From Methylomonas sp. UP202 (GTDB lineage Bacteria > Pseudomonadota > Gammaproteobacteria > Methylococcales > Methylomonadaceae), in assembly GCF_029910655.1 (NCBI RefSeq), contig NZ_CP123897.1, positions 930,001 to 994,000 of the forward strand: a stretch of 64,000 nt of DNA. The letters run 5' to 3'. Within the stretch, counting starts at the first letter, position 1. The number at the start of each line of letters is the position of its first letter. This document shows, piece after piece, positions 1 to 64,000 of the stretch. The translations under genes and the position numbers were made by a program. The notes under the pieces were generated by a model. That model saw only the letters and a program-made list of their open reading frames with translations, ran no database searches and was not told the origin of the DNA.

Positions 1-963
1 AATGCCATCGTCATGGTCAACGAGTCCGGCACGATTTTGATGGTCAACGCGCAAACCGAGACCTCGTTCGGTTACTCGCGCACCGAGTTGCTGGGGCAGC
101 CGGTCGAGGTATTGGTTCCGGAACGCTTTCGCGGCGGACACGTCGCCGCTCGCCAGGCCTATCTGGCCGATCCGGTATCGCGGCCGATGGGCGAGGGCCG
201 GGATTTGTTCGGCTTGCGCAAGGACGGCAGCGAATTTCCGGTCGAAATCGGCTTGGGGCTGATCGATGACGAGAACGGCACCATCGTCCTCAGCTCCATC
301 GTCGATATTACCGAGCGCAAAAACGCCCACGACCGCTTGCGCCAAGCGCTGACCGAAAAAGAAGTGTTGTTGAAGGAGGTCTACCATCGGGTCAAGAACA
401 ACCTACAGGTGGTTTCCAGTCTGATCAATCTGCAAGCCGCCAGCGTGACCAACGCGGAAACCGCCGACCTGCTCCAGCAAAGCGCCGACCGGATCAAGGC
501 CATGGCGCTACTGCACGAGAAGCTGTACCAATCGAAGGACTTGGCGAAAATCGATTTCAACGAATACATTCGCAGTTTGGTCGATCACTTGTTATTCGGT
601 TACGGCGCGCATGCGGGCAACATCGCGATCGAAATGGCCATCGACAATGTGTTTCTCGGCGTGGATACCGCGATTCCCTGCGGCCTGATCATCAACGAAT
701 TGCTGTCCAACGCGCTCAAGCACGCGTTTCCCGGCCATCGCGCCGGCCAAGTTCGCATCGCTTTCAGCCTGCGGCTGGGCGAATACTGCCTGACGATCGC
801 CGACGACGGCGTCGGTCTTCCCGAGGCGCTGGACTTTAAAAACACCGGCTCGCTGGGCTTGCAATTGGTGGATACCTTAACCCATCAATTGCTCGGCGGG
901 ATGGACTTGAACCGGACCGCGGGCACGGCGTTCACGCTGCGTTTTCCGGAAAATCCGCAATAA
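1..963 (+). CDS. Sensor histidine kinase, PAS + HisKA_2 (5' end outside window)
   Basis: The reading frame is open from base 1, so the protein starts upstream; 320 C-terminal residues are visible. A PAS domain comes first, ending in a typical PAC motif (VDITERKNAH). Next is a HisKA_2 phosphoacceptor segment, YHRVKNNLQVVSSLINLQA, with its His codon at 385-387. The ATPase domain follows, with an N-box (NELLSNALKHAF) and the glycine motifs DDGVGLPE and SLGLQL. Kinases of this family usually phosphorylate a neighbouring stand-alone receiver. The next gene starts 21 bases downstream and opens with a receiver domain, so it is the probable partner. The visible part looks soluble; the sensed signal cannot be read. 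Confidence 0.9.
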   Translation, partial: NAIVMVNESGTILMVNAQTETSFGYSRTELLGQPVEVLVPERFRGGHVAARQAYLADPVSRPMGEGRDLFGLRKDGSEFPVEIGLGLIDDENGTIVLSSIVDITERKNAHDRLRQALTEKEVLLKEVYHRVKNNLQVVSSLINLQAASVTNAETADLLQQSADRIKAMALLHEKLYQSKDLAKIDFNEYIRSLVDHLLFGYGAHAGNIAIEMAIDNVFLGVDTAIPCGLIINELLSNALKHAFPGHRAGQVRIAFSLRLGEYCLTIADDGVGLPEALDFKNTGSLGLQLVDTLTHQLLGGMDLNRTAGTAFTLRFPENPQ

Positions 964-984
964 CCCGATAACGAGGGGGCGACG

Positions 985-3459
985 ATGCAAGCCAGCAAAA
1001 TCCTGATTGTCGAAGACGAAGGCATCATCGCGATGGATATCCGCAGACAGTTGGAAGGCTTCGGCTACCAGGTGGTGGCGACGGCGTTTTCCGGCGGCCA
1101 GGCGATCACGTTGGCCAACCAGCATAAGCCGGACTTGGTGATGATGGACATCGTGTTGAAGGGCGAGATGGACGGCATTAGCGCCGCGCAGGCCATTGTC
1201 GAATCGTTGCGGATTCCGGTGATTTTTCTGACGGCTTACAGCGATTCCGCGACACTGGCGCGGGCGAAAGCCACCGGCGCCTACGGCTATTTGATCAAGC
1301 CGTTCCGGCCGGACGAACTGCATGCTTCCATCGAAGTGGCTTTGTACAAGCACCAATTGGAACGCAAACTTAAGGAGAGCGAGCAGTGGTTCGGTAAAAC
1401 CCTACGCTGCATTAGCGATGCCGTCATCGCCACCGATACCGACAGTAGGGTCCGGTTTATGAACCCGGTGGCAGAGGACGCGACCGGCCAAAGTTTGGAG
1501 CAGGCCAAGGGGCGCCGAATCGAGGAGCTGATGACACTGGTTTCCGAAGCGGACCGGGGCGTGCTTGAAAATCCGATTATCAGCACCCTGAAAAGTCTGG
1601 AGGTCACAGCGCTGGAGCGTGCCACGATACTGGTCAATCCGCAGGGAACCGAGTTTCCGGTGGACGACGGCGCCGCGCCCATCATCGACGACGACGGCAC
1701 CTTGTTCGGCGCGGTCATGGTGTTTCGCGACATCACCGCCCGCCGGGAAATGGAAAATTTACTGCGGGAAAGCGAAGAGCGCTTTCACAGCTCGTTCGAG
1801 ATGGCCGCGATCGGCATGGCCTTGGTGTCGTTGGACGGCGCTTTTCTGCAAGTCAACAACGCGTTGTGCGACACCTTCGGTTACGGCCGGGCGGAGTTGT
1901 TGAGCGGCAGTCTGCGGATGTTGCTGCCGGAAGGCGAGCATCCCTTGCTCGATCAATGCTTGCGTCAACTGTTGGCCGACGAACGGCCCACCTTTCAAAT
2001 CGAATTGGAATGCACGCACAAAACCGCCGGCAAGCGGGTTTGGACGCTGTGGAGCGCCTCGTTGGTGCGCGGCCCGGACGGCGTGCCGCAATATTTCATC
2101 GTGCAGGTCCAGAATATCAGCAACCGCAAATACGCCGAACAGCAACTGATTTACTTGGCCAATCACGATCCGCTGACCGGGCTGCTCAATCGCGATCAAT
2201 TTCATGCCCGGCTCACTCAAGCGCTGTCGGCCGCCCGCCGGCACGGCAGCAAGCTGGCTTTGATGTTTCTGGATTTGGATCGCTTCAAATTGATTAACGA
2301 CACCTTGGGCCACCGCTTGGGCGACTTGTTGCTGCAAGCGACCAGCGATCGCTTGAAAAGTACCGTGCGCGGCAACGACGTACTAGCCCGCTTGGGCGGC
2401 GACGAATTTATCGTATTGCTGAACGACATCACTCACAGCGACGACGTGGCGCGCATCGCCCAGAAGACCATCGATATCCTGACCCAACCCTTTACGTTGG
2501 AAGGCAACGATCTGGTGGTCACCGCCAGCGTCGGCATCAGCGTGTTTCCCGACGACGGTAAAGACAGCCACACCCTGCTGATGAACGCCGACACCGCGAT
2601 GTATCTGGCCAAGGAGCGCGGCAAGAACAACTATCAATTTTATACGCTGGCGATGACGGAGCGCTCGCTGGAACGGATGACCGTCGAACGCGGCTTGCGG
2701 CGCGCGCTGGCCGAGCGGGAATTGCGCCTGCACTTTCAAGTGCAGATAGACAGCGTCAGCGGTCTGGCGACCGGCGCGGAAGCCTTGGTACGCTGGCAGC
2801 ACCCGGAATGGGGACTGGTTTATCCGGACCGCTTTATTACCGTCGCCGAGGAAACCGGGCTGATCGTGCAAGTCGGGGCTTGGGTATTGCGCGAAGCCTG
2901 TTTGCAGGCCAAGGCTTGGATCGAAAACGGCGGACCGTTCGCCAGCGTGGCGGTCAATGTCTCGGCGCGCCAGTTTTTGGAAGCGAATTTGTTTCAAACG
3001 GTGAGGGATATTCTGAGCGAAACCGGGTTGAATCCTAACGCGCTGGAATTGGAAATCACCGAGTCGGCGGTGATGCAAAACCCGGAAAGCACGTTACAGG
3101 TACTGCGCCAGTTCCAGGCCTTGGGCGTGCGGCTGAGCATAGACGATTTCGGTACCGGTTATTCCAATCTGACCTATCTGTACCGGTTTCCGGTGCAGAG
3201 CGTCAAAATCGATCGCTCCTTCGTCATCGGTCTGGCCGACGACGGTAGTAGCAAAACCCTGGTCAGGGCGATCGTCGCGCTGGCCCACGAGCTAAGGCTG
3301 TCGGTGGTGGTCGAGGGCGTGGAGACCGCCGAGCAACTGGCCTTTTTAACGGCGCAAGGCTGCGATTCGCTACAAGGTTATCTGTTCAGCCGGCCGGTCA
3401 GCGCCGAACAATTCTCGCTGGCCTTTATCGGCGCCGGGCTCAGGAGCCACTTGCCTTAA
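985..3459 (+). CDS. Response regulator with PAS, GGDEF and EAL domains
   Basis: An 824-residue cytoplasmic regulator of cyclic di-GMP. Order: receiver (about 5-118, phospho-acceptor D55 in MMDIVLKGEMDG), two PAS domains (about 130-255 and 262-385), GGDEF (about 390-560, intact RLGGDEF near 470) and EAL (about 570-815). The EAL part keeps EALVRW, ITESAVM, DDFGTGYS, KIDRSF and VVEGVE, so the phosphodiesterase is probably active; the GGDEF site also looks intact. Which activity dominates cannot be told. It lies 21 bases after the HisKA_2 kinase gene, with a GAGGGGG ribosome site before the ATG. The pair probably forms a two-component switch for c-di-GMP. Confidence 0.92.
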   Translation: MQASKILIVEDEGIIAMDIRRQLEGFGYQVVATAFSGGQAITLANQHKPDLVMMDIVLKGEMDGISAAQAIVESLRIPVIFLTAYSDSATLARAKATGAYGYLIKPFRPDELHASIEVALYKHQLERKLKESEQWFGKTLRCISDAVIATDTDSRVRFMNPVAEDATGQSLEQAKGRRIEELMTLVSEADRGVLENPIISTLKSLEVTALERATILVNPQGTEFPVDDGAAPIIDDDGTLFGAVMVFRDITARREMENLLRESEERFHSSFEMAAIGMALVSLDGAFLQVNNALCDTFGYGRAELLSGSLRMLLPEGEHPLLDQCLRQLLADERPTFQIELECTHKTAGKRVWTLWSASLVRGPDGVPQYFIVQVQNISNRKYAEQQLIYLANHDPLTGLLNRDQFHARLTQALSAARRHGSKLALMFLDLDRFKLINDTLGHRLGDLLLQATSDRLKSTVRGNDVLARLGGDEFIVLLNDITHSDDVARIAQKTIDILTQPFTLEGNDLVVTASVGISVFPDDGKDSHTLLMNADTAMYLAKERGKNNYQFYTLAMTERSLERMTVERGLRRALAERELRLHFQVQIDSVSGLATGAEALVRWQHPEWGLVYPDRFITVAEETGLIVQVGAWVLREACLQAKAWIENGGPFASVAVNVSARQFLEANLFQTVRDILSETGLNPNALELEITESAVMQNPESTLQVLRQFQALGVRLSIDDFGTGYSNLTYLYRFPVQSVKIDRSFVIGLADDGSSKTLVRAIVALAHELRLSVVVEGVETAEQLAFLTAQGCDSLQGYLFSRPVSAEQFSLAFIGAGLRSHLP

Positions 3460-3471
3460 GCCGTAATGTCG

Positions 3472-3597
3472 TTAGGTTAAGGTTTGACCGTTCGCCCTGA
3501 GCCTGTCGAAGGGTGAATGGTTAAGCCGTTCATGGTTCGACAGGGCACTCCTGAGCGCAGTCGTAGGGCTCACCACGAACGACTCGACTTAACCTAA
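3472..3597. repeat. Palindromic repeat element 1 with 10-bp perfect ends
   Basis: The ends TTAGGTTAAG (3472-3481) and CTTAACCTAA (3588-3597) are perfect inverted repeats. Inside, GTTCGCCCTGAGCCTGTCGA (from 3490) is answered by a diverged inverted copy at 3531-3581. The whole element can fold on itself. The CCTGAGCCTGTCGAAGG core is a known type of dispersed intergenic repeat in proteobacteria. No coding potential is seen. Confidence 0.7.
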
Positions 3598-3612
3598 AAA
3601 GAGCAGTTTGGC

Positions 3613-3739
3613 GATGAAAAATCCCGTTCGTCCTGAGCTTGTCGAAGGGCGCGCGGGACTTTTCATTCACCCGTTTGGTGAGTGTATTGCGAGCCGTCCA
3701 TGCTTCGATATTGCTCAGCACGAACGGCCCGCAATACAC
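3613..3739. repeat. Palindromic repeat element 2 (nested inverted repeats)
   Basis: A second copy of the core (CGTTCGTCCTGAGCTTGTCG, from 3625) sits between near-perfect arms ATGAAAAATCCCG and CGGGACTTTTCAT (about 3614-3666). A further palindrome follows, with arms GTGTATTGCG (3682-3691) and CGCAATACAC (3730-3739) enclosing a diverged inverted copy of the core. The remaining noncoding stretch, 3740-4032, shows nothing recognisable. Confidence 0.6.
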
Positions 3740-4032
3740 GCCAACTGCCCTTTTTAGGCTTAACGATCATGAAACCGCTGCATCGCCCAGCAAATGAAAG
3801 GTAGTGGCGTAGGGGTGGCTTTAGCCGCGATTGAAGGCGCTCTGCCACCGAATTGGGTGGCGGCGTCCGGCGACTTTCAGAGTAACGGCATTGCCGTGAG
3901 CCGGGATAGGCGGTCGCCGTGTCCGATCCAGCCCACGACATCGATAGGCAAAGTCGAATCGATACGACAAGATTTTCCGAGCGGAAGGCGGTGTGTTAAC
4001 GTGGCCGTTTTTACCGGAAACCATCACTCGTT

Positions 4033-4950
4033 ATGACATCATCCTTCAAGCTTGCTCTCGCCGCTTTCCTGCTGCCCGCCGCCGCGCTTGCCGCGACGCC
4101 TGCCGGGCAGGACCGCTTGCATATTTTTAACGACATGCCGACCAAGGCCGGCGATGCACTGTTTTCGTATACGGCGGAATGGCGTATCGACGACGGCGAA
4201 CTTTATCGCGCCACCGGACTGAGCTTTTTGAATCCGGCCAAGTTCGAAGGCGCGGCGCCGACCGCGGTGACCAAAAAGCTGCTGACCGCGATCAAGGACG
4301 GCATGATACAGCTCGATCCCAATTGGCGCGGGATGACCGTCAACCAGCCGGAGGGCCAGCCTGAATTGGCGATTGCCAATCGAGCCGGCTATGCGCTGAC
4401 CAATATCATCGTCAGGGATTACACCAACCAAAAAATGCGTTATGCCTTGGGTGACCGGGCGTTCGGCGCCGCCGGCGTCCGGGTGGCGGTCGATCTGGTG
4501 TACGCGGCCGACGTTGAGTATTTGGAGGGTTTTACCTCCAAGAAGAACCAAAGCGGTTCGCACGGCGAAATCGAAATCGCGATCGACGGCCAACGGCCGG
4601 TGACGATCAAGACCGACGGCAAGACCACGTCGGAATTGGAGCAAGAACTGGCCCGGCAATTGGCCGGCAGTCAGCTCGGCGTCACGCCGCTGTTTCCGCA
4701 CATCGTCAACAAGGATACCCGCAACAACAAACCTTTCGACGGCAGCGAGCTGCAATGGACCAATCTCGGCGCCAAGGCGATCGCCATCAACGTTACCGAT
4801 CCGCAACTTGGCGTGTTGGTCAAATTCAAATACCCAAACGATACCGCCGGCGGCGCGGTGGCCGATTCCGGCCTGATCCTGCCCTTGCTCGGCGCGGCGG
4901 CGGTTGGGGTGGTTGGATTTTTGGCATACCGCCGTCTCCGCTCGGCGTGA
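4033..4950 (+). CDS. Exported protein with C-terminal membrane anchor, unknown function
   Basis: 305 residues. The first 22 or so form a clear signal peptide (hydrophobic LALAAFLLPAAALA followed by ATP). The C-terminus has one hydrophobic helix (LPLLGAAAVGVVGFLAY) and a basic end, RRLRSA, so the mature protein is probably held in a membrane facing the periplasm or outside. The tail resembles a protein-sorting signal, but the PEP motif of exosortase substrates is not clear. The body (about 25-280) has no motif I recognise. It is followed after 200 bases by another exported protein gene. Confidence 0.7.
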   Translation: MTSSFKLALAAFLLPAAALAATPAGQDRLHIFNDMPTKAGDALFSYTAEWRIDDGELYRATGLSFLNPAKFEGAAPTAVTKKLLTAIKDGMIQLDPNWRGMTVNQPEGQPELAIANRAGYALTNIIVRDYTNQKMRYALGDRAFGAAGVRVAVDLVYAADVEYLEGFTSKKNQSGSHGEIEIAIDGQRPVTIKTDGKTTSELEQELARQLAGSQLGVTPLFPHIVNKDTRNNKPFDGSELQWTNLGAKAIAINVTDPQLGVLVKFKYPNDTAGGAVADSGLILPLLGAAAVGVVGFLAYRRLRSA

Positions 4951-5151
4951 TTCGGCGGCGGATTTAGTCGGCAAACTTTAATCCGGTTTTCACCGTTTTT
5001 TAATTCTCTCTCCAGAAGGTCTTCATGCGGATTGCGTATTCTGTTTCACGTGCATTACCGGGCCAGGCTGCGTCGCCGGCGGCTTGGGTTGGTAACGTAC
5101 AAGACAGGATGTGGGTCGCACAAGGACGTGATTTTAATTTTTGGAGACAGT

Positions 5152-5646
5152 ATGGTCAGATTCGGGACCGTTGTTTTAATCGGCTGGCTGCTGGCCGCCG
5201 ATACCGCCCAGGCCAATAACCGGCTACCGACCGACCAAATTCATCACTTCCGGATTTCGAATGGGCTGTTCGACCAGCAAGATTTCGAGCGGTGGAGTTT
5301 GTTAGCCGAAAGCGGCGCGGCCTTGCAAGGGTCGGCTACTCCCAGCGCGGTTGGCGCGCGGCGCTTGGAGCTTGCCCATCAGAGCGGCGTTTCGTCCGGA
5401 GTCTATCGGTTTCAGGGCGAACGTTTGACGAATGCCGATCTTGGCGGCGAAAGCGCCGCGCAAATCTGGCTGGATAATGTGTTTTTGTTGGCGCTAACCG
5501 ACGGGCCTCGCCGTAAAGTGCCGGCGGCGAATGTCGCGCCTATTCCGGATCTTGGCGGCGTTTCGGTGCCGTTGCCGGCGGCGGCGTGGACGATGTGTTC
5601 CGCCGTGATGGGGCTGCTGTACGCCGGACGGCGCAAGCCGGTTTAA
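5152..5646 (+). CDS. PEP-CTERM-like exported protein
   Basis: 164 residues. The start at 5152 is chosen because TTGGAG lies just upstream and because it yields a clean signal peptide (VVLIGWLLAADTAQA). A longer frame beginning at 5032 would bury that signal. The C-terminus VPLPAAAWTMCSAVMGLLYA ends in GRRKPV. This is the tripartite layout of exosortase sorting signals: a short Pro motif, one membrane helix and a basic end. The protein is probably processed and released or displayed at the surface by an exosortase encoded elsewhere. The body has no recognised domain. Confidence 0.72.
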   Translation: MVRFGTVVLIGWLLAADTAQANNRLPTDQIHHFRISNGLFDQQDFERWSLLAESGAALQGSATPSAVGARRLELAHQSGVSSGVYRFQGERLTNADLGGESAAQIWLDNVFLLALTDGPRRKVPAANVAPIPDLGGVSVPLPAAAWTMCSAVMGLLYAGRRKPV

Positions 5647-5752
5647 CGCTTTTTCTTCTCTTCCGTCCCCGCTCCGGGCGGACGGCCGCGAGTCGCCCCA
5701 TGCGCCCGCGTCCCCGGTTCGGTGCTTGCTTGGCAAGCACCGGCTTCGGGTG

Positions 5753-6019
5753 CTATTCGGTCAAACGCTGGCTGATGCGCTGATACGCCGCTTTCAATTC
5801 CTCTCCGACCACTTGTGCCTTGGCAATGTAGTCTTCGGATGTTTCTATCGACTCGTCGGCGATTTCGGAGGCCTTGGACTTGAACTGCTGCCAAAGTTGT
5901 TCGGCTTCGGCGAATTCGTCCTTGGCATCCATAGAGGCCAGATGCAGTTTAAGTTGTAAGCTCTCCCGTTCCGTATTGAGTTTTTCCAGCAAATGATCGA
6001 AATCTTGGCTTAATGACAT
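5753..6019 (-). CDS. Small coiled-coil protein, conserved hypothetical
   Basis: 88 residues, no signal peptide, almost entirely helical, with alternating Glu, Lys and Leu typical of a coiled coil (LEKLNTERESLQLKL and later AEAEQLWQQFKSK). GGGAGATAG precedes the start on the minus strand. It is transcribed away from the gene at 6277 with a shared upstream region of 257 bases. Similar small helical proteins are common in proteobacteria without a known role. Function unknown. Confidence 0.65.
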   Translation of the reverse strand: MSLSQDFDHLLEKLNTERESLQLKLHLASMDAKDEFAEAEQLWQQFKSKASEIADESIETSEDYIAKAQVVGEELKAAYQRISQRLTE

Positions 6020-6276
6020 GGTCTATCTCCCGTTTTGGTTGAGACCGTGCGACCGCCAATTAGCGGGAAAGTTTAACCGTTAAGCCGATTCGCTGGCTTG
6101 GAACGCACGCGCGGCCGGTAGGGCTCGGCTTGATCGAGATCAAACCGTCCGGAGCGACGTTGGGGTTAAATGCACTCGGACGGTTCGCCAACGCGGCCGG
6201 CCGAGTCGTTGTCGATTCGGTCGGGTCTCGCCAGCGGTGCGCCGATTCCGCATCTTTTGGAGATAGGGGAGGACAA

Positions 6277-6573
6277 ATGGATAACGACCTACTGATCGAT
6301 CAAGCCCGCCGTCTGTATGCCCGATTGGCGGTATCGCAAGTTTGGCTACCTTACCCGCAAACCGGCGGCGCGTTGCGGCGTTTCGAGCAGGCGACGGAGC
6401 GCGCCTACGGGCGCTATCTGCGTCGCTTGAACCGTTGCGCCTGCTGCCATCGCCAGCGTGGCTACGAGTGCATCCGCCTAGCCGGTCACAAACGCATACC
6501 CTGTTTGCGTCGGCCTGCGGTCGCAAAGTCTCGGGCCGAGCAGAGCTGGCGGGATTACCGTTTAGCCGGCTGA
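6277..6573 (+). CDS. Small Cys/Arg-rich protein, unknown
   Basis: 98 residues from an ATG behind a strong GGGGAGGA site at about 6266-6273. The frame is open further upstream, but that part reads as low-quality sequence. The middle has a Cys/His cluster, CACCHRQRGYEC, then a later Cys (IPCLRR), and many Arg residues. This could bind a metal or nucleic acid, but the spacing matches no zinc family I know. Very basic and cytoplasmic. It could be a lineage-specific gene or a chance frame. Confidence 0.45.
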   Translation: MDNDLLIDQARRLYARLAVSQVWLPYPQTGGALRRFEQATERAYGRYLRRLNRCACCHRQRGYECIRLAGHKRIPCLRRPAVAKSRAEQSWRDYRLAG

Positions 6574-6733
6574 GCCCGAATCCGCCGGTTTTCAGGCGGG
6601 GAGCTTCACTCTAGCGTCTCCTCTACACGGCATCCGGGCTATCCTAAAATCGCCCACACCCTGGCGGCCGTCCCGCGCTAAAATCCCCGCCCAGGTTTGG
6701 CATGGGGCCAGGCCGACTGCTATCGCCACCATC

Positions 6734-8623
6734 ATGCTCAATTTCAAAAACATCGCGATCCGCCGCGGCAACCTCTTGTTGTTCAGCGGCGCGTCCTTCA
6801 CGATACACAAGGGCCAAAAGATCGGTCTGACTGGCGCCAACGGCGCCGGCAAATCCAGCTTGTTCGCGCTTTTGCGCAACGAACTTCACGCCGACGAGGG
6901 CGAATTTTCGATGCCGCCGAATCTGGAAATTGCCCACGTCGCTCAGGAGACTCCGGCGCTGTCCAGTTCGGCGATCGATTACGTGTTGGACGGCGACCGC
7001 GAACTACGCGCCTTGCAGCAACAATTGGCGGCGGCCGAGGCCGATCACGACGGCATCAAGTTGGCCGAATTGCACGTCGCGCTGGACCATGTCGGCGGCT
7101 ACACCGCCCAGGCCCGCGCGTCGCGCTTGCTGAACGGCTTGGGCTTCAGCACCGAACAGGAAAGCCGGCCGGTCAGCTCGTTTTCCGGCGGTTGGCGGAT
7201 GCGCTTGAATCTGGCTCAAGCCTTGATGTGCCGGTCCGACGTGTTATTGCTCGACGAGCCGACCAACCACCTGGACTTGGACGCGGTGATGTATTTGCAG
7301 GACTGGCTGGTCAAATATCCCGGCACCTTGCTGTTGATTTCGCACGACCGCGATTTTCTCGACACCATCACCGACCACATCGTCCATATCGAACAAAACC
7401 AGGCTGAGATCTACACCGGCAACTATTCGGCATTCGAACGCATGCGCGCCGAAAAGCTGGCCCAGCAACAATCGGCTTACGAAAAGCAGCAGCGCGAAAT
7501 CGCGCACATGCAAAGCTTCGTCGATCGCTTCAAGGCCCAGGCGACCAAGGCCCGTCAGGCGCAGAGCCGGATCAAGGCCCTGGAACGCATGGAATTGATC
7601 GCCCAGGCCCACGTCGATTCGCCGTTCGGTTTCAGCTTTCCGCCGCCGAAAAAAATGCCCAATCCGCTGCTGCAACTGGAACACGCGGACATCGGCTACG
7701 GCGACAAAGTCATCGTCAAAAACGCCAGCCTGACCATCACGCCCGGCGATCGCATTGGCTTGCTGGGACCCAACGGCGCCGGCAAGTCCAGTCTGATCAA
7801 GGTGCTATCCGGACAAATGCCGGCCTTGAGCGGCAAGTTGCGGAACGCTCAGGACTTGAACATCGGCTACTTCGCCCAGCATCAACTGGAGTTGCTGCGG
7901 CTGGAGGAAAGCCCGCTGTGGCATCTGCAACAGCTCGACAAGCAAGCCACCGAGAAGGATTTGCGCAATTTTCTGGGCGGTTTCGATTTTCGCGGCGACA
8001 AGGTCAACGATCCGGTCGAGCCGTTTTCCGGCGGCGAAAAAGCCCGGCTGGTGTTGGCGATGCTGGTTTATCAAAACCCGAATTTGCTGTTGCTCGACGA
8101 GCCGACCAACCATCTGGATTTGGAGATGCGTCATGCCTTGAGCGTGGCCTTGCAGGAATACCAAGGCGCGTTGCTGGTGGTGTCGCATGACCGGCATTTG
8201 CTGCGCTCGGTCACCGACACCTTGCTGCTGGTGGCCGGCGGGCAAGTCCAGCCCTTCGACGGCGATTTGGACGATTACAAGCAATGGCTAGCCGAACAAA
8301 AAAAGGCCGGCGACGAACCGGCCGGGTCGGCGGAAACGGCGAGCGGCGTGTCCCGCAAGGATCAACGCAAACAGGATGCCGAACGCCGGCAGCGTTTGAA
8401 ACCGTTGCTGGACGCGGTCAAGAAAGCCGAGGCGGCGGTCGAGAAGTTTCACCAGCAGCAGCGCGAGCTGGAGGAACAACTGGCCGATCCGGCTATCTAC
8501 AGCGACGACAACAAGGAAAGGCTCAAGCAGTTGTTGGCTCAAAAGGCGAACGTCGATAGCGCGCTGGAACAGGCCGAACTGGATTGGCTGACCGCCGAGG
8601 AAACTCTGGCGCAGGCCGAATAA
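6734..8623 (+). CDS. yheS: ABC-F family ATPase YheS
   Basis: 629 residues with two ABC ATPase domains in one chain and no membrane segment, the ABC-F layout of ribosome-associated ATPases. Walker A motifs are GANGAGKSS (near 36) and GPNGAGKSS (near 345). Signature motifs are SFSGGWRMRL and PFSGGEKARL, and both Walker B motifs read LLLDEPTNHLDL. The P-site linker lies between the domains, rich in Gln and Lys (about 235-290). The C-terminal 90 residues form a coiled coil. The N-terminus MLNFKNIAIRRGNLLLF is typical of YheS. The family acts on stalled or initiating ribosomes; the exact role of YheS is little known. It appears monocistronic. Confidence 0.9.
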   Translation: MLNFKNIAIRRGNLLLFSGASFTIHKGQKIGLTGANGAGKSSLFALLRNELHADEGEFSMPPNLEIAHVAQETPALSSSAIDYVLDGDRELRALQQQLAAAEADHDGIKLAELHVALDHVGGYTAQARASRLLNGLGFSTEQESRPVSSFSGGWRMRLNLAQALMCRSDVLLLDEPTNHLDLDAVMYLQDWLVKYPGTLLLISHDRDFLDTITDHIVHIEQNQAEIYTGNYSAFERMRAEKLAQQQSAYEKQQREIAHMQSFVDRFKAQATKARQAQSRIKALERMELIAQAHVDSPFGFSFPPPKKMPNPLLQLEHADIGYGDKVIVKNASLTITPGDRIGLLGPNGAGKSSLIKVLSGQMPALSGKLRNAQDLNIGYFAQHQLELLRLEESPLWHLQQLDKQATEKDLRNFLGGFDFRGDKVNDPVEPFSGGEKARLVLAMLVYQNPNLLLLDEPTNHLDLEMRHALSVALQEYQGALLVVSHDRHLLRSVTDTLLLVAGGQVQPFDGDLDDYKQWLAEQKKAGDEPAGSAETASGVSRKDQRKQDAERRQRLKPLLDAVKKAEAAVEKFHQQQRELEEQLADPAIYSDDNKERLKQLLAQKANVDSALEQAELDWLTAEETLAQAE

Positions 8624-8750
8624 TCGGGGTTGGCCGATCCGGACGCGGCCGCCCACGTCCGGGCGGCGATTTGACAGACCGCCGATGTCCCGGCAGTTTA
8701 GCTTGCCAAGCCGGCGCGAGCCGGCACCTACTCATTTCAGCGGAGCCATC

Positions 8751-9260
8751 ATGTACCAACTAGTGCTGTTGTTTTTCGAGATCTGCATGCTACGCAAGGG
8801 GCCGCAAGACGTGCCGGCGTCGCGCTGGCTAACCCGGCTGGCCTTCCTGCCTTACGCGCTGATCAATCTGTTGATTTTGCTGATCGGCAGTAGCTTCGCC
8901 GGCGCCCTGCTGCAGTTATTGCTGCAAACCGCGTTGATCGTTGGGTTTACCTATCCGTTGCTGTATTTTTCCGGCAATCCGAACCGCTTTCCACAAACCC
9001 TGACGGCGTTGCTGGGCTGCGATGCAATGATCACCTTCTTCGCGATTCCGGCGATGGCCAGTTTGGAAACCCAGGCCAACCAACTCGCCTATATCGCGAT
9101 GTTGTTGCTGATGGCCTGGCACTGGCTGATCAACGGCAACATCTATCGCCACGCGCTGGACAAGCCGTTGCCGTTCGGGTTGGCGTTGGCGCTTTTGTAT
9201 ATACTGATTTCGTCGCAAGCGATGTCCTTGCTGTTTCCCGAACTTCCCACCGCAGAATAA
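8751..9260 (+). CDS. Inner-membrane protein, four or five predicted helices, unknown
   Basis: 169 residues, strongly hydrophobic. Segments around 28-50 (LPYALINLLILLIGSSFAG), 52-72, 84-104, 112-130 and 142-158 look membrane-spanning. The ATG at 8751 follows CAGCGGAGCC; an in-frame ATG at 8685 would add 22 polar residues and lacks a ribosome site. No catalytic motif is visible. It is followed after 9 bases by a universal stress protein gene, so the two are probably co-transcribed. Confidence 0.7.
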   Translation: MYQLVLLFFEICMLRKGPQDVPASRWLTRLAFLPYALINLLILLIGSSFAGALLQLLLQTALIVGFTYPLLYFSGNPNRFPQTLTALLGCDAMITFFAIPAMASLETQANQLAYIAMLLLMAWHWLINGNIYRHALDKPLPFGLALALLYILISSQAMSLLFPELPTAE

Positions 9261-9269
9261 GAGAGAGCC

Positions 9270-9713
9270 ATGGCCATTTACCAACACATATTACTGGCAG
9301 TCGATTTTTTCGAGGCCAACGATCAAGTCGTTCACAAGGCTAGCCAAATTGCCGAGCAGAACAATGCCAAGCTCAGCTTGGTTCACGTCGTCGACAATTT
9401 GCCGATTTCCGATCCGGCCGCCGACGCCATCATCCCATTCGATGTCGAATTGACCCAAGAGCTGATGGATGCCTGCAAACAACGCCTAATTAAACTCGGC
9501 GAGGAGTTGCGGGTGCCGGTCGAACGCCAATACCTGGAAATGGGTAGCCCGAAAATGGAAATCGTCCGGATTGCCGAGGAAAACCAGGCCGACTTGATCG
9601 TGGTCGGCTCGCACGGCCGGCACGGTTTGGCCCTGCTGCTCGGCTCTACCGCCAACGGCGTGTTGCACCACGCCAAATGCGACGTACTGGCGGTCAGGCT
9701 GGCGGATGATTGA
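9270..9713 (+). CDS. Universal stress protein, UspA family
   Basis: 147 residues covering one complete Usp domain. It begins YQHILLAVDFFEAND, the first strand and nucleotide-binding Asp. It ends GSHGRHGLALLLGSTANGV and CDVLAVRL, which carry the glycine-rich ATP-binding signature of this branch. These are small cytoplasmic dimers induced by stress or growth arrest. Its last 8 bases overlap cobU, so it is translationally linked to the cobalamin genes. AGAGAGAG precedes the start. Confidence 0.92.
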   Translation: MAIYQHILLAVDFFEANDQVVHKASQIAEQNNAKLSLVHVVDNLPISDPAADAIIPFDVELTQELMDACKQRLIKLGEELRVPVERQYLEMGSPKMEIVRIAEENQADLIVVGSHGRHGLALLLGSTANGVLHHAKCDVLAVRLADD

Positions 9714-10230
9714 ATTGGTGCTGGGCGGGGCGCGTTCAGGCAAGAGTCGCTATGCCGAAACGCGGGCCGCCGAATCGGGCTTGCCGGTGGTCTACGTGGC
9801 TACCGCCGAAGCCGGCGACGCCGAGATGCGCGAGCGCATCGCCCGCCATCGTCTAGATCGTCCCGCCGGCTGGGTGACCGTCGAGGAGCCGCTGGATCTG
9901 GCCGGTACGCTACGGGCCGCCGCCGCCGATCACTGCATTCTGGTCGATTGCCTGACGCTGTGGCTCAGCAATGCCTTGTTCGATAGTCGCGGCAATTTGC
10001 GGGCGGATCACTACTACCGCCACCGCGACGCGCTGTGCGAGACCTTGAGCTCGGTGCGGCGACGGGTGGTGATGGTCAGCAACGAAGTCGGTTACGGCGT
10101 GGTCGCCGCCGATCCGGCCACCCGCCGTTTCGTGGACGAGGCCGGTTTTTTGCATCAACGGCTGGCCGAAATCTGCGACCGGGTGACGTTGGTGGCGGCC
10201 GGTTTGCCGCTGGTTCTGAAATCGGCGTGA
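9706..10230 (+). CDS. cobU: Adenosylcobinamide kinase / adenosylcobinamide-phosphate guanylyltransferase
   Basis: 174 residues, the usual length for CobU/CobP. It phosphorylates adenosylcobinamide and then transfers GMP to give adenosylcobinamide-GDP, the activated corrin for lower-ligand attachment. The P-loop GGARSGKSRYAE starts at residue 6; WVTVEEPLDL, DCLTLWLSN and VSNEVGYGVV are family blocks. First gene of a tightly packed cobalamin set: it overlaps the stress protein gene and is followed 2 bases later by cobT. No cobalamin riboswitch was recognised upstream. Confidence 0.93.
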   Translation: MIELVLGGARSGKSRYAETRAAESGLPVVYVATAEAGDAEMRERIARHRLDRPAGWVTVEEPLDLAGTLRAAAADHCILVDCLTLWLSNALFDSRGNLRADHYYRHRDALCETLSSVRRRVVMVSNEVGYGVVAADPATRRFVDEAGFLHQRLAEICDRVTLVAAGLPLVLKSA

Positions 10231-10232
10231 GC

Positions 10233-11273
10233 ATGGATTGGATATTTCAAGCGCAGGCCCAGCCGGACCGGCGGCTGTTCGAGATCGCCGCCGCTCGGCA
10301 AACGCAATTGACCAAACCGCCCGGATCGTTGGGTGTGCTGGAGGAAAGCGCCGTGCGCTTGGCGGCTTTGCAGCGCCGGGAGCGGCCGAGCGTCGAACGG
10401 GTCTGGATCAGTGTGTTCGCCGCCGATCACGGCATCGCCGAGGCGGGCGTGTCGGCATTTCCGCAAGTGGTCACCCAGGAAATGGTCAAGAATTTCGCGG
10501 CCGGCGGCGCCGCGGTCAACGTATTGGCTCGCGCCCTCGGCGCGGACTTCGAAGTCGTCGATGTCGGTCTGGTGGCGCCGGTGGACGTGCCCGGCGTCGT
10601 CAATTGCCGCGCGGGTTCCGGTACGGCCAGCTTTTTGACGGCGCCGGCAATGAGTGCCGAGCAACTTGCGGTCGCGTTGTCCGCCGGCCGGGACGCGGTG
10701 GCACGAGCGCTGGCTGCCGGCGCCGAATTGTTCGTCGGCGGCGAAATGGGTATCGCCAATACCGCCAGTGCCAGCGCATTGGCCGCCGCCCGGCTGGGTT
10801 TGCCGGCCGCCGATTTAACCGGCGCCGGTACCGGTCTGAGCCCTGGGCAGATCGACAGGAAGGCGGCGGTCATCGAGCAGGCCTTGGCTTTTCACCGCGA
10901 GGCGTTGAGCTCGCCGCTGGCGATGTTGCAAATCCTGGGCGGTTTCGAAATCGCCGCGCTGACCGGTGCCTATCTGGCCGCGGCCCAGCAGGGTTTGCCG
11001 GTCGTCGTCGACGGCTTCATTAGCGGGGTGGCGGCCTTACTGGCCGCCGCGCTATGTCCGGGCTGCGCCGATTGGTTGTTCTTCGGCCACCGTTCGGCCG
11101 AAAAAGGTCACGTTCTGGTGTTGGAAGCGCTACACGCCAGGCCCTTGCTGGCGTTGGATTTGCGGCTGGGCGAAGCCAGCGGGGCGTTGATGGCGATACC
11201 GGTGTTGCAAATGGCTTGCCGCTTGCACAACGAGATGGCGACCTTCGCCCAGGCCGGCGTCAGTACCGCTTGA
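10233..11273 (+). CDS. cobT: Nicotinate-nucleotide-dimethylbenzimidazole phosphoribosyltransferase
   Basis: 346 residues from the ATG at 10233; the frame is open upstream inside cobU but the family start is MDWIFQ here. CobT makes alpha-ribazole phosphate from dimethylbenzimidazole and nicotinate mononucleotide. Family blocks are KPPGSLG near 30, FAADHGIAE, GEMGIANTASASAL and LRLGEASGA near the end, the last carrying the conserved catalytic Glu. It acts with CobU and CobS to build the nucleotide loop of B12. BluB, which supplies the base, is encoded three genes later. Confidence 0.94.
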   Translation: MDWIFQAQAQPDRRLFEIAAARQTQLTKPPGSLGVLEESAVRLAALQRRERPSVERVWISVFAADHGIAEAGVSAFPQVVTQEMVKNFAAGGAAVNVLARALGADFEVVDVGLVAPVDVPGVVNCRAGSGTASFLTAPAMSAEQLAVALSAGRDAVARALAAGAELFVGGEMGIANTASASALAAARLGLPAADLTGAGTGLSPGQIDRKAAVIEQALAFHREALSSPLAMLQILGGFEIAALTGAYLAAAQQGLPVVVDGFISGVAALLAAALCPGCADWLFFGHRSAEKGHVLVLEALHARPLLALDLRLGEASGALMAIPVLQMACRLHNEMATFAQAGVSTA

Positions 11274-11454
11274 TGCCGGCGGAACGCCAGCCGTGGCGGC
11301 CGGGCGGCGTTTCCCGTATCATGAGCGGCCGAAAACGCCAGGGCTGATCCGGCGTTTTCGGCTACCGGGTCGGACTCCGACCTGCTTCATAAGAATAAAC
11401 CCGCCCGAGAGCCCGATGCGGCGTATTCGAGGCGGCGAGAACCGGGTTAACGAC

Positions 11455-11868
11455 ATGCTAGGACATATAGAGAGTTACGACGCCGATTGCCAAACCGGCG
11501 TTATCAAAGCCAAAGACCAATTTTACGAGTTTCATATCGAGCAATGGCAATCCGACGCGCCGCCCAAGTCCGGCGACGACGTGGATTTCGATTTCGAGGA
11601 CGACAAAGTCACCGAAGTCAGTCTGGTCGGTGCCTATCTGATGGAATCCCAACCGGTGAAAAGCCGGATAGTGGCCGGTTTGTTGGGTATCTCGCTGGGT
11701 GCGGTCGGTTTGCACCGCATCTATTTGGGCTTTTACACGATAGGTATCGTACAGATTCTGGTGACCTTGGCGACCGGCGGTTACGGCGTGATGTGGGGCT
11801 TCATCGAGGGCGTGCTGATCCTGACCGGACATATTTTCAAAGACGCCAAGGGCAGGCACCTGAAATAA
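11455..11868 (+). CDS. Cold-shock-like / TM2 domain membrane protein
   Basis: 137 residues from ATG 11455; an alternative ATG at 11416 would add 13 basic residues. The N-terminus (about 1-58) resembles a cold-shock OB fold (GHIESYDADCQTGVIKAKD). The C-terminal 70 residues are a TM2 domain: two membrane helices joined by GAVGLHRIYLG, with the typical HRxYLG turn, and a Trp-Gly in helix 2. Such fusions occur in many gammaproteobacteria with no assigned role. It sits between cobT and cobS, two bases before cobS, so it is probably co-transcribed, but nothing in it suggests corrin chemistry. Confidence 0.8.
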   Translation: MLGHIESYDADCQTGVIKAKDQFYEFHIEQWQSDAPPKSGDDVDFDFEDDKVTEVSLVGAYLMESQPVKSRIVAGLLGISLGAVGLHRIYLGFYTIGIVQILVTLATGGYGVMWGFIEGVLILTGHIFKDAKGRHLK

Positions 11869-11870
11869 CC

Positions 11871-12587
11871 GTGCGAGCGTTCTGGCTGGCCTGGCAATTT
11901 CTGACCCGGTTTCCGGTCCCGGCGGTTGGGTTCGACGGACCGACGGCCGGCCGATCCTTGCTTTGCTATCCGTTGGTCGGTTTGCTGCTCGGCGGCTTGT
12001 TGAGCGGGTTGGCGGCCTCGTTGACCGGAACGCCGGCCTACTTGCTGGCGGGCATCTTGTTGACGGCTTGGGTACTGGCGACCGGCGCGCTGCATTTGGA
12101 CGGTTTGGCCGATTGCGCGGATGCCTGGGTCGGCGGCCACGGCGACCGCGAACGCAGTTTGCGCATTATGAAAGATCCGGCCGCCGGGCCGGTGGCGGTC
12201 TGTTTGCTGGTGTTAATCCTGTTGCTGAAATGGGCGGCGCTGACGGCGCTGTTGGAACGGCATGATCCGTCACCGCTATGGACCGCGCCGTTGCTGGGGC
12301 GCACGGCGATTTTGCTGCTCATGTTGACCGCCGAGTACGTCAGCCCAGCCGGGTTGGCGGCGACCTGGCTGGCGCATGCCGATTTCCGGGCGATGCGCTG
12401 GACCGTCGGCGCGGCGCTGTTGTTGGCGTTGGGCCTGTCGGGCTGGCTGCCGCTGCTCGCGGCCGGTCTGGTGCTGTGGTGGCTGCGGCGCGCGGCGCTG
12501 GCCCGTTTGGGCGGCGTGACCGGCGACGTGTACGGTGCCGCCGTCGAATTGGTCGAAACGACGGTATTGCTGGCGGTGGCCTTGTGA
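11871..12587 (+). CDS. cobS: Adenosylcobinamide-GDP ribazoletransferase (cobalamin synthase)
   Basis: 238 residues from a GTG start two bases after the previous stop; the family typically begins FxxAxxFLTRxPVP, seen here as FWLAWQFLTRFPVP. It joins adenosylcobinamide-GDP to alpha-ribazole (phosphate) in the inner membrane. The signature LHLDGLADCADAW near 65-78, the nearby GDRERSLRIMKDP and at least five hydrophobic segments are present. The last codons overlap the bluB start as GTGA, a sign of translational coupling. Confidence 0.93.
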   Translation: MRAFWLAWQFLTRFPVPAVGFDGPTAGRSLLCYPLVGLLLGGLLSGLAASLTGTPAYLLAGILLTAWVLATGALHLDGLADCADAWVGGHGDRERSLRIMKDPAAGPVAVCLLVLILLLKWAALTALLERHDPSPLWTAPLLGRTAILLLMLTAEYVSPAGLAATWLAHADFRAMRWTVGAALLLALGLSGWLPLLAAGLVLWWLRRAALARLGGVTGDVYGAAVELVETTVLLAVAL

Positions 12588-13273
12588 ATCGGCCCGTGCC
12601 GATTAGTGAATCCGGCGAAACCGGCGCGGCTTCGGCTTTCAGTGCGGCCGAAATTGCCGGCGTTTACCGGGTGATCGCCGAGCGTCGCGATATGCGCCAT
12701 TTTCTGTCCGATCCGGTCGATCCGGCCTTACTGGCCCGCTTGCTGCAAGCCGCGCATCAAGCCGGCAGCGTCGGTCTGATGCAACCCTGGCGCTTTATTC
12801 GCATCACCGATACCACATTGCGGCAGCGCATTCACGACCTGGTCGAACAAGAACGCGTCGCCACCGCCGAGGCGTTGGCCGAACGCCGCGACGAATTCAT
12901 GCGTTTGAAGGTGGAGGGTATCCTCGATTGCGGCGAATTGCTGGTGGTGGCCTTGCCGGATCGGCGCGAGCGGCATATCTTCGGCCGGCGCACCCTACCG
13001 GAAATGGATGTGGCGTCGGCGGCCTGCGCGATACAAAACCTGTGGTTGGCGGCCCGCGCCGAAGGCCTCGGCATGGGCTGGGTGTCGTTGTTCGATCCGG
13101 CGGCGTTGGCGGCCTTGCTGAATATGCCGGCCGGCGCCAAGCCGATCGCGATTTTGTGTTTGGGCCACGTCGCCGAGTTTTACCCCAAGCCGATGTTGGA
13201 ACTGGAAAACTGGGCGACGCCGCAAGCCTTGTCGGCGTTGGTCTGGGAAAACGCTTGGCAAGATGATCCCTAA
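12584..13273 (+). CDS. bluB: 5,6-dimethylbenzimidazole synthase
   Basis: 229 residues from a GTG that overlaps the cobS stop. BluB uses reduced FMN and oxygen to cannibalise the flavin into dimethylbenzimidazole, the lower ligand of B12, so the host must meet oxygen. Nitroreductase-fold motifs are [11 protein letters not shown] near 28, GLMQPWRFI, the helix [22 protein letters not shown], and FYPKPMLE near the C-terminus. It overlaps cobQ by 11 bases. With cobT and cobU this gives a complete route for the base and its activation. Confidence 0.92.
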
Positions 13274-14726
13274 AGCCTTGATGGTGCAAGGCACCACTTC
13301 CGATGCCGGTAAGAGCACGCTGGTGACGGCGCTGTGCCGTTACTACCGGCGCCAGGGCGTGGCGGTGGCGCCGTTCAAGCCGCAAAATATGGCCTTGAAC
13401 AGCGCGGTGACGGTGGACGGCGGCGAAATCGGCCGCGCCCAGGCGGTGCAGGCCGCCGCGTGCGGCTTGCCGCCGCATAGCGACATGAATCCGGTGCTGC
13501 TGAAGCCCCATTCCGATACCGGCGCTCAGGTCATCATTCACGGCCGGGTACTGGCCAACCAGTCCGCCGCGCAATATCACGATTACAAGACGGTGGCGAT
13601 GCAGGCGGTGTTGGCCTCCTGGCGGCGTTTGACCGGACAATATCAAGCGGTGATCGTCGAAGGTGCCGGCAGTCCGGCCGAAATCAATTTGCGGGCCGGC
13701 GATATCGCCAATATGGGTTTCGCCGAAGCGGTCGACTGTCCGGTCATCTTGATCGCCGACATCGATCGCGGCGGGGTGTTCGCCCACATTGTCGGTACTT
13801 TGGCGCTGTTGAGCGAAAGCGAGCGGCGGCGAGTCATCGGCTTCGTGATCAACCGGTTTCGCGGCGACATCGGGCTGCTGCAACCCGGCTTGGACTGGTT
13901 GGAAGCCGAAACCGGCAAGCCGGTACTGGCGGTGTTGCCTTATTTGCCCGATTTGTTCCTGGAGGCCGAGGACGCCTTGTCCAGCCGGCATGCCCGCGGC
14001 AGCGGTGCACGGCCGTTCGACATCGTCGTGCCGCATCTGCCCAGCTTCAGCAACCATACCGACTTCGATCCGTTACAACTGCATCCCGGCGTGCGGGTGC
14101 GTTTCGCCAAATCGCCCGAGCGGATCGGCGGCGCCGATTTAGTGGTGCTGCCGGGCAGTAAGGCGGTGCGCCGCGACTTGGCGCGTTTGCGGGCGATGGG
14201 CTGGGATACCTTCATCCAACGCCATTTGCGCTATGGCGGCAAACTGCTGGGTATTTGCGGCGGCTTTCAAATGCTGGGCCGGGCAATACACGACCCGCTC
14301 GGCATTGAGGGCGAGCCGGGTAGCGTGGCCGGTCTGGGCCTGTTGGACATCGAGACCGAGCTGGCGCCGGACAAATGCCTGCGCCAAACCGGCGGCCGAC
14401 TGGCCGGCACAGAAACAGCCGTGGCGGGCTATGAAATTCATATGGGCGTCAGTCGCGGACCGGGCTTGGCGCACCCGCTGTTGGAATTGGCGGCCGGCCC
14501 GGACGGTGCCGTGTCGGCCGACGGCCAGGTGGCCGGTACTTATTTGCACGGCTTGTTCGATTTGCCGGCGGCGGCCGATGCCTTACTCGCCTGGGCCGGT
14601 TACGCCGACGCCGGCGCGGTGGATTTGGCGGCCTTGCGCGAGGCGGGTATCGACAGCCTGGCCGACTGTCTGGCCGAGCATTTCGATTTCGCCAAACTGA
14701 CCGAGGGATTGCGCGAGTTTGGTTGA
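13263..14726 (+). CDS. cobQ: Adenosylcobyric acid synthase (glutamine-hydrolysing)
   Basis: 487 residues, normal for CobQ. It amidates four side chains of adenosylcobyrinic acid diamide. The N-terminal ATP-binding domain starts [15 protein letters not shown] and has [12 protein letters not shown]. The C-terminal glutamine amidotransferase domain has the nucleophile Cys in [12 protein letters not shown] and the His in GTYLHGLF. It is the last gene of the cobalamin group. Only six bases separate it from the convergent giant sensor gene, and no terminator hairpin is visible between them. Confidence 0.94.
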
Positions 14727-14732
14727 GTCCGC

Positions 14733-17700
14733 TTAGATGTAAAGCTCCAGTTGTTCCAAGAGCTGGATGATATCCAGGTTGGCGTTCAACAAACGTTGGT
14801 AGGTCTCGCCGGTCAGCGCGGGCCGTCCCTGTTGGTGTTCCCGCAACACTTGTTCGGCCAGCAAGGTTTGACGGGCTTGGGCTTGCGCCAGTTTGCCCAG
14901 CAAACGGCGGTCGGCGCTGGTTTCCAGTTCCAAGCGTTCCAGCCATTTGTTCATGTGCGATTTTTTCTGGATCAAGGTCGGCCAATAGCCGCCGTTGTCG
15001 GCCGGCGCGCGCAAATAGGCTTCCAGACGGCGCAACCAATATTGTTGCTGCAATTTCAGCAGCGACAACTGGACGCGACCGGGATGCAGCGGGTTCCGCG
15101 CGCTGGCGGTCCAGGCCGGGTAGTTGCGGTAATCGCGGATCCAGTCGGCCAGTGCCGTGGCCGGCATGGGCCGGGCGATGCCGAAGCCTTGGGCCAAATG
15201 GCAGCCTAGATGGATCAGAAACACGCCGTGTTCAATGTCTTCGACGCCCTCGGCGACTACGTCGCGCTTGAAGGCTCTGGCTAAGGCGATCACGCTTTCG
15301 ACGATCGATAAGTCGTCCGGGTCGTCGATCATGCCGCGCACAAAGCTTTGGTCGATCTTGACCGCGCTAATGGTTAAGTGCCGCAAATGGGTCAGCGACG
15401 AATAGCCGGTGCCGAAGTCGTCCAGCACGCAGGGTATGCCCAGGTCGTGATAGCACTGCTTCAAGACTTCGCCGACCGAGATCAGGTCGTCGAGCACGCT
15501 GCTTTCCAACACTTCCAGTTCCAATTGCCGCGAAGAAATACCCGGATGGGCCGCCAGCAATTGCTCCAACTCCGGCACGAATCGCGGCCATTGCAAATGG
15601 CGCGGCGAGACGTTGACGCTGATCTGCAGCTTGAGACCGGTGTCTTGCCAGCGCTGCAATTCGGCGAAGGCGCTTCTTATTACCCAGTTGCTGATGTCGA
15701 TTTCCAACGGATGACCTTCGACGATGGGCAGGAATTCAGCCGGTGCCAGCAAGCCCCGCTCCGGATGTTGCCAGCGGATTAGCGCTTCGGCGCCGACCAC
15801 TTCGCCGCTAGCCAGATTGACTTTGGGTTGGTAATACAGGCGGAACTGACCTTGTTCGAGCGCGGCGCCGATTTCCCGCAACGCCAGTTCCAGCCGGTTC
15901 GGCGGCGCCGACTTCCGCTCCGGCAACTCGGCAAGTTCGTCGTAGAGGCGGTAGCAGTTGCGGCCGGCCAGTTTAGCCTGATACATCGCGTGATCGGCGT
16001 GGCGCAGCAGAAGGTCGGGTTCTTCGCGGTCGAGCGGATAGATCGTTACGCCGCTGCTGGCGGCGATCCGGACCGGACCGGCCGCCAGCTCGAAGGGTTC
16101 CGCGATGGCTTGATGGATGCGTTTTAACGTGTCTTCGCATTGCGATACCGATTGCAGGTTTTCGAACAGCAGCGCGAATTCGTCGCCGCCCAATCGGCAT
16201 ACGGTGTCGCCCTCGCGCAGATTTTGACGGATGCGCTTGGCGACTTGTACCAGCAATTGGTCGCCGGCTTCGTGGCCGTAGCCGTCGTTGACCTGTTTGA
16301 AGCCGTCCAGATCCAGGTAACAGACCGCCAGCAAGCATTCCGAGCGCTTGCTGTGGGCGATCGCCTGAGCAAAGCGATCGCCGAACAGCGCCCGGTTGGG
16401 CAGCTGGGTCAGAACGTCGTAGTGAGCCAATACTTCCAATGCTTGTTGTTGGTGCTTGGTATCGGTAATGTCGGAAAACAGGCCGATGTAATGGACGATC
16501 TTGCCGGCATCGTCGCGCAACGCCGAAATCGTCAGTAGCTCGGCGTAGCAGTCGCCGTTTTTGCGCCGGTTCCAGATTTCGCCCTGCCAATGGCCGTTGT
16601 CGGTCAACGCCTGCCACATCTCGGCGAAAAACTCGTCGGGCTGCTTGTCTGACTTCAGCAGGCGCGGGTTGAGGCCGAGCACTTCGGCGCGGTCGTAGCC
16701 GGTGATGGCGGTGAACGCGGCGTTGACATCGATAATATTGGCTTCGGTATCGGTGATGACGATACCTTCGTGCGCGTCGGAAAACACCCGTGCCCACAGC
16801 CGCTGCTTTTCCTCGGCCGCCTTGCGTTCGCTGATGTCGTGGACGATGCCGCGCATCCGTAGCGGTTTGCCCTCGCTGTCGCGTTCGGCCTGGCCGACCG
16901 AACGCATCCAGCGTTTTTGACCGTCGGCGTCCACGATCCGGTACTCGACATCGTATTTCGCGCCGGTTTCCAGGTGAGCGCGGGTCGCGGCCAGCACCGC
17001 CGGCCGGTCCTCGACATGCACCGCCGCCAAAAAATCGCCCCAACTGTGCTGCGCGGTTTTCGGAAAGCCCAGGCTGCCGGTGACGATCTCGGACCAAAAC
17101 TGCCGGCCGGTCAGCAACTCCGCTTCCCAGATGCCGATGCCGCCGTAGATCTGGCTCATCCGGAAACGTTCCTCGCTCTGCGTCAGCGCCAGTTCGGTTT
17201 GTTTGCGCTCGGTGATGTCCTGCACCAGTACCACGAAACGGTCGGTGTCGGCCTTGTAGCTGTCGATCGCGTACCAGCGGCCGATTTCCTCGACGCGGTT
17301 TTCGAAATGACGCGGTTCGCCGCTGGTTTCCAGGTCGTCGAAGCTGGCGATCCACGGGCAGTGGGTGTCCGGCAGCAGTTGCCGGACGGTTTTGTTCAGC
17401 CATTCTTGCCGGGCGATGCCGGTCATGCGTTCGAAGGCCGGGTTGATGTCGAGATAGCGGTAATCGACGATCTTGCCGGCGGCATCGCGAATCACTTGGT
17501 GCAGCGCGAATCCGAGCGACATGTTGGTGTAGAGCAGCGCCAATTCGGCTTGGCTGCGCTTGCGAGCCTTGACCTCGCGGTTCAGCCGATACAGCCAATA
17601 ACCGACCAGGGCAAAGGTCAGGATGGCCGGCAAGCCCCATTTGAACAGAGTTTCCGGGCGGATGCCTTGCTCGATTTTCAGGCCCAGCCAGCGGTTGACG

Positions 17701-19361
17701 ATGGCGTCGTGTTCGGCGTGGCTGATGGTGGTCAAGGCTTTTTCCAGAGCCGACAGCAATTCCGGGTTGGTCTTGCTTACCGCCATTCGGCTTTCGCTCA
17801 GGTAGCCGGCTTGGCCGGCGATGCGCAAATTCAGCAGGCCGGCGCGGCCGAGAGCGTGGCTGGCCGAGGCGGCGTCGCCGATATACACGTCGGCCTTGCC
17901 TTCCGCGACCAGGTTCAGCGCTTCGCCGACCGACGCGGCTTCCAGTTGCTGCAGCGTCGGGTGGTCGCGACGCAGCAATTCCTGGACGAAATAGCCTTTT
18001 TCGACGGCGACGCGTTGGCCCGCCAGCATTTGTAACGACCCAATGTAGCCGCTGCTTTCCGGCGCGATGATGACGGTCGGCGTCGAAATATAGGCTTGGG
18101 TAAAACTCAGGTAGTGCTCGCGTTCGGGGGTTTTGACCGCGGCGGCGATCATGTCCAATTCGCCGCGTTGCGCCATTTCCAGGGTTTCGTGCCAGGTTTT
18201 GTCGCGAACCGGTACGAATTCGACATTCAGCAGGCGGCTCACCAGACGAAGGAAATCCGGCGCGATGCCGATGTATTGGCCTTGGGCGTCTATCGACTCG
18301 TAAGGGGCAAAGTTAGGGTCTATCCCCAGCCGGATCTGGCGATGGGTCTGCAACCATTGACGTTCTTCGGCGGAAAGTTGCGGCCCGCTGGATTGGTTGC
18401 CGCCGCCGTATACAAAACCGTCCAATTGGGCGTCGTTTAGCGGCTTGGCCAGATTCAGGCTGGCGTAGATTTCGGCGACGCGCCGCAGCCGGCCGGTTTC
18501 GATCTGGCCGAGCGGGATCTTGTCCGGTAGGATCAGCTTGCGGGTTTCGGTGGCTTCGAAGCGCAACTGCGCTTCGCTCAAGTCGTTGCGGTATTTCGAG
18601 CGGATCAGCCGGATGATTTCGTCCGGGTGATCCAAGGCGTATTGCCAACCTTTCAGGCTGGCGCGGCGAAAGCGTTCGGCACGACCGGGGTGGCGCGCCA
18701 ATTCGGTTTGGCTGGTGAACAGTAGGTCGCCGTAGAAATCGACGCCGTAGTTTTGCGGATTGATGATGTTGAAGCTGATGCCGGCTTTCTGCAGGGTGTA
18801 AGGGCGATCGGTGATATAGCCGGACATCACGTCGACCCGGTCCTGGATCAAATCCGCGTCGTCGAAGCTTTCCGGGACTTTGACGTAATGGCTCTCGTTG
18901 AGATTGGCTTCCGACAGCAGCGCCCGCACCGGCGCGTTGTTTTCGCCGACCACGTCGTACATGATGCGCTTGCCAGCCATCTCGTAAGGGCTGATGATGC
19001 CGGACGCTTGCTTGCTGAACAGCACCAGCGCATCGTGCTGAAAGATGGCGGCCAGGGCGACGATGGGCTTGCCGTTGGCATAGTCGGCGACGATGCCGGA
19101 GTCGCCGATACCGTAATCGGCCGCGCCGTCGGCGACTTGCCGAATGTAATCTTGGTTTGGCGAGCGTTCGCGAACTTCGACCTGCAAGCCTTCCTCGGCG
19201 TAATAGCCTTGTTCCACCGCCGCGTAATAGCCGGCGAATTGGAACTGGTGGAACCATTTGAGTTGCAGAACGACGTTTTCCGGTGACGGGTCGGCGGCAG
19301 CGACCAAGTAAGGAAGCAGCAGAACGAAGACTGCCGCCAGCCGGGAACGGGTGATTATCAT
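14733..19361 (-). CDS. Giant membrane sensor: two solute-binding domains, PAS, GGDEF, EAL
   Basis: 1542 residues. A signal peptide (VFVLLLPYLVAA) leads into an NMT1/THI5-like binding domain (about 26-320; LKWFHQFQFAGYYAA is the family opening). A second periplasmic binding domain of the SBP_bac_3 type follows (about 335-565). One membrane helix lies near 570-590 (WGLPAILTFALVGYWLY). The cytoplasmic part holds about three PAS domains (600-980), GGDEF (about 990-1155, CRLGGDEFALLF) and EAL (about 1165-1415, EALIRW, DDFGTGYSSL, VVAEGVED). A helical C-terminal domain of about 120 residues ends the protein. Both c-di-GMP motifs look intact. It probably couples a periplasmic ligand, perhaps a pyrimidine or amino-acid-like compound, to c-di-GMP; the ligand is unknown. 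Confidence 0.9.
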   Translation of the reverse strand: MIITRSRLAAVFVLLLPYLVAAADPSPENVVLQLKWFHQFQFAGYYAAVEQGYYAEEGLQVEVRERSPNQDYIRQVADGAADYGIGDSGIVADYANGKPIVALAAIFQHDALVLFSKQASGIISPYEMAGKRIMYDVVGENNAPVRALLSEANLNESHYVKVPESFDDADLIQDRVDVMSGYITDRPYTLQKAGISFNIINPQNYGVDFYGDLLFTSQTELARHPGRAERFRRASLKGWQYALDHPDEIIRLIRSKYRNDLSEAQLRFEATETRKLILPDKIPLGQIETGRLRRVAEIYASLNLAKPLNDAQLDGFVYGGGNQSSGPQLSAEERQWLQTHRQIRLGIDPNFAPYESIDAQGQYIGIAPDFLRLVSRLLNVEFVPVRDKTWHETLEMAQRGELDMIAAAVKTPEREHYLSFTQAYISTPTVIIAPESSGYIGSLQMLAGQRVAVEKGYFVQELLRRDHPTLQQLEAASVGEALNLVAEGKADVYIGDAASASHALGRAGLLNLRIAGQAGYLSESRMAVSKTNPELLSALEKALTTISHAEHDAIVNRWLGLKIEQGIRPETLFKWGLPAILTFALVGYWLYRLNREVKARKRSQAELALLYTNMSLGFALHQVIRDAAGKIVDYRYLDINPAFERMTGIARQEWLNKTVRQLLPDTHCPWIASFDDLETSGEPRHFENRVEEIGRWYAIDSYKADTDRFVVLVQDITERKQTELALTQSEERFRMSQIYGGIGIWEAELLTGRQFWSEIVTGSLGFPKTAQHSWGDFLAAVHVEDRPAVLAATRAHLETGAKYDVEYRIVDADGQKRWMRSVGQAERDSEGKPLRMRGIVHDISERKAAEEKQRLWARVFSDAHEGIVITDTEANIIDVNAAFTAITGYDRAEVLGLNPRLLKSDKQPDEFFAEMWQALTDNGHWQGEIWNRRKNGDCYAELLTISALRDDAGKIVHYIGLFSDITDTKHQQQALEVLAHYDVLTQLPNRALFGDRFAQAIAHSKRSECLLAVCYLDLDGFKQVNDGYGHEAGDQLLVQVAKRIRQNLREGDTVCRLGGDEFALLFENLQSVSQCEDTLKRIHQAIAEPFELAAGPVRIAASSGVTIYPLDREEPDLLLRHADHAMYQAKLAGRNCYRLYDELAELPERKSAPPNRLELALREIGAALEQGQFRLYYQPKVNLASGEVVGAEALIRWQHPERGLLAPAEFLPIVEGHPLEIDISNWVIRSAFAELQRWQDTGLKLQISVNVSPRHLQWPRFVPELEQLLAAHPGISSRQLELEVLESSVLDDLISVGEVLKQCYHDLGIPCVLDDFGTGYSSLTHLRHLTISAVKIDQSFVRGMIDDPDDLSIVESVIALARAFKRDVVAEGVEDIEHGVFLIHLGCHLAQGFGIARPMPATALADWIRDYRNYPAWTASARNPLHPGRVQLSLLKLQQQYWLRRLEAYLRAPADNGGYWPTLIQKKSHMNKWLERLELETSADRRLLGKLAQAQARQTLLAEQVLREHQQGRPALTGETYQRLLNANLDIIQLLEQLELYI

Positions 19362-19429
19362 GATTGCCGCTACGCGCTTCTGAAAAACTTAGCCCATTCT
19401 ACATGCTCAGGCTTTGCTTTCAGCCGGAT

Positions 19430-20125
19430 TTAGCGGGTTTGGTTGTTGGCGTCCGCAAACAGCGACTGGTATTTGGTTTTGCCGCCGGCTTGCCGGCCTT
19501 GCTCGGTTTGGGTCAGGGCCGATTTGGCGGCGTCGCGCAAGCGCAGGTCCGCCAACGAGGGCTGCTTGCGCAGTGGTGCCTGAATTGCCTTTTGCAGAAA
19601 GCTTACTGCTTCGGCGGTACGGTCTTGGTCGAGCAGGTAATCGGCGTAAAAATAGTTGGCATCAATGCCGTTAGGGTTGATGCTCAGGCTGGTTTTCAAC
19701 ATTTGCTCGGCTTTCCGGTTGTCGCCGAACGATACCGGCCAGCCGGGTACCATGTAATACAAGGTGCCGAGCGTCACGTAAGCGGCGCCGTCCAGCGCGT
19801 TGGGGTTCATGCGAATCGCTTCTTCGAGTAACGCCTTCGCCGAATCCAGTGTGGACAGCGCTGTCAGCGAGGATTGAAAGGCCGCGTTGGTGACCATGAT
19901 CGTGGCTTGCCAAATCTTGGGTTCGGCGGCATTCGGATAGCGCGCCGCCAATTCGGCGGCTTGCGCTAGCAACAGCGGATATTCCAGTTTCTGACGGTCT
20001 TCGTCGTGCTGGTAATACGCGTTGGCCCAATTGCTTTCCAGGGTGGCGATCACGCTGGAAAGCTCCGAAGCGGACGCGGCGGAGGAAAAAAGTATCAAAA
20101 AAACAACAATAGTAGCTTTAACCAT
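19430..20125 (-). CDS. Exported TPR-type protein
   Basis: 231 residues from the ATG at 20125, chosen because it starts directly at the signal peptide (MVKATIVVFLILFSSAASAS). An in-frame ATG at 20155 would add ten residues; neither start has a good ribosome site. The mature part has helical repeats of TPR type around 85-175, for example AKALLEEAIRMNPNALDGAAYV and AEQMLKTSLSINPNGIDANY. It is probably periplasmic. No enzyme motif is seen; the role may be scaffolding. Confidence 0.72.
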   Translation of the reverse strand: MVKATIVVFLILFSSAASASELSSVIATLESNWANAYYQHDEDRQKLEYPLLLAQAAELAARYPNAAEPKIWQATIMVTNAAFQSSLTALSTLDSAKALLEEAIRMNPNALDGAAYVTLGTLYYMVPGWPVSFGDNRKAEQMLKTSLSINPNGIDANYFYADYLLDQDRTAEAVSFLQKAIQAPLRKQPSLADLRLRDAAKSALTQTEQGRQAGGKTKYQSLFADANNQTR

Positions 20126-20179
20126 ACATTGACTATAGTGCATTTCAAACACCATTTCAATGTATTGGTTAAATTATTG

Positions 20180-20653
20180 TTATTTATCCCAATCCTTGAA
20201 CGGTTTTTGCGACAAATTGTTGTTGTAATAGCGCAAATCATCGGTGACTTCCTGGCCTAGCCACGCCGGTTTTTCGAAGGATTCGCCAATTTGCGACAAC
20301 TCGATTTCGGCGACGATCAGCCCGTGGTTGTCGCCGATGAATTCGTCGATTTCCCACAGGTGCGGATTACGGCGCACGAAATGGCGGGTTTTCTCGACTA
20401 ACGGTTTGTGGCACAACTCATCCAATAGCGTGTTGGCGTCGGCCAGCGGAATTTCGTATTCGAATTCGTGGCGATGGGTGCCTATCGTCGCGCTTTTGAT
20501 GTTTAGCCAGGCTTGAGTGTCCGAGACGCGTACCCGCACCGAACTGAGCGGACTGCCGCTCAAATAGCCTTGCCGGTAGGACACCGAATGCTCGACTTCC
20601 GCTCGCCAATCGTCGTTCGCCAACAAAAATTTATGCTCAATCTCAAGCGCCAT
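20180..20653 (-). CDS. CYTH-domain protein (triphosphate tunnel metalloenzyme)
   Basis: 157 residues, a single CYTH domain. The diagnostic EIEHK motif (ExExK) is at residues 4-8. Further charged pairs that line the tunnel are RVRVSD, the Lys in WLNIKSA, HEFEYEIP, and the late VAEIEL. Stand-alone bacterial proteins of this length (YgiF or NE1496 type) hydrolyse inorganic triphosphate or related substrates; a class IV adenylate cyclase activity is less likely. A GGGGAATAGGC site precedes the ATG. It is divergent from sodB. Confidence 0.88.
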   Translation of the reverse strand: MALEIEHKFLLANDDWRAEVEHSVSYRQGYLSGSPLSSVRVRVSDTQAWLNIKSATIGTHRHEFEYEIPLADANTLLDELCHKPLVEKTRHFVRRNPHLWEIDEFIGDNHGLIVAEIELSQIGESFEKPAWLGQEVTDDLRYYNNNLSQKPFKDWDK

Positions 20654-20776
20654 GCCTATTCCCCTGCGATTAGATGGTGATCTGTGATAATTCTTTATTA
20701 TAATGCTGGGTAATTAGGCGAAGGTACTTCCGGAGCCTAATAAGTTGCTGCTGTTCAATCACTCTGGAGAAAGAAG

Positions 20777-21358
20777 ATGGCTTTTGAATTACCTGCATTA
20801 CCGTACGCAAAAGACGCTTTGGCGCCGCATATTTCCGTGGAAACCATCGAGTATCACTACGGCAAACATCACCAAACCTACGTGACCAATCTGAACAATC
20901 TGGTACCCGGTACCGAGTTCGAAGGTCTGACGCTGGAAGAAATCGTCAAAAAATCCTCCGGCGGCATCTTCAACAATGCGGCCCAAATTTGGAATCACAC
21001 CTTCTATTGGAACAGCCTGTCGCCGAACGGCGGCGGCGCGCCGACCGGCGGTTTGGCCAACGCGATCGACCGCACCTTCGGTTCGTTCGACAAATTCAAG
21101 GAAGAGTTCACCAAATGCGCGGTGACCACCTTCGGTTCCGGCTGGGCTTGGTTGGTGAAAAACGCCAACGGTAGTTTGGAGCTGGTCAGCACCAGTAACG
21201 CCGGTTGCCCGTTGACCGCAGGTCAAACTCCCATTCTGACCTGCGACGTTTGGGAACACGCTTATTACATCGACTTCCGCAACCTGCGTCCTAAATACCT
21301 GGAAGCGTTCTGGGCCTTGGTCAACTGGGAATTCGCCAGCGCCAACTACGACGCATAA
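20777..21358 (+). CDS. sodB: Superoxide dismutase, iron type
   Basis: 193 residues, full length. It converts superoxide to oxygen and peroxide in the cytoplasm. Metal ligands are visible: His in [12 protein letters not shown], His in [11 protein letters not shown], and Asp plus His in [13 protein letters not shown]. The Gln in AAQIWNH and the segment [11 protein letters not shown] favour the iron form over manganese. GGAGAAAGAAG precedes the ATG. Upstream there is an AT-rich stretch with TATAAT at 20699-20704 that may be the -10 box; a Fur-like motif could overlap it but is not clear. Confidence 0.95.
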
Positions 21359-21426
21359 TCGCTAAACGCGGGGCGGGCGGTGTCCTCACAGGCCGGCTCG
21401 CTCCGCTCCTTTTTTGCCCTCCGCCG

Positions 21427-22635
21427 CTATTGCCGCAAATAAGCCGTCGGTTCTATCCGCCACCGGCCCGGCATTTCAAAACTTAATATCCGCCGGTTAC
21501 AACTCGGCTTCGCCAAATCGTAGTCGCGCGGTTTGATAAAACGCCGTTGTCTGGCATCGAATATGGTCCTGACCTTGGGATGCAGCAAGTCTTCGCGATG
21601 TTGCTCGACTACCACGGCCAATTCGTCGCTTTCCAATTTGACCAGGGTGCCCACCGGGTAGATGCCGACCGTGCGGATGAACTGGTGCACCAAACGGGTA
21701 TTGAAATGGCTGCCGCCGCCCTCCAGCAAGGTTTTCAGCACGGCGGTCGGTTCGGTACCGTTGTGGTAGACCCGGTTCGAAGTCAAAGCGTCGTATACGT
21801 CGACGATGGCCGCCATCTGACCGAAGCGGCTGATTTGCTCGCCGATCAAGCCCAGCGGGTAGCCGCTGCCGTCGTAACGCTCGTGGTGTTCGGCCGCGAC
21901 GCTGATCGATATCGGCGAGATGCCGAAAGTGTTTTCCAGCAGACCGCGGCCCGCCTCGACATGGCCCTTGACGATTTCGAATTCGGCGCTCGTCAATTTG
22001 CCGGCTTTGTTCAGCAGCTCCTGCGGAATCCGCATCTTGCCGATGTCGTGTAACAGTCCGCCCATGCCTGCCAATTCGATTTCGGCCCGCTCGATGTTCA
22101 GCGCCCGGCAAAAACTGATGAGCAATGTGCCGACCGCGACCGAATGTTGGAACGTGTATTGATCGGCGCGCTTCAAGCGCAACAAGCTGACCAAGGCATC
22201 CGGATTGCGGAAAATCGACTCGGTAATCGCCGTGACCACTGGGCGCGCTTGTTCCAGCGCCACCTGCTTGCCCAATCGGCAATCCTGTAACATGTCGCGC
22301 ACTATGGCGTGGGCTTCGTGGTAGACGTGGCGGGCTTGGCGCAGTTCTTCGGCGATCGGCACCGCCGCCACGATAGGCTCGATAGCGGCGCTGCGATGGA
22401 TTTCGCTGGTCTGAGCCGGCGTGAATTGGTTCGAGTCGCCACTTGGCGCCAAGTCGTCGCCTTTGTCGGTGTCGATGTATACGTAACGCAAGCCTAAATC
22501 GGCGATTTTTTCGACATCTTGCGCCGACGCCAGCTTAAACCGGTTGCGCAAGAACGGATGCTCGGACCAGTCGCGGTTCAAATCGTGGACGTACATGCCA
22601 GGCCGCAGATCGCCGACCTCGATTTTCTTAATCAC
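21427..22635 (-). CDS. HD-GYP cyclic di-GMP phosphodiesterase with DUF3391
   Basis: 402 residues from a GTG at 22635, chosen because AGGAG lies ten bases upstream and because the family starts MIKKIxVxxLRPGMxVHDLN, matched here. The N-terminal DUF3391 region covers about 1-110. The HD-GYP domain (about 150-340) has LLHDIGKMRIP and HHERYDGSGYPLGL, and ends with IVDVYDALTSNRVYH. It should degrade c-di-GMP to GMP or pGpG. It is the third c-di-GMP enzyme gene in the first 23 kb. Confidence 0.92.
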   Translation of the reverse strand: MIKKIEVGDLRPGMYVHDLNRDWSEHPFLRNRFKLASAQDVEKIADLGLRYVYIDTDKGDDLAPSGDSNQFTPAQTSEIHRSAAIEPIVAAVPIAEELRQARHVYHEAHAIVRDMLQDCRLGKQVALEQARPVVTAITESIFRNPDALVSLLRLKRADQYTFQHSVAVGTLLISFCRALNIERAEIELAGMGGLLHDIGKMRIPQELLNKAGKLTSAEFEIVKGHVEAGRGLLENTFGISPISISVAAEHHERYDGSGYPLGLIGEQISRFGQMAAIVDVYDALTSNRVYHNGTEPTAVLKTLLEGGGSHFNTRLVHQFIRTVGIYPVGTLVKLESDELAVVVEQHREDLLHPKVRTIFDARQRRFIKPRDYDLAKPSCNRRILSFEMPGRWRIEPTAYLRQ

Positions 22636-22793
22636 TGGGCTTAAGCTCCTGTCCGATGGGCGAAGGCCCAATCCAGGCGCCCGCGCGATCGCCTAGTTTG
22701 CGGCGTATTCGGCTTGGCCGTCAACCTGGAAAACCGGCCGAAGTGTCCGGGGACGACGGCGGGCGCCGCGTCTGCTCGCCGTCCCTTTCGGCG

Positions 22794-23915
22794 CTATAAA
22801 ACCGTACGTTCCAACAACCAGTAAGCGCCCATCATGCACACCGCCGCCGAACAGCTTTTCAAAAATTTGTCGGCGATCGCGATTTGATTATTCAACCACC
22901 AGATGATCGGTAACACGATCGCGGCGACCGCGATCTGGCCGGTCTCGATGCCTAGGTTGAACGACAGCAGCGGCAACAAGATGCCGGTATCGCTGCTGGA
23001 AATCTCCATTTCCCGCAACACGCTGGCAAAACCGAAGCCGTGAACGAGGCCGAAGCCGAAAGTGAGCCACTCGCGGCCCTTGGGATGGTCGCCGCGTATC
23101 AGATTCTCGGCGCTGACATAAATAATCGTCGCGGCGATGAAGGGTTCGACGAAGCTGCTCGGCAGCTCGACCAAGTTCAAGCCGGCCAGCGCTAACGTGA
23201 TCGAATGGGCGATCGTGAAGAAGGTGATGATTTTCAGCGCCGGCCAGAAATTGTGGGTGACCGCCAGCAATGCAAACAAAAACAGCAAGTGATCATAACC
23301 GGTCAGAATGTGTTCGACGCCCAGCTTAAAAAAGTCGGTGAAGGCCGTCAGCCAAGCGCCACCGCCGGCTTGCGCCGCGCCGGCCGTCAACTCGACGCTC
23401 AGGCTGGCGTCGTTTTTACCCAACATTTTTTCCGCCAAGGTTTTGCCGTTGCCGTCCTTGACCGTCAGGTATTGCTGATGACCGTCCGGCAGCGAAGCCA
23501 GAAACGCGGATTGCAGCGTCAGTCGGCCCGAGCTTAGCGGTCCGAAATGGAACTCGACGTGGGCGTTGTTTTGCTCGTCGTAATCGACCCGGCCCGGTTC
23601 GCTGGGCGCCAGCACGGCATTGCCGTCCAGAAGTCGAAATTGATCGGCCAATAATTTGGCGACGGCGGGTTTGGCCGCCTCGCGCTCGGCGTCGCTGACT
23701 TCGGCGTCCAGATCGCTGTCCATCGGCGAGAAGGCCTCGATGTCTTGTAGCGCGAACGTCACCTTGGCGATGACGCCGTCGGGTTTGACCACCACGTCTA
23801 CCGAACTTAAACCCGGCGGGTGGGCGGCAACCCAGGCGGATTGCGTCAACAGCCAGCAGACTAGTAGGGTGCGAATCAGCCACGCCGGCTGAAAACATAG
23901 GTTTAGCTGACACAT
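22794..23915 (-). CDS. HupE/UreJ-like membrane protein with periplasmic N-domain
   Basis: 373 residues from ATG 23915, preceded by CCAGGAGAA and only 4 bases after the upstream stop. A signal peptide (LLVCWLLTQSAWVAAHP) is followed by a periplasmic domain of about 150 residues with many acidic residues. About six or seven membrane helices then carry the HupE/UreJ signature VEHILTGYDHLLFLFALL, plus IAHSITLALAG and GLVHGFGFASVLREME. HupE/UreJ proteins move nickel or cobalt. The neighbours here hint at copper, so the metal is uncertain. Last gene of a four-gene set read on the minus strand. Confidence 0.85.
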   Translation of the reverse strand: MCQLNLCFQPAWLIRTLLVCWLLTQSAWVAAHPPGLSSVDVVVKPDGVIAKVTFALQDIEAFSPMDSDLDAEVSDAEREAAKPAVAKLLADQFRLLDGNAVLAPSEPGRVDYDEQNNAHVEFHFGPLSSGRLTLQSAFLASLPDGHQQYLTVKDGNGKTLAEKMLGKNDASLSVELTAGAAQAGGGAWLTAFTDFFKLGVEHILTGYDHLLFLFALLAVTHNFWPALKIITFFTIAHSITLALAGLNLVELPSSFVEPFIAATIIYVSAENLIRGDHPKGREWLTFGFGLVHGFGFASVLREMEISSSDTGILLPLLSFNLGIETGQIAVAAIVLPIIWWLNNQIAIADKFLKSCSAAVCMMGAYWLLERTVL

Positions 23916-23919
23916 CGCG

Positions 23920-24579
23920 TTAATTCTCCTGGCCTTCGGATGGCGGGCTCGGTTTGCGCTTGCGTAGAAAAAACCACACGCCAAATCCGGCCAATAATAA
24001 TCCGCCAACGCTGCCACCGATCAGCACCAGCGGCGGTTGGGCGCCGGCCGGCGCCACGCCGACTTCCAGCGGCACCCGAAATTTGTCGTCTTCCTCGATC
24101 GCATCGCCGATTAAAAAGTACAGCACGTAGTCGCCGGTTTTATCGACATCGGCCTGTGCCTCGACGGCGCCGCGTGGATAGAGTTTGGCCGGAAACTCGG
24201 CGACGGTACGGATCTCGCGGATATCGTTCGGCGGCTGTTGGCCGGTCTTTTCGACTTCAACCAGTTTCACGCCGATCGGGGTAGCGCGGATGTCGCGGTC
24301 GATCAAATCGGCGGTGAAAAACATCTTGCCGGCGCGGGGGATTTGCTGACAAAACGGCACGAAGGCGGCTTTGGCGTCGGCGGCGTTATCGGTTTTTTCC
24401 GGCTGGATGTAAGCACTGAAATGCACCGCGTAAAAGTCGTTGGCGATGATGCAATCCAGATCGGGGCGATTGCCCAAGGCGTTGGATTGTTTGGCGCCGA
24501 AGCCGAGTTTATCGCAGCCGCTCAATAGCGGCAGCGCGGCCAGCAGCGCGGCTGTCAAGGAAAAGGAAAAACGGGTCAT
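23920..24579 (-). CDS. Lipoprotein with C-terminal membrane helix
   Basis: 219 residues. A lipobox, LPLLSGC, ends a signal peptide of 21 residues, so the mature N-terminus is Cys22. The body (about 40-170) has several Cys residues (DLDCIIAND, VPFCQQIP) and no recognised domain. A second anchor, VLIGGSVGGLLLAGFGVWFF, lies near the C-terminus and is followed by RKRKPS, so both ends are probably in the inner membrane. It is 15 bases downstream of the CopC-like gene and 4 bases upstream of the HupE-like gene, hence likely part of the same transport or insertion system. Confidence 0.75.
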   Translation of the reverse strand: MTRFSFSLTAALLAALPLLSGCDKLGFGAKQSNALGNRPDLDCIIANDFYAVHFSAYIQPEKTDNAADAKAAFVPFCQQIPRAGKMFFTADLIDRDIRATPIGVKLVEVEKTGQQPPNDIREIRTVAEFPAKLYPRGAVEAQADVDKTGDYVLYFLIGDAIEEDDKFRVPLEVGVAPAGAQPPLVLIGGSVGGLLLAGFGVWFFLRKRKPSPPSEGQEN

Positions 24580-24594
24580 GGGCTTGCCTGGGAA

Positions 24595-24972
24595 TTAAGG
24601 TTTCACGGTGAAATCGAATTTGCCGGTGACGATGTGCGTATCTTCCGACACCACCCGATAGCGGACCGTGTACTTGCCCGGCGCCAAGTTGGCGACCGTG
24701 GCGTGAATATGGGAGCCGTCGGTCAGGCTTTGTTCGACGTCGTGATTATCGACGCGCTTGCCGGCGGCGTCGATGACCGCCAAGGCTTTGTATTCGCTAC
24801 GGACCGGATCGTTGAACCACAAATCCACTTGTTTCGGCGCTTCCTTGACTTCCTCGTCCTTGGCCGGTTGCGACTTCACCAGGATGGCGTGCGCGAGCGC
24901 CGACAACGGGCTCAACAGTGCCGTCGCCACCAGGCCGGCCTTTATTATTGTTGTAATGTGCGACTTGGGCAT
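24595..24972 (-). CDS. copC: CopC-like periplasmic copper-binding protein
   Basis: 125 residues. A signal peptide ends in SPLSALA, leaving His as the first mature residue (HAILVKSQPAKD). An N-terminal His is the copper(II) ligand of CopC proteins. The fold blocks PKQVDLWFNDPVRSEYK and the end SEDTHIVTGKFDFTV (the conserved Asp and His of the Cu(II) site) agree. There is no Met-rich loop, so a Cu(I) site is unlikely. A CopD partner is absent; a HupE-like membrane protein follows instead. Confidence 0.88.
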   Translation of the reverse strand: MPKSHITTIIKAGLVATALLSPLSALAHAILVKSQPAKDEEVKEAPKQVDLWFNDPVRSEYKALAVIDAAGKRVDNHDVEQSLTDGSHIHATVANLAPGKYTVRYRVVSEDTHIVTGKFDFTVKP

Positions 24973-24996
24973 GACTACCTCTCGAATGACAAAAAT

Positions 24997-26235
24997 CTAA
25001 TGAATCAACGCGGCCCGCCATTGTTTGGCGGAACCCGGTTGTTGCTCGTACCACAATGCCAGCCAGCCCTGGCCGGTTGCGACGATCCGCGGAAAACCGG
25101 CCGAGGCGGACGGCGCCGACAGCAAGCTGCCCTGCGTCCAACTCGCGCCGTGGTCGGCGGACTCGGCCAGATACACTTTCGAGCCCGCCGGTCCGAGCGC
25201 GTCCCAAACCGCGAGCAAGCGCTCCTCGCCGGCGGCCAGATCGGCGTGAAACGGACTCATGCCGTCGCCCAGCCGATGCGGCGCGCTCCAGCTCGCGCCG
25301 CCGTCGGCCGACTGCAAATGATACAGGCCAACCTGTTGGTCTGCGCCGGTCCACACCAGCGCGTGCCGGCTGGCGTCGTCGGCGTAGGCCAGGCTGCCGC
25401 CGTTGTGCGGGCAACCGTCGAATTTCCAGCCGAAGCCGCCGACCGTGGCGGCCCGTTGCCAGCTGACGCCGGCATCGGTGGATTGCGCCAGCGCCATGTC
25501 GCGCGGCTCCATGTCGCGGTACAGAATGTCGATCTTGCCGTCCGGCGCCGCCGCGATCCGGTTCCAGCAACACGAACAACTGCTGTCGTCCACGCTTTGC
25601 GCGGCTTGCCAATGCAAGCCGGCGTCGTCGGAGCGGGCGTAGCGCACGCCCTGATAACCGTTCTCGTCGCGGTCGTCCAGCCAGACCAGATGAAAACGAC
25701 CGGCCGCGTCGGTCGCCAGATCGTGGTGGGATTGGTCGACGTCGCTGCCGGTCGGGTTGGCGACGGCTTGCCAGCTTTGGCCGCCGTCGGCCGAACGCGC
25801 GACAAACAGCGGGCCCATGCCCGGAATCTCGCCGCTGACTTGCCAAACCAGAACTACATTGTCGCCGCTGGCGGCCACTTGAATATCGTTGCCGGTTTTC
25901 GATTCCACCGGCCGCTGAAATTGCCCGGCCAGCGCCACCGGCGCCGACCAATGCCGGCCGCCGTCTTCCGAATGCAGATAACCGATGTAGGGCTGGCGCG
26001 GATCGCCGCCGTCGGCGATAAACGCCGCATGCACTTTAGCGCCGTTGGCCTGCACGTCGAAACTCCGCAATCCCTGCAAGCCCAATGCCGCGAAATCGAC
26101 GATTTGCACCGGTTCCGGCGCCGCGCCTATCACGTTCGCGGCACCGCCGGCATCGCGCTCGGACGCGTTGTCGCAGGCCGTCAAGACGGCGGCGCTCAAC
26201 AGGGCGGCGGTGCGGAACAATCGGCCGAGCGGCAT
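24997..26235 (-). CDS. Asp-box (BNR/sialidase-like) beta-propeller lipoprotein
   Basis: 412 residues from ATG 26235, preceded by CCGGAAG. The lipobox AAVLTAC predicts a lipid-anchored Cys near 20. Six Asp-box motifs of the form SxDxGxxW are spread through the chain (SEDGGRHW, SADGGQSW, SDDAGLHW, STDAGVSW, SADGGASW, SADHGASW), which fits a six-bladed propeller. A Cys-rich turn, SSCSCCW, sits near 245. Asp boxes alone do not prove sialidase activity; the catalytic Arg triad was not identified. First gene of the minus-strand set with copC and the HupE-like gene. Confidence 0.82.
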   Translation of the reverse strand: MPLGRLFRTAALLSAAVLTACDNASERDAGGAANVIGAAPEPVQIVDFAALGLQGLRSFDVQANGAKVHAAFIADGGDPRQPYIGYLHSEDGGRHWSAPVALAGQFQRPVESKTGNDIQVAASGDNVVLVWQVSGEIPGMGPLFVARSADGGQSWQAVANPTGSDVDQSHHDLATDAAGRFHLVWLDDRDENGYQGVRYARSDDAGLHWQAAQSVDDSSCSCCWNRIAAAPDGKIDILYRDMEPRDMALAQSTDAGVSWQRAATVGGFGWKFDGCPHNGGSLAYADDASRHALVWTGADQQVGLYHLQSADGGASWSAPHRLGDGMSPFHADLAAGEERLLAVWDALGPAGSKVYLAESADHGASWTQGSLLSAPSASAGFPRIVATGQGWLALWYEQQPGSAKQWRAALIH

Positions 26236-26623
26236 CGGTGGTACTTCCGGAAATTGAATGGGGCGCTGATTAGACCACATTGGCGGGCAAAGCTGAATAT
26301 CCGAAGAGCGGGGATGGGGTCGGGCGGCGCTTTTGCGGGTTTAGACCGAGACAATGTCCACCGAGGAAGGGATAGCCGCCCAATCGTCTTTTAGACTGTA
26401 CAACCGGGGAAGTTTTCGCATGATTTCGCTGCAGCACTAGCGGGGTAGAGGAGGTCGGTCTGACGATGATTCGGTTTGCCGCGAAATCCAGATACATCTA
26501 CGCATCGCGCTTCCAAGCCGCTCGACGCGGGGCAGACTGGCCATTTTAAAAAACGACCCGACCGCATGGCCGCTCACTTTTTTGAATCTGTCGACTTCCC
26601 AGCCCACACTTCCGGCGACAGTT

Positions 26624-26870
26624 ACCGCACCTTAAAACGTCCCGACCGGATATAAAACATCCTGGACCGCATTTCCCGACGCTCGGTACGCACCGCCACA
26701 ACACCGGAACGGGTAGCCGACATTCCCATCGGTCCAGCCACCGGTGTCGGCAATGCGTCCGAATCCTGATAGAACGCAATCGGAGATGTTTTATGTCCAG
26801 CAGAGTGGGTTTTAAATCCGGTCAGGGTCAATTTAAGTGCGGACGCCGTCGGTTTTAAGCGGATATCCGG
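26624..26870. repeat. Inverted terminal-like repeats, probable insertion-element scar
   Basis: The right part (26783-26870) contains GATGTTTTATGTCC, GGGTTTTAAATCCGG, AATTTAAGTGCGG and GGTTTTAAGCGGATA. The left part (26624-26670), read on the minus strand, contains GGATGTTTTATATCCGG and ACGTTTTAAGGTGCGG. The two sides are thus inverted, diverged copies around about 110 bases with no transposase. This resembles multi-repeat ends of IS21-type elements, but that identity is a guess. The rest of 26236-26978 holds no gene I can support. Confidence 0.4.
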
Positions 26871-26978
26871 CGACGCCAAGGCGAATTTTCTCCTCAAAAA
26901 TATCAAAAACGCACTAGCGAAGACGATTACAGCGCATTAACTAGCTACGTAGATGCACATCCTACATCAGGATGGCAA

Positions 26979-29900
26979 ATGGCGCTGCTCACGAATTTAG
27001 GCTTGTCTTATTACCAAGCCGGCCGTTTCAGTTTGGCCATTGACGCATGGGAGAAGGCATGGCGTTTAGGTAAGGACGTGACCGAACCGCAAGCCAAAGT
27101 GTTAGTCGATCGCGCTTTGGGCGAACTCATGCGCATGCATGCCAGGGTGGGGCATGCCGATCGTTTGGAAGCCCTTTTTGCAGAAATGGGTGACCGGCAA
27201 GTTTCGGGGCCCGCAACGGAAAATGTTGCCGGCGCGCGCGAAGGCTTATGGCAAATGCGCAACAATTACGGTATTGCCTATTTATGCGGACCGATGGCGT
27301 TGAAAAATCTACTGCTATCGCAAGGCATGAAGCCTAAACAAGTCGAGTTCTTAGACAACTACCGTTCGGGCAGTCACGGTGTAAGTCTGACCGAAGTCGG
27401 TAAACTGGCTAAGCAAGCCAATATTCCGTATACCCTAATCAAACGTCTCCCCGGCGAGCCGGTTCCGGTTCCTTCCGTCGTACATTGGAAGGTGAGCCAT
27501 TATGCCGCCATCTTGGAAGAGCGCCAAGGCCGTTACCATATTCAAGACCCTATTTTCGGTCAAGACTTATGGGTGACAATCGACGCGATCGATCAGGAAG
27601 CCAGTGGTCATTACTTGGTGCCAACCAAACAGCTCGAAGTCGGCTGGCACAAAATTCAGCTCGCCGAGGCCGATAAATTGTATGGTATGGGGTATACCAA
27701 TAACAACGACCCCAACAAAGTAGGGTCTCAGGGGGATACCGCTAAGCCCGACAAAAGTAACTGCGGCATGTGCGACTATAACTTCTCCGAGATGGCGGTT
27801 AGCCTTAATTTAAGCGATACACCGGTAGGTTACCGTCCCCCAAAGGGGCCTGGTGTGCTCAGCACCTTGACTTACAACCAACGGGATGCCGACCAACCCG
27901 CCAATTTCAGCTTCTTCAACGTCAGTCAAAAATGGACGCTGAACTGGTTAACCTACGTACAAGATAATCCTAATTCGCCGGGGGCCAGTGTTTCCCGTTA
28001 CGCGGCGGGCGGCGGCAGTTATGATTACAGCGGTTATAACAGCACTACCCATCAGTTTACCCCGGAGACTAAAAATCAAGCCGTTTTAGTCCTCGTCTCC
28101 AGTAATCCGGTACGCTACGAGCGCCGTTTGCCCAATGGCAGTGTCGAGGTTTATGGGCAATCCAACGGTTCTAGTACGTCAAGCCGTTTGGTGTTTCTGA
28201 CCCAGATCGTCGATCCAAGCGGCAATGCGCTGACCTTAAATTACGATAATCTGCTGCGTCTGACCTCCGTGACCGATGCCACGGGCCGTAATACGACGTT
28301 TAGCTACGACTTGAGCACGAAGCCTTTATTGGTGACAAAAATCACCGATCCGTTCGGACGTAGTGCCTCAATGACTTATGATAGCAGTGGACGCTTGACC
28401 AGTATTACAGACGTTTTAGGGCTGACCTCCGGTTTTCATTATGACGGTGCATCGTTGATCGACAGTATGACCACGCCCTATGGCACCACCACATTTGCCT
28501 ATGGCGGCAACGGCACCTCGCGTTACCTGCAGGCTACCGATCCATTGGGAAACACCGAGCGCCTGGAATTCCAGCAAGGCATATCGTCGATCCCTTTTAG
28601 CGATCCAACGTCCACCATACCGCAAGGCATAATTGCTCCGTTTAATTCCTATATAAACGGCAGAAATACCTATTACTGGGATAAACACGCCTATAAAATT
28701 GCGGCGGGGAATTACACCAAGGCCCGCATCAAGCATTGGACCCATTGTGCGCAAAATACCGGGGTTACCTGCCAGCCCGTGGAAAGCATTAAATACCCAC
28801 TGGAAAATCGGATTTGGTTCAATTACCCAGGACAACCGAATGGCGGGTTGGGCACTGCGGTGTCCGGCACCTATGATCAGCCCACCCGTCAAGGACGGGT
28901 CCTGGACGACGGCACGACCCAATTGACTCAGACCAGTTACAACGGTCTGGGGCAAGTGACCGAACGAATCGATGCGCTGGGCCGCGATACCAAAATCACC
29001 TACGCCGCCAATCAAATTGATCCAATACAGATCGACCAAAAAACGGCGGCGAACACCTATACCACAATCGCCAAATATACCTATAACAGCCAGCATTTGC
29101 CGTTAACCTCGACCGATGCCGCCGGACAAACGACCTTTTACAGCTATAACAGCGCCGGCCAACTGACAGAAGTGAAAGACCCGTTAGGCCAAATAACCAG
29201 CTACAACTACGACAATCTCGGTTATTTGACTCAAGTCACCAATGCCAATGGCAACACTCAGTTAAGTCTGACTTACGACAGCTATGGTCGGGTGGCAACC
29301 CGTACCGATTCGGAAGGCCGTACCCTGGCGTACAGCTACGACGACTTCGACCGCCTGGTTAAAATCACCTATCCGGACGGCACCACGCAAACCACCACCT
29401 GGGACAAGCTCGACAAGGTGTCGGTGACCGACCGCGAAGGCCGCGTCACGCATTACAGCTACGATGCGGTGCGCAATTTGGTTGCCGAAACCGATCCGTT
29501 AGGACATCAAACCCAGTATGACTACTTCCCTAATCAAACCTTAAAAAGCCTGACCGACGGCAACGGCAACGTCACCAGCTGGAGCCGCGACATTCAAAGT
29601 CGGGTCACGGCTAAAATCTATGCCGACGGCAAACAAACCACGTTTGCCTATGAAGCGACGACTAGCCGACTCAAATCGGTGACTGACGCGCTGAGTCAGA
29701 AGAAAACCTTCACCTATGCCAAGGACGATAAACCGACGGCGCTAACTTACAGCAATGCAGTCAATACCACGCCGAACGTCAGTTTTAGCTACGATCCTTG
29801 GTTCCCTAGAGTGGCGTCGATGACCGACGGTACCGGCACCACGCAGTACCAATATCGGGCTATTGGCCAATTAGGCGCACTAAAACTGAGCCAAACAGAC

Positions 29901-31532
29901 GGTCCTTTTAACAACGACACCCTCGCTTACCAGTACGACGAATTGGGCCGGATAGTGAAACGTACCGTCGATACCAGTAGCGAAACGTTCGGTTACGACG
30001 CGCTGGGCCGTTTGATCAATCACAACAACCCGTTGGGTAATTTTGCCCAAACCTATCTCGGCGAAACCGGTCAATTGACCGCTCTGCAAGACAGCACCGG
30101 CAAGGTTGGCGCGACTTTGGAGTACGATGACAACCAGAACGACCGGCGTTTATTGGGCATCCAACATATCGGCGCCGCGCGTAGTTACGGCTATGTCACC
30201 ACGCCGGAAAATCGGATCAGCCAAATCAACGAAACCACGACCTTAAGCGGAAACTGGGCCGCCAAAGACTATACCTATGGCTATGACGATGCAGAGCGAC
30301 TGACCTCGGTGGATGTCTCCAGCGGCGATCAATACCGCTACGCCTATGACGCTGGTGATAACCTGACCGGCATTGACACGCCGAAAGGCAATAACTCGAT
30401 CGCGGTCAATGGCTTGAATCAAGCCACTGCCGTCAACACCCAAAGCTATACCTACGACGCCAACGGCAACCTCACCAACGACGGCGTGCGTAACTATGCC
30501 TGGGATGCGGAAAATCGTCTGGTCAAAGTCGCGTTGACCGGACAACCGGGCTTCTCTTACCAGTTCGCGTACGACGGTTTGGACCGGCGGATTTCGATCA
30601 CATCCAGTAACGGTGTGATGGCGCCATCGGTTATGCGCTATCTGTGGTGCGGCGACACTCTGTGTCAAGCCCGCTCAGCCACGGACTCGGTGGCACGGCG
30701 TTATTATCCCGAAGGGGAGGTCAGAACTGCGGGCAATGTGCGGCTTTATTATGCCCGAGACCATTTAGGCTCGGTGCGTGACGTGCAGTTGATGAATACC
30801 GGGGCGACGGTCGCTTCGTTCGATTACGATGCCTACGGCAAACCGATCCAAAGCATGGCGAGAATTACGCCAGATTTTCTGTATGCCGGGATGTTCAACA
30901 TCCAGGGTGTTGGGTTGCATCTAACCAATTACCGCGCTTATGATCCCAATGTCGGGCGATGGGTGTCGAGGGATCCGATTGCTGAAAACGGGGGCGTTAA
31001 TCTATACACCTATGTTCGGAATAATCCATTACGTTGGACTGACCCGTTGGGTTTAAAGCCGGGTGACGCATTCGATCATCCCTTTGACGCAGCAATTGAT
31101 GTTTTAAATTGGACTTATCAGACTTATCCAAATAGTCAAAATGAATGGGCTGGAAGTATTTACCAAGGCTTAAATGATGGGAAGTTTTATGCGACTAACC
31201 CTCTTGAAGGTGGACCAACATGGTCATCTCCTAGTAAGCCTACTTGGAATCAAGGTGATGTGAGAGGTCTATATCATACTCATGGACAATGCACATCCAA
31301 TAATACAGAAGATGATTTCTCACGCCCTGGTATTGACCCGAAAACAGGAAAATATGTAGAAGAGTCTGATACTCATACCGCATGGGGCGATCAAAAGCCA
31401 ATGTTTGTCGGCACACCTGGTGGTGCTGTACTACTTTTCTCACCGAATCCACCATCTGGCCCGGAAAATGAGGGCACAGTTACTATTTTACAGCCTGGAA
31501 AATGCTGTCCCGGTGAGAATTATTTAAAATAA
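26979..31532 (+). CDS. RHS-repeat polymorphic toxin with C39-like domain, 5'-truncated
   Basis: 1517 residues from ATG 26979; the frame is open back to a stop at 26856 and reads as family sequence before this ATG, so the true N-terminus (signal peptide) appears lost. Order: TPR-like helices (1-70); a papain-like C39-type domain (about 90-200) with Cys103 in YLCGPMALKNLL, His174 in VSHYAAIL and Asp in IQDPIFGQD; RHS/YD repeats (about 290-1280); the core end YDPNVGRWVSRDPIAE and NPLRWTDPLGL; then a variable tip of about 155 residues. The tip resembles DUF4329 (EWAGSIYQG, LYHTHGQ, DDFSRPGID) and is AT-rich, a sign of swapping. RHS proteins form cages that deliver a C-terminal toxin. Confidence 0.82.
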   Translation: MALLTNLGLSYYQAGRFSLAIDAWEKAWRLGKDVTEPQAKVLVDRALGELMRMHARVGHADRLEALFAEMGDRQVSGPATENVAGAREGLWQMRNNYGIAYLCGPMALKNLLLSQGMKPKQVEFLDNYRSGSHGVSLTEVGKLAKQANIPYTLIKRLPGEPVPVPSVVHWKVSHYAAILEERQGRYHIQDPIFGQDLWVTIDAIDQEASGHYLVPTKQLEVGWHKIQLAEADKLYGMGYTNNNDPNKVGSQGDTAKPDKSNCGMCDYNFSEMAVSLNLSDTPVGYRPPKGPGVLSTLTYNQRDADQPANFSFFNVSQKWTLNWLTYVQDNPNSPGASVSRYAAGGGSYDYSGYNSTTHQFTPETKNQAVLVLVSSNPVRYERRLPNGSVEVYGQSNGSSTSSRLVFLTQIVDPSGNALTLNYDNLLRLTSVTDATGRNTTFSYDLSTKPLLVTKITDPFGRSASMTYDSSGRLTSITDVLGLTSGFHYDGASLIDSMTTPYGTTTFAYGGNGTSRYLQATDPLGNTERLEFQQGISSIPFSDPTSTIPQGIIAPFNSYINGRNTYYWDKHAYKIAAGNYTKARIKHWTHCAQNTGVTCQPVESIKYPLENRIWFNYPGQPNGGLGTAVSGTYDQPTRQGRVLDDGTTQLTQTSYNGLGQVTERIDALGRDTKITYAANQIDPIQIDQKTAANTYTTIAKYTYNSQHLPLTSTDAAGQTTFYSYNSAGQLTEVKDPLGQITSYNYDNLGYLTQVTNANGNTQLSLTYDSYGRVATRTDSEGRTLAYSYDDFDRLVKITYPDGTTQTTTWDKLDKVSVTDREGRVTHYSYDAVRNLVAETDPLGHQTQYDYFPNQTLKSLTDGNGNVTSWSRDIQSRVTAKIYADGKQTTFAYEATTSRLKSVTDALSQKKTFTYAKDDKPTALTYSNAVNTTPNVSFSYDPWFPRVASMTDGTGTTQYQYRAIGQLGALKLSQTDGPFNNDTLAYQYDELGRIVKRTVDTSSETFGYDALGRLINHNNPLGNFAQTYLGETGQLTALQDSTGKVGATLEYDDNQNDRRLLGIQHIGAARSYGYVTTPENRISQINETTTLSGNWAAKDYTYGYDDAERLTSVDVSSGDQYRYAYDAGDNLTGIDTPKGNNSIAVNGLNQATAVNTQSYTYDANGNLTNDGVRNYAWDAENRLVKVALTGQPGFSYQFAYDGLDRRISITSSNGVMAPSVMRYLWCGDTLCQARSATDSVARRYYPEGEVRTAGNVRLYYARDHLGSVRDVQLMNTGATVASFDYDAYGKPIQSMARITPDFLYAGMFNIQGVGLHLTNYRAYDPNVGRWVSRDPIAENGGVNLYTYVRNNPLRWTDPLGLKPGDAFDHPFDAAIDVLNWTYQTYPNSQNEWAGSIYQGLNDGKFYATNPLEGGPTWSSPSKPTWNQGDVRGLYHTHGQCTSNNTEDDFSRPGIDPKTGKYVEESDTHTAWGDQKPMFVGTPGGAVLLFSPNPPSGPENEGTVTILQPGKCCPGENYLK

Positions 31533-31549
31533 TATTGTCAAATTAAATT

Positions 31550-31966
31550 ATGAATTTTGGAAAAAAAGTATTTGTTGCTTTCCTTCTGCTTAACTCTCCA
31601 TGTGCGTTTTCTGAAGAAATAGATTATTCCTCTTCAGAGCAATGCATTAAGGCTTCTTCTAAGATTTCCTCGTTATGCAAAAGCTTGCGCATAACAGGTG
31701 AGTTCTACAGGGTGATTGATACCGTTTACCAACAAGATTTTAAATCTAAGGTGATAGAGATGTTAGGAAAAGCTAATCCAGACGATCCGAATGTAACCAA
31801 TATTGATAGTTATGAATTTTCCGTAATCAAAGATACAGAAAAAAATAAATATTATGTTGGAGTAGGAGCTGCACCTAGAGCTGGCGGCGCAGTGATGTTT
31901 GGTTCGTTTCATTACATATTGGACGCAACGACCTTGGAAATATTAGATAAATATCAAAGGCATTAA
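31550..31966 (+). CDS. Small exported protein, candidate immunity protein
   Basis: 138 residues, AT-rich like the toxin tip before it and unlike the rest of the window. A signal peptide (VFVAFLLLNSPCAFS) suggests the periplasm. The body has two Cys residues (EQCIKASSKISSLCK) and a C-terminal strand-rich part (KYYVGVGAAPRAGGAVMF). No family recognised. Its position 17 bases after an RHS tip gene is where cognate immunity genes normally sit, so an immunity role is inferred from position only. A periplasmic location would imply the toxin acts there. Confidence 0.6.
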   Translation: MNFGKKVFVAFLLLNSPCAFSEEIDYSSSEQCIKASSKISSLCKSLRITGEFYRVIDTVYQQDFKSKVIEMLGKANPDDPNVTNIDSYEFSVIKDTEKNKYYVGVGAAPRAGGAVMFGSFHYILDATTLEILDKYQRH

Positions 31967-31980
31967 ACGCGAAAGAAAGG

Positions 31981-32042
31981 CCGTAAGTCGCAATCGGTAG
32001 GGTGTCAATAGGCGAAGCCGTATTGCGCCGTATGTCTTACGG
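31981..32042. repeat. Small palindromic intergenic repeat
   Basis: The ends CCGTAAG (31981-31987) and CTTACGG (32036-32042) are perfect inverted repeats. Inside, TAGGGTGTCAATAGG pairs imperfectly with CGTATTGCGCCGTA. A related palindrome lies between nifD and nifK (57377-57424). Noncoding. Confidence 0.5.
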
Positions 32043-32175
32043 GCACTAAAACTGAGCTAAGTTGGCGGCCCTTACAACTGCGTCGCCATTGGGTATAAGT
32101 ACGACGTCGTGAAACGTACCGTTGATACCAGTAGAAAAACTTTCAGTTACGATGTGCTGGGTCGCTTGACCCGTA
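32043..32175 (+). pseudogene. Decayed RHS core fragment (displaced copy)
   Basis: This stretch matches part of the intact RHS gene at about 29873-30020. It keeps GCACTAAAACTGAGC and then codes for KRTVDTSRKTFSYDVLGRL, against KRTVDTSSETFGYDALGRL in the intact gene. The middle has small deletions and the frame does not stay open on either side. Orphan RHS pieces downstream of a main gene are usual leftovers of tip exchange. The noncoding rest of the gap, 32176-32588, shows nothing further. Confidence 0.7.
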
Positions 32176-32588
32176 GATCTTTCGCCAATTTGTGTCACGC
32201 CGCGTATCGAGTGGTGGTCGCAACAACCTGTAAAGTTAAGATTGAGAATATATTCCCTGCTGAAATTTCGACTTGTTTACCCTTTATATTCCACATGCCA
32301 ATAATATAGGACGGGATCTTGGAGTCTCCAATTTGATGAAAACACTGAAGTGAATGGCAGCTAACTGAAGTATCGCGACCATTATTTACTGAATAGGTTG
32401 TTTGGTTGCTAAGGGCCGATTGTCGCCATTGAATCAATTCAAACGATAGACAACAACGATCACTCCCCGCCAATTTCCTCTATCGCTCCAAACCGGAACG
32501 TACGGCGATTTCCGGTTAGTCGTTCGCGGTGTTCTACGCGGCCTGCCCAGGATTGCGGTCAACGAATAGCCTAGTCGTCCGGAATACC

Positions 32589-33986
32589 TTAAACGATCCG
32601 ATTCAGTATCAACCGCGCCTGCAAGCCGCCCATCGGCGAGCGGCCGAAGTCGATCTCGGCGCCGTGCAGCGCGACGATGCGTTGGGCGATGGACAGGCCC
32701 AGGCCGCTGCCTTCGGCGGATTGGGCGGTTTCGACGCAGCGGTAGAAACGCTGGGTCAGGCGCGCCAGTTCGGCGTCGGCGACGCCGGGGCCGGTGTCGT
32801 CGACGCAGACCGCGACTCGGCTGGCTTCGAGCCGGCAGGACGCCAGCACCGCGCCGCCGGCCGGGGTGTATTTGATGGCGTTGTCCAGCAGATTGCGCAG
32901 CAGGATTTGCAACAATTGCGGATTGGCCGCGACCGCCAATTTGGCGTCGCCGCGCAATTCCAGATCGATTTGCTTGGCGCGGGCCAACGGTTCCAGATCG
33001 GCCAGCGTGTCGGCCAGCACTTGATGAATGTCCACGCTTTGCAAATCGATCCCGGCGTTATGGTGTTGCACCCGCGCCAGCGTCAACAATTGCTGAACCA
33101 AATGCGTCATCCGCAGCACGGCCTGTTGCGCCTTGGCGATGGCTTGGTCGCGCATGGCCGGATCGACAGCTTTTTGCGCCACTTGCAGTTGGGTTTGCAG
33201 GCCGGCCAACGGCGTGCGCAGTTCGTGCGAAGCATCGGAGGTGAAATTGCGTTCGTTGACGAAGGCCTGTTCCAGCATCGCCAGCAAGGCGTTGAGCTGA
33301 TTGACCACCGGCAGCATTTCCTCGGGCAAGGCGTCCAAGGCCAGCGGTTGCAGGAAGTCGGCCTCGCGGCTGGCCAGTTCGTCCTTCAGCCGGTTGATCG
33401 GCCGCAAGGTGCGGCTGACGATCAGCCAAATCACCAAGCCCAGTACCGGCAGCGCGATCAGCACGCCGATGATTTGCTGGCCGGCGATGCTTTCGACCAG
33501 TTGCCGGCGGATGTCGTCGCGCTGGCCGACGTGGATCACGTAATCGCCGTTCTCGCTGCTCAAACTGAACACGTGCCAGAGCTGGCCGTCCAGTACCGTT
33601 TCGCTGTAGCCGTTGCGGGTCAGCGACAGCGCGAATTCCGGCGCGCTTTCCGAGCGCAATACCAGACCGTCCTTGATCGAACGCAGTTGGAAGGCAATCT
33701 TGCGTTCGTATTTGTGGCCGAGGATAGGGGTGTCGAACAATTCCGGGGTTTTCTCGCGCTCCCACAGTTTGGTCAACGCGCGCAGCCGCAGCATGTTGTC
33801 GACAAAGGCCTGCACCACCCGCGCCGATTGCGCCAGCTCGGCGTTGAACAATTCGGCGATTTCGTCGCGGGTGCGTTGGTAATTCAGATAGGCGCTGACG
33901 CTCCAACCCAGCAACAGTGCTGACAGCAGCGAGAACAGCAGTTGCTTTTTCAGCGAGCGCGGCGCCAGCCGCCAGGGTTTGGTCAT
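32589..33986 (-). CDS. Sensor histidine kinase, QseC/TctE type
   Basis: 465 residues, inner membrane. The first helix is near 15-33 (QLLFSLLSALLLGWSVSAYL) and the second near 165-185 (IIGVLIALPVLGLVIWLI), framing a periplasmic sensor of about 130 residues. A HAMP-like linker leads to HisKA (SHELRTPLAGL, phospho-His) and the ATPase domain (NLLDNAIKYTP, DTGPGV, GSGLGLSIAQRIV). The start overlaps the response regulator stop by one base (TGATG), so the two are translated together. The ligand cannot be read. Confidence 0.93.
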   Translation of the reverse strand: MTKPWRLAPRSLKKQLLFSLLSALLLGWSVSAYLNYQRTRDEIAELFNAELAQSARVVQAFVDNMLRLRALTKLWEREKTPELFDTPILGHKYERKIAFQLRSIKDGLVLRSESAPEFALSLTRNGYSETVLDGQLWHVFSLSSENGDYVIHVGQRDDIRRQLVESIAGQQIIGVLIALPVLGLVIWLIVSRTLRPINRLKDELASREADFLQPLALDALPEEMLPVVNQLNALLAMLEQAFVNERNFTSDASHELRTPLAGLQTQLQVAQKAVDPAMRDQAIAKAQQAVLRMTHLVQQLLTLARVQHHNAGIDLQSVDIHQVLADTLADLEPLARAKQIDLELRGDAKLAVAANPQLLQILLRNLLDNAIKYTPAGGAVLASCRLEASRVAVCVDDTGPGVADAELARLTQRFYRCVETAQSAEGSGLGLSIAQRIVALHGAEIDFGRSPMGGLQARLILNRIV

Positions 33987-34645
33987 CAGTCGTGATCGAC
34001 GATGTAACCGACGCCGCGTATCGTGCGGATCAGGCCAGCGTCCAGCTTTTTACGCAGATGGTGAATGTGAACTTCGACCGCGTTGCTCTCGACTTCCGAG
34101 CCCCAGGCGTACAGCGCTTCTTCCAGGCGGGCGCGGGAAATCACCTGGCCGAGATGGCCCAACAGATAGCTGAGCACTTCGAATTCCTTTTGCGACAAGT
34201 CCACCGGCTTGTCCAGGTAATACACCTGATGGGCGGCCGGGTCTATCGTCACGCCCTTGTGCTCGATCAGCGGCTGGGCATGGCCTTCGTGGCGGCGGGC
34301 GAGGGCGCGCAACCGGGCGCAGATTTCGGCCAGATCGAAAGGTTTGGCGACGTAGTCGTCCGCGCCGTTGTCCAGTCCGGCCACCCGCTCGGCCACGCCG
34401 TCGCGGGCGGTCAACAGCAGCACCGGCGTGCTGTCCTTGCGGCGGCGCAGATTCTTCAGCACGGTCATGCCGTCCATCCGCGGCAGGTTCAGGTCGAGGA
34501 CCACCAAGTCGTAGCGGTTCAATTTCAAGGCTTCGTCGGCCTGGGCGCCGTCGGTCAGCCAATCGACCGCGTAGCCTTCCAGCGTCAGCCCGGCTTTGAT
34601 ACCGTCGCCCAAAATTGCATCGTCTTCCACCAATAATAAGCGCAT
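33986..34645 (-). CDS. OmpR-family response regulator
   Basis: 219 residues from ATG 34645, chosen because the receiver begins exactly there (MRLLLVEDD) after a GGGAAC site; seven upstream in-frame residues are unlikely. The receiver domain (1-115) has the phospho-Asp in LVVLDLNLPRMDG and Lys in VAKPFDLAE. The winged-helix DNA-binding domain (about 125-219) has LSQKEFEVLSYLL and VEVHIHHLRKKL. Partner of the kinase that follows with a one-base overlap. It is divergent from the exported-protein gene at 34792, a possible target. Confidence 0.93.
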   Translation of the reverse strand: MRLLLVEDDAILGDGIKAGLTLEGYAVDWLTDGAQADEALKLNRYDLVVLDLNLPRMDGMTVLKNLRRRKDSTPVLLLTARDGVAERVAGLDNGADDYVAKPFDLAEICARLRALARRHEGHAQPLIEHKGVTIDPAAHQVYYLDKPVDLSQKEFEVLSYLLGHLGQVISRARLEEALYAWGSEVESNAVEVHIHHLRKKLDAGLIRTIRGVGYIVDHD

Positions 34646-34737
34646 GATGTTCCCAACCGGTTGCACAATTCGGCCGGCATTGTAGCAAGGAATTGCAACG
34701 GCGGATTTGCCGGTCTCAAGCTTGGATTTGCCGTTAG

Positions 34738-37973
<3,236 letters not shown>

Positions 37974-38061
37974 GCCGCCAGCTCGGCTGATCGGTCTCGG
38001 CGCTGGGCAAATAGCTGGTGCCGAGGTAGGCTAGACGGCTATTTCCCAGCGGTTCTTAAAC

Positions 38062-39194
38062 ATGAAATACAAAATTCCGATCGCCGCGACCTTGCTGGCC
38101 GTGGCTGGCGCGATTTGGCTGGCCAACCGCAAGCCGGCGCCGATCGATGTCGAAGTCTATACATTGGCCGAGGGCGAGGTGCGCGCCACGGTCGCCAACA
38201 CTCGGGTCGGCACGGTCAAGGCCTGCCGGCGCGCCTATCTGGCGCCGGCCACCGGCGGTCAGGTCGCCAAGCTGCACGTGCGGGAAGGCGATAAGGTTCG
38301 GCAAGGCCAGGTATTGCTGGAAGTCTGGAACCAGGATTTGCACGCCCAGGCCGCGTTGCAGCAGGCCCAAATCGCTGCTAACCTTGCCGCCGCCGAGCAA
38401 GCCTGCCAACTGGCCGGCGGCGCCGAGCGCGAAGCGGCCCGGATCAGCCGCTTGGGGCGGCGCGACCAAATCGTTTCCGAAGAACAAGTCGACAAATCGG
38501 TGACCGGCGGCAAAGCCCAGCGCGCCGCCTGTCTGGCTGCGCAACGGGCGGTCGATGTGGCGCAAGCCCAGCTCGGCGTCGCCGAGGCCGCCATCCAGCG
38601 CACGTTGGTCAAGGCGCCTTTCGACGGCACCGTCGCCGAAGTCAATGCCGAGCTCGGCGAATTCGTCACGCCGTCGCCGCCGGGCATTCCGACCCTGCCG
38701 CCGATCGATTTGCTGGACTTGAGTTGTTTGATCGTGTCGGCGCCGATCGACGAGGTCGATGCCGCCGCGCTGAAAACCGGCATGACCGCCTGCGTATCGC
38801 TGGACGCGTTTCCGGACAAGCGCTGCTCCGGCGTGGTCAGCCGCATCGCGCCCTATGTGTTGGAAAAGGAAAAGCAAGCCCGCACCGTCGAAGTCGAAGT
38901 CACCATGAAAGACCCGAAAGATCTGGCCGAACTGATGCCCGGCTACAGCGCCGACATCGAAGTGCTGCTGAACCGGAAGGCAAGCGCCTTGCGCCTGCCG
39001 GCCGAAGCCATTCTGGAAAATAACCGGGTGTTGACGATAGATGCCGACGGCATCTTGCGCGAGCGCGGCTTCAAACCCGGTTTGTCCAACTGGAGCTATA
39101 CCGAAGTGCTGGATGGCCTGCAAGCCGGCGAGCGAGTAGTCGTGTCGCTCGGCAAGGAAGGCGTTAAGGCCGGCGCGCGGGTCAAGGTCGTCGA

Positions 39195-39198
<4 letters not shown>
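38062..39198 (+). CDS. HlyD/MacA-type efflux periplasmic adaptor
   Basis: 378 residues. An N-terminal anchor helix (IPIAATLLAVAGAIWLA) leads into a lipoyl half-motif (ATGGQVAKLHVREGDKVRQGQVLL), a helical hairpin (about 95-190), the second lipoyl half (LVKAPFDGTVAEVNAELGEF) and beta-barrel/membrane-proximal domains (about 220-378). Adaptors of this kind bridge an inner-membrane transporter and an outer-membrane channel. The last 4 bases overlap the ABC ATPase gene. No permease gene follows. Confidence 0.88.
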
Positions 39199-39854
<656 letters not shown>

Positions 39855-40292
39855 ATTCGGTGGCGGCCGGACCGGCCGGCGAATCGATAGGCGCGGTGTG
39901 TCGAGTTTGGTTTGAACTGCTTAAATTTTTCGCTTGAGTAGCCGCCGACGCTTAAGGTTCGAATAGCTGCGGAACGGTCTGATATTGCGCCGATCCGGGC
40001 GTTGGAAACCTGAGATAGGTGAACGTTTCGAGTTGGAGTTTGTGAAATCGCTCACTTTGTCCTATAGCTTGAACTACAATTCCTAGCCGTTAGGTATACG
40101 GCTTGGCTTGAGTCACCGAAATTCGAGTTTTGTTGTTTTGTGGAGTCACCAACCGATCGCCAAGCTTCCAGATATTCCAATTTTTTTCAGTTAGTTGTAG
40201 TTCATCTGACGGCGTTCTCGCTATTAAGGGCGGAACGTTTTTCTTAAGTGACGCCGCTGTTTTTGTTTTCAAAAACGCGTAGGAGTAACACT
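39855..40292. other. Noncoding gap, nothing recognised
   Basis: 438 bases between the ABC ATPase gene and the HAF-repeat gene. No convincing reading frame, RNA gene or repeat is seen. A short minus-strand frame at 40090-40272 lacks a ribosome site and any known motif. The last part carries AGGAG at about 40280, the ribosome site of the next gene. Confidence 0.5.
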
Positions 40293-41429
40293 ATGCAAAA
40301 CGCTAAGACTCTACTGACTTTGTTGCTTGGGCTTTCGCTGCAATCCACGCCCGTTCAAGCAGCTACATACACTGTTACGGACCTAGGTACGCTGGGTGGC
40401 ACTAGTAGTTCCGCCACGGCCATCAATAACAGCGGTCAAGTGGCGGGTCATTCCCGGACGGCCGATCGAACTAATCGCGCTTTTTTGTTTCGAAACGGCG
40501 TTATCAGCGATATAGGCGTCTCCGGCAGTTTTGGCAGCGCCGCCACCGGTATTAACGATAGCGGGCAAATCGTTGGCGATAACAGTGTGACGATGACGGC
40601 TTCTCGCGGCTTTCTTTACAGTGGCAATGGGATAACCGAATTCGGCACCTTGGGCGGCACGAATAGTGCCGCTTCGGCCATCAACAATGCGACGCAAGTG
40701 GTGGGCTGGTCCAATACCGCGGACGAGGCCCAACATGCGTTTATTTACAGTGACGGCGTGATGACCGATTTGGGCGCCTTGGGCGGAACTTCGAGCGAAG
40801 CAAGCGACATCAACGACAGCGGGCAAGTCGTTGGTTGGGCTCAAACTGCGAACGGCGAAATACATGCGTTTGCGTACGACAACGCCACGATGACTGATCT
40901 GGGTACGTTAGGTGGTCCCACCAGTGGCGCCACGGGCATTAACGGCAGAGGGCAAGTGGTGGGCTACGCGAATGTACCCGGCGAACTTTATGGGCACGCC
41001 TTCCTATACGACCGCGGCGTCATGAACGACCTTGGCAGTTTATATGGTATCGGTAGTATCGCCAACGACATCAACGATAGCGGGCAAATCGTCGGTAATG
41101 TCTTCACCACCGGTGATTTGGAGGAGCATGCCTTTATTTACGATAACGGCGTCATGACCGATTTAAACCGCCTAATCGCGGCCAATTCCGGTTGGAACTT
41201 GGTCACAGCCTTGGCCATTAATGATCGGGGACAAATTGTGGGTTCGGGTTTCAATCCGCAACATGAATCCCACGCGTTTTTATTGACACCCACTGCTGTT
41301 CCCATTCCGTCCGTCACCTATCTATTCGCTTCCGCTTTGCTGGGCCTAGGATGGTTAGGAAGGCCGCGTAGGTGGTCCGGGCGAAGCGGCCCGGACTCCG
41401 GTTGCTTTGCGGTCTTGCGTTTGATTTAG
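40293..41429 (+). CDS. HAF-repeat surface protein with PEP-CTERM-like tail
   Basis: 378 residues from ATG 40293, behind AGGAGTAAC. Signal peptide TLLTLLLGLSLQSTPVQAA. The body holds seven or so repeats of about 40 residues of the HAF type, each with AINNSGQVVG followed by HAFIYSDGVMTDLGTLGG, predicted to form a propeller-like fold. The C-terminus VPIPSVTYLFASALLGLGWL plus GRPRR is a PEP-CTERM-like sorting signal. Normally such proteins end there; this one runs on for 18 residues through an inverted repeat (41375-41396), so an original stop may have been lost. Function unknown. Confidence 0.8.
   Translation: MQNAKTLLTLLLGLSLQSTPVQAATYTVTDLGTLGGTSSSATAINNSGQVAGHSRTADRTNRAFLFRNGVISDIGVSGSFGSAATGINDSGQIVGDNSVTMTASRGFLYSGNGITEFGTLGGTNSAASAINNATQVVGWSNTADEAQHAFIYSDGVMTDLGALGGTSSEASDINDSGQVVGWAQTANGEIHAFAYDNATMTDLGTLGGPTSGATGINGRGQVVGYANVPGELYGHAFLYDRGVMNDLGSLYGIGSIANDINDSGQIVGNVFTTGDLEEHAFIYDNGVMTDLNRLIAANSGWNLVTALAINDRGQIVGSGFNPQHESHAFLLTPTAVPIPSVTYLFASALLGLGWLGRPRRWSGRSGPDSGCFAVLRLI
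41375..41396. repeat. Inverted repeat inside the 3' end of the HAF gene
   Basis: Perfect 8-bp arms GTCCGGGC (41375-41382) and GCCCGGAC (41389-41396) around GAAGCG. It falls within the last codons of the HAF-repeat gene. It could act as a weak terminator stem, but no T-run follows, or be a small inserted palindrome. Confidence 0.45.
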
Positions 41430-41480
41430 CGCCGTTTTACCGGGCTGGGCCGCGGAGTCCGCGATCGCGGAAAAGTATCG

Positions 41481-43073
41481 TCAATAAAACACCCTGAACA
41501 ACCTTTGAATCTGTTCGAATTCGAACAAATACGGTTGGGCCACGTCGCGGTTGGCGGCGACCACCAGCAAGTCGTGGGAGAACACCGAGGTGTTGTACCA
41601 GTTGAAGCTGCCGTCGATGACGATGTAGTCGTCGATGACGCAGTATTTGCTGTGTATTGGCGAGTAGGGCACCGGCAGATCGTCTTGGCCGTACACCAAG
41701 CCGACCCGGATGCCGGCGTCCTTCAGGCGCTGCACGGCCGGCAACAGCGGGCGGGCCAGTTCGTCGCGCATTGGCCGCTCGACGCCGATCTTGCCTTGGC
41801 GGGCCAGATGACCGTTCAGCAACAGTTGCACGTCCACGCCGCGATCGCGGGCCTGGATCAGCGCCGACACCACGCTGTCGTGGTGGTCGCCGAGCAGGTC
41901 GCCGATCAGAAACAGACAGACCTTGATCGAGCGGCGGGCGCGGTGGATTTCGGCGAGTATCGCGTGATGCGGCCGGTAGACCTTGCCGTTGGCCATGGTT
42001 TGCCGGCCGAAGGTGTACAGCAGATTGAACGGGCTGAGCGGGTCGATGCCGTATTTTTGGATGACGCCGCCGCGCTGGCTTTGGAAGATGTTGTCCAGCA
42101 GCCGGCACACGCCCTGCGAATGAAAGCTCATCCCCGATTCCCAGTTGGCCCACCAGCGGTCGAAGGTGATGTTGAACGAGCCGAGGATGCAGTCCTCGTC
42201 GTTGAAGATCACGAACTTGGTGTGCATGTCCGGCTCGACTTCGATCAGATGATGCTTGGGGGTGCAGAACACGCCGACCAATTCGATGCCGGCCCGTTTC
42301 AGGCGTGCGTAGTTGTCGCTGTTGGTCAGCGTCATCTTGCGCCAATCGACGACGCATTGCACCAGCACGCCCTGGCGGCTGGCGTGGATCAGGTGGTTGA
42401 TGAAGTCGTGGTCGTCTATGCAATCGACGCTGACCTTGATCGTGCAAAGCCGCCGCGGCTGATGATGCTTGGCGGCGATGGTCTTGTCGATGTGGTCGTG
42501 GATGTAGCGCTTGGGATGGTAGGGGTGGTGCTGTTGCCCCTTGGTGAATTTCGGCGTCAGATTGAGTGTGTCGAAACGTTGGGAGTACCAGTCGGCGTCG
42601 CTTTGTAATTGCTTGGGATCGAGTTCGTGGGCACGATAATGGTTGGGCGTCGCCCAATGGTCGCCGATGTGGCGATGCTGCGGTTCGGGATCGCTGGGTT
42701 GCTGGCCGTCCATGAAGATGTATTCCTGGCGGGAGGCGATCGAATGTTCGCCGAGATGGACGATGAACGCAAACTTGATGCAGTGAATCTTGCCGAACTG
42801 GCGCGAGTAGGGCAGCACGTAGAAGTCGCGGGTGCTGCGTTTATGGCGGTTCCATTCGATGTCGTAGGCGTCGGTATCGACGATATAAGTCTCGCAAATC
42901 TCGGCCCGGTACACGCGCAAAATCACTTTCAAATTGGCCGCGACGCCGTGACTCATCTCGAAATCGAGCTTGCCCCAGCGGATGTCGAAGCTTTCCCGAA
43001 AATCATTGCCGCGCGGAAAGTAACCGCCCAGTTTGCCGAACACCGGCCTAGCGTAATGTTCTGCTGCTTGCAT
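41481..43073 (-). CDS. Phospholipase D-fold protein with two HKD motifs
   Basis: 530 residues, no signal peptide. The N-terminal domain (about 15-150) is strand-rich and unrecognised. Two PLD catalytic domains follow: the first HKD is HTKFVIFNDEDCILGSFN (about 265-282), the second HSKYCVIDDYIVIDGSFNW (about 490-508). Each has the Ser-Phe-Asn that follows an active HKD motif, so one active site across the two halves is expected. PLD-fold enzymes include phospholipases, cardiolipin synthases and nucleases; the substrate here is unknown. It lies 36 bases downstream of the exonuclease/phosphatase-fold gene on the same strand. Confidence 0.85.
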   Translation of the reverse strand: MQAAEHYARPVFGKLGGYFPRGNDFRESFDIRWGKLDFEMSHGVAANLKVILRVYRAEICETYIVDTDAYDIEWNRHKRSTRDFYVLPYSRQFGKIHCIKFAFIVHLGEHSIASRQEYIFMDGQQPSDPEPQHRHIGDHWATPNHYRAHELDPKQLQSDADWYSQRFDTLNLTPKFTKGQQHHPYHPKRYIHDHIDKTIAAKHHQPRRLCTIKVSVDCIDDHDFINHLIHASRQGVLVQCVVDWRKMTLTNSDNYARLKRAGIELVGVFCTPKHHLIEVEPDMHTKFVIFNDEDCILGSFNITFDRWWANWESGMSFHSQGVCRLLDNIFQSQRGGVIQKYGIDPLSPFNLLYTFGRQTMANGKVYRPHHAILAEIHRARRSIKVCLFLIGDLLGDHHDSVVSALIQARDRGVDVQLLLNGHLARQGKIGVERPMRDELARPLLPAVQRLKDAGIRVGLVYGQDDLPVPYSPIHSKYCVIDDYIVIDGSFNWYNTSVFSHDLLVVAANRDVAQPYLFEFEQIQRLFRVFY

Positions 43074-43109
43074 CTGTGATTGCCTACCTCGAACTAGCGA
43101 TGAAACGGG

Positions 43110-44606
43110 TTAACGGGGCTCGAACTCGAAAAGATAACCGCAATGATCGGAAACCCTGCCGTAGTCCTGTTCGGTAAACACCGCCCTGGCGGCGACGGCC
43201 TTGAGCGCGCCGCTCTTGTTCATGAAAATGTAATCGATTCGATAGTCTTCCGCCAAGTAGTTATGCCAGTGCGGATCGTTGACCCGGTAGATTTGTTGGT
43301 ACAAATTGGGCGCGCTGGCCGCCAAATATTGATCGCGGTATTGGTTGCCTTCGACGATCAAGCGGTAGCCGATCGAGCCGGCCGCGACGTTGAAGTCGCC
43401 GCACAGCAGAGTGCCGCAGACCTCGCTGTCGCGGCGGGCGTCGGCCCAGGCCGCCAAACGGCGGAATTGGCTTTCGAACCCGTCTTCCCACCAGCTCAGA
43501 TGCGCCGAGAATACGTCGATGCGGCCGAAGCGCGGCAGCGTGACGTTGGCGGCGACTACTTTGCGAGAGTGTATGCTGTAGACGTCGCTGCTGTCGGACA
43601 CGTAGCGCGATTCCTGGCGTTCCAGCGGATAGCGGCTGAGGATGGCGACCCCTTCCCGGTAGCGGTCGAAACCCAGATGCGACCAATCGCAATGCAAGTG
43701 AAACGGTCGCGATAGCCGCGCGTTAATGATGTTGGCGGCGTTGGACGGCCAGTCGCCGTAGCCGTTGTTCCAATGCTCGGCGACTTCCTGCAAGCACACC
43801 AAATCGGCCCGCCAGTCGTCGATGGCGCGGGCGATTTGGCTGAATTTGCGGTCCTGATCGTCTTCCTGATAACAATGCAGATTCAACACCAGCACCCGTA
43901 GCGGTGGTCGGCTGAGCCGGTAGTTTTGGCCGGCGCGATTGTCCCAGTAGCTGCGGGACCGGGTGTGGGCGGCGATGCAATATTCGATGCGAAAGGCTTC
44001 GCCGATCCGCAAGCGAGTGTGCCAAAGCCGGGCCGGCTTCAGGCCGGTCGCGGGTCCCGCGACCGGTTTGCGGCGGCGGCCGGCCGCCTTGCACGGTGCT
44101 TGCCGGGTGCGCCGCCAACCGTCGCCGCTCCAATGCACGCTGACATGATCGATGTCCAGCCTTGCGTCGGTCGCGACCACGACAGGCCATTCGACGGTTT
44201 CCAGATCCAAGGCCGTCGGCAAGGTCAAGGTTTGCAAGACCAAATCGTCGGCCAGATGATGGCCGCTGCCGGCGCGGGTTTGATAGTCGCGGCCTAGATT
44301 ATTATCCCAGGCTTCGCCGTCCGGCCAACGGTAGTGCAGCGCGAACCGGATCCCGCCCGGTAAGGCCGACCCTGCCTCGGCGCCGAACTCCGCCACCGCA
44401 TGCCAAACTTCGCCGCCTTCCGGCGTTTTGGTCAGATAGTTCGCGGGAAGGCGTTGCCAGACGCCGTCGCGGCCGCACCAGACCACATCGACGGTTTTGC
44501 GGTAGTCCAGATCGGCGACCAGGATCAGGAAGGTTAAGGTTTGACGGCGCGCGCCGGCCCGGCCGCCGGCGGTATTGCTGGTGTAAAGCAAGCGTATCGG
44601 GTCCAT
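43110..44606 (-). CDS. Endonuclease/exonuclease/phosphatase-fold protein with two CBM21-like modules
   Basis: 498 residues, no signal peptide. Two modules lead: about 5-97, ending EAWDNNLGRDYQ, and about 118-232, ending SYWDNRAGQNYRL. The WDNNxGxxY ending is the hallmark of CBM21 glycogen-binding modules; the match is by eye. The catalytic domain (about 235-498) has all EEP blocks: LNLHCYQEDD, CLQEVAEHW, FSAHLSWW, CGDFNVAAGS, RIDYIFMN and VSDHCGYL. Members cut phosphodiesters or phosphomonoesters with Mg2+. Neighbouring glycogen genes and the modules together suggest a glycogen-bound hydrolase; the substrate is not known. Confidence 0.78.
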   Translation of the reverse strand: MDPIRLLYTSNTAGGRAGARRQTLTFLILVADLDYRKTVDVVWCGRDGVWQRLPANYLTKTPEGGEVWHAVAEFGAEAGSALPGGIRFALHYRWPDGEAWDNNLGRDYQTRAGSGHHLADDLVLQTLTLPTALDLETVEWPVVVATDARLDIDHVSVHWSGDGWRRTRQAPCKAAGRRRKPVAGPATGLKPARLWHTRLRIGEAFRIEYCIAAHTRSRSYWDNRAGQNYRLSRPPLRVLVLNLHCYQEDDQDRKFSQIARAIDDWRADLVCLQEVAEHWNNGYGDWPSNAANIINARLSRPFHLHCDWSHLGFDRYREGVAILSRYPLERQESRYVSDSSDVYSIHSRKVVAANVTLPRFGRIDVFSAHLSWWEDGFESQFRRLAAWADARRDSEVCGTLLCGDFNVAAGSIGYRLIVEGNQYRDQYLAASAPNLYQQIYRVNDPHWHNYLAEDYRIDYIFMNKSGALKAVAARAVFTEQDYGRVSDHCGYLFEFEPR

Positions 44607-44669
44607 GCCGGGCTCCTGGTGCGATGGGCTGGCGAAATCCGGAGCGGCGGTCCGGGACGCGATGCCGGC

Positions 44670-46259
44670 TTAGCCGGCGTAATCGCGAAAGTCAATGTCG
44701 GGGAAAATATCGTCCATGATCTCCAGTGCTGTCAAATATCGCTCGTCGATGCGATTCTTGCGGATCGCGTCGTGCAGATAATTGAAGCGGGCCAGATGGT
44801 CGGCGATCCGCTTTCTGGCGTAATCGACGGTGGTGCCGGCCTTCATGATGAAGGGCCAGTCGGAGGCCTGCGCCAGCAGCAACGAGCGGGCGGCCTGATT
44901 CAGCGCGCGTTCTTGCGCCGGCGTGATCTTGAGGCCGTTCAGATCGTTGGCGAGCTTTTCCATTTCGGCGGCGGCCCGGTGCAGCAGCGGATAAATCCAG
45001 TCGTTGCTTTCGTTCAGCCAATAGCTCGAATAGCCGTGTTCACCCCAGCTCGACGCGGCCGGTCGGCCGACACCGTGGCGTAGCGGTTGCTGAAGGTAGT
45101 CGGAGCAGGCGGCCGTCGTCAAGCCGCTATCCGATTCGGCCGCCAACCGTAACACCTGTTCCAGCCAAAGCGGACCCTCGTACCACCAATGGCCGAACAG
45201 CTCGGCGTCGTAGGGGGCGACAATGATCGGCGCTTGCGACAGTTCGCCATCCAGCGCGGCGATTTGCTCGCGGCGGCGGCGCACGAAGTCGGCGGCGTGC
45301 TGTCTGGCCTTGGCGTGGGCCTGAGCGGGTTGATAGGCTTGCTTGGGTTGGTTCTGTCCGGTGATACGGTAATACTTGATACCGGTGTTGACGCGGGTTT
45401 CGCGGTCCAGGATGTAGGGAGCGACGTACTCCAGCGGCAGGTCGAAGCCGATGTCCCGGTAATACTCGCGGTAATCCGGATCGCCGGGATAACCCTGCTC
45501 CGCGCTCCACACTTGGCGCGACGAGGCCGGATCGCGACCGAAGGCGGCGACGCCGTTTCCGCAATCCAGCGGCGCGTAGACGCCCAGGCCCGCCGTATTG
45601 GCGGCGGTCATCAGCGCATGGCTGTCGACGAAGAAATGGTCGATGCCGGCGGCGGCCAATTCGTCTTCCAGGCCCGGATAATAGCCGCATTCCGGCAGCC
45701 AGAAGCCGCGCGGCCGAAAGCCGAAGCGCGACTCGAAACAGCGCAGGCCGACGCCGATTTGATTGCGGACAGCGGTCGGACTGACGTTGAGCAAGGGCAG
45801 AAAGCCGTGAGTGGCGGCCGTGGTCGTCAATTCCAGATTGCCGGTGGCGTGATGAAACTGAAATGCCGGCAACAATTCGCAACGATAGCGCTCGCGGTAG
45901 CGGTACAACGCGTCTTGATATTGCCGCAGATAAAACTCGGCCAAGGCCTGAAACTGGGGCAGGCCGCGGGTGCGGGCCACCTCGCGCTCGGCCAGTTCCA
46001 CCCGGCCTTGCAAATAGTGCAAGTAGCGGTTTTGCAGCAAGGCGTCGCCCAGCATCGTGATCAAGGTCGGCGACAGCGACAGGGTCAAGCGGTAGGCGAT
46101 CCGGTCGTAATGCAGCCGCTCCAATACCCCCAGCAAGGGTAGATAACATTCGGTGATCGCCTCGAACAGCCAGTTTTCCTCGAAGAAACTGGCGTGTTCG
46201 GGGTGATGCACATAGGGCAGATGGGCGTGCAAAACGATGGCGAGATAGCCTTTAGTCAT
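44670..46259 (-). CDS. GH57 1,4-alpha-glucan branching enzyme
   Basis: 529 residues. GH57 proteins of this type move alpha-1,4 glucan segments to make alpha-1,6 branches in glycogen. The opening KGYLAIVLHAHLPYVHHPE is diagnostic; the catalytic Glu lies in GFWLPECGYYPGLE (near 185) and the Asp in VAPYDAELFGHWWYEG (near 355). The C-terminal part (430-529) is the helical DUF1957-type domain. Length is right for the family. Its ATG overlaps the DUF4912 gene by 8 bases, so both are translated together. Confidence 0.92.
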   Translation of the reverse strand: MTKGYLAIVLHAHLPYVHHPEHASFFEENWLFEAITECYLPLLGVLERLHYDRIAYRLTLSLSPTLITMLGDALLQNRYLHYLQGRVELAEREVARTRGLPQFQALAEFYLRQYQDALYRYRERYRCELLPAFQFHHATGNLELTTTAATHGFLPLLNVSPTAVRNQIGVGLRCFESRFGFRPRGFWLPECGYYPGLEDELAAAGIDHFFVDSHALMTAANTAGLGVYAPLDCGNGVAAFGRDPASSRQVWSAEQGYPGDPDYREYYRDIGFDLPLEYVAPYILDRETRVNTGIKYYRITGQNQPKQAYQPAQAHAKARQHAADFVRRRREQIAALDGELSQAPIIVAPYDAELFGHWWYEGPLWLEQVLRLAAESDSGLTTAACSDYLQQPLRHGVGRPAASSWGEHGYSSYWLNESNDWIYPLLHRAAAEMEKLANDLNGLKITPAQERALNQAARSLLLAQASDWPFIMKAGTTVDYARKRIADHLARFNYLHDAIRKNRIDERYLTALEIMDDIFPDIDFRDYAG

Positions 46260-46935
46260 CGGCGTCTGAAGTCGGAGCCGCGGGATCGGCGGCCAGGGTT
46301 GAGGAAGCCGCGAGCTGCAGCGGCAACATGAATTGCGCGACGCTCGGCGTCAGATCGTGATTGCCGTCGGGTAACGCGGCGGTCGCGGCATCGTTGGAAA
46401 TCGCCAGCGGACTGAATTGCCGGTCGCCGGTCAAGCGGCCGAGTACGGCCCGGTAGTGGGCGGCGGCGCCGCCGAGGTATTCGGGCAGGACGATGCGTTG
46501 CCGCGAGGCGTCGGCGGCTACCGGCACGTCGAACCAGACCGGCGCGCTGGCCGGGGGGGCCGGCGAGTCGGCGGCCGGGTTTGTTGCTGGGGCTTGCCGG
46601 AAGATGCGCAGCGTCAGCGGGCTGGATTCCGGCTGGTTCGGCAAAGTCGCGGGCGGAGGAGCGTCCAATTGCCAAAATGCGTGCAGGTGGCGGGGGTCTA
46701 TCGGCAACAGCAGCAGACTGGCTTGACTGCCGCGCGCGCGCGGCGCGTATTCGCGGCTGATTTGTTGACTGATTTCCAGCAATTCGCTGGGCGAGAATCC
46801 GCCGGTCGGCGCGCGCCGAACCCCGGATTCGTAGCGGCGCGGCGCGAATTGGCGGCTGATGGATAGACTGATTTCGCGTAATTCTTCGGCCGATAGCGGG
46901 GAGCGACTAGGAGTAGGTGACTGCGAAAAAGCCAT
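46252..46935 (-). CDS. DUF4912 protein
   Basis: 227 residues from ATG 46935; a TTG at 47016 in frame would add 27 residues. There is no strong ribosome site for either. Two copies of a short helix motif open the protein (SAEELREISLSISRQFAPRRY and SPSELLEISQQISREYAPR), probably a duplicated segment. The DUF4912 domain (about 80-195) is marked by LLPIDPRHLHAFWQLD. DUF4912 is often found beside GH57 enzymes and may be a regulatory or carbohydrate-binding module; that is an association, not a known role. Divergent from glgX. Confidence 0.78.
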   Translation of the reverse strand: MAFSQSPTPSRSPLSAEELREISLSISRQFAPRRYESGVRRAPTGGFSPSELLEISQQISREYAPRARGSQASLLLLPIDPRHLHAFWQLDAPPPATLPNQPESSPLTLRIFRQAPATNPAADSPAPPASAPVWFDVPVAADASRQRIVLPEYLGGAAAHYRAVLGRLTGDRQFSPLAISNDAATAALPDGNHDLTPSVAQFMLPLQLAASSTLAADPAAPTSDADD

Positions 46936-47118
46936 CGGCGACGATAAGGAATCGGATTGTTGATTTCGACACGCTGTCAACTGCGTGAATTGTGCGGTAT
47001 TTGGCAAAATCGGCAAATTGCGAAGACTCTACTCGTTGTCGCCTATTTACGCAAGGCATAGGCCGGATCGCCCGAATTGCAGTAGAATCGGGGCTTTCGG
47101 ACTTTTTCGGTCAAGGAA

Positions 47119-49290
47119 ATGCATAAACAATACCACTTGAAGTCGGGTAGTCCTTATCCCCACGGCGCCAAAGTCGGCGAGGGGGGCGTCAATTTTTCGA
47201 TTTCCAGCCGTCATGCCACTTACGTGGAGCTGTTGCTGTTCGCTCAGTCGGACAGCGAAAAGCCGTTCCAAATTATTCCGTTAACCACCGATAAGCACCA
47301 CACCTTTTTTTCCTGGCACGTGTTCGTCGTCGAATTACCGGTCGGCACCTGGTACGCCTGGCGCTTGGACGGCCCGTCGCAAACGCGGGAAACGGGATTG
47401 CGCTTCGACCGCGACAAGTTGTTGCTCGATCCCTGGGCGCGAGCGGTCAGTGACAAGTTGTGGGTGCGCGGCGCGGCCTGCGTGCCCGGCGACAACAGCT
47501 ATCACGCGATGCGCGGTGTCGTCGTCGACGACCATTACGATTGGGAAGGGGATACGCCGCTGTCGATACGCAGCGAGAAAGTCATCGTCTACGAATTGCA
47601 CGTCGGCGGTTTTACCCGGCATCCGTCGGCCAAGGTTAAGCATCCGGGGACCTTTCTGGGGCTGATCGAAAAAATTCCCTACCTGAAAAAACTGGGCATT
47701 ACCCACGTCGAATTGTTACCGGCGATGGCCTTCGACGAACAGGACGTGCCGCCGCATACCGCCGAGCGCGGTTTGACCAACTATTGGGGTTACAGTACCC
47801 ACAGCTTTTTCAGCCCGCATCCGGGCTATTGCGTGACGCCGGAACAGGGTACTCACATTAGGGAGTTTCGCGATCTGGTCAGGGCGCTGCACAAAGCCGG
47901 TATCGGCGTGATCATGGACGTGGTGTTCAACCATACCTCGGAGGCCGGCAGCGATGGGCCGGTCATCAATTTCAAGGGGATTACCGGCAACAGCTTTTAT
48001 CTGACCGACAAATACGACAAAAGGCTATTTCTGGATTACACCGGTTGCGGCAATACCGTCAACGCCAACCATCCGTTGGTGACTAACTTCATCATCACCT
48101 GCCTGGAATATTGGGTGCGGGAGATGCACGTCGACGGTTTCCGCTTCGATTTGGCCAGCGCCTTGGCGCGCGGCGAGGACGGCAGCGTGTTGCAGGACCC
48201 GCCGTTGGTGTGGGGCATCGAGCTGTCTCAGCAATTGGCCAAGACCAAACTGATCGCCGAGGCTTGGGACGCGGCGGGCCTGTATCAAGTCGGTAATTTC
48301 CCAGGCTACCGTTGGGCCGAGTGGAACGGACGCTACCGCGACGCGATTCGCCGCTTCGTCCGCGGCGACGGCGGCATGATCAACGAAGTGGCCACCCGCA
48401 TCTGCGGCAGCAGCGATCTCTACGAGCATCAGCATCGCTTGCCGATCAGTGGCATCAACTTCGTGACCTGTCATGACGGCTTTACGCTGCACGATCTGTT
48501 TAGTTACAACGACAAACACAACGAAGCCAATGGCGAGGAAAACCGCGACGGCTGCAACAACAATCTCAGTTACAACTGCGGCGTCGAAGGGCCGACCGAC
48601 GATCCCGACATTTTGGCCGTGCGGCGGCGGCGCGCCAAGAACGCGTTGGCGATTCTGCTGCTCAGCCACGGTGTGCCGATGTTGCTGGCCGGCGACGAAT
48701 TTTTGAATAGCCAGGGCGGCAACAACAACGGCTATTGCCAGGATAACGAGCTGAGCTGGTTGAACTGGGAGGACGCCAAGAAGAATGCCGATGTGCTGCG
48801 CTTCGTGCAGACCCTGATCAAACTGCGCAAGCGCCACACCGCGCTGATGCGCCGCCGCTTCCTGACCGGAAGGCCGCTGGAAGGTAAGACGCTGCCGGAT
48901 ATTCACTGGTACGACGTCGATCAGATGCATCCGCCGGCCTGGACCGATCCCGAGGCGCGCTTTTTGTCGTACACGCTGTCCGCGTTGGCCAAGGAGGAAC
49001 CGGATTTGCACGTGGTGATGAATATGGCGAGCGAGGATGTGCTGATCGATTTGCCCAAAATCGAAGGCAAGGCTTGGTGTTTGTCGATCGATACCGCGCT
49101 GAGTTCGCCGGCCGACGCCGTCGAACTCGCCAATCAGTCGCCGCTGTCGCTACAGCAATACCGGGTGCGCGGCAATTCGGTGGTGGTATTGGAGAATACC
49201 CGTTTTTCCAACGAAGGCGGCGGCGAGTCCGTGTCGCATAAAGCATCCGCCTTTCTGACCAAATTGACCGGCATCCGTTTGATCGATTAG
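47119..49290 (+). CDS. glgX: Glycogen debranching enzyme GlgX
   Basis: 723 residues, normal for GlgX. It hydrolyses alpha-1,6 branches left by phosphorylase. An N-terminal CBM48 domain (about 8-105; SPYPHGAKVGEGGVNFSIS) precedes the GH13 barrel. Catalytic residues: nucleophile Asp in GFRFDLASALAR, Glu in LIAEAWDAAGLY and Asp in FVTCHDGFTLHDL. A C-terminal beta-domain ends the chain. It is divergent from the DUF4912-branching enzyme pair; the 183-base gap probably holds promoters for both directions. TTTTTCGGTCAAGGAA, with AAGGAA, precedes the ATG. Confidence 0.95.
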   Translation: MHKQYHLKSGSPYPHGAKVGEGGVNFSISSRHATYVELLLFAQSDSEKPFQIIPLTTDKHHTFFSWHVFVVELPVGTWYAWRLDGPSQTRETGLRFDRDKLLLDPWARAVSDKLWVRGAACVPGDNSYHAMRGVVVDDHYDWEGDTPLSIRSEKVIVYELHVGGFTRHPSAKVKHPGTFLGLIEKIPYLKKLGITHVELLPAMAFDEQDVPPHTAERGLTNYWGYSTHSFFSPHPGYCVTPEQGTHIREFRDLVRALHKAGIGVIMDVVFNHTSEAGSDGPVINFKGITGNSFYLTDKYDKRLFLDYTGCGNTVNANHPLVTNFIITCLEYWVREMHVDGFRFDLASALARGEDGSVLQDPPLVWGIELSQQLAKTKLIAEAWDAAGLYQVGNFPGYRWAEWNGRYRDAIRRFVRGDGGMINEVATRICGSSDLYEHQHRLPISGINFVTCHDGFTLHDLFSYNDKHNEANGEENRDGCNNNLSYNCGVEGPTDDPDILAVRRRRAKNALAILLLSHGVPMLLAGDEFLNSQGGNNNGYCQDNELSWLNWEDAKKNADVLRFVQTLIKLRKRHTALMRRRFLTGRPLEGKTLPDIHWYDVDQMHPPAWTDPEARFLSYTLSALAKEEPDLHVVMNMASEDVLIDLPKIEGKAWCLSIDTALSSPADAVELANQSPLSLQQYRVRGNSVVVLENTRFSNEGGGESVSHKASAFLTKLTGIRLID

Positions 49291-49406
49291 GCCCATGCCT
49301 CGGGGCTCGTTCTCGAGCCCCGGTTTCGGCGGCGAACGCCCCAAATTAGAGCGCTGGTTCGAGTTTCGGTATCATGCGGTTTTGCCGTCGATACAGGAAA
49401 CCGCCC

Positions 49407-52283
49407 ATGCCCATTTTTGCCGCGTTGTCCCGCCATGCCGCTCCGCTGCCCGAGGATTTGCAATCCGTCGCCGCCGGTTTTTGCGAGCGGTTGGCGGCGG
49501 TTCTGGACGCCGAACAGGCGGCGGTGCTGGAGCACGAGGCGATCGCGGCGAGTGCCTTAAAGGTTTGCGTTTGCAGTCAATTCGTCGCCGACAGTTGGCT
49601 GCGCGAACCGGGCTTGATTGCGGAATTGGCGGCCGCCGGCGATTTGTTCGCGCCGACGCGCCGGGATCAATACGTCGCCGCGTTACGGACGTCCGTTGCC
49701 GAGATCGACGGCGAACCGGCGCTGGCCAAGGTCTTGCGCCGGTTTCGGCGTCTGGAAATGGTGCGTATCGCCTGGCGCGATTTGGCCGGCTGGGCCGATT
49801 TGGACGAAACGCTGGCCGATCTGACCGCGTTAGCGGAAGCCTGCATAGCCGCCGCGTTGGATTATTTGTACGCTCGGGCCTGCGATCGCTGGGGAACGCC
49901 GACGCTGGCCGACGGTAGGCCCTTCAATATCGTGGTGCTGGGCATGGGCAAGCTCGGCGCCTGGGAATTGAATTATTCGTCCGATATCGACTTGATTTTC
50001 GCGTTTGCCGAAGACGGCATGTTGACCGGCAAAAAAGAAATCAGTTACGGGGAGTTTTTTACCCGCTTGTGCCGATCCTTGGTCAAGATGTTGGACGAAA
50101 TCACCGTCGATGGTTTTGTGTTTCGTACCGACGTCAGGTTGCGGCCGTTCGGCGACAGCGGCCCGTTGATCATGGATTTCGACGGCATGGAAAAGTACTA
50201 CCTGAGCCAAGCGCGGGAATGGGAGCGCTACGCGATGATCAAGGCCCGCCAGGTGGCTGGCGACTTCGAAACCGGCCGGCAATTGGCCGCGCTGATCAAG
50301 CCCTTCGTCTACCGCCGCTATCTGGATTACGGCGCCTTCGAGGAGTTGCGGTCGTTGAAGTTTCAGATCGCTCAGGAGCTGAAGCGCCGCGACCGCTTGG
50401 ACAACGTCAAACTCGGTCCGGGCGGCATCCGCGAGGTCGAGTTCATCGGCCAAGCCTTTCAGTTGATTCGTGGCGGCCAGGAGCCGGTGCTGCAACAGCG
50501 CGAGATTCAAGTCATCCTCGCCGCGCTGGCCGACCTGAAGCTGATGAGCGGCGATGACGTGGCGGCGCTGAAGTTCGCGTACCGCTTCCTGCGCCGCACC
50601 GAAAATCACATCCAGGAATACCAGGACAAACAAACCCACGATTTGCCGACCCAGCCGGTGGTCCGGCAAATTTTGGCTTACTCGCTGGATTTCGAGGATT
50701 GGGAGGCCTTCAAGCGCGAATTGGATGCCGTGCGCGAGCGGGTGCAGGATACCTTCGAGCAAGTGTTTTCGCTGAGCGAGCAGGACACCAAGCAACGCAG
50801 TGCCCGGTTGATCTGGACTTGCGCCGCCGACGACGATTTAGCGTTGGAAGCGCTGGCGGACTACGGTTTCTCCGAACCGAGCAATGTGCTGCAAGCCATC
50901 GTCGATTTCAAGCACAGCCACGCGGTCAAGCGCATGACCGCCAAGGGCGCGACCATACTGGAGCGCTTGGTGCCGCAGACAATAGAACGCGTTGCCGAGA
51001 CCGAACACCCCGAAACCACGTTGCCGCGGGTGTTGAAACTGTTCGAGGCGGTGACCGGCCGGGCCGTCTATCTGTCCTTGTTGGCCGAGAACCCGCAGGC
51101 CTTGGCGCAATTGATCAAATTGACCGCCGCCAGCCCTTGGATCGCCGACTATCTGGCGTTGTATCCGATACTGTTCGACGAATTGCTGGATACCGGCGCC
51201 CTGTACGCGCCGCTGCAAAAACAGGCGTTGCGCGAGGACTTAGGCTTGGCCCTGAGCCGGGTCGAAGCCCAGGACAGCGAACAGTTGATGATCGCGTTGC
51301 GCCTGTTCAAACATCAGCATGTGTTGCGGGTGGCGGCGGCCGACATCATGGGCTTTATTCCGGTGATGGTGGTCAGCGATTACTTGACCTGGATCGCTGA
51401 AGCAATCTTGGAACAAGTGCTGGCGCGGGCCTGGGCCATGCTGGGCGCCAAGCACGGTTATCCGCCCGCGACCGGACCGGAACCCAAGCATTTCGCGATC
51501 CTCGGTTTCGGCAAATTCGGCGGCATCGAACTCGGTTACGGCTCCGACCTGGATTTGGTATTTCTGTACGACGCCGCCGATGGCGATGCGCTCACCGATG
51601 GCGATAAGCCGATCGGCACCGCGCAGTTTTATATCAGGCTCGGCCAGAAGATCCGCCATATCCTCGATACCCGGATGCTGTCCGGGGTGTTGTACGAAGT
51701 CGATCTGCGGCTGCGGCCCAATGGCGATTCGGGTTTGTTGGTCACGCATATCGGTCATTACGAAGCGTATTTGCGCGATCAGGCTTGGACTTGGGAGCAC
51801 CAGGCCCTGGTCCGAGCCCGCTTCGTCGCGGGCGACACCGAGTTGCAAGCCACGTACGAGGCGATTCGCGCGCGGATTTTGGCGCTGCCCCGCGATTACC
51901 GAGCGCTGCAAACCCAAGTGCGCGAGATGCGCCAAAAGATGCGCGACAATCTGGCGGCCAAGGATCCGGCGGTATTCGACTTAAAACAAAGCGCCGGCGG
52001 TATCGCCGATATCGAATTCATCGTGCAGTTTTGTATTCTGGCGCATGCGGCACGGCATTCCGATTTGGCCAAGTACACCGACAACGTCCGGCTGTTGGAC
52101 GGCTTGCAGGCCCACGGCTTGATGCCGGCCGCCGAAACGGCGCTGTTGAAACAGGCTTACTGTGCCTATCGCGATTACGGCCACCACCAAGTATTGCAAG
52201 ATCTGAGCGCAACGGCGGCGGCCGGCGATTTCACGGCGCTGCGCGCCGAGGTCGAGCGACTCTGGCAACAATACATGTGTTAG
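49407..52283 (+). CDS. glnE: Glutamine synthetase adenylyltransferase/deadenylase
   Basis: 958 residues from ATG 49407 after CAGGAAACC; a longer frame from 49374 is less likely. GlnE switches glutamine synthetase off by adding AMP and back on by phosphorolysis. The N-terminal deadenylase half carries GMGKLGAWELNYSSDIDLIF; the C-terminal adenylylating half carries GFGKFGGIELGYGSDLDLVF. Both keep the Asp pair of nucleotidyltransferases, and regions RLRPFGDSGP and RLRPNGDSGL repeat the same unit. A regulatory helical domain links them. GlnB-type proteins control it. It lies close to the nif genes. Confidence 0.95.
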   Translation: MPIFAALSRHAAPLPEDLQSVAAGFCERLAAVLDAEQAAVLEHEAIAASALKVCVCSQFVADSWLREPGLIAELAAAGDLFAPTRRDQYVAALRTSVAEIDGEPALAKVLRRFRRLEMVRIAWRDLAGWADLDETLADLTALAEACIAAALDYLYARACDRWGTPTLADGRPFNIVVLGMGKLGAWELNYSSDIDLIFAFAEDGMLTGKKEISYGEFFTRLCRSLVKMLDEITVDGFVFRTDVRLRPFGDSGPLIMDFDGMEKYYLSQAREWERYAMIKARQVAGDFETGRQLAALIKPFVYRRYLDYGAFEELRSLKFQIAQELKRRDRLDNVKLGPGGIREVEFIGQAFQLIRGGQEPVLQQREIQVILAALADLKLMSGDDVAALKFAYRFLRRTENHIQEYQDKQTHDLPTQPVVRQILAYSLDFEDWEAFKRELDAVRERVQDTFEQVFSLSEQDTKQRSARLIWTCAADDDLALEALADYGFSEPSNVLQAIVDFKHSHAVKRMTAKGATILERLVPQTIERVAETEHPETTLPRVLKLFEAVTGRAVYLSLLAENPQALAQLIKLTAASPWIADYLALYPILFDELLDTGALYAPLQKQALREDLGLALSRVEAQDSEQLMIALRLFKHQHVLRVAAADIMGFIPVMVVSDYLTWIAEAILEQVLARAWAMLGAKHGYPPATGPEPKHFAILGFGKFGGIELGYGSDLDLVFLYDAADGDALTDGDKPIGTAQFYIRLGQKIRHILDTRMLSGVLYEVDLRLRPNGDSGLLVTHIGHYEAYLRDQAWTWEHQALVRARFVAGDTELQATYEAIRARILALPRDYRALQTQVREMRQKMRDNLAAKDPAVFDLKQSAGGIADIEFIVQFCILAHAARHSDLAKYTDNVRLLDGLQAHGLMPAAETALLKQAYCAYRDYGHHQVLQDLSATAAAGDFTALRAEVERLWQQYMC

Positions 52284-52634
52284 ATCCTCGATACGCTAGG
52301 CTTGAAACAGGCGTTTGGCGGCGGCAACCACTGCTCGAGCGAGGAAGGAGAGCGTTTTTCAAGGTGCGTTAGCATACGTGGAAAATGCCGGCTGGAAGCG
52401 GGTTTATTGGCGTACGGCGTAAAAACATTCGGAGGTGCGTACGCGCGCAGGCGCGTTGGAAATAACCGCAGAAACCGGGCGTTAATTTTTCGCGATGGAG
52501 TCCGCTACACTTGTGCTTCGGGTTCGTAGCCGCGTTCTTTCGGAACCCCGCGTCGATGGGCGTGCTAGTTCGGTACGGGGGAAGTTACCGGGGAAGGTGT
52601 GGACGAACGCAGAAACTTCAGCACAGAGAATAAC
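52284..52634. other. Noncoding gap, nothing recognised
   Basis: 351 bases between glnE and the chemoreceptor-like gene. It has no convincing frame and no known RNA. A GGGGAAGGT near 52588 could serve a GTG start at 52599 for the next gene, an alternative to the ATG chosen here. Confidence 0.4.
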
Positions 52635-53951
52635 ATGTTCGATTTCTTCAATCGGCGCTTAAAAACCGACTTGGCCGAGGCTCGGCGCCGCTTGGCCGAT
52701 GCGACCGATTTTGCCGACGCGATCGAGGCCAATATTGCCACGATCCAGTTTCAGCCGAATGGCACGATCATTGGCGCCAACCGTTTGTTCTTGGATGTCG
52801 TAGGCTATTCGGCCGCCGAATTGCAGGGTCAGCAGCATCGAGTTTTGTGCGATCCGGGGCATGTCAATAGCGCCGAGTACGGCGCGTTTTGGAATGCCTT
52901 GAAAGCTGGGCGTCAGCAACACGGTACTTTTCAACGCCGCCATAAAAACGGGACGACGCTTTGGCTGGAAGCCACGTATTTTCCGGTCGTCAATCGTCAG
53001 GGCGATGTCACGCGCGTGTTCAAGATCGCAGCGGACGTCACCGAGATGCAGGATCGCTTGCGCGACCAATTGGCGATACAAAAGGCCATCGACCGGTCGA
53101 TGGCGGTCATCGAATTTACGCCCGATGGACAAATCGTCACCGCGAACACCAATTTTCTGAGCGTAATGGGCTACCAGCTCGCCGATTTGGTCGGCAAGCA
53201 CCATCGGGTGCTGTGCTTCGATCAGTTTTATCGGGATCAACCGAACTTTTGGGAAAAAATCCAACGTGGCCAGTTCCAATCGGGACAATTTCAGCGCCGC
53301 AGTGCGCGTGGTGACAGCGTTTGGCTGGAGGCTTCCTACAATCCGGTGTTCGACGCCGACGGGCACGTGGTTAAAGTGATCAAGTTCGCCACCGACGTGA
53401 CCGAGAGCGTCAATCGCAATACCACAGTGATCCAAGCCGCCGAGATGTCGTTTTCCACGGCGGAGGAAACCAGCCAGATTGCGCAGAAGGGCGCCGAATT
53501 GCTGGCGACATCGGTGACGATGTCCAACGAAATTACCGAGCAGATCAATCAGACCGGCGAGGTGATCAACCAGTTGAACGAACAATCCCGCAATATCGCG
53601 GCCATCGTGTCGACGATACGCGAGATCGCCGATCAAACCAATTTGCTGGCTCTGAATGCGGCGATCGAAGCGGCAAGGGCCGGCGATCAGGGACGGGGCT
53701 TCGCGGTGGTCGCCGACGAGGTGCGGCAATTGGCGGCCCGCACCAGCAAATCCACCGCCGAAATCGATCAAGTGGTTTACGCCAACCGCAACTTGACCGC
53801 GACCGTGACCGAACGGATGGACATCGTCAGAAGCAGCGGCCAATCCAGCAACGAGCAAATCGCACAGGTGTCGAAGGTCATGGACGAAATCTATCTCGGC
53901 GCGGTGAACGTTTCCAAAACCGTCGCGTCGTTGCTGACCAACCGCAAGTAA
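52635..53951 (+). CDS. Soluble PAS-PAS chemoreceptor-like protein
   Basis: 438 residues from ATG 52635 ([13 protein letters not shown], as in relatives); a GTG at 52599 with a better ribosome site would add 12. There is no membrane segment. Two PAS domains (about 25-145 and 150-265) share FQPNGTI/FTPDGQI, and [15 protein letters not shown] is repeated as [15 protein letters not shown]; each ends in a PAC stretch. A short MCP signalling domain (about 280-438) has the hairpin [20 protein letters not shown] that contacts CheA/CheW. Cytoplasmic receptors of this design often bind flavin or heme and sense redox or oxygen; the cofactor is not visible. Confidence 0.87.
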
Positions 53952-54039
53952 GACTTAGCCGTGCTCGTCGGGGCCGCGATCGGCACGGCATCGAAAGCGT
54001 AGCGCGCGACTTCGGAGTGCGGGAACAAAGTCGCCGCGC

Positions 54040-54525
54040 CTATGCCGGTGAATAGCAGGAGACGGCAGCGAACGGCCTCCGCGCAGGGGACAACAGGCGG
54101 GACATCCACCAGGCGTCGCCTTCCTTCAAATCGACCACCGCAACCTCGCACTGGGTGGCAAGTGCCAGCGTATCGAGTATTTCCATCGGAGCGGCATCGG
54201 TGACGACGGTTCCCGATATGCCGATGTTGTCCGCCAGTCTGAACGCCGGGTTGCTCGGCGCGGGGCCCGAAATCGATCTTGACGCCCTGGATGTCCAGCA
54301 GCGCTCGCCGCCGCGCCAAAAACTCAACCACCACCAATACCAGTGGCGCAAAGTCGGCCAAAATAACCGTCGGTGCCAAATAGCTTCCAATGTCGGCGTT
54401 CCGCCAATCCCGGTACCGATGGATAACGGCCGGCAGAATGCCGCATGTCAGCCAGATCAATGGCGCGACCAATAGCGCGAGTGTTTGCCGTGGGGCCACG
54501 GCGAGAACGTTGAATCGGTCATGGA
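54040..54525 (-). pseudogene. Frameshifted membrane-protein remnant
   Basis: Two minus-strand frames together read like one protein. The first gives VLAVAPRQTLALLVAPLIWL, then VILADFAPLVLVVVEFLARR and ALLDIQGVKIDFGP. The second takes over near 54265 with SNPAFRLADNIGISGTVVTD and ILDTLALATQCEVAVVDLK. Another shift seems to follow near 54095. No intact start is seen. I know similar membrane proteins with LDIQGVxIDF but no function. A sequencing error could mimic one shift, hardly two. The gap between this remnant and nifH holds the nif regulatory sites listed separately. Confidence 0.45.
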
Positions 54526-54725
54526 GATACTCTCGGCGCGTGAGCTTGGGAACGAAATCGGCGCCGGCCGAGCTGTTCCGGTTTAACCTCGTTTCAACGT
54601 TATATATAGCATCGGTCGAAAAGCCGAAAGCCGGATAAAACGGTATTGACGAACGCCTATCGAGACCGTGGCGCCAAAGGTTTGAAGCCATTCGAAGGGT
54701 ATCGTTGCAATAACCACACGTAGGC

Positions 54726-54741
54726 TGTGAGTAAAACGACA
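54726..54741 (+). promoter_or_regulatory. NifA upstream activator site
   Basis: TGT, ten bases, ACA: the exact TGT-N10-ACA consensus for NifA. It lies 99 bases before the sigma-54 -24 element of nifH, a normal distance for an enhancer site. Confidence 0.75.
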
Positions 54742-54839
54742 GTGGCCAATACAAAATGTTGGGTATACGACTACATTGTTAGGCGTTTTTTGGTTAAAAA
54801 ATCCTTTATAAATCAGTATCATGGCTAACTCTGGCAAAC

Positions 54840-54854
54840 TGGCACGCCCATTGC
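54840..54854 (+). promoter_or_regulatory. Sigma-54 (-24/-12) promoter of nifH
   Basis: TGGCACGCCCATTGC matches the sigma-54 consensus TGGCAC-N5-TTGC without mismatch; the GG and GC pairs have the required spacing. The transcript should begin near 54866, leaving a leader of about 33 bases before the nifH ATG. Confidence 0.9.
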
Positions 54855-54874
54855 TGTAGTAGGGTTGTTATTAA

Positions 54875-55774
<900 letters not shown>

Positions 55775-55789
55775 GTCTTGCTAGAAACC

Positions 55790-55811
55790 GGCGGGCGGCT
55801 TGCCGTCCGCC
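55790..55811 (+). other. nifH-nifD intergenic hairpin
   Basis: Arms GGCGGGCGG (55790-55798) and CCGTCCGCC (55803-55811) form nine pairs, one a G-U, around a four-base loop. No T-run follows, so it is more likely an RNA processing or stability stem that lets nifH transcript outnumber nifDK than a full terminator. Confidence 0.6.
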
Positions 55812-55874
55812 ACCCTATCTGTTCCCAAAAACTGTCTGTTGGGGGATTGCCCACGACATTAGGAGGATAACATC

Positions 55875-57359
55875 ATGGCAGCCATGACAAGAGAAGAGAC
55901 CGAAGCGCTGATCGCAGAAGTGCTGGAAGTCTATCCCGAGAAAGCCAAAAAAGACCGCGCGAAACACTTGGCGGTCAACGACCACGAGTTGGAAAAATCC
56001 AACAAATGCATCACTTCAAACCGCAAATCGTTGCCGGGCGTAATGACCATTCGTGGTTGCGCGTATGCCGGTTCCAAAGGTGTGGTTTGGGGCCCGATCA
56101 AGGACATGATCCATATTTCCCACGGTCCAGTCGGTTGCGGTCAATATTCCCGCGCCGGCCGCCGTAACTATTATGTCGGTACCACTGGTGTCAACACCTT
56201 CGGTACGATGAACTTTACCTCCGATTTCCAAGAGAAAGACATCGTATTCGGCGGCGACAAAAAACTGGCTAAATGTATCGACGAAATCGAAGCCTTGTTC
56301 CCATTGCACAAAGGCGTTTCGATTCAATCCGAGTGCCCGATCGGTCTGATCGGCGACGACATCGAAGCGGTTTCCAAAGTGAAATCCAAAGACATCGGCA
56401 AAACCGTTGTACCAGTGCGTTGCGAAGGCTTCCGCGGTGTTTCCCAATCTTTGGGTCACCACATCGCCAACGACGCCATCCGCGACTGGGTTTTGGATAA
56501 AAGCGACGGCAAACAACCCGCTTACGAGGTCGGTCCATACGACGTAGCCGTAATCGGTGACTACAACATCGGCGGCGATGCCTGGGCCTCGCGTACCTTG
56601 TTGGAAGAAATGGGCCTGAAAGTGGTCGCGCAATGGTCCGGTGACGGTACCATCGCCGAGATCGAAAACACCCCGAAAGTGAAATTGAACTTGATCCACT
56701 GCTACCGTTCGATGAACTACATCGCCCGGCACATGGAAGAAAAATACTCCATTCCCTGGATCGAGTACAACTTCTTCGGCCCGACCAAAATCGCCGAATC
56801 GTTGCGCAAAATCGCCGCTCACTTCGATGACAACATCAAACAAGGCGCGGAGCGCGTAATCGCTCGCTACAGTGCGGAATACGAAGCCGTTATCGCCAAA
56901 TACAAACCGCGTCTGCAAGGCAAACGCGTCATGTTGTACATCGGCGGTCTGCGTCCTCGTCACGTGATCGGCGCTTACGAAGATTTGGGTATGGAAGTAG
57001 TTGGTACCGGTTACGAGTTCGGTCACAACGACGACTACGATCGTACCATCAAGGAAATCGGCAACGCCACGCTGTTGTATGACGATGTCACCGGCTACGA
57101 ATTCGAAGAGTTCGTCAAAAAAGTTCAACCTGACCTAATTGGCTCCGGTATTAAAGAAAAGTACATTTTCCAAAAAATGGGTATCCCATTCCGGCAAATG
57201 CACTCTTGGGATTACTCAGGCCCATACCACGGCTACGACGGCTTTGCCATCTTCGCCCGCGATATGGACATGACGCTGAATAACCCATGCTGGAAACAAA
57301 TCAAGGCGCCTTGGAAAACCGAAGCGTCTGAGAGCGAAGCGGTAAAAGCGGTCGCTTAA
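55875..57359 (+). CDS. nifD: Nitrogenase molybdenum-iron protein alpha chain NifD
   Basis: 494 residues, molybdenum type. P-cluster ligands are Cys62, Cys88 and Cys154; the FeMo-cofactor is held by Cys276 ([10 protein letters not shown]) and His443 ([11 protein letters not shown]). [18 protein letters not shown] and the Gln in SIQSECPIG region are conserved. There is no delta subunit gene nearby, and the sequence is NifD, not VnfD or AnfD. TTAGGAGGAT precedes the start. It works with nifK as an alpha2-beta2 tetramer. Confidence 0.98.
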
Positions 57360-57367
57360 TAGCGAAT

Positions 57368-57460
57368 GCGATGATGCCGTAGGGCACGCGCCATCGCTCC
57401 TCGGGGCAATGGGCGTACCCTGCCTTTCGAAGATCGGGCTGCCTGGACAAAGCAGCCCGA
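57368..57460 (+). other. nifD-nifK intergenic stem-loops
   Basis: Two structures lie in the 154-base gap. GCGATG (57368-57373) and CATCGC (57392-57397) sit within a larger imperfect palindrome (GTAGGGCACGC against GCGTACCCTGC). A perfect nine-base stem, TCGGGCTGC (57434-57442) with GCAGCCCGA (57452-57460), follows. No T-run. They are probably transcript processing or stability elements; the first resembles the repeat at 31981. Confidence 0.55.
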
Positions 57461-57513
57461 CTAAATCCAATCAACGCCGGACCACAGATTAGTGGCGCGT
57501 TTAGGAGATTATC

Positions 57514-59085
57514 ATGAGCCAAAATGTCGACAAAATAGCCCCTAGTTATCCCTTGTTTCGAACCGACGAATACAAGGAAAATCTTGCCAACAAACGCGCG
57601 ATGTACGAAGAGCGTCACCCGCAAGATACCATTGACGAAGTATTCGAATGGACGACGACTAAGGAATATCAAGAATTGAACTTCAGCCGCGAAGCGATCA
57701 CGATCAATCCGGCTAAAGCTTGCCAACCGCTGGGTGCCGTGTTGTGCGCTCTGGGTTTCGAAAAAACCATGCCGTATGTCCACGGTTCGCAAGGTTGCGT
57801 GGCTTACTTCCGTACCTACTTCAACCGCCATTTCAAAGAGCCGGTTTCCTGCGTTTCCGACTCCATGACCGAAGACGCGGCGGTATTCGGTGGTCAGAAA
57901 AACATGTTCGCGGGTTTGGAAAACGCTAAAGCCCTGTATCAGCCGGACATCATCGCGGTATCCACCACTTGCATGGCGGAAGTTATCGGCGACGACTTGA
58001 ACGCGTTTATCAACAACGCCAAGAAAGAAGGCCATGTTGATCAAGATTTCCCGGTGCCATTCGCTCATACCCCAAGCTTCGTCGGTAGTCACACCACCGG
58101 CTGGGATAACATGTTCGAAGGCATGGCGCGCTACTTCACGCTGAAAACGATGGAAGGCAAGGAGCCCGGCAAAAACGGCAAGATCAACTTCGTGCCCGGT
58201 TTCGAAACCTATTTGGGTAACTATCGCGTTATCCATCGGATGATGAAAGAAATGGGCGTCGATTACACGATGCTGAGCGATCCGACCGAAGTATTGGATA
58301 CCCCGGCGGACGGTACTTTTCGGATGTACTCCGGCGGTACCACGATGGACGAAATCAAGGATGCGCCGAACGCGATCACCACCGTGTTGCTGCAACCTTG
58401 GCAGTTGGAAAAAACCAAGAAATTCGCCGAAACCACTTGGAACCACGACGTGCCGAAACTGAACATTCCGATGGGCTTGGAATGGACCGACGCGCTGCTG
58501 ATGAAAGTTTCCGAACTGAGCGGCAAACCCATTTCGAAATCACTGGAAGTCGAACGCGGTCGTTTGGTGGACATGATGACCGACTCGCACGCTTGGTTGC
58601 ACGGCAAAAAATTCGCATTGTACGGCGATGCGGACTTCGCGCTGGGTATGACCAAAATGCTGCTGGAGTTTGGCGCGGAAGTCACCGACGTGTTGGTTAA
58701 CCACGCCAACAAACGCTGGAAAAAAGCTTGCGAAGAAATCTTGAAAGCATCGCCTTACGGTCAAGGCGCCACCGTACATATCGGTCGCGACTTGTGGCAC
58801 TTCCGTTCGCTGATGTTTACCAACAAACAGGACTTCATGATCGGTAACTCTTACGGTAAATTCATCCAACGCGATACCATGTACAAAGGTGAAGAGTTCG
58901 AAGTGCCGCTGATTCGGATCGGCTTCCCGATTTTCGACCGTCACCACTTGCACCGTATGACCACCTTGGGCTACGAAGGCGCGATGTACGTGCTAACTAC
59001 GCTGGTTAACGCGGTACTGGAGCAGTTGGATAAGGAAACCCGCGGTATGGGAACGACCGACTACAATTACGATTTGATCCGTTAA
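57514..59085 (+). CDS. nifK: Nitrogenase molybdenum-iron protein beta chain NifK
   Basis: 523 residues. P-cluster ligands Cys70, Cys95 and Cys153 fall at the same numbers as in Azotobacter (ACQPLGAVLCALGFE, GSQGCVAYFR, STTCMAEVIGDD). The N-terminal extension DEVFEWTTTKEYQELNF and the end TTDYNYDLIR are typical. AGGAGATTATC precedes the ATG. It completes the MoFe protein with nifD. Confidence 0.98.
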   Translation: MSQNVDKIAPSYPLFRTDEYKENLANKRAMYEERHPQDTIDEVFEWTTTKEYQELNFSREAITINPAKACQPLGAVLCALGFEKTMPYVHGSQGCVAYFRTYFNRHFKEPVSCVSDSMTEDAAVFGGQKNMFAGLENAKALYQPDIIAVSTTCMAEVIGDDLNAFINNAKKEGHVDQDFPVPFAHTPSFVGSHTTGWDNMFEGMARYFTLKTMEGKEPGKNGKINFVPGFETYLGNYRVIHRMMKEMGVDYTMLSDPTEVLDTPADGTFRMYSGGTTMDEIKDAPNAITTVLLQPWQLEKTKKFAETTWNHDVPKLNIPMGLEWTDALLMKVSELSGKPISKSLEVERGRLVDMMTDSHAWLHGKKFALYGDADFALGMTKMLLEFGAEVTDVLVNHANKRWKKACEEILKASPYGQGATVHIGRDLWHFRSLMFTNKQDFMIGNSYGKFIQRDTMYKGEEFEVPLIRIGFPIFDRHHLHRMTTLGYEGAMYVLTTLVNAVLEQLDKETRGMGTTDYNYDLIR

Positions 59086-59099
59086 CAAATCGTTTATCC

Positions 59100-59127
59100 G
59101 CGGGGGCAAATGCGAGTTTGCCCCCGC
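59100..59127 (+). terminator. Strong hairpin after nifK
   Basis: A perfect 11-base stem (GCGGGGGCAAA at 59100-59110, TTTGCCCCCGC at 59117-59127) around TGCGAG, followed by TTTCGTTT. It is probably a partial terminator or stabilising stem that lowers expression of nifT and the accessory genes relative to nifHDK. Confidence 0.7.
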
Positions 59128-59145
59128 TTTCGTTTGGAGAAATCT

Positions 59146-59367
59146 ATGCCCAGCGTCATGCTCAGAAAACGCGAAGATGGTAAACTGCTGTTCTATGTTG
59201 CCAAAAAAGACTTGGAAGAAACCATAGAATCGTTAGAATTCGATGGCGAGGACAAATGGGGCGGCGAAGTCACGTTGGGTGATGGCTCAAAATATTACTT
59301 CGAACCGATGAGTCCTCCACCGAAGATCCCAACAACATTGCAAGCCAAGCGATTAGCGGAGGAATAA
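59146..59367 (+). CDS. nifT: NifT/FixU protein
   Basis: 73 residues from ATG 59146, after TTTGGAGAAA; the frame is open upstream but the family starts MPxVMxR, as here. Small, strand-rich, found downstream of nifK in many diazotrophs and not essential for nitrogenase in those tested. Conserved blocks are VAKKDLEE, WGGEVTLGDG and YYFEPM. Its stop lies 3 bases before the ferredoxin start. Confidence 0.92.
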   Translation: MPSVMLRKREDGKLLFYVAKKDLEETIESLEFDGEDKWGGEVTLGDGSKYYFEPMSPPPKIPTTLQAKRLAEE

Positions 59368-59370
59368 AGC

Positions 59371-59571
59371 ATGACTCTCTACATTGTTGCCGAGGAATGT
59401 ATTTCCTGTGGTGATTGCAAACCTGTGTGCCCAACCGACTCGATCAAGGAAGGCGCGGTGGTGTTCGAAATCAACAAAAAAACCTGCACCGAGTGCAATG
59501 GTGACTTCGACGAACCGCAATGCGTTAAGGTTTGCCCGATTGACAATTGCATATTGCCGTTAGTGGCATAG
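59371..59571 (+). CDS. 2[4Fe-4S] ferredoxin, nif-associated
   Basis: 66 residues. One cluster motif is CISCGDCKPVCP, the second CTECNGDFDEPQCVKVCP with the long Cys-x8-Cys insert typical of YfhL and FdxN-type ferredoxins. Two [4Fe-4S] clusters at low potential are expected. It is a candidate electron donor to NifH or to cofactor assembly. It sits between nifT and the NifY-like gene with gaps of 3 and 4 bases. Confidence 0.93.
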   Translation: MTLYIVAEECISCGDCKPVCPTDSIKEGAVVFEINKKTCTECNGDFDEPQCVKVCPIDNCILPLVA

Positions 59572-59575
59572 TGCC

Positions 59576-60274
59576 ATGCGCCAGTCCGCCTTGACGAGGG
59601 AACTGGCTTTGCGTATCGGGTTGGCGTCTCGAGCCCTGCCCGATACCGCTCCCAAATTATTTATGTCGATTTTGCATGCTTGCGTGGGGCCGGTATTGGA
59701 CGGCAACACGCTGGCGGAGCTTGGCGAGGACCGCTTCCGTCAGGCGCTGAGCAATTTCGGGATCTCGGCGGACCCGCAAACCGTGCGTTTAACGCTGGGG
59801 ATATTGCAAAGCATCGCCTTTCCCGATCCGCCCAAGCCGCAAACCCTACCGGCCGATGCCGCCGGCTCGATATTGGTGGCCGTTGTCAGCGACGATCCGA
59901 CTCGGATCGCCGGCCATTTCGGCTCTTGCCGCCAGTTTTTGATCTATCAGGTGTCCGCGGACGAAGCTCGGTTAATCGACATCCGCAGTGTGGACATGGA
60001 TGCTCAGCGGCGTCATGCCGACAAGAATACTTACCGCGCGGAGTTAATCGCCGATTGCCGGGTGCTCTACACTGCGTCCATCGGTGGTCCGGCGGCGGCT
60101 AAAGTCGTTAAATTCGGCATACACCCGATCAAGACCGAACTGGGCGCCGTCGTCTCCGAATTACTCAATCAATTGCAAACCGTCCTCGCCGATGCGCCGC
60201 CGCCTTGGTTGGCCAAATCGATGGGCATCCGCGCGGGCCGCCGTATCAGTCTCGAACAGGAATCCATTTCATGA
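59576..60274 (+). CDS. nifY: NifY/NafY-like cofactor-binding protein
   Basis: 232 residues. The N-terminal helical domain (about 5-90; ALRIGLASRALPDTAPKLF) resembles that of NafY. The C-terminal NifX/NifB-type domain (about 100-215) has VAVVSDDPTRIAGHFGSC, whose His is a candidate FeMo-co ligand, and TASIGGPAAAKVVKFGI. In Azotobacter such proteins hold FeMo-cofactor and stabilise apo-dinitrogenase before insertion. The position after nifT agrees with the nifHDKTY order. Its last bases overlap the next ATG (ATGA). Confidence 0.87.
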   Translation: MRQSALTRELALRIGLASRALPDTAPKLFMSILHACVGPVLDGNTLAELGEDRFRQALSNFGISADPQTVRLTLGILQSIAFPDPPKPQTLPADAAGSILVAVVSDDPTRIAGHFGSCRQFLIYQVSADEARLIDIRSVDMDAQRRHADKNTYRAELIADCRVLYTASIGGPAAAKVVKFGIHPIKTELGAVVSELLNQLQTVLADAPPPWLAKSMGIRAGRRISLEQESIS

Positions 60275-60537
60275 TCAAACCCGAACAACTGCAAGAAATC
60301 GCCGGTAAAATTGGCAGCGAAGTCCTTAACGAAACGGTCGTCGGTATGCTACGCGAAGCCTATACCGACATCCATTTCACCTATTGCATGGACGACGACA
60401 TTCCCAATAACGAACCTGTGCTCGAGGGGCGGGGTTTTAATTTGTATCTGGTGGATGGCCGTGAACACTGTTTATGCCTGACCCGCGACTACGATCATGC
60501 CACCGGCATCGTGATTGCCGAAGTCATCGAGGATTGA
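60271..60537 (+). CDS. Small nif-associated protein (DUF6129-like)
   Basis: 88 residues from ATG 60271 that overlaps the previous stop as ATGA. A helical N-terminus (PEQLQEIAGKIGSEVLNETV) is followed by an acidic strand-rich part with HFTYCMDDDIPNNEPV. It matches, from memory, small proteins called DUF6129 in nif clusters; I cannot check this. No cofactor motif beyond two single Cys residues. It is probably cytoplasmic and co-expressed with nitrogenase; the role is unknown. Confidence 0.75.
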   Translation: MIKPEQLQEIAGKIGSEVLNETVVGMLREAYTDIHFTYCMDDDIPNNEPVLEGRGFNLYLVDGREHCLCLTRDYDHATGIVIAEVIED

Positions 60538-60544
60538 GTGCGGC

Positions 60545-61309
60545 ATGGCGGAATCAGACGCTCCCGACTCTACACCGATAGGTGACTGCAGTATCTGTCC
60601 CTTCCGCGGCAAAACGCTATTGATGGGGCGTTGCATGCCTGGCGACACTTGTGTGTTCGTCGATAGCGGCCGCCAAATCGACCGGTTTTTCCGGGTCAAT
60701 CCAGCCTACGCCACGCACTATTTGAACGATAAATTCTGGGAGCGGCGAGCAATCGCGGTACGCTATGCCCCGCAGAAAGCCTTGCAGGCGTTGATACACG
60801 ACGAGGATGAGGTCGTGCGGCGGGCGGTCGCCTTCCGCTTGCCGGCTCAGCAGTTGCAGAGCTGGATAGACGACCCGGATCGGGAGGTGCGGATGACGGT
60901 TGCCGACCGCATCGACCTCGAACATCTCGAGTTATTGGCGAACGATCCGGATTATATCGTTCGCTTGACCGTCGCGAAGCGTTTGCCGCCCGGCCGCTTG
61001 TTCCGCTTTATCAAGGATGAGGATTTGCAGGTGCGCAAGCGGGTCGCCGAACGTTTGCCGGAAGTTAGCTTGGGACTGATGGCCGAGGATCCAGCGTCCG
61101 ATGTGCGGCGCATCGTCGTCGAGCGCATGCCGGCCGACGATGCCGCGACGATGTTGCAAGACCCGGACTGGGTGGTGCGCTATACTGCGGCTGCCAAGGT
61201 CGATCCCGCCCGTTTGACGGTACTCGCGGACGACCCGGAACCCGATGTGCGAGAATTGGTACATCAACGCTTGAATTCCACTAACAGCCCCAAAGCCGAA
61301 CATGACTGA
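60545..61309 (+). CDS. [4Fe-4S] leucine-rich-repeat-variant (LRV) protein
   Basis: 254 residues from ATG 60545. An N-terminal cluster site has Cys15, Cys18, Cys30 and Cys36 (CSICPFRG, GRCMPGDTC). The rest is about seven LRV repeats of 24 residues, each like LARDPDxxVRxxVAxRL (for example LANDPDYIVRLTVAKRLP). A protein of this design with a known structure comes from the Azotobacter nif region; its role is still open. It overlaps the next gene by 8 bases, so expression is coupled. Confidence 0.88.
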   Translation: MAESDAPDSTPIGDCSICPFRGKTLLMGRCMPGDTCVFVDSGRQIDRFFRVNPAYATHYLNDKFWERRAIAVRYAPQKALQALIHDEDEVVRRAVAFRLPAQQLQSWIDDPDREVRMTVADRIDLEHLELLANDPDYIVRLTVAKRLPPGRLFRFIKDEDLQVRKRVAERLPEVSLGLMAEDPASDVRRIVVERMPADDAATMLQDPDWVVRYTAAAKVDPARLTVLADDPEPDVRELVHQRLNSTNSPKAEHD

Positions 61310-62264
61310 AGCCCGACTCGCGATTGCCGGACAAGACATTGCCGAATGCTGTAAAAAAATCATCCCTGGTCAAACCGACGAACTGTTGCAAAACAAGCTG
61401 CAACAACTGATTTCAGATTTCCCGCTCCGCCTGGCCATGATAGGCGACGAGTGGTACAAGCTTGGCGGTGTCGTCGACATGAACGGCACCCGGATCGCCA
61501 ACGACATCACCGAATGGGTGGAGAGATCCTATATCGAGTGCGGGCAGAATCTGCAGACACTGATCGAATATGCGCTTGAACAAAAGCTGATCGCCACCAA
61601 ACAGACCGGTAAAACGCTGTATTTTGTCGTGCAGACCGGCGATAGGGCAGAAGACTTTACGCTGATCGAAATCGATAAGACTCACGAAGTTTCGGATAGG
61701 ATGTTGGTTGACGAAGCCAATCCGCCGGACGATTTGGAAGAGTTTATCGATCCGATTCATCCGTTTTGCATCGAGAGCTTCGGTTTCGGCCATTCGCGCT
61801 ACGCTTATCGGCGCAAAACCGACGTGGCGTTGTTCATGGGCGTGATAGACGAGCGCCATCCCGGAGAGCACTCGGTGCGCCGCTTCATGGACGATTGGAA
61901 TCGCAGCAGCGCCGGGCAGGTGGCTCGAATGTCGGAAGACTGGATCATTCGACCCTATTCGCATACCGGGCGTTTCGGGGAGCAAATCGTTAACGTCGAG
62001 TTGGTCAATACCCACAAACATCATCTGCCGCATCTGGAAGATTTCGCCGGTAAGAAAGGTAGCGCTCTCAGCAATGTGCTGACCCGCTTCGACCGGCAGG
62101 CCGGCCATCCGTTCGCCTGGTTTTTCTACATGTTGAAAGGCCGCTTGGTATCAACCCATATTGCCGAATCGGTATTTCGCGATATTTCCGGCGATTTTGC
62201 CTACTTGCCCAAGCGCGACGAAGCGGTGTTGCGCGATTGGATTGCCACGCCCTATAACGTGTAA
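61302..62264 (+). CDS. Nif-cluster protein of unknown function, 320 residues
   Basis: 320 residues, soluble, overlapping the LRV gene by 8 bases. It begins with helical MTEARLAIAGQDIAECCKKI, with a Cys pair, then ISDFPLRLAMIGDEWYKLGG. Later parts are strand-rich, with many His, Trp and acidic residues (HPFCIESFGFGHSRYAYRR, NTHKHHLPHLEDF) that could hold metal. No family recognised. It is the last gene of the nif group and its place suggests a role in nitrogenase maturation or protection, by position only. Confidence 0.7.
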   Translation: MTEARLAIAGQDIAECCKKIIPGQTDELLQNKLQQLISDFPLRLAMIGDEWYKLGGVVDMNGTRIANDITEWVERSYIECGQNLQTLIEYALEQKLIATKQTGKTLYFVVQTGDRAEDFTLIEIDKTHEVSDRMLVDEANPPDDLEEFIDPIHPFCIESFGFGHSRYAYRRKTDVALFMGVIDERHPGEHSVRRFMDDWNRSSAGQVARMSEDWIIRPYSHTGRFGEQIVNVELVNTHKHHLPHLEDFAGKKGSALSNVLTRFDRQAGHPFAWFFYMLKGRLVSTHIAESVFRDISGDFAYLPKRDEAVLRDWIATPYNV

Positions 62265-62407
62265 CGCAAGCGCCGTCGTCTCCGGGCTACGCGGTTAACT
62301 TGGGCCGTGCAGCCCTGCGGGAAGGGTGTTACAGGTATTTGAGATGAGGACTTGGCCGGCGACATCGGTCATGGGATCGAGGTCGGCCAGAGTATGGCTA
62401 ACAAGAA

Positions 62408-62588
62408 AATCTCCCGCCTGCGCCGTCTGATACTTTCGTCCTTGAACCGGAGGTTCAAGTGGAAACCAAATCCAGTCAATCAGGCTTCCTGAGTGAACAG
62501 GCATGCACACCATGACGGGTAAAAAGCTTCCGGGGCAAATGCAGGTTCAGGAAACACCCAGTACTGCTCGAACGCCGCAGGAGATAGG
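62408..62588 (-). ncRNA. ssrS: 6S RNA
   Basis: About 181 bases read on the minus strand just after zapA, the usual 6S position in gammaproteobacteria. The closing stem pairs TCTCCTGCGGCG near the 5' end with CGGCGCAGGCGGGAGA near the 3' end. The 3' side carries CTTGAACCTCCGGTTCAAG, the counterpart of the E. coli CTTGAACC...GGTTCAAG hairpin, and a GTGCATGCC segment as in E. coli GAGCATGCTC. 6S RNA mimics an open promoter and binds sigma-70 RNA polymerase in stationary phase. The ends are set by the stem and may be off by several bases. The usual next gene, ygfA, is replaced by the nif cluster. Confidence 0.85.
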
Positions 62589-62594
62589 GTCACT

Positions 62595-62621
62595 ATTCTA
62601 AACGAATTAAGGGGTTTCCAA
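62595..62621 (-). promoter_or_regulatory. Probable sigma-70 promoter of 6S RNA
   Basis: On the minus strand TAGAAT (62600-62595) is a good -10 box seven bases before the predicted start. TTGGAA (62621-62616) is a possible -35 with a short 15-base spacer, lying within the last codons of zapA. Confidence 0.5.
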
Positions 62622-62903
62622 AACGTTTTCTATTTTGCGGCGTAAATCCGCCAATCGGCCGGCCATATCCGGGCTGGAGCTTGCGGCCTTATTGCCGGAT
62701 GCCAAGTCGTGGGCAAGATTCAATGCCGCCAAGACCGCGATTCGATCAGCGCCGGTGACTTTGCCGGTATCGCGGATTTTGCGCATTTGCCGATCCAGTT
62801 CGCGGGCGGAATCGATCAGCGTGTCTTTTTCCTCGGCGGCGCAAGCGATTTTGTATTCCTTGCCCAAGATGTTTAACGATACGGCTTGCATCGTTTTACT
62901 CAT
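62607..62903 (-). CDS. zapA: Cell division protein ZapA
   Basis: 98 residues. ZapA bundles FtsZ filaments at the division ring. The opening QAVSLNILGKEYKIACAAEE and LIDSARELDRQMRKIRD fit the family; a coiled C-terminal helix completes the dimer-of-dimers. Its ATG overlaps the stop of the ZapB-like gene (ATGA). Followed by the 6S RNA gene. Confidence 0.93.
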   Translation of the reverse strand: MSKTMQAVSLNILGKEYKIACAAEEKDTLIDSARELDRQMRKIRDTGKVTGADRIAVLAALNLAHDLASGNKAASSSPDMAGRLADLRRKIENVLETP

Positions 62904-63127
62904 GAATCGTGCTCCATCGCCTTCAAGCGGGCGATCATCGCCTCGACGCGAGCTTTGGCCAACGTGGTTTTTTCGAGTAGTCTGGCTTTTTCCTTGACCA
63001 GGGCATCCTGTTTAATTTTCAAAGACTTATTTTCGTTTTTGACTTGGTTGTATTGTGCTATCAGCGCATCCAGCTTGGCTTCCAACGCTTCGAGCTCGGT
63101 AGTTGGGTCTTTTTCGCTTTGAGACAT
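62900..63127 (-). CDS. ZapB-like coiled-coil protein
   Basis: 75 residues, one long coiled coil (LEALEAKLDALIAQYNQVKNE). Proteins of this kind lie directly upstream of zapA in many gammaproteobacteria and are annotated as TIGR02449 or ZapB-like. A partner of ZapA at the division site is likely. The four-base overlap with zapA supports co-translation. Divergent from ygfB. Confidence 0.82.
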   Translation of the reverse strand: MSQSEKDPTTELEALEAKLDALIAQYNQVKNENKSLKIKQDALVKEKARLLEKTTLAKARVEAMIARLKAMEHDS

Positions 63128-63234
63128 AGCACGGAGAGGAGTTGAACCGATAAGGCGGTATAATCGTCGGGATTTCTTAACAATGTTAGCATAAGCCTCG
63201 TGATTAAACAGCCTATCCAGGCGCCAAGAGCCAG

Positions 63235-63762
63235 ATGACTTATCAAACCTTAAATGCCATTTTGGAGCAACACGATGCCGATATGGGCGGCGCCGAAGCG
63301 CACGGTATCGCTACCGGTATGTTGTGTGTCGAAACCCGCGCGGACTTTGGCAATTGGTTGCACGAGCTCTTCGACGAAGACCTCGAATTGATCGACGAAG
63401 ACCGCGAGTTTTTGGCGGGTTTGTTCGAAAAGACCCGGCAACTCCTGGAAAATCAGGATCAGAGTTTCGAGTTCGACTTGCTGATGCCCGACGAAGCCGA
63501 ACCGCTCGACGAACAAGTCGAGGCATTGCGTTGCTGGTGCCAAGGCTTTTTGTTCGGGGTCGGCTACGCCAAAACCGACGCGGACTGGCCCGGCGATACC
63601 GCCGAAGTGATGCGCGACATGATAGAACTGACCAAAATCGACAGCGATGTCGGTGGCGAAGACGACGAAAGCGCATTGACCGAAATCCGCGAATACGTGC
63701 GTGCCTCGGTGTTTACGGTTCGCGACCAATTCGCCGGCGACGGCGATCAACAAAGGCATTGA
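63235..63762 (+). CDS. ygfB: YgfB/UPF0149 family protein
   Basis: 175 residues, acidic and helical. It begins TYQTLNAILEQHDADMGGAEAHG, with the conserved AHG and later GMLCVE. It contains LRCWCQGFLFGVG, the family core. The role is not settled; in Pseudomonas a homologue affects gene expression. The order zapA (divergent) - ygfB - pepP is kept as in E. coli. Confidence 0.92.
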   Translation: MTYQTLNAILEQHDADMGGAEAHGIATGMLCVETRADFGNWLHELFDEDLELIDEDREFLAGLFEKTRQLLENQDQSFEFDLLMPDEAEPLDEQVEALRCWCQGFLFGVGYAKTDADWPGDTAEVMRDMIELTKIDSDVGGEDDESALTEIREYVRASVFTVRDQFAGDGDQQRH

Positions 63763-63772
63763 TCTTTTTCTC

Positions 63773-64000
63773 ATGAAACAAAGCGAATTCAAGAAGCGCC
63801 GGTCGGCGTTAATGAAACAAATCGGCAAGGGCAATATCGCGATTATCGCCAGCGCGCCGCAGCGCACCCGTAACCGAGATGTGCATTACCCGTTTCGGCA
63901 GGATAGCGATTTTTACTATCTGACCGGTTTCAACGAAGCCGAATCGATGGCGGTGTTCATTCCAGGTCGTGAGAAGGGCGAATACATACTGTTTTGCCGC
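63773..64000 (+). CDS. pepP: Xaa-Pro aminopeptidase PepP (3' end outside window)
   Basis: The first 76 residues are visible; the frame is open at the window edge. PepP removes an N-terminal residue before proline. The visible part belongs to the N-terminal AMP_N domain: FKKRRSALMKQIGKGNIAII, RNRDVHYPFRQDSDFYYLTG and FNEAE are family blocks. The metal-binding pita-bread domain lies beyond the edge. It follows ygfB by 10 bases. Confidence 0.92.
   Translation, partial: MKQSEFKKRRSALMKQIGKGNIAIIASAPQRTRNRDVHYPFRQDSDFYYLTGFNEAESMAVFIPGREKGEYILFCR

Follow-up and report, generated by a model that had tools for sequence, protein, structure and literature searches.

A possible glycogen-phosphate quality-control pair in methanotrophs and Candidatus Accumulibacter: a putative CBM21-docked EEP phosphatase and a PLD-fold partner

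In Methylomonas sp. UP202, a gene for an EEP-fold protein with two CBM21 modules and a gene for a PLD-fold protein lie side by side at a glycogen locus. We give an even chance to the candidate function that this pair is an intracellular, glycogen-docked unit for removing phosphate from stored alpha-glucan, in which the EEP protein, a predicted monoesterase, probably works with the PLD-fold protein as a diesterase. The broader proposal, that methanotrophs and Candidatus Accumulibacter possess a form of glycogen-phosphate quality control that arose independently of laforin, is more tentative, and we hold it with somewhat less than even confidence. Both proposals build on direct results, namely the domains, the conservation of catalytic residues, the co-occurrence of the two genes, their linkage to glycogen genes in methanotrophs and the kinship with maltose 6'-phosphate phosphatase (MapP). 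The window, which is the whole stretch of 64,000 nucleotides that was analysed, contains the following features.

41481-43073, minus strand: PLD-fold protein of 530 residues, proposed phosphodiesterase partner (Pfam PLDc_2, conserved motifs)
42669-43073, minus strand: N-terminal beta-sandwich of the PLD protein, about residues 1-135 (fold possibly like CBM34/CBM21, no sequence match)
43110-44606, minus strand: CBM21-CBM21-EEP protein of 498 residues, proposed glycogen-docked phosphatase (Pfam, fold and profile comparison)
43113-43904, minus strand: catalytic EEP part of the protein, residues 235-498, a relative of MapP and of PDB 3teb (sequence, fold, residues)
43905-44240, minus strand: CBM21 module 2, about residues 123-234, with the best Pfam stretch at residues 154-231 (Pfam, profile matches)
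44241-44606, minus strand: CBM21 module 1, about residues 1-122 (Pfam singly, profile matches)
44670-46259, minus strand: GH57 1,4-alpha-glucan branching enzyme, upstream of the EEP gene (Pfam, NCBIfam)
46252-47016, minus strand: DUF4912-like protein, likewise upstream (Pfam, below cut-off)
47119-49290, plus strand: divergent GlgX debranching enzyme (697 bits against a cut-off of 641)

This layout confirms the glycogen locus of the original prediction, made from the DNA sequence alone: the GH57 branching enzyme, a DUF4912-like protein (25.6 bits, under the Pfam cut-off of 29.4) and a divergent GlgX gene accompany the EEP and PLD genes, which share one strand at the positions that the prediction gave. 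The ATG of the EEP gene is preceded by AGGAG, which resembles a ribosome-binding site. Scans for promoters (5 sites, 2.3 expected) and terminators (6 against 6.8) were not used as evidence.

The two CBM21-like modules predicted to precede the EEP domain, for which a profile search had been suggested, were recovered by that search: Pfam CBM_21 (PF03370) matches the whole protein over two stretches at 47.1 bits, above its cut-off of 28.9 (E=3.3e-12), and when the modules are scored singly, module 2 exceeds the cut-off (29.6 bits) and module 1 falls under it (21.6 bits). A profile made from 32 homologues reveals kinship with the glycogen-targeting subunits of PP1, matching PPP1R3B at 4.3e-6, PPP1R3C at 8.5e-6, PPP1R3A at 9.4e-5 and the Rhizopus SBD at 4e-4; module 1 accounts for matches to PPP1R3A and the Rhizopus glucoamylase SBD, and module 2 for those to PPP1R3B and PPP1R3C. 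The CBM21 hallmark takes the form WDNNLGRDY in the first module and WDNRAGQNY in the second, and its residues are well represented among the distinct homologous sequences (W 105/106, D 103/106 and N 105/106 in module 1; W 96/106, D 104/106 and N 90/106 in module 2). From this homology we infer that the modules would hold the EEP enzyme on glycogen. PP1 glycogen-targeting subunits act in trans, recruiting a separate protein phosphatase to glycogen, whereas the Methylomonas protein, with modules related in sequence to those of PPP1R3A, PPP1R3B and PPP1R3C, carries CBM21 and hydrolase on one chain.

The hydrolase itself is matched by Pfam Exo_endo_phos (PF03372) at 67.7 bits against a cut-off of 24.5 (E=1.6e-18); besides EEP and CBM_21, Pfam at E up to 1 yields just a weak CBM_25 match and no dual-specificity phosphatase domain. 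All of the predicted active-site blocks are indeed present, as N242, E274, H369, D404, N406, D487 and H488, which we take to be the catalytic residues, are invariant in 106/106 sequences. The sole EEP structure matched by sequence in the PDB at E < 0.001 is 3teb of Leptotrichia buccalis, a close MapP relative named just as an EEP family protein, and the fold comparison of the EEP domain gives Z 30.7 and rmsd 2.8 over 251 aligned residues; a MapP homologue searched against the PDB (E up to 0.01) likewise hits 3teb alone (E=3.3e-37). Among 72,556 plasmid records the EEP domain has 61 matches, which include an E. faecalis gene annotated as maltose 6'-phosphate phosphatase (25.9% identity over 98%, E=2e-7), and identity with MapP-like proteins in general is about 24-28%. 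The CBM21-EEP proteins and five aligned MapP-like proteins have in common the blocks NxHxxxE, EG, H-x-(S/G)-WW, GD(F/L)N and SDH-x-G, and by sequence the domain falls in the same EEP subgroup as MapP of Enterococcus faecalis. Maltose 6'-phosphate phosphatases are the nearest functionally named relatives of the EEP domain, a kinship newly recognised here and an indication that the enzyme may take 6-phosphate off alpha-glucans. This kinship lends support to the phosphatase activity predicted originally.

MapP-like proteins are single-domain proteins of about 260-275 residues whose genes neighbour a sugar PTS; in 6/6 annotated loci the gene immediately upstream encodes PTS IIBC (seven plasmid records were inspected, six of them annotated). 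Unlike them, the Methylomonas EEP protein has two CBM21 modules and a PLD partner, and because its gene adjoins a glycogen locus rather than a maltose PTS, we have not filed it as MapP. The Bacteroides mannosyl-6-phosphatase Bt3783 (PDB 4c1r), by its entry title an EEP-fold carbohydrate 6-phosphatase, resembles the EEP domain in fold (Z 23.9) but not in sequence at E 0.001. The EEP domain also matches five unannotated records filed as phages (Listeria, Enterococcus or no stated host), and one Eleftheria plasmid is matched by the whole EEP protein and missed by the domain alone. There is also a stand-alone EEP paralogue, which probably accounts for a match at 9e-61 in one genome (G469); apart from a glycosyltransferase in one genome, none of its scanned neighbours is a gene of glycogen or maltose metabolism.

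Pfam PLDc_2 matches the partner protein over two stretches at 121.5 bits (E=2.8e-35). The canonical PLD motif has the form HxKx4D, in two copies, and both had been predicted to be intact. This did not hold for motif 1, which reads H284-x-K286-x4-N291 followed by D292, with Asn at the canonical Asp position in 107/107 sequences; motif 2, H474-x-K476-x4-D481, is intact, H474 being Asn in 1/107. Owing to N291 we label the protein PLD-fold rather than a standard HKD enzyme, and searches of Pfam, NCBIfam and the PDB gave no close named relative. In a structure model with a pLDDT of 56 (63-86 by block for residues 1-140), the N-terminal domain gives fold scores of Z 8.5 against the corresponding domains of TVAII and of a cyclomaltodextrinase, 7.8-7.9 against neopullulanase and 8.3 against the CBM21 of PTG, but also 8.4 against a purple acid phosphatase. 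Assignment of this domain to CBM21 at the level of sequence was rejected, as hhalign to the two CBM21 modules found no match (probabilities of 0.6% and 0.17%).

The suggested check on co-occurrence showed that the two genes mostly occur together: of 237 genomes of the family, 154 carry both, 5 the EEP gene alone, 7 the PLD gene alone (several of these singletons being incomplete genomes) and 71 neither, and in the window strain's genome plus 60 relatives (n=61) both genes are found in 32 and neither in 29. Location mainly away from glycogen genes had been named as grounds for refutation, and most named loci speak against it, with glycogen genes beside the pair in 62/80; the other 18, 10 of which have under 1.5 kb upstream, show none of the four glycogen genes and weaken the case. 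The EEP gene is not adjacent in five named loci (L068, L070, L072, L123 and L127), in the last four of which the few neighbours scanned included no glycogen gene. In the genus Candidatus Accumulibacter, where the PLD gene occurs in 17/28 genomes with EEP adjacent in 16/17, neither GlgA, GlgB, GH57 nor GlgX was found in any of the 17 loci, within the stretch examined, which likewise weakens the case. Because glgA is present in 220/237 genomes of the family (154/161 PLD carriers and 66/76 non-carriers), it is a poor marker that hardly separates the two groups, and the 66 of 220 glgA-bearing genomes that lack the PLD gene indicate that glycogen storage does not require it. Across the wider class, PLD at E 1e-30 was found in 1/369 genomes, the window strain's own, and CBM21 at E 0.001 in 2/369, one of them over the cut-off.

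A caveat for the phosphatase reading is the breadth of the EEP group, whose members range over nucleases, lipases and phosphatases. The substrates of the EEP protein could, as with MapP, be small molecules from glycogen turnover, namely maltodextrins bearing phosphate or hexose phosphates, with CBM21 merely placing it on unphosphorylated glycogen; the kinship of its catalytic domain and the disaccharide nature of the MapP substrate, maltose 6-phosphate (PMC3737437), favor this. Nevertheless, the presence of two glycogen-type modules in a single enzyme speaks for a polymeric substrate, and no PTS gene is among the six window proteins scanned, and we consider such a role unlikely. It is distinctly unlikely that the two proteins are glycogen-tethered nucleases or lipases that cut nucleic acid or phospholipid and use glycogen just as a scaffold or reservoir. 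The best fold matches of the PLD domain are the nucleases and phosphodiesterases NucT, Nuc, Zucchini and PLD3 (Z 8.3-9.7), with which it shares PLDc_2 domains and H-x-K motifs, and TDP2 and sphingomyelinases are among the fold neighbours of the EEP domain (Z about 20-24). However, the EEP sequence matches the MapP/3teb group and no nuclease of solved structure in the PDB at E < 0.001, and an assignment as exonuclease III was rejected, the NCBIfam exodeoxyribonuclease III model scoring 15.7 bits, far under its cut-off of 99. The PLD protein, unlike those nucleases, has an N-terminal sandwich and Asn for Asp in motif 1.

Very unlikely, in our judgement, is a division of labor in which the PLD-fold protein is a transferase, e.g. 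one modifying glycogen with phosphate or a phosphodiester-linked group, and the EEP protein is the eraser. Consistent with it are a Pfam PP_kinase_C score of 28.2 bits (cut-off 25.8), PPK1 as a fold neighbour (Z 7.8-8.3), the close co-occurrence of the genes and the very high conservation of the catalytic part (median 83% identity). So is the result of a search of the window strain's genome for a dikinase-type writer, in which PPDK_N found three proteins (one read just to the end of its stretch), all with N-terminal PPDK_N as in PpsA/PPDK and none resembling a glucan dikinase; this result counts at the same time against the phosphate-removal reading. The PP_kinase_C match, however, is limited to residues 188-242, a part common to PLD folds, full PPK1 models score far under cut-off, and the fold comparison depends on the low-pLDDT model. 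A part in anti-phage defence, as a PLD protein like DrmC of DISARM, is scarcely credible: PADLOC gives partial matches to DrmC (36.8 bits), MkoB and MkoC on the PLD protein and none on the EEP protein at E 0.01, the NCBIfam DrmC model (NF038319) scores 43.5 bits against a cut-off of 133, and the pair occurs family-wide with glycogen neighbours.

In the phosphate-removal unit that we propose, the EEP enzyme would hydrolyse phosphate monoesters, most likely at C6 of glucosyl residues in glycogen or in maltodextrins made at the particle. The PLD-fold enzyme would most likely cleave phosphodiesters attached to the polymer, e.g. Glc-P-Glc bridges, leaving monoesters for the EEP enzyme, and this is the weakest step of the scheme. 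Branching and debranching would be protected if phosphate were kept off glycogen, in keeping with the place of the pair beside branching-enzyme genes. In PMC13011383, phosphorylated glucan is bound less well by branching enzymes of several organisms, phosphate on bacterial glycogen is treated as speculation, which counts against our reading, and laforin appears as a CBM20-bearing dual-specificity phosphatase. If our proposal is right, the pair may play in bacteria the part that the laforin system plays in eukaryotes, resembling laforin and SEX4/LSF2 in joining a carbohydrate-binding module to a phosphatase on glycogen or starch, whereas its EEP fold and CBM21 set it apart from laforin, the catalytic domains not being homologous.

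Our searches of the open-access literature, in which the longer listings were covered in their top entries, gave no report linking the EEP family to phospholipase D and a glycogen branching enzyme, none linking a glucan phosphatase to bacterial glycogen and an endonuclease and nothing joining Accumulibacter glycogen with phospholipase D; CBM21 in methanotrophs returned just an item with an unrelated title. The first 300,000 characters of a review from 2024 on prokaryotic alpha-glucan enzymes contain neither CBM21, laforin, phospholipase nor 'maltose 6'. If the proposal is true, glycogen phosphate would not be a matter for eukaryotes only, and a laforin-like eraser would have arisen separately in bacteria, out of a sugar-phosphatase fold. 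The pair is of applied interest as well, given the importance of glycogen to engineered methanotrophs and to Accumulibacter in phosphorus removal. Since both genes are present in Methylomonas sp. LW13 (locus L058), they make bacterial glycogen phosphorylation, left open in PMC13011383, testable in that methanotroph.

The CBM21-bearing EEP protein and its PLD-fold neighbour form a real, conserved pair, characterized by its domain architecture, its conserved catalytic residues, the pairing itself, linkage to glycogen genes in methanotrophs and kinship with maltose 6'-phosphate phosphatase (MapP). In Methylomonas sp. UP202 (genome of 5.68 Mb; the window is contig 1, 930001-994000), four genes follow one another on the minus strand, with GlgX divergent:

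46252-47016, minus strand, DUF4912-like protein
44670-46259, minus strand, GH57 branching enzyme
43110-44606, minus strand, EEP protein (498 aa; two CBM21 modules, then the EEP catalytic domain)
41481-43073, minus strand, PLD protein (530 aa)
47119-49290, plus strand, GlgX

The DUF4912-like gene overlaps the GH57 gene by 8 bases, gaps of 63 and 36 bases separate GH57 from EEP and EEP from PLD, and Shine-Dalgarno-like sequences precede both EEP and PLD. Because inspection by eye found no signal peptide at the N-terminus of either the EEP or the PLD protein, both are likely cytoplasmic. A DUF3466 repeat protein, whose C-terminal tail we take to resemble a PEP-CTERM sorting signal, is encoded convergently with PLD (40248-41429). 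A record titled Methylomonas koyamae R-45383 (L056) is 98-100% identical to the window over the proteins compared, and the PLD of M. koyamae SM2 (L060) is only 87% identical to that of the window.

The original prediction that the EEP protein carries CBM21 modules was borne out by Pfam, which places CBM_21 in two stretches (47.1 bits against a cut-off of 28.9) and Exo_endo_phos at 67.7 bits. An hhalign comparison shows kinship between the modules (probability 97%, E=4e-11). In the PDB, a profile built from 32 homologues of the protein matched PPP1R3A, PPP1R3B, PPP1R3C and the SBD of Rhizopus glucoamylase. In the predicted model, which is good (pLDDT 86, pTM 0.80), the catalytic part superimposes on 3teb, an EEP family protein of Leptotrichia buccalis closely related to MapP, with Z 30.7 (rmsd 2.8, 251 aligned), the next entry scoring Z 24.7. 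CBM21 is rare in the class: of 369 genomes two have a match at E 0.001, and UP202 alone exceeds the cut-off. Another class member encodes a 510-aa protein (L055:965-2494, minus strand) with a C-terminal CBM21-like stretch under the cut-off (24.3 bits) and no further Pfam match at E 0.001.

The catalytic domain matched 3teb as the sole EEP structure in the PDB at E <0.001; TDP2, exonuclease III, sphingomyelinase, nocturnin, CNOT6L and mannosyl-6-phosphatase, all in the PDB, were unmatched at that threshold, and a single-sequence search added one EEP chain, Angel homologue 2, at E 0.06. Among 72,556 plasmid records it had 61 matches, in Enterococcus, Lactococcus, Leclercia, Enterobacter, Cetobacterium, Priestia and Niallia. 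Seven of these neighbourhoods were inspected, the Niallia stretch being without annotation; in all six annotated ones the gene immediately upstream of the match encodes a PTS IIBC protein, and GH65, alpha-glucosidase or pgmB is nearby. One match, in E. faecalis, is annotated as maltose 6'-phosphate phosphatase, an enzyme described, with the malT-mapP arrangement, in PMC3737437. These matches to 3teb and to MapP-like plasmid proteins make the closest function-named relatives of the domain, as judged by sequence, enzymes that remove phosphate from the 6-position of maltose. When six CBM21-EEP domains are aligned with three paralogues and five MapP-like proteins, blocks common to all three kinds appear along the whole domain. 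This kinship is the strongest new support for the EEP protein as a glucan phosphatase, with the caveat that identity to the MapP-like proteins is only about 24-28% and that the substrate range of EEP enzymes can shift. A stand-alone paralogue in the same genome (G000:C1:4996476-4997306; L139:7471-8310, minus strand; 280 aa) lacks CBM21 and is 42% identical; its scanned neighbours encode LexA, T2SSE and a protein of ThiI/NFACT type, and 19 of the 61 genomes have matches of its kind. Knowing what it acts on would offer a useful point of reference for the EEP protein.

Two intact HKD motifs had been claimed for the PLD protein, in which Pfam finds PLDc_2 twice. Motif 2 (H474-x-K476-x4-D481) stands, but motif 1 has N291 in the place of Asp in 107 of 107 sequences, with D292 as the next residue in this protein. 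The catalytic part is exceptionally conserved in sequence, with a median identity to the window of 83% over the other 106 distinct sequences; the EEP protein has medians of 64% for its EEP domain and of 40% and 30% for its CBM21 modules (105 other distinct sequences). Whole-gene medians are 77% for PLD (n=120), 51% for EEP (n=121), 68% for GH57 (n=65) and 78% for GlgX (n=43, matches <40% left out). These medians exclude L056, which is nearly identical to the window, and all matches of <=150 bits; some genomes enter twice, as the unnamed and named sets overlap in part. In the predicted PLD model, which is poor (pLDDT 56), an N-terminal sandwich has a fold like that of PTG CBM21 (Z 8.3) and of the N-domain in TVAII and in a cyclomaltodextrinase (Z 8.5), but a purple acid phosphatase scores just as high (Z 8.4) and profile comparison of this sandwich with the CBM21 modules found no match, so it may or may not be a glucan-binding module. 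In one strain, a second, truncated PLD C-terminus (about residues 452-530, 80-83% identical), probably a duplication remnant, lies downstream of the intact gene (L065:6602-6829, also G007:C18:6593-6829).

Full-length EEP is present in 32 of 61 genomes (UP202 and 60 relatives) and PLD in the same 32, the remaining 29 lacking both, although two of those show weak, incomplete EEP matches. Within the stretch taken, PLD adjoins EEP in 25 of the 32 carriers, UP202 included, and not in seven: it is clearly apart in G006, G008, G018 and G027, and in G014, G019 and G029 the contig breaks off 1.4 to 2.8 kb past EEP. Since PLD lies apart from EEP in some carriers, their co-occurrence is not merely linkage. 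The co-occurrence check across genomes gave the expected result at family level as well: 154 of 237 genomes have both genes and 71 neither, and a single gene is found in 12 (5 EEP only, 7 PLD only; Fisher p 1e-45, which ignores relatedness and is not to be taken literally). At class level, a search of 369 genomes with the PLD profile gave a single match at E 1e-30, UP202 itself. Carriers with a name, drawn from the 80 best of 159 loci, belong among others to Methylomonas, Methylobacter, Methyloglobulus, Methylomicrobium and Crenothrix; the Gigantopelta aegis endosymbiont is another.

EEP sits immediately upstream of PLD in 75 of those 80 best named loci, and 62 of the 80 contain GlgA, GlgB (GH13), GH57 or GlgX; ten of the 18 loci without these genes have <1.5 kb of upstream sequence. 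The recurrent gene orders are DUF4912-GH57-EEP-PLD, in many cases accompanied by GlgX, and GlgB-GlgA-EEP-PLD, where the GlgB and GlgA assignments come from Pfam in L118 and L051. Both place the pair near a branching enzyme gene. The glycogen setting holds for most named loci but was not seen in a second lineage. The pair is present on a contig titled Candidatus Accumulibacter conexus (L128), and PLD in 17 of 28 genomes of that genus, adjacent to EEP in 16 of the 17 loci, the 17th being cut by a contig end. No GlgA, GlgB, GH57 or GlgX gene turned up in these 17 loci within the 9.5-18.5 kb taken around the pair, which speaks against reasoning from operon structure alone, although Accumulibacter itself cycles glycogen. 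The neighbours in L128 are carbamoyltransferase, phosphoglycerate kinase, triosephosphate isomerase and homoserine dehydrogenase. The carbamoyltransferase gene lies directly upstream of EEP (e.g. L174:4678-6438), and its ORF cluster spans 10 of the 17 loci, with identity read in L128 and L174. The 17 PLD copies form one clade (support 1.0) nested among those of methanotrophs, and support for its sister group is weak (0.53; FastTree, midpoint root); this nesting suggests transfer between methanotrophs and the Accumulibacter genus, in either direction.

We propose that the EEP protein docks on glycogen, where its catalytic domain would hydrolyse 6-phosphate monoesters, and that PLD may be a diesterase acting ahead of it. 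Because no GWD-like dikinase was seen in the UP202 genome (its three PPDK_N proteins are PpsA- or PPDK-like), glycogen phosphate could stem from synthase side reactions or from a writer not recognised here. PMC13011383 reports that phosphate reduces the affinity of branching enzymes for glucan, which fits the gene order of the pair near branching enzymes, and leaves phosphate on bacterial glycogen as speculation. Our literature search, which was not exhaustive, found no earlier description of the pair. We class it as a MapP-related EEP phosphatase to which CBM21 docking modules and a PLD partner, additions relative to MapP, have been joined; it is not a member of the laforin family but, if the proposal holds, would be similar to laforin in its working.
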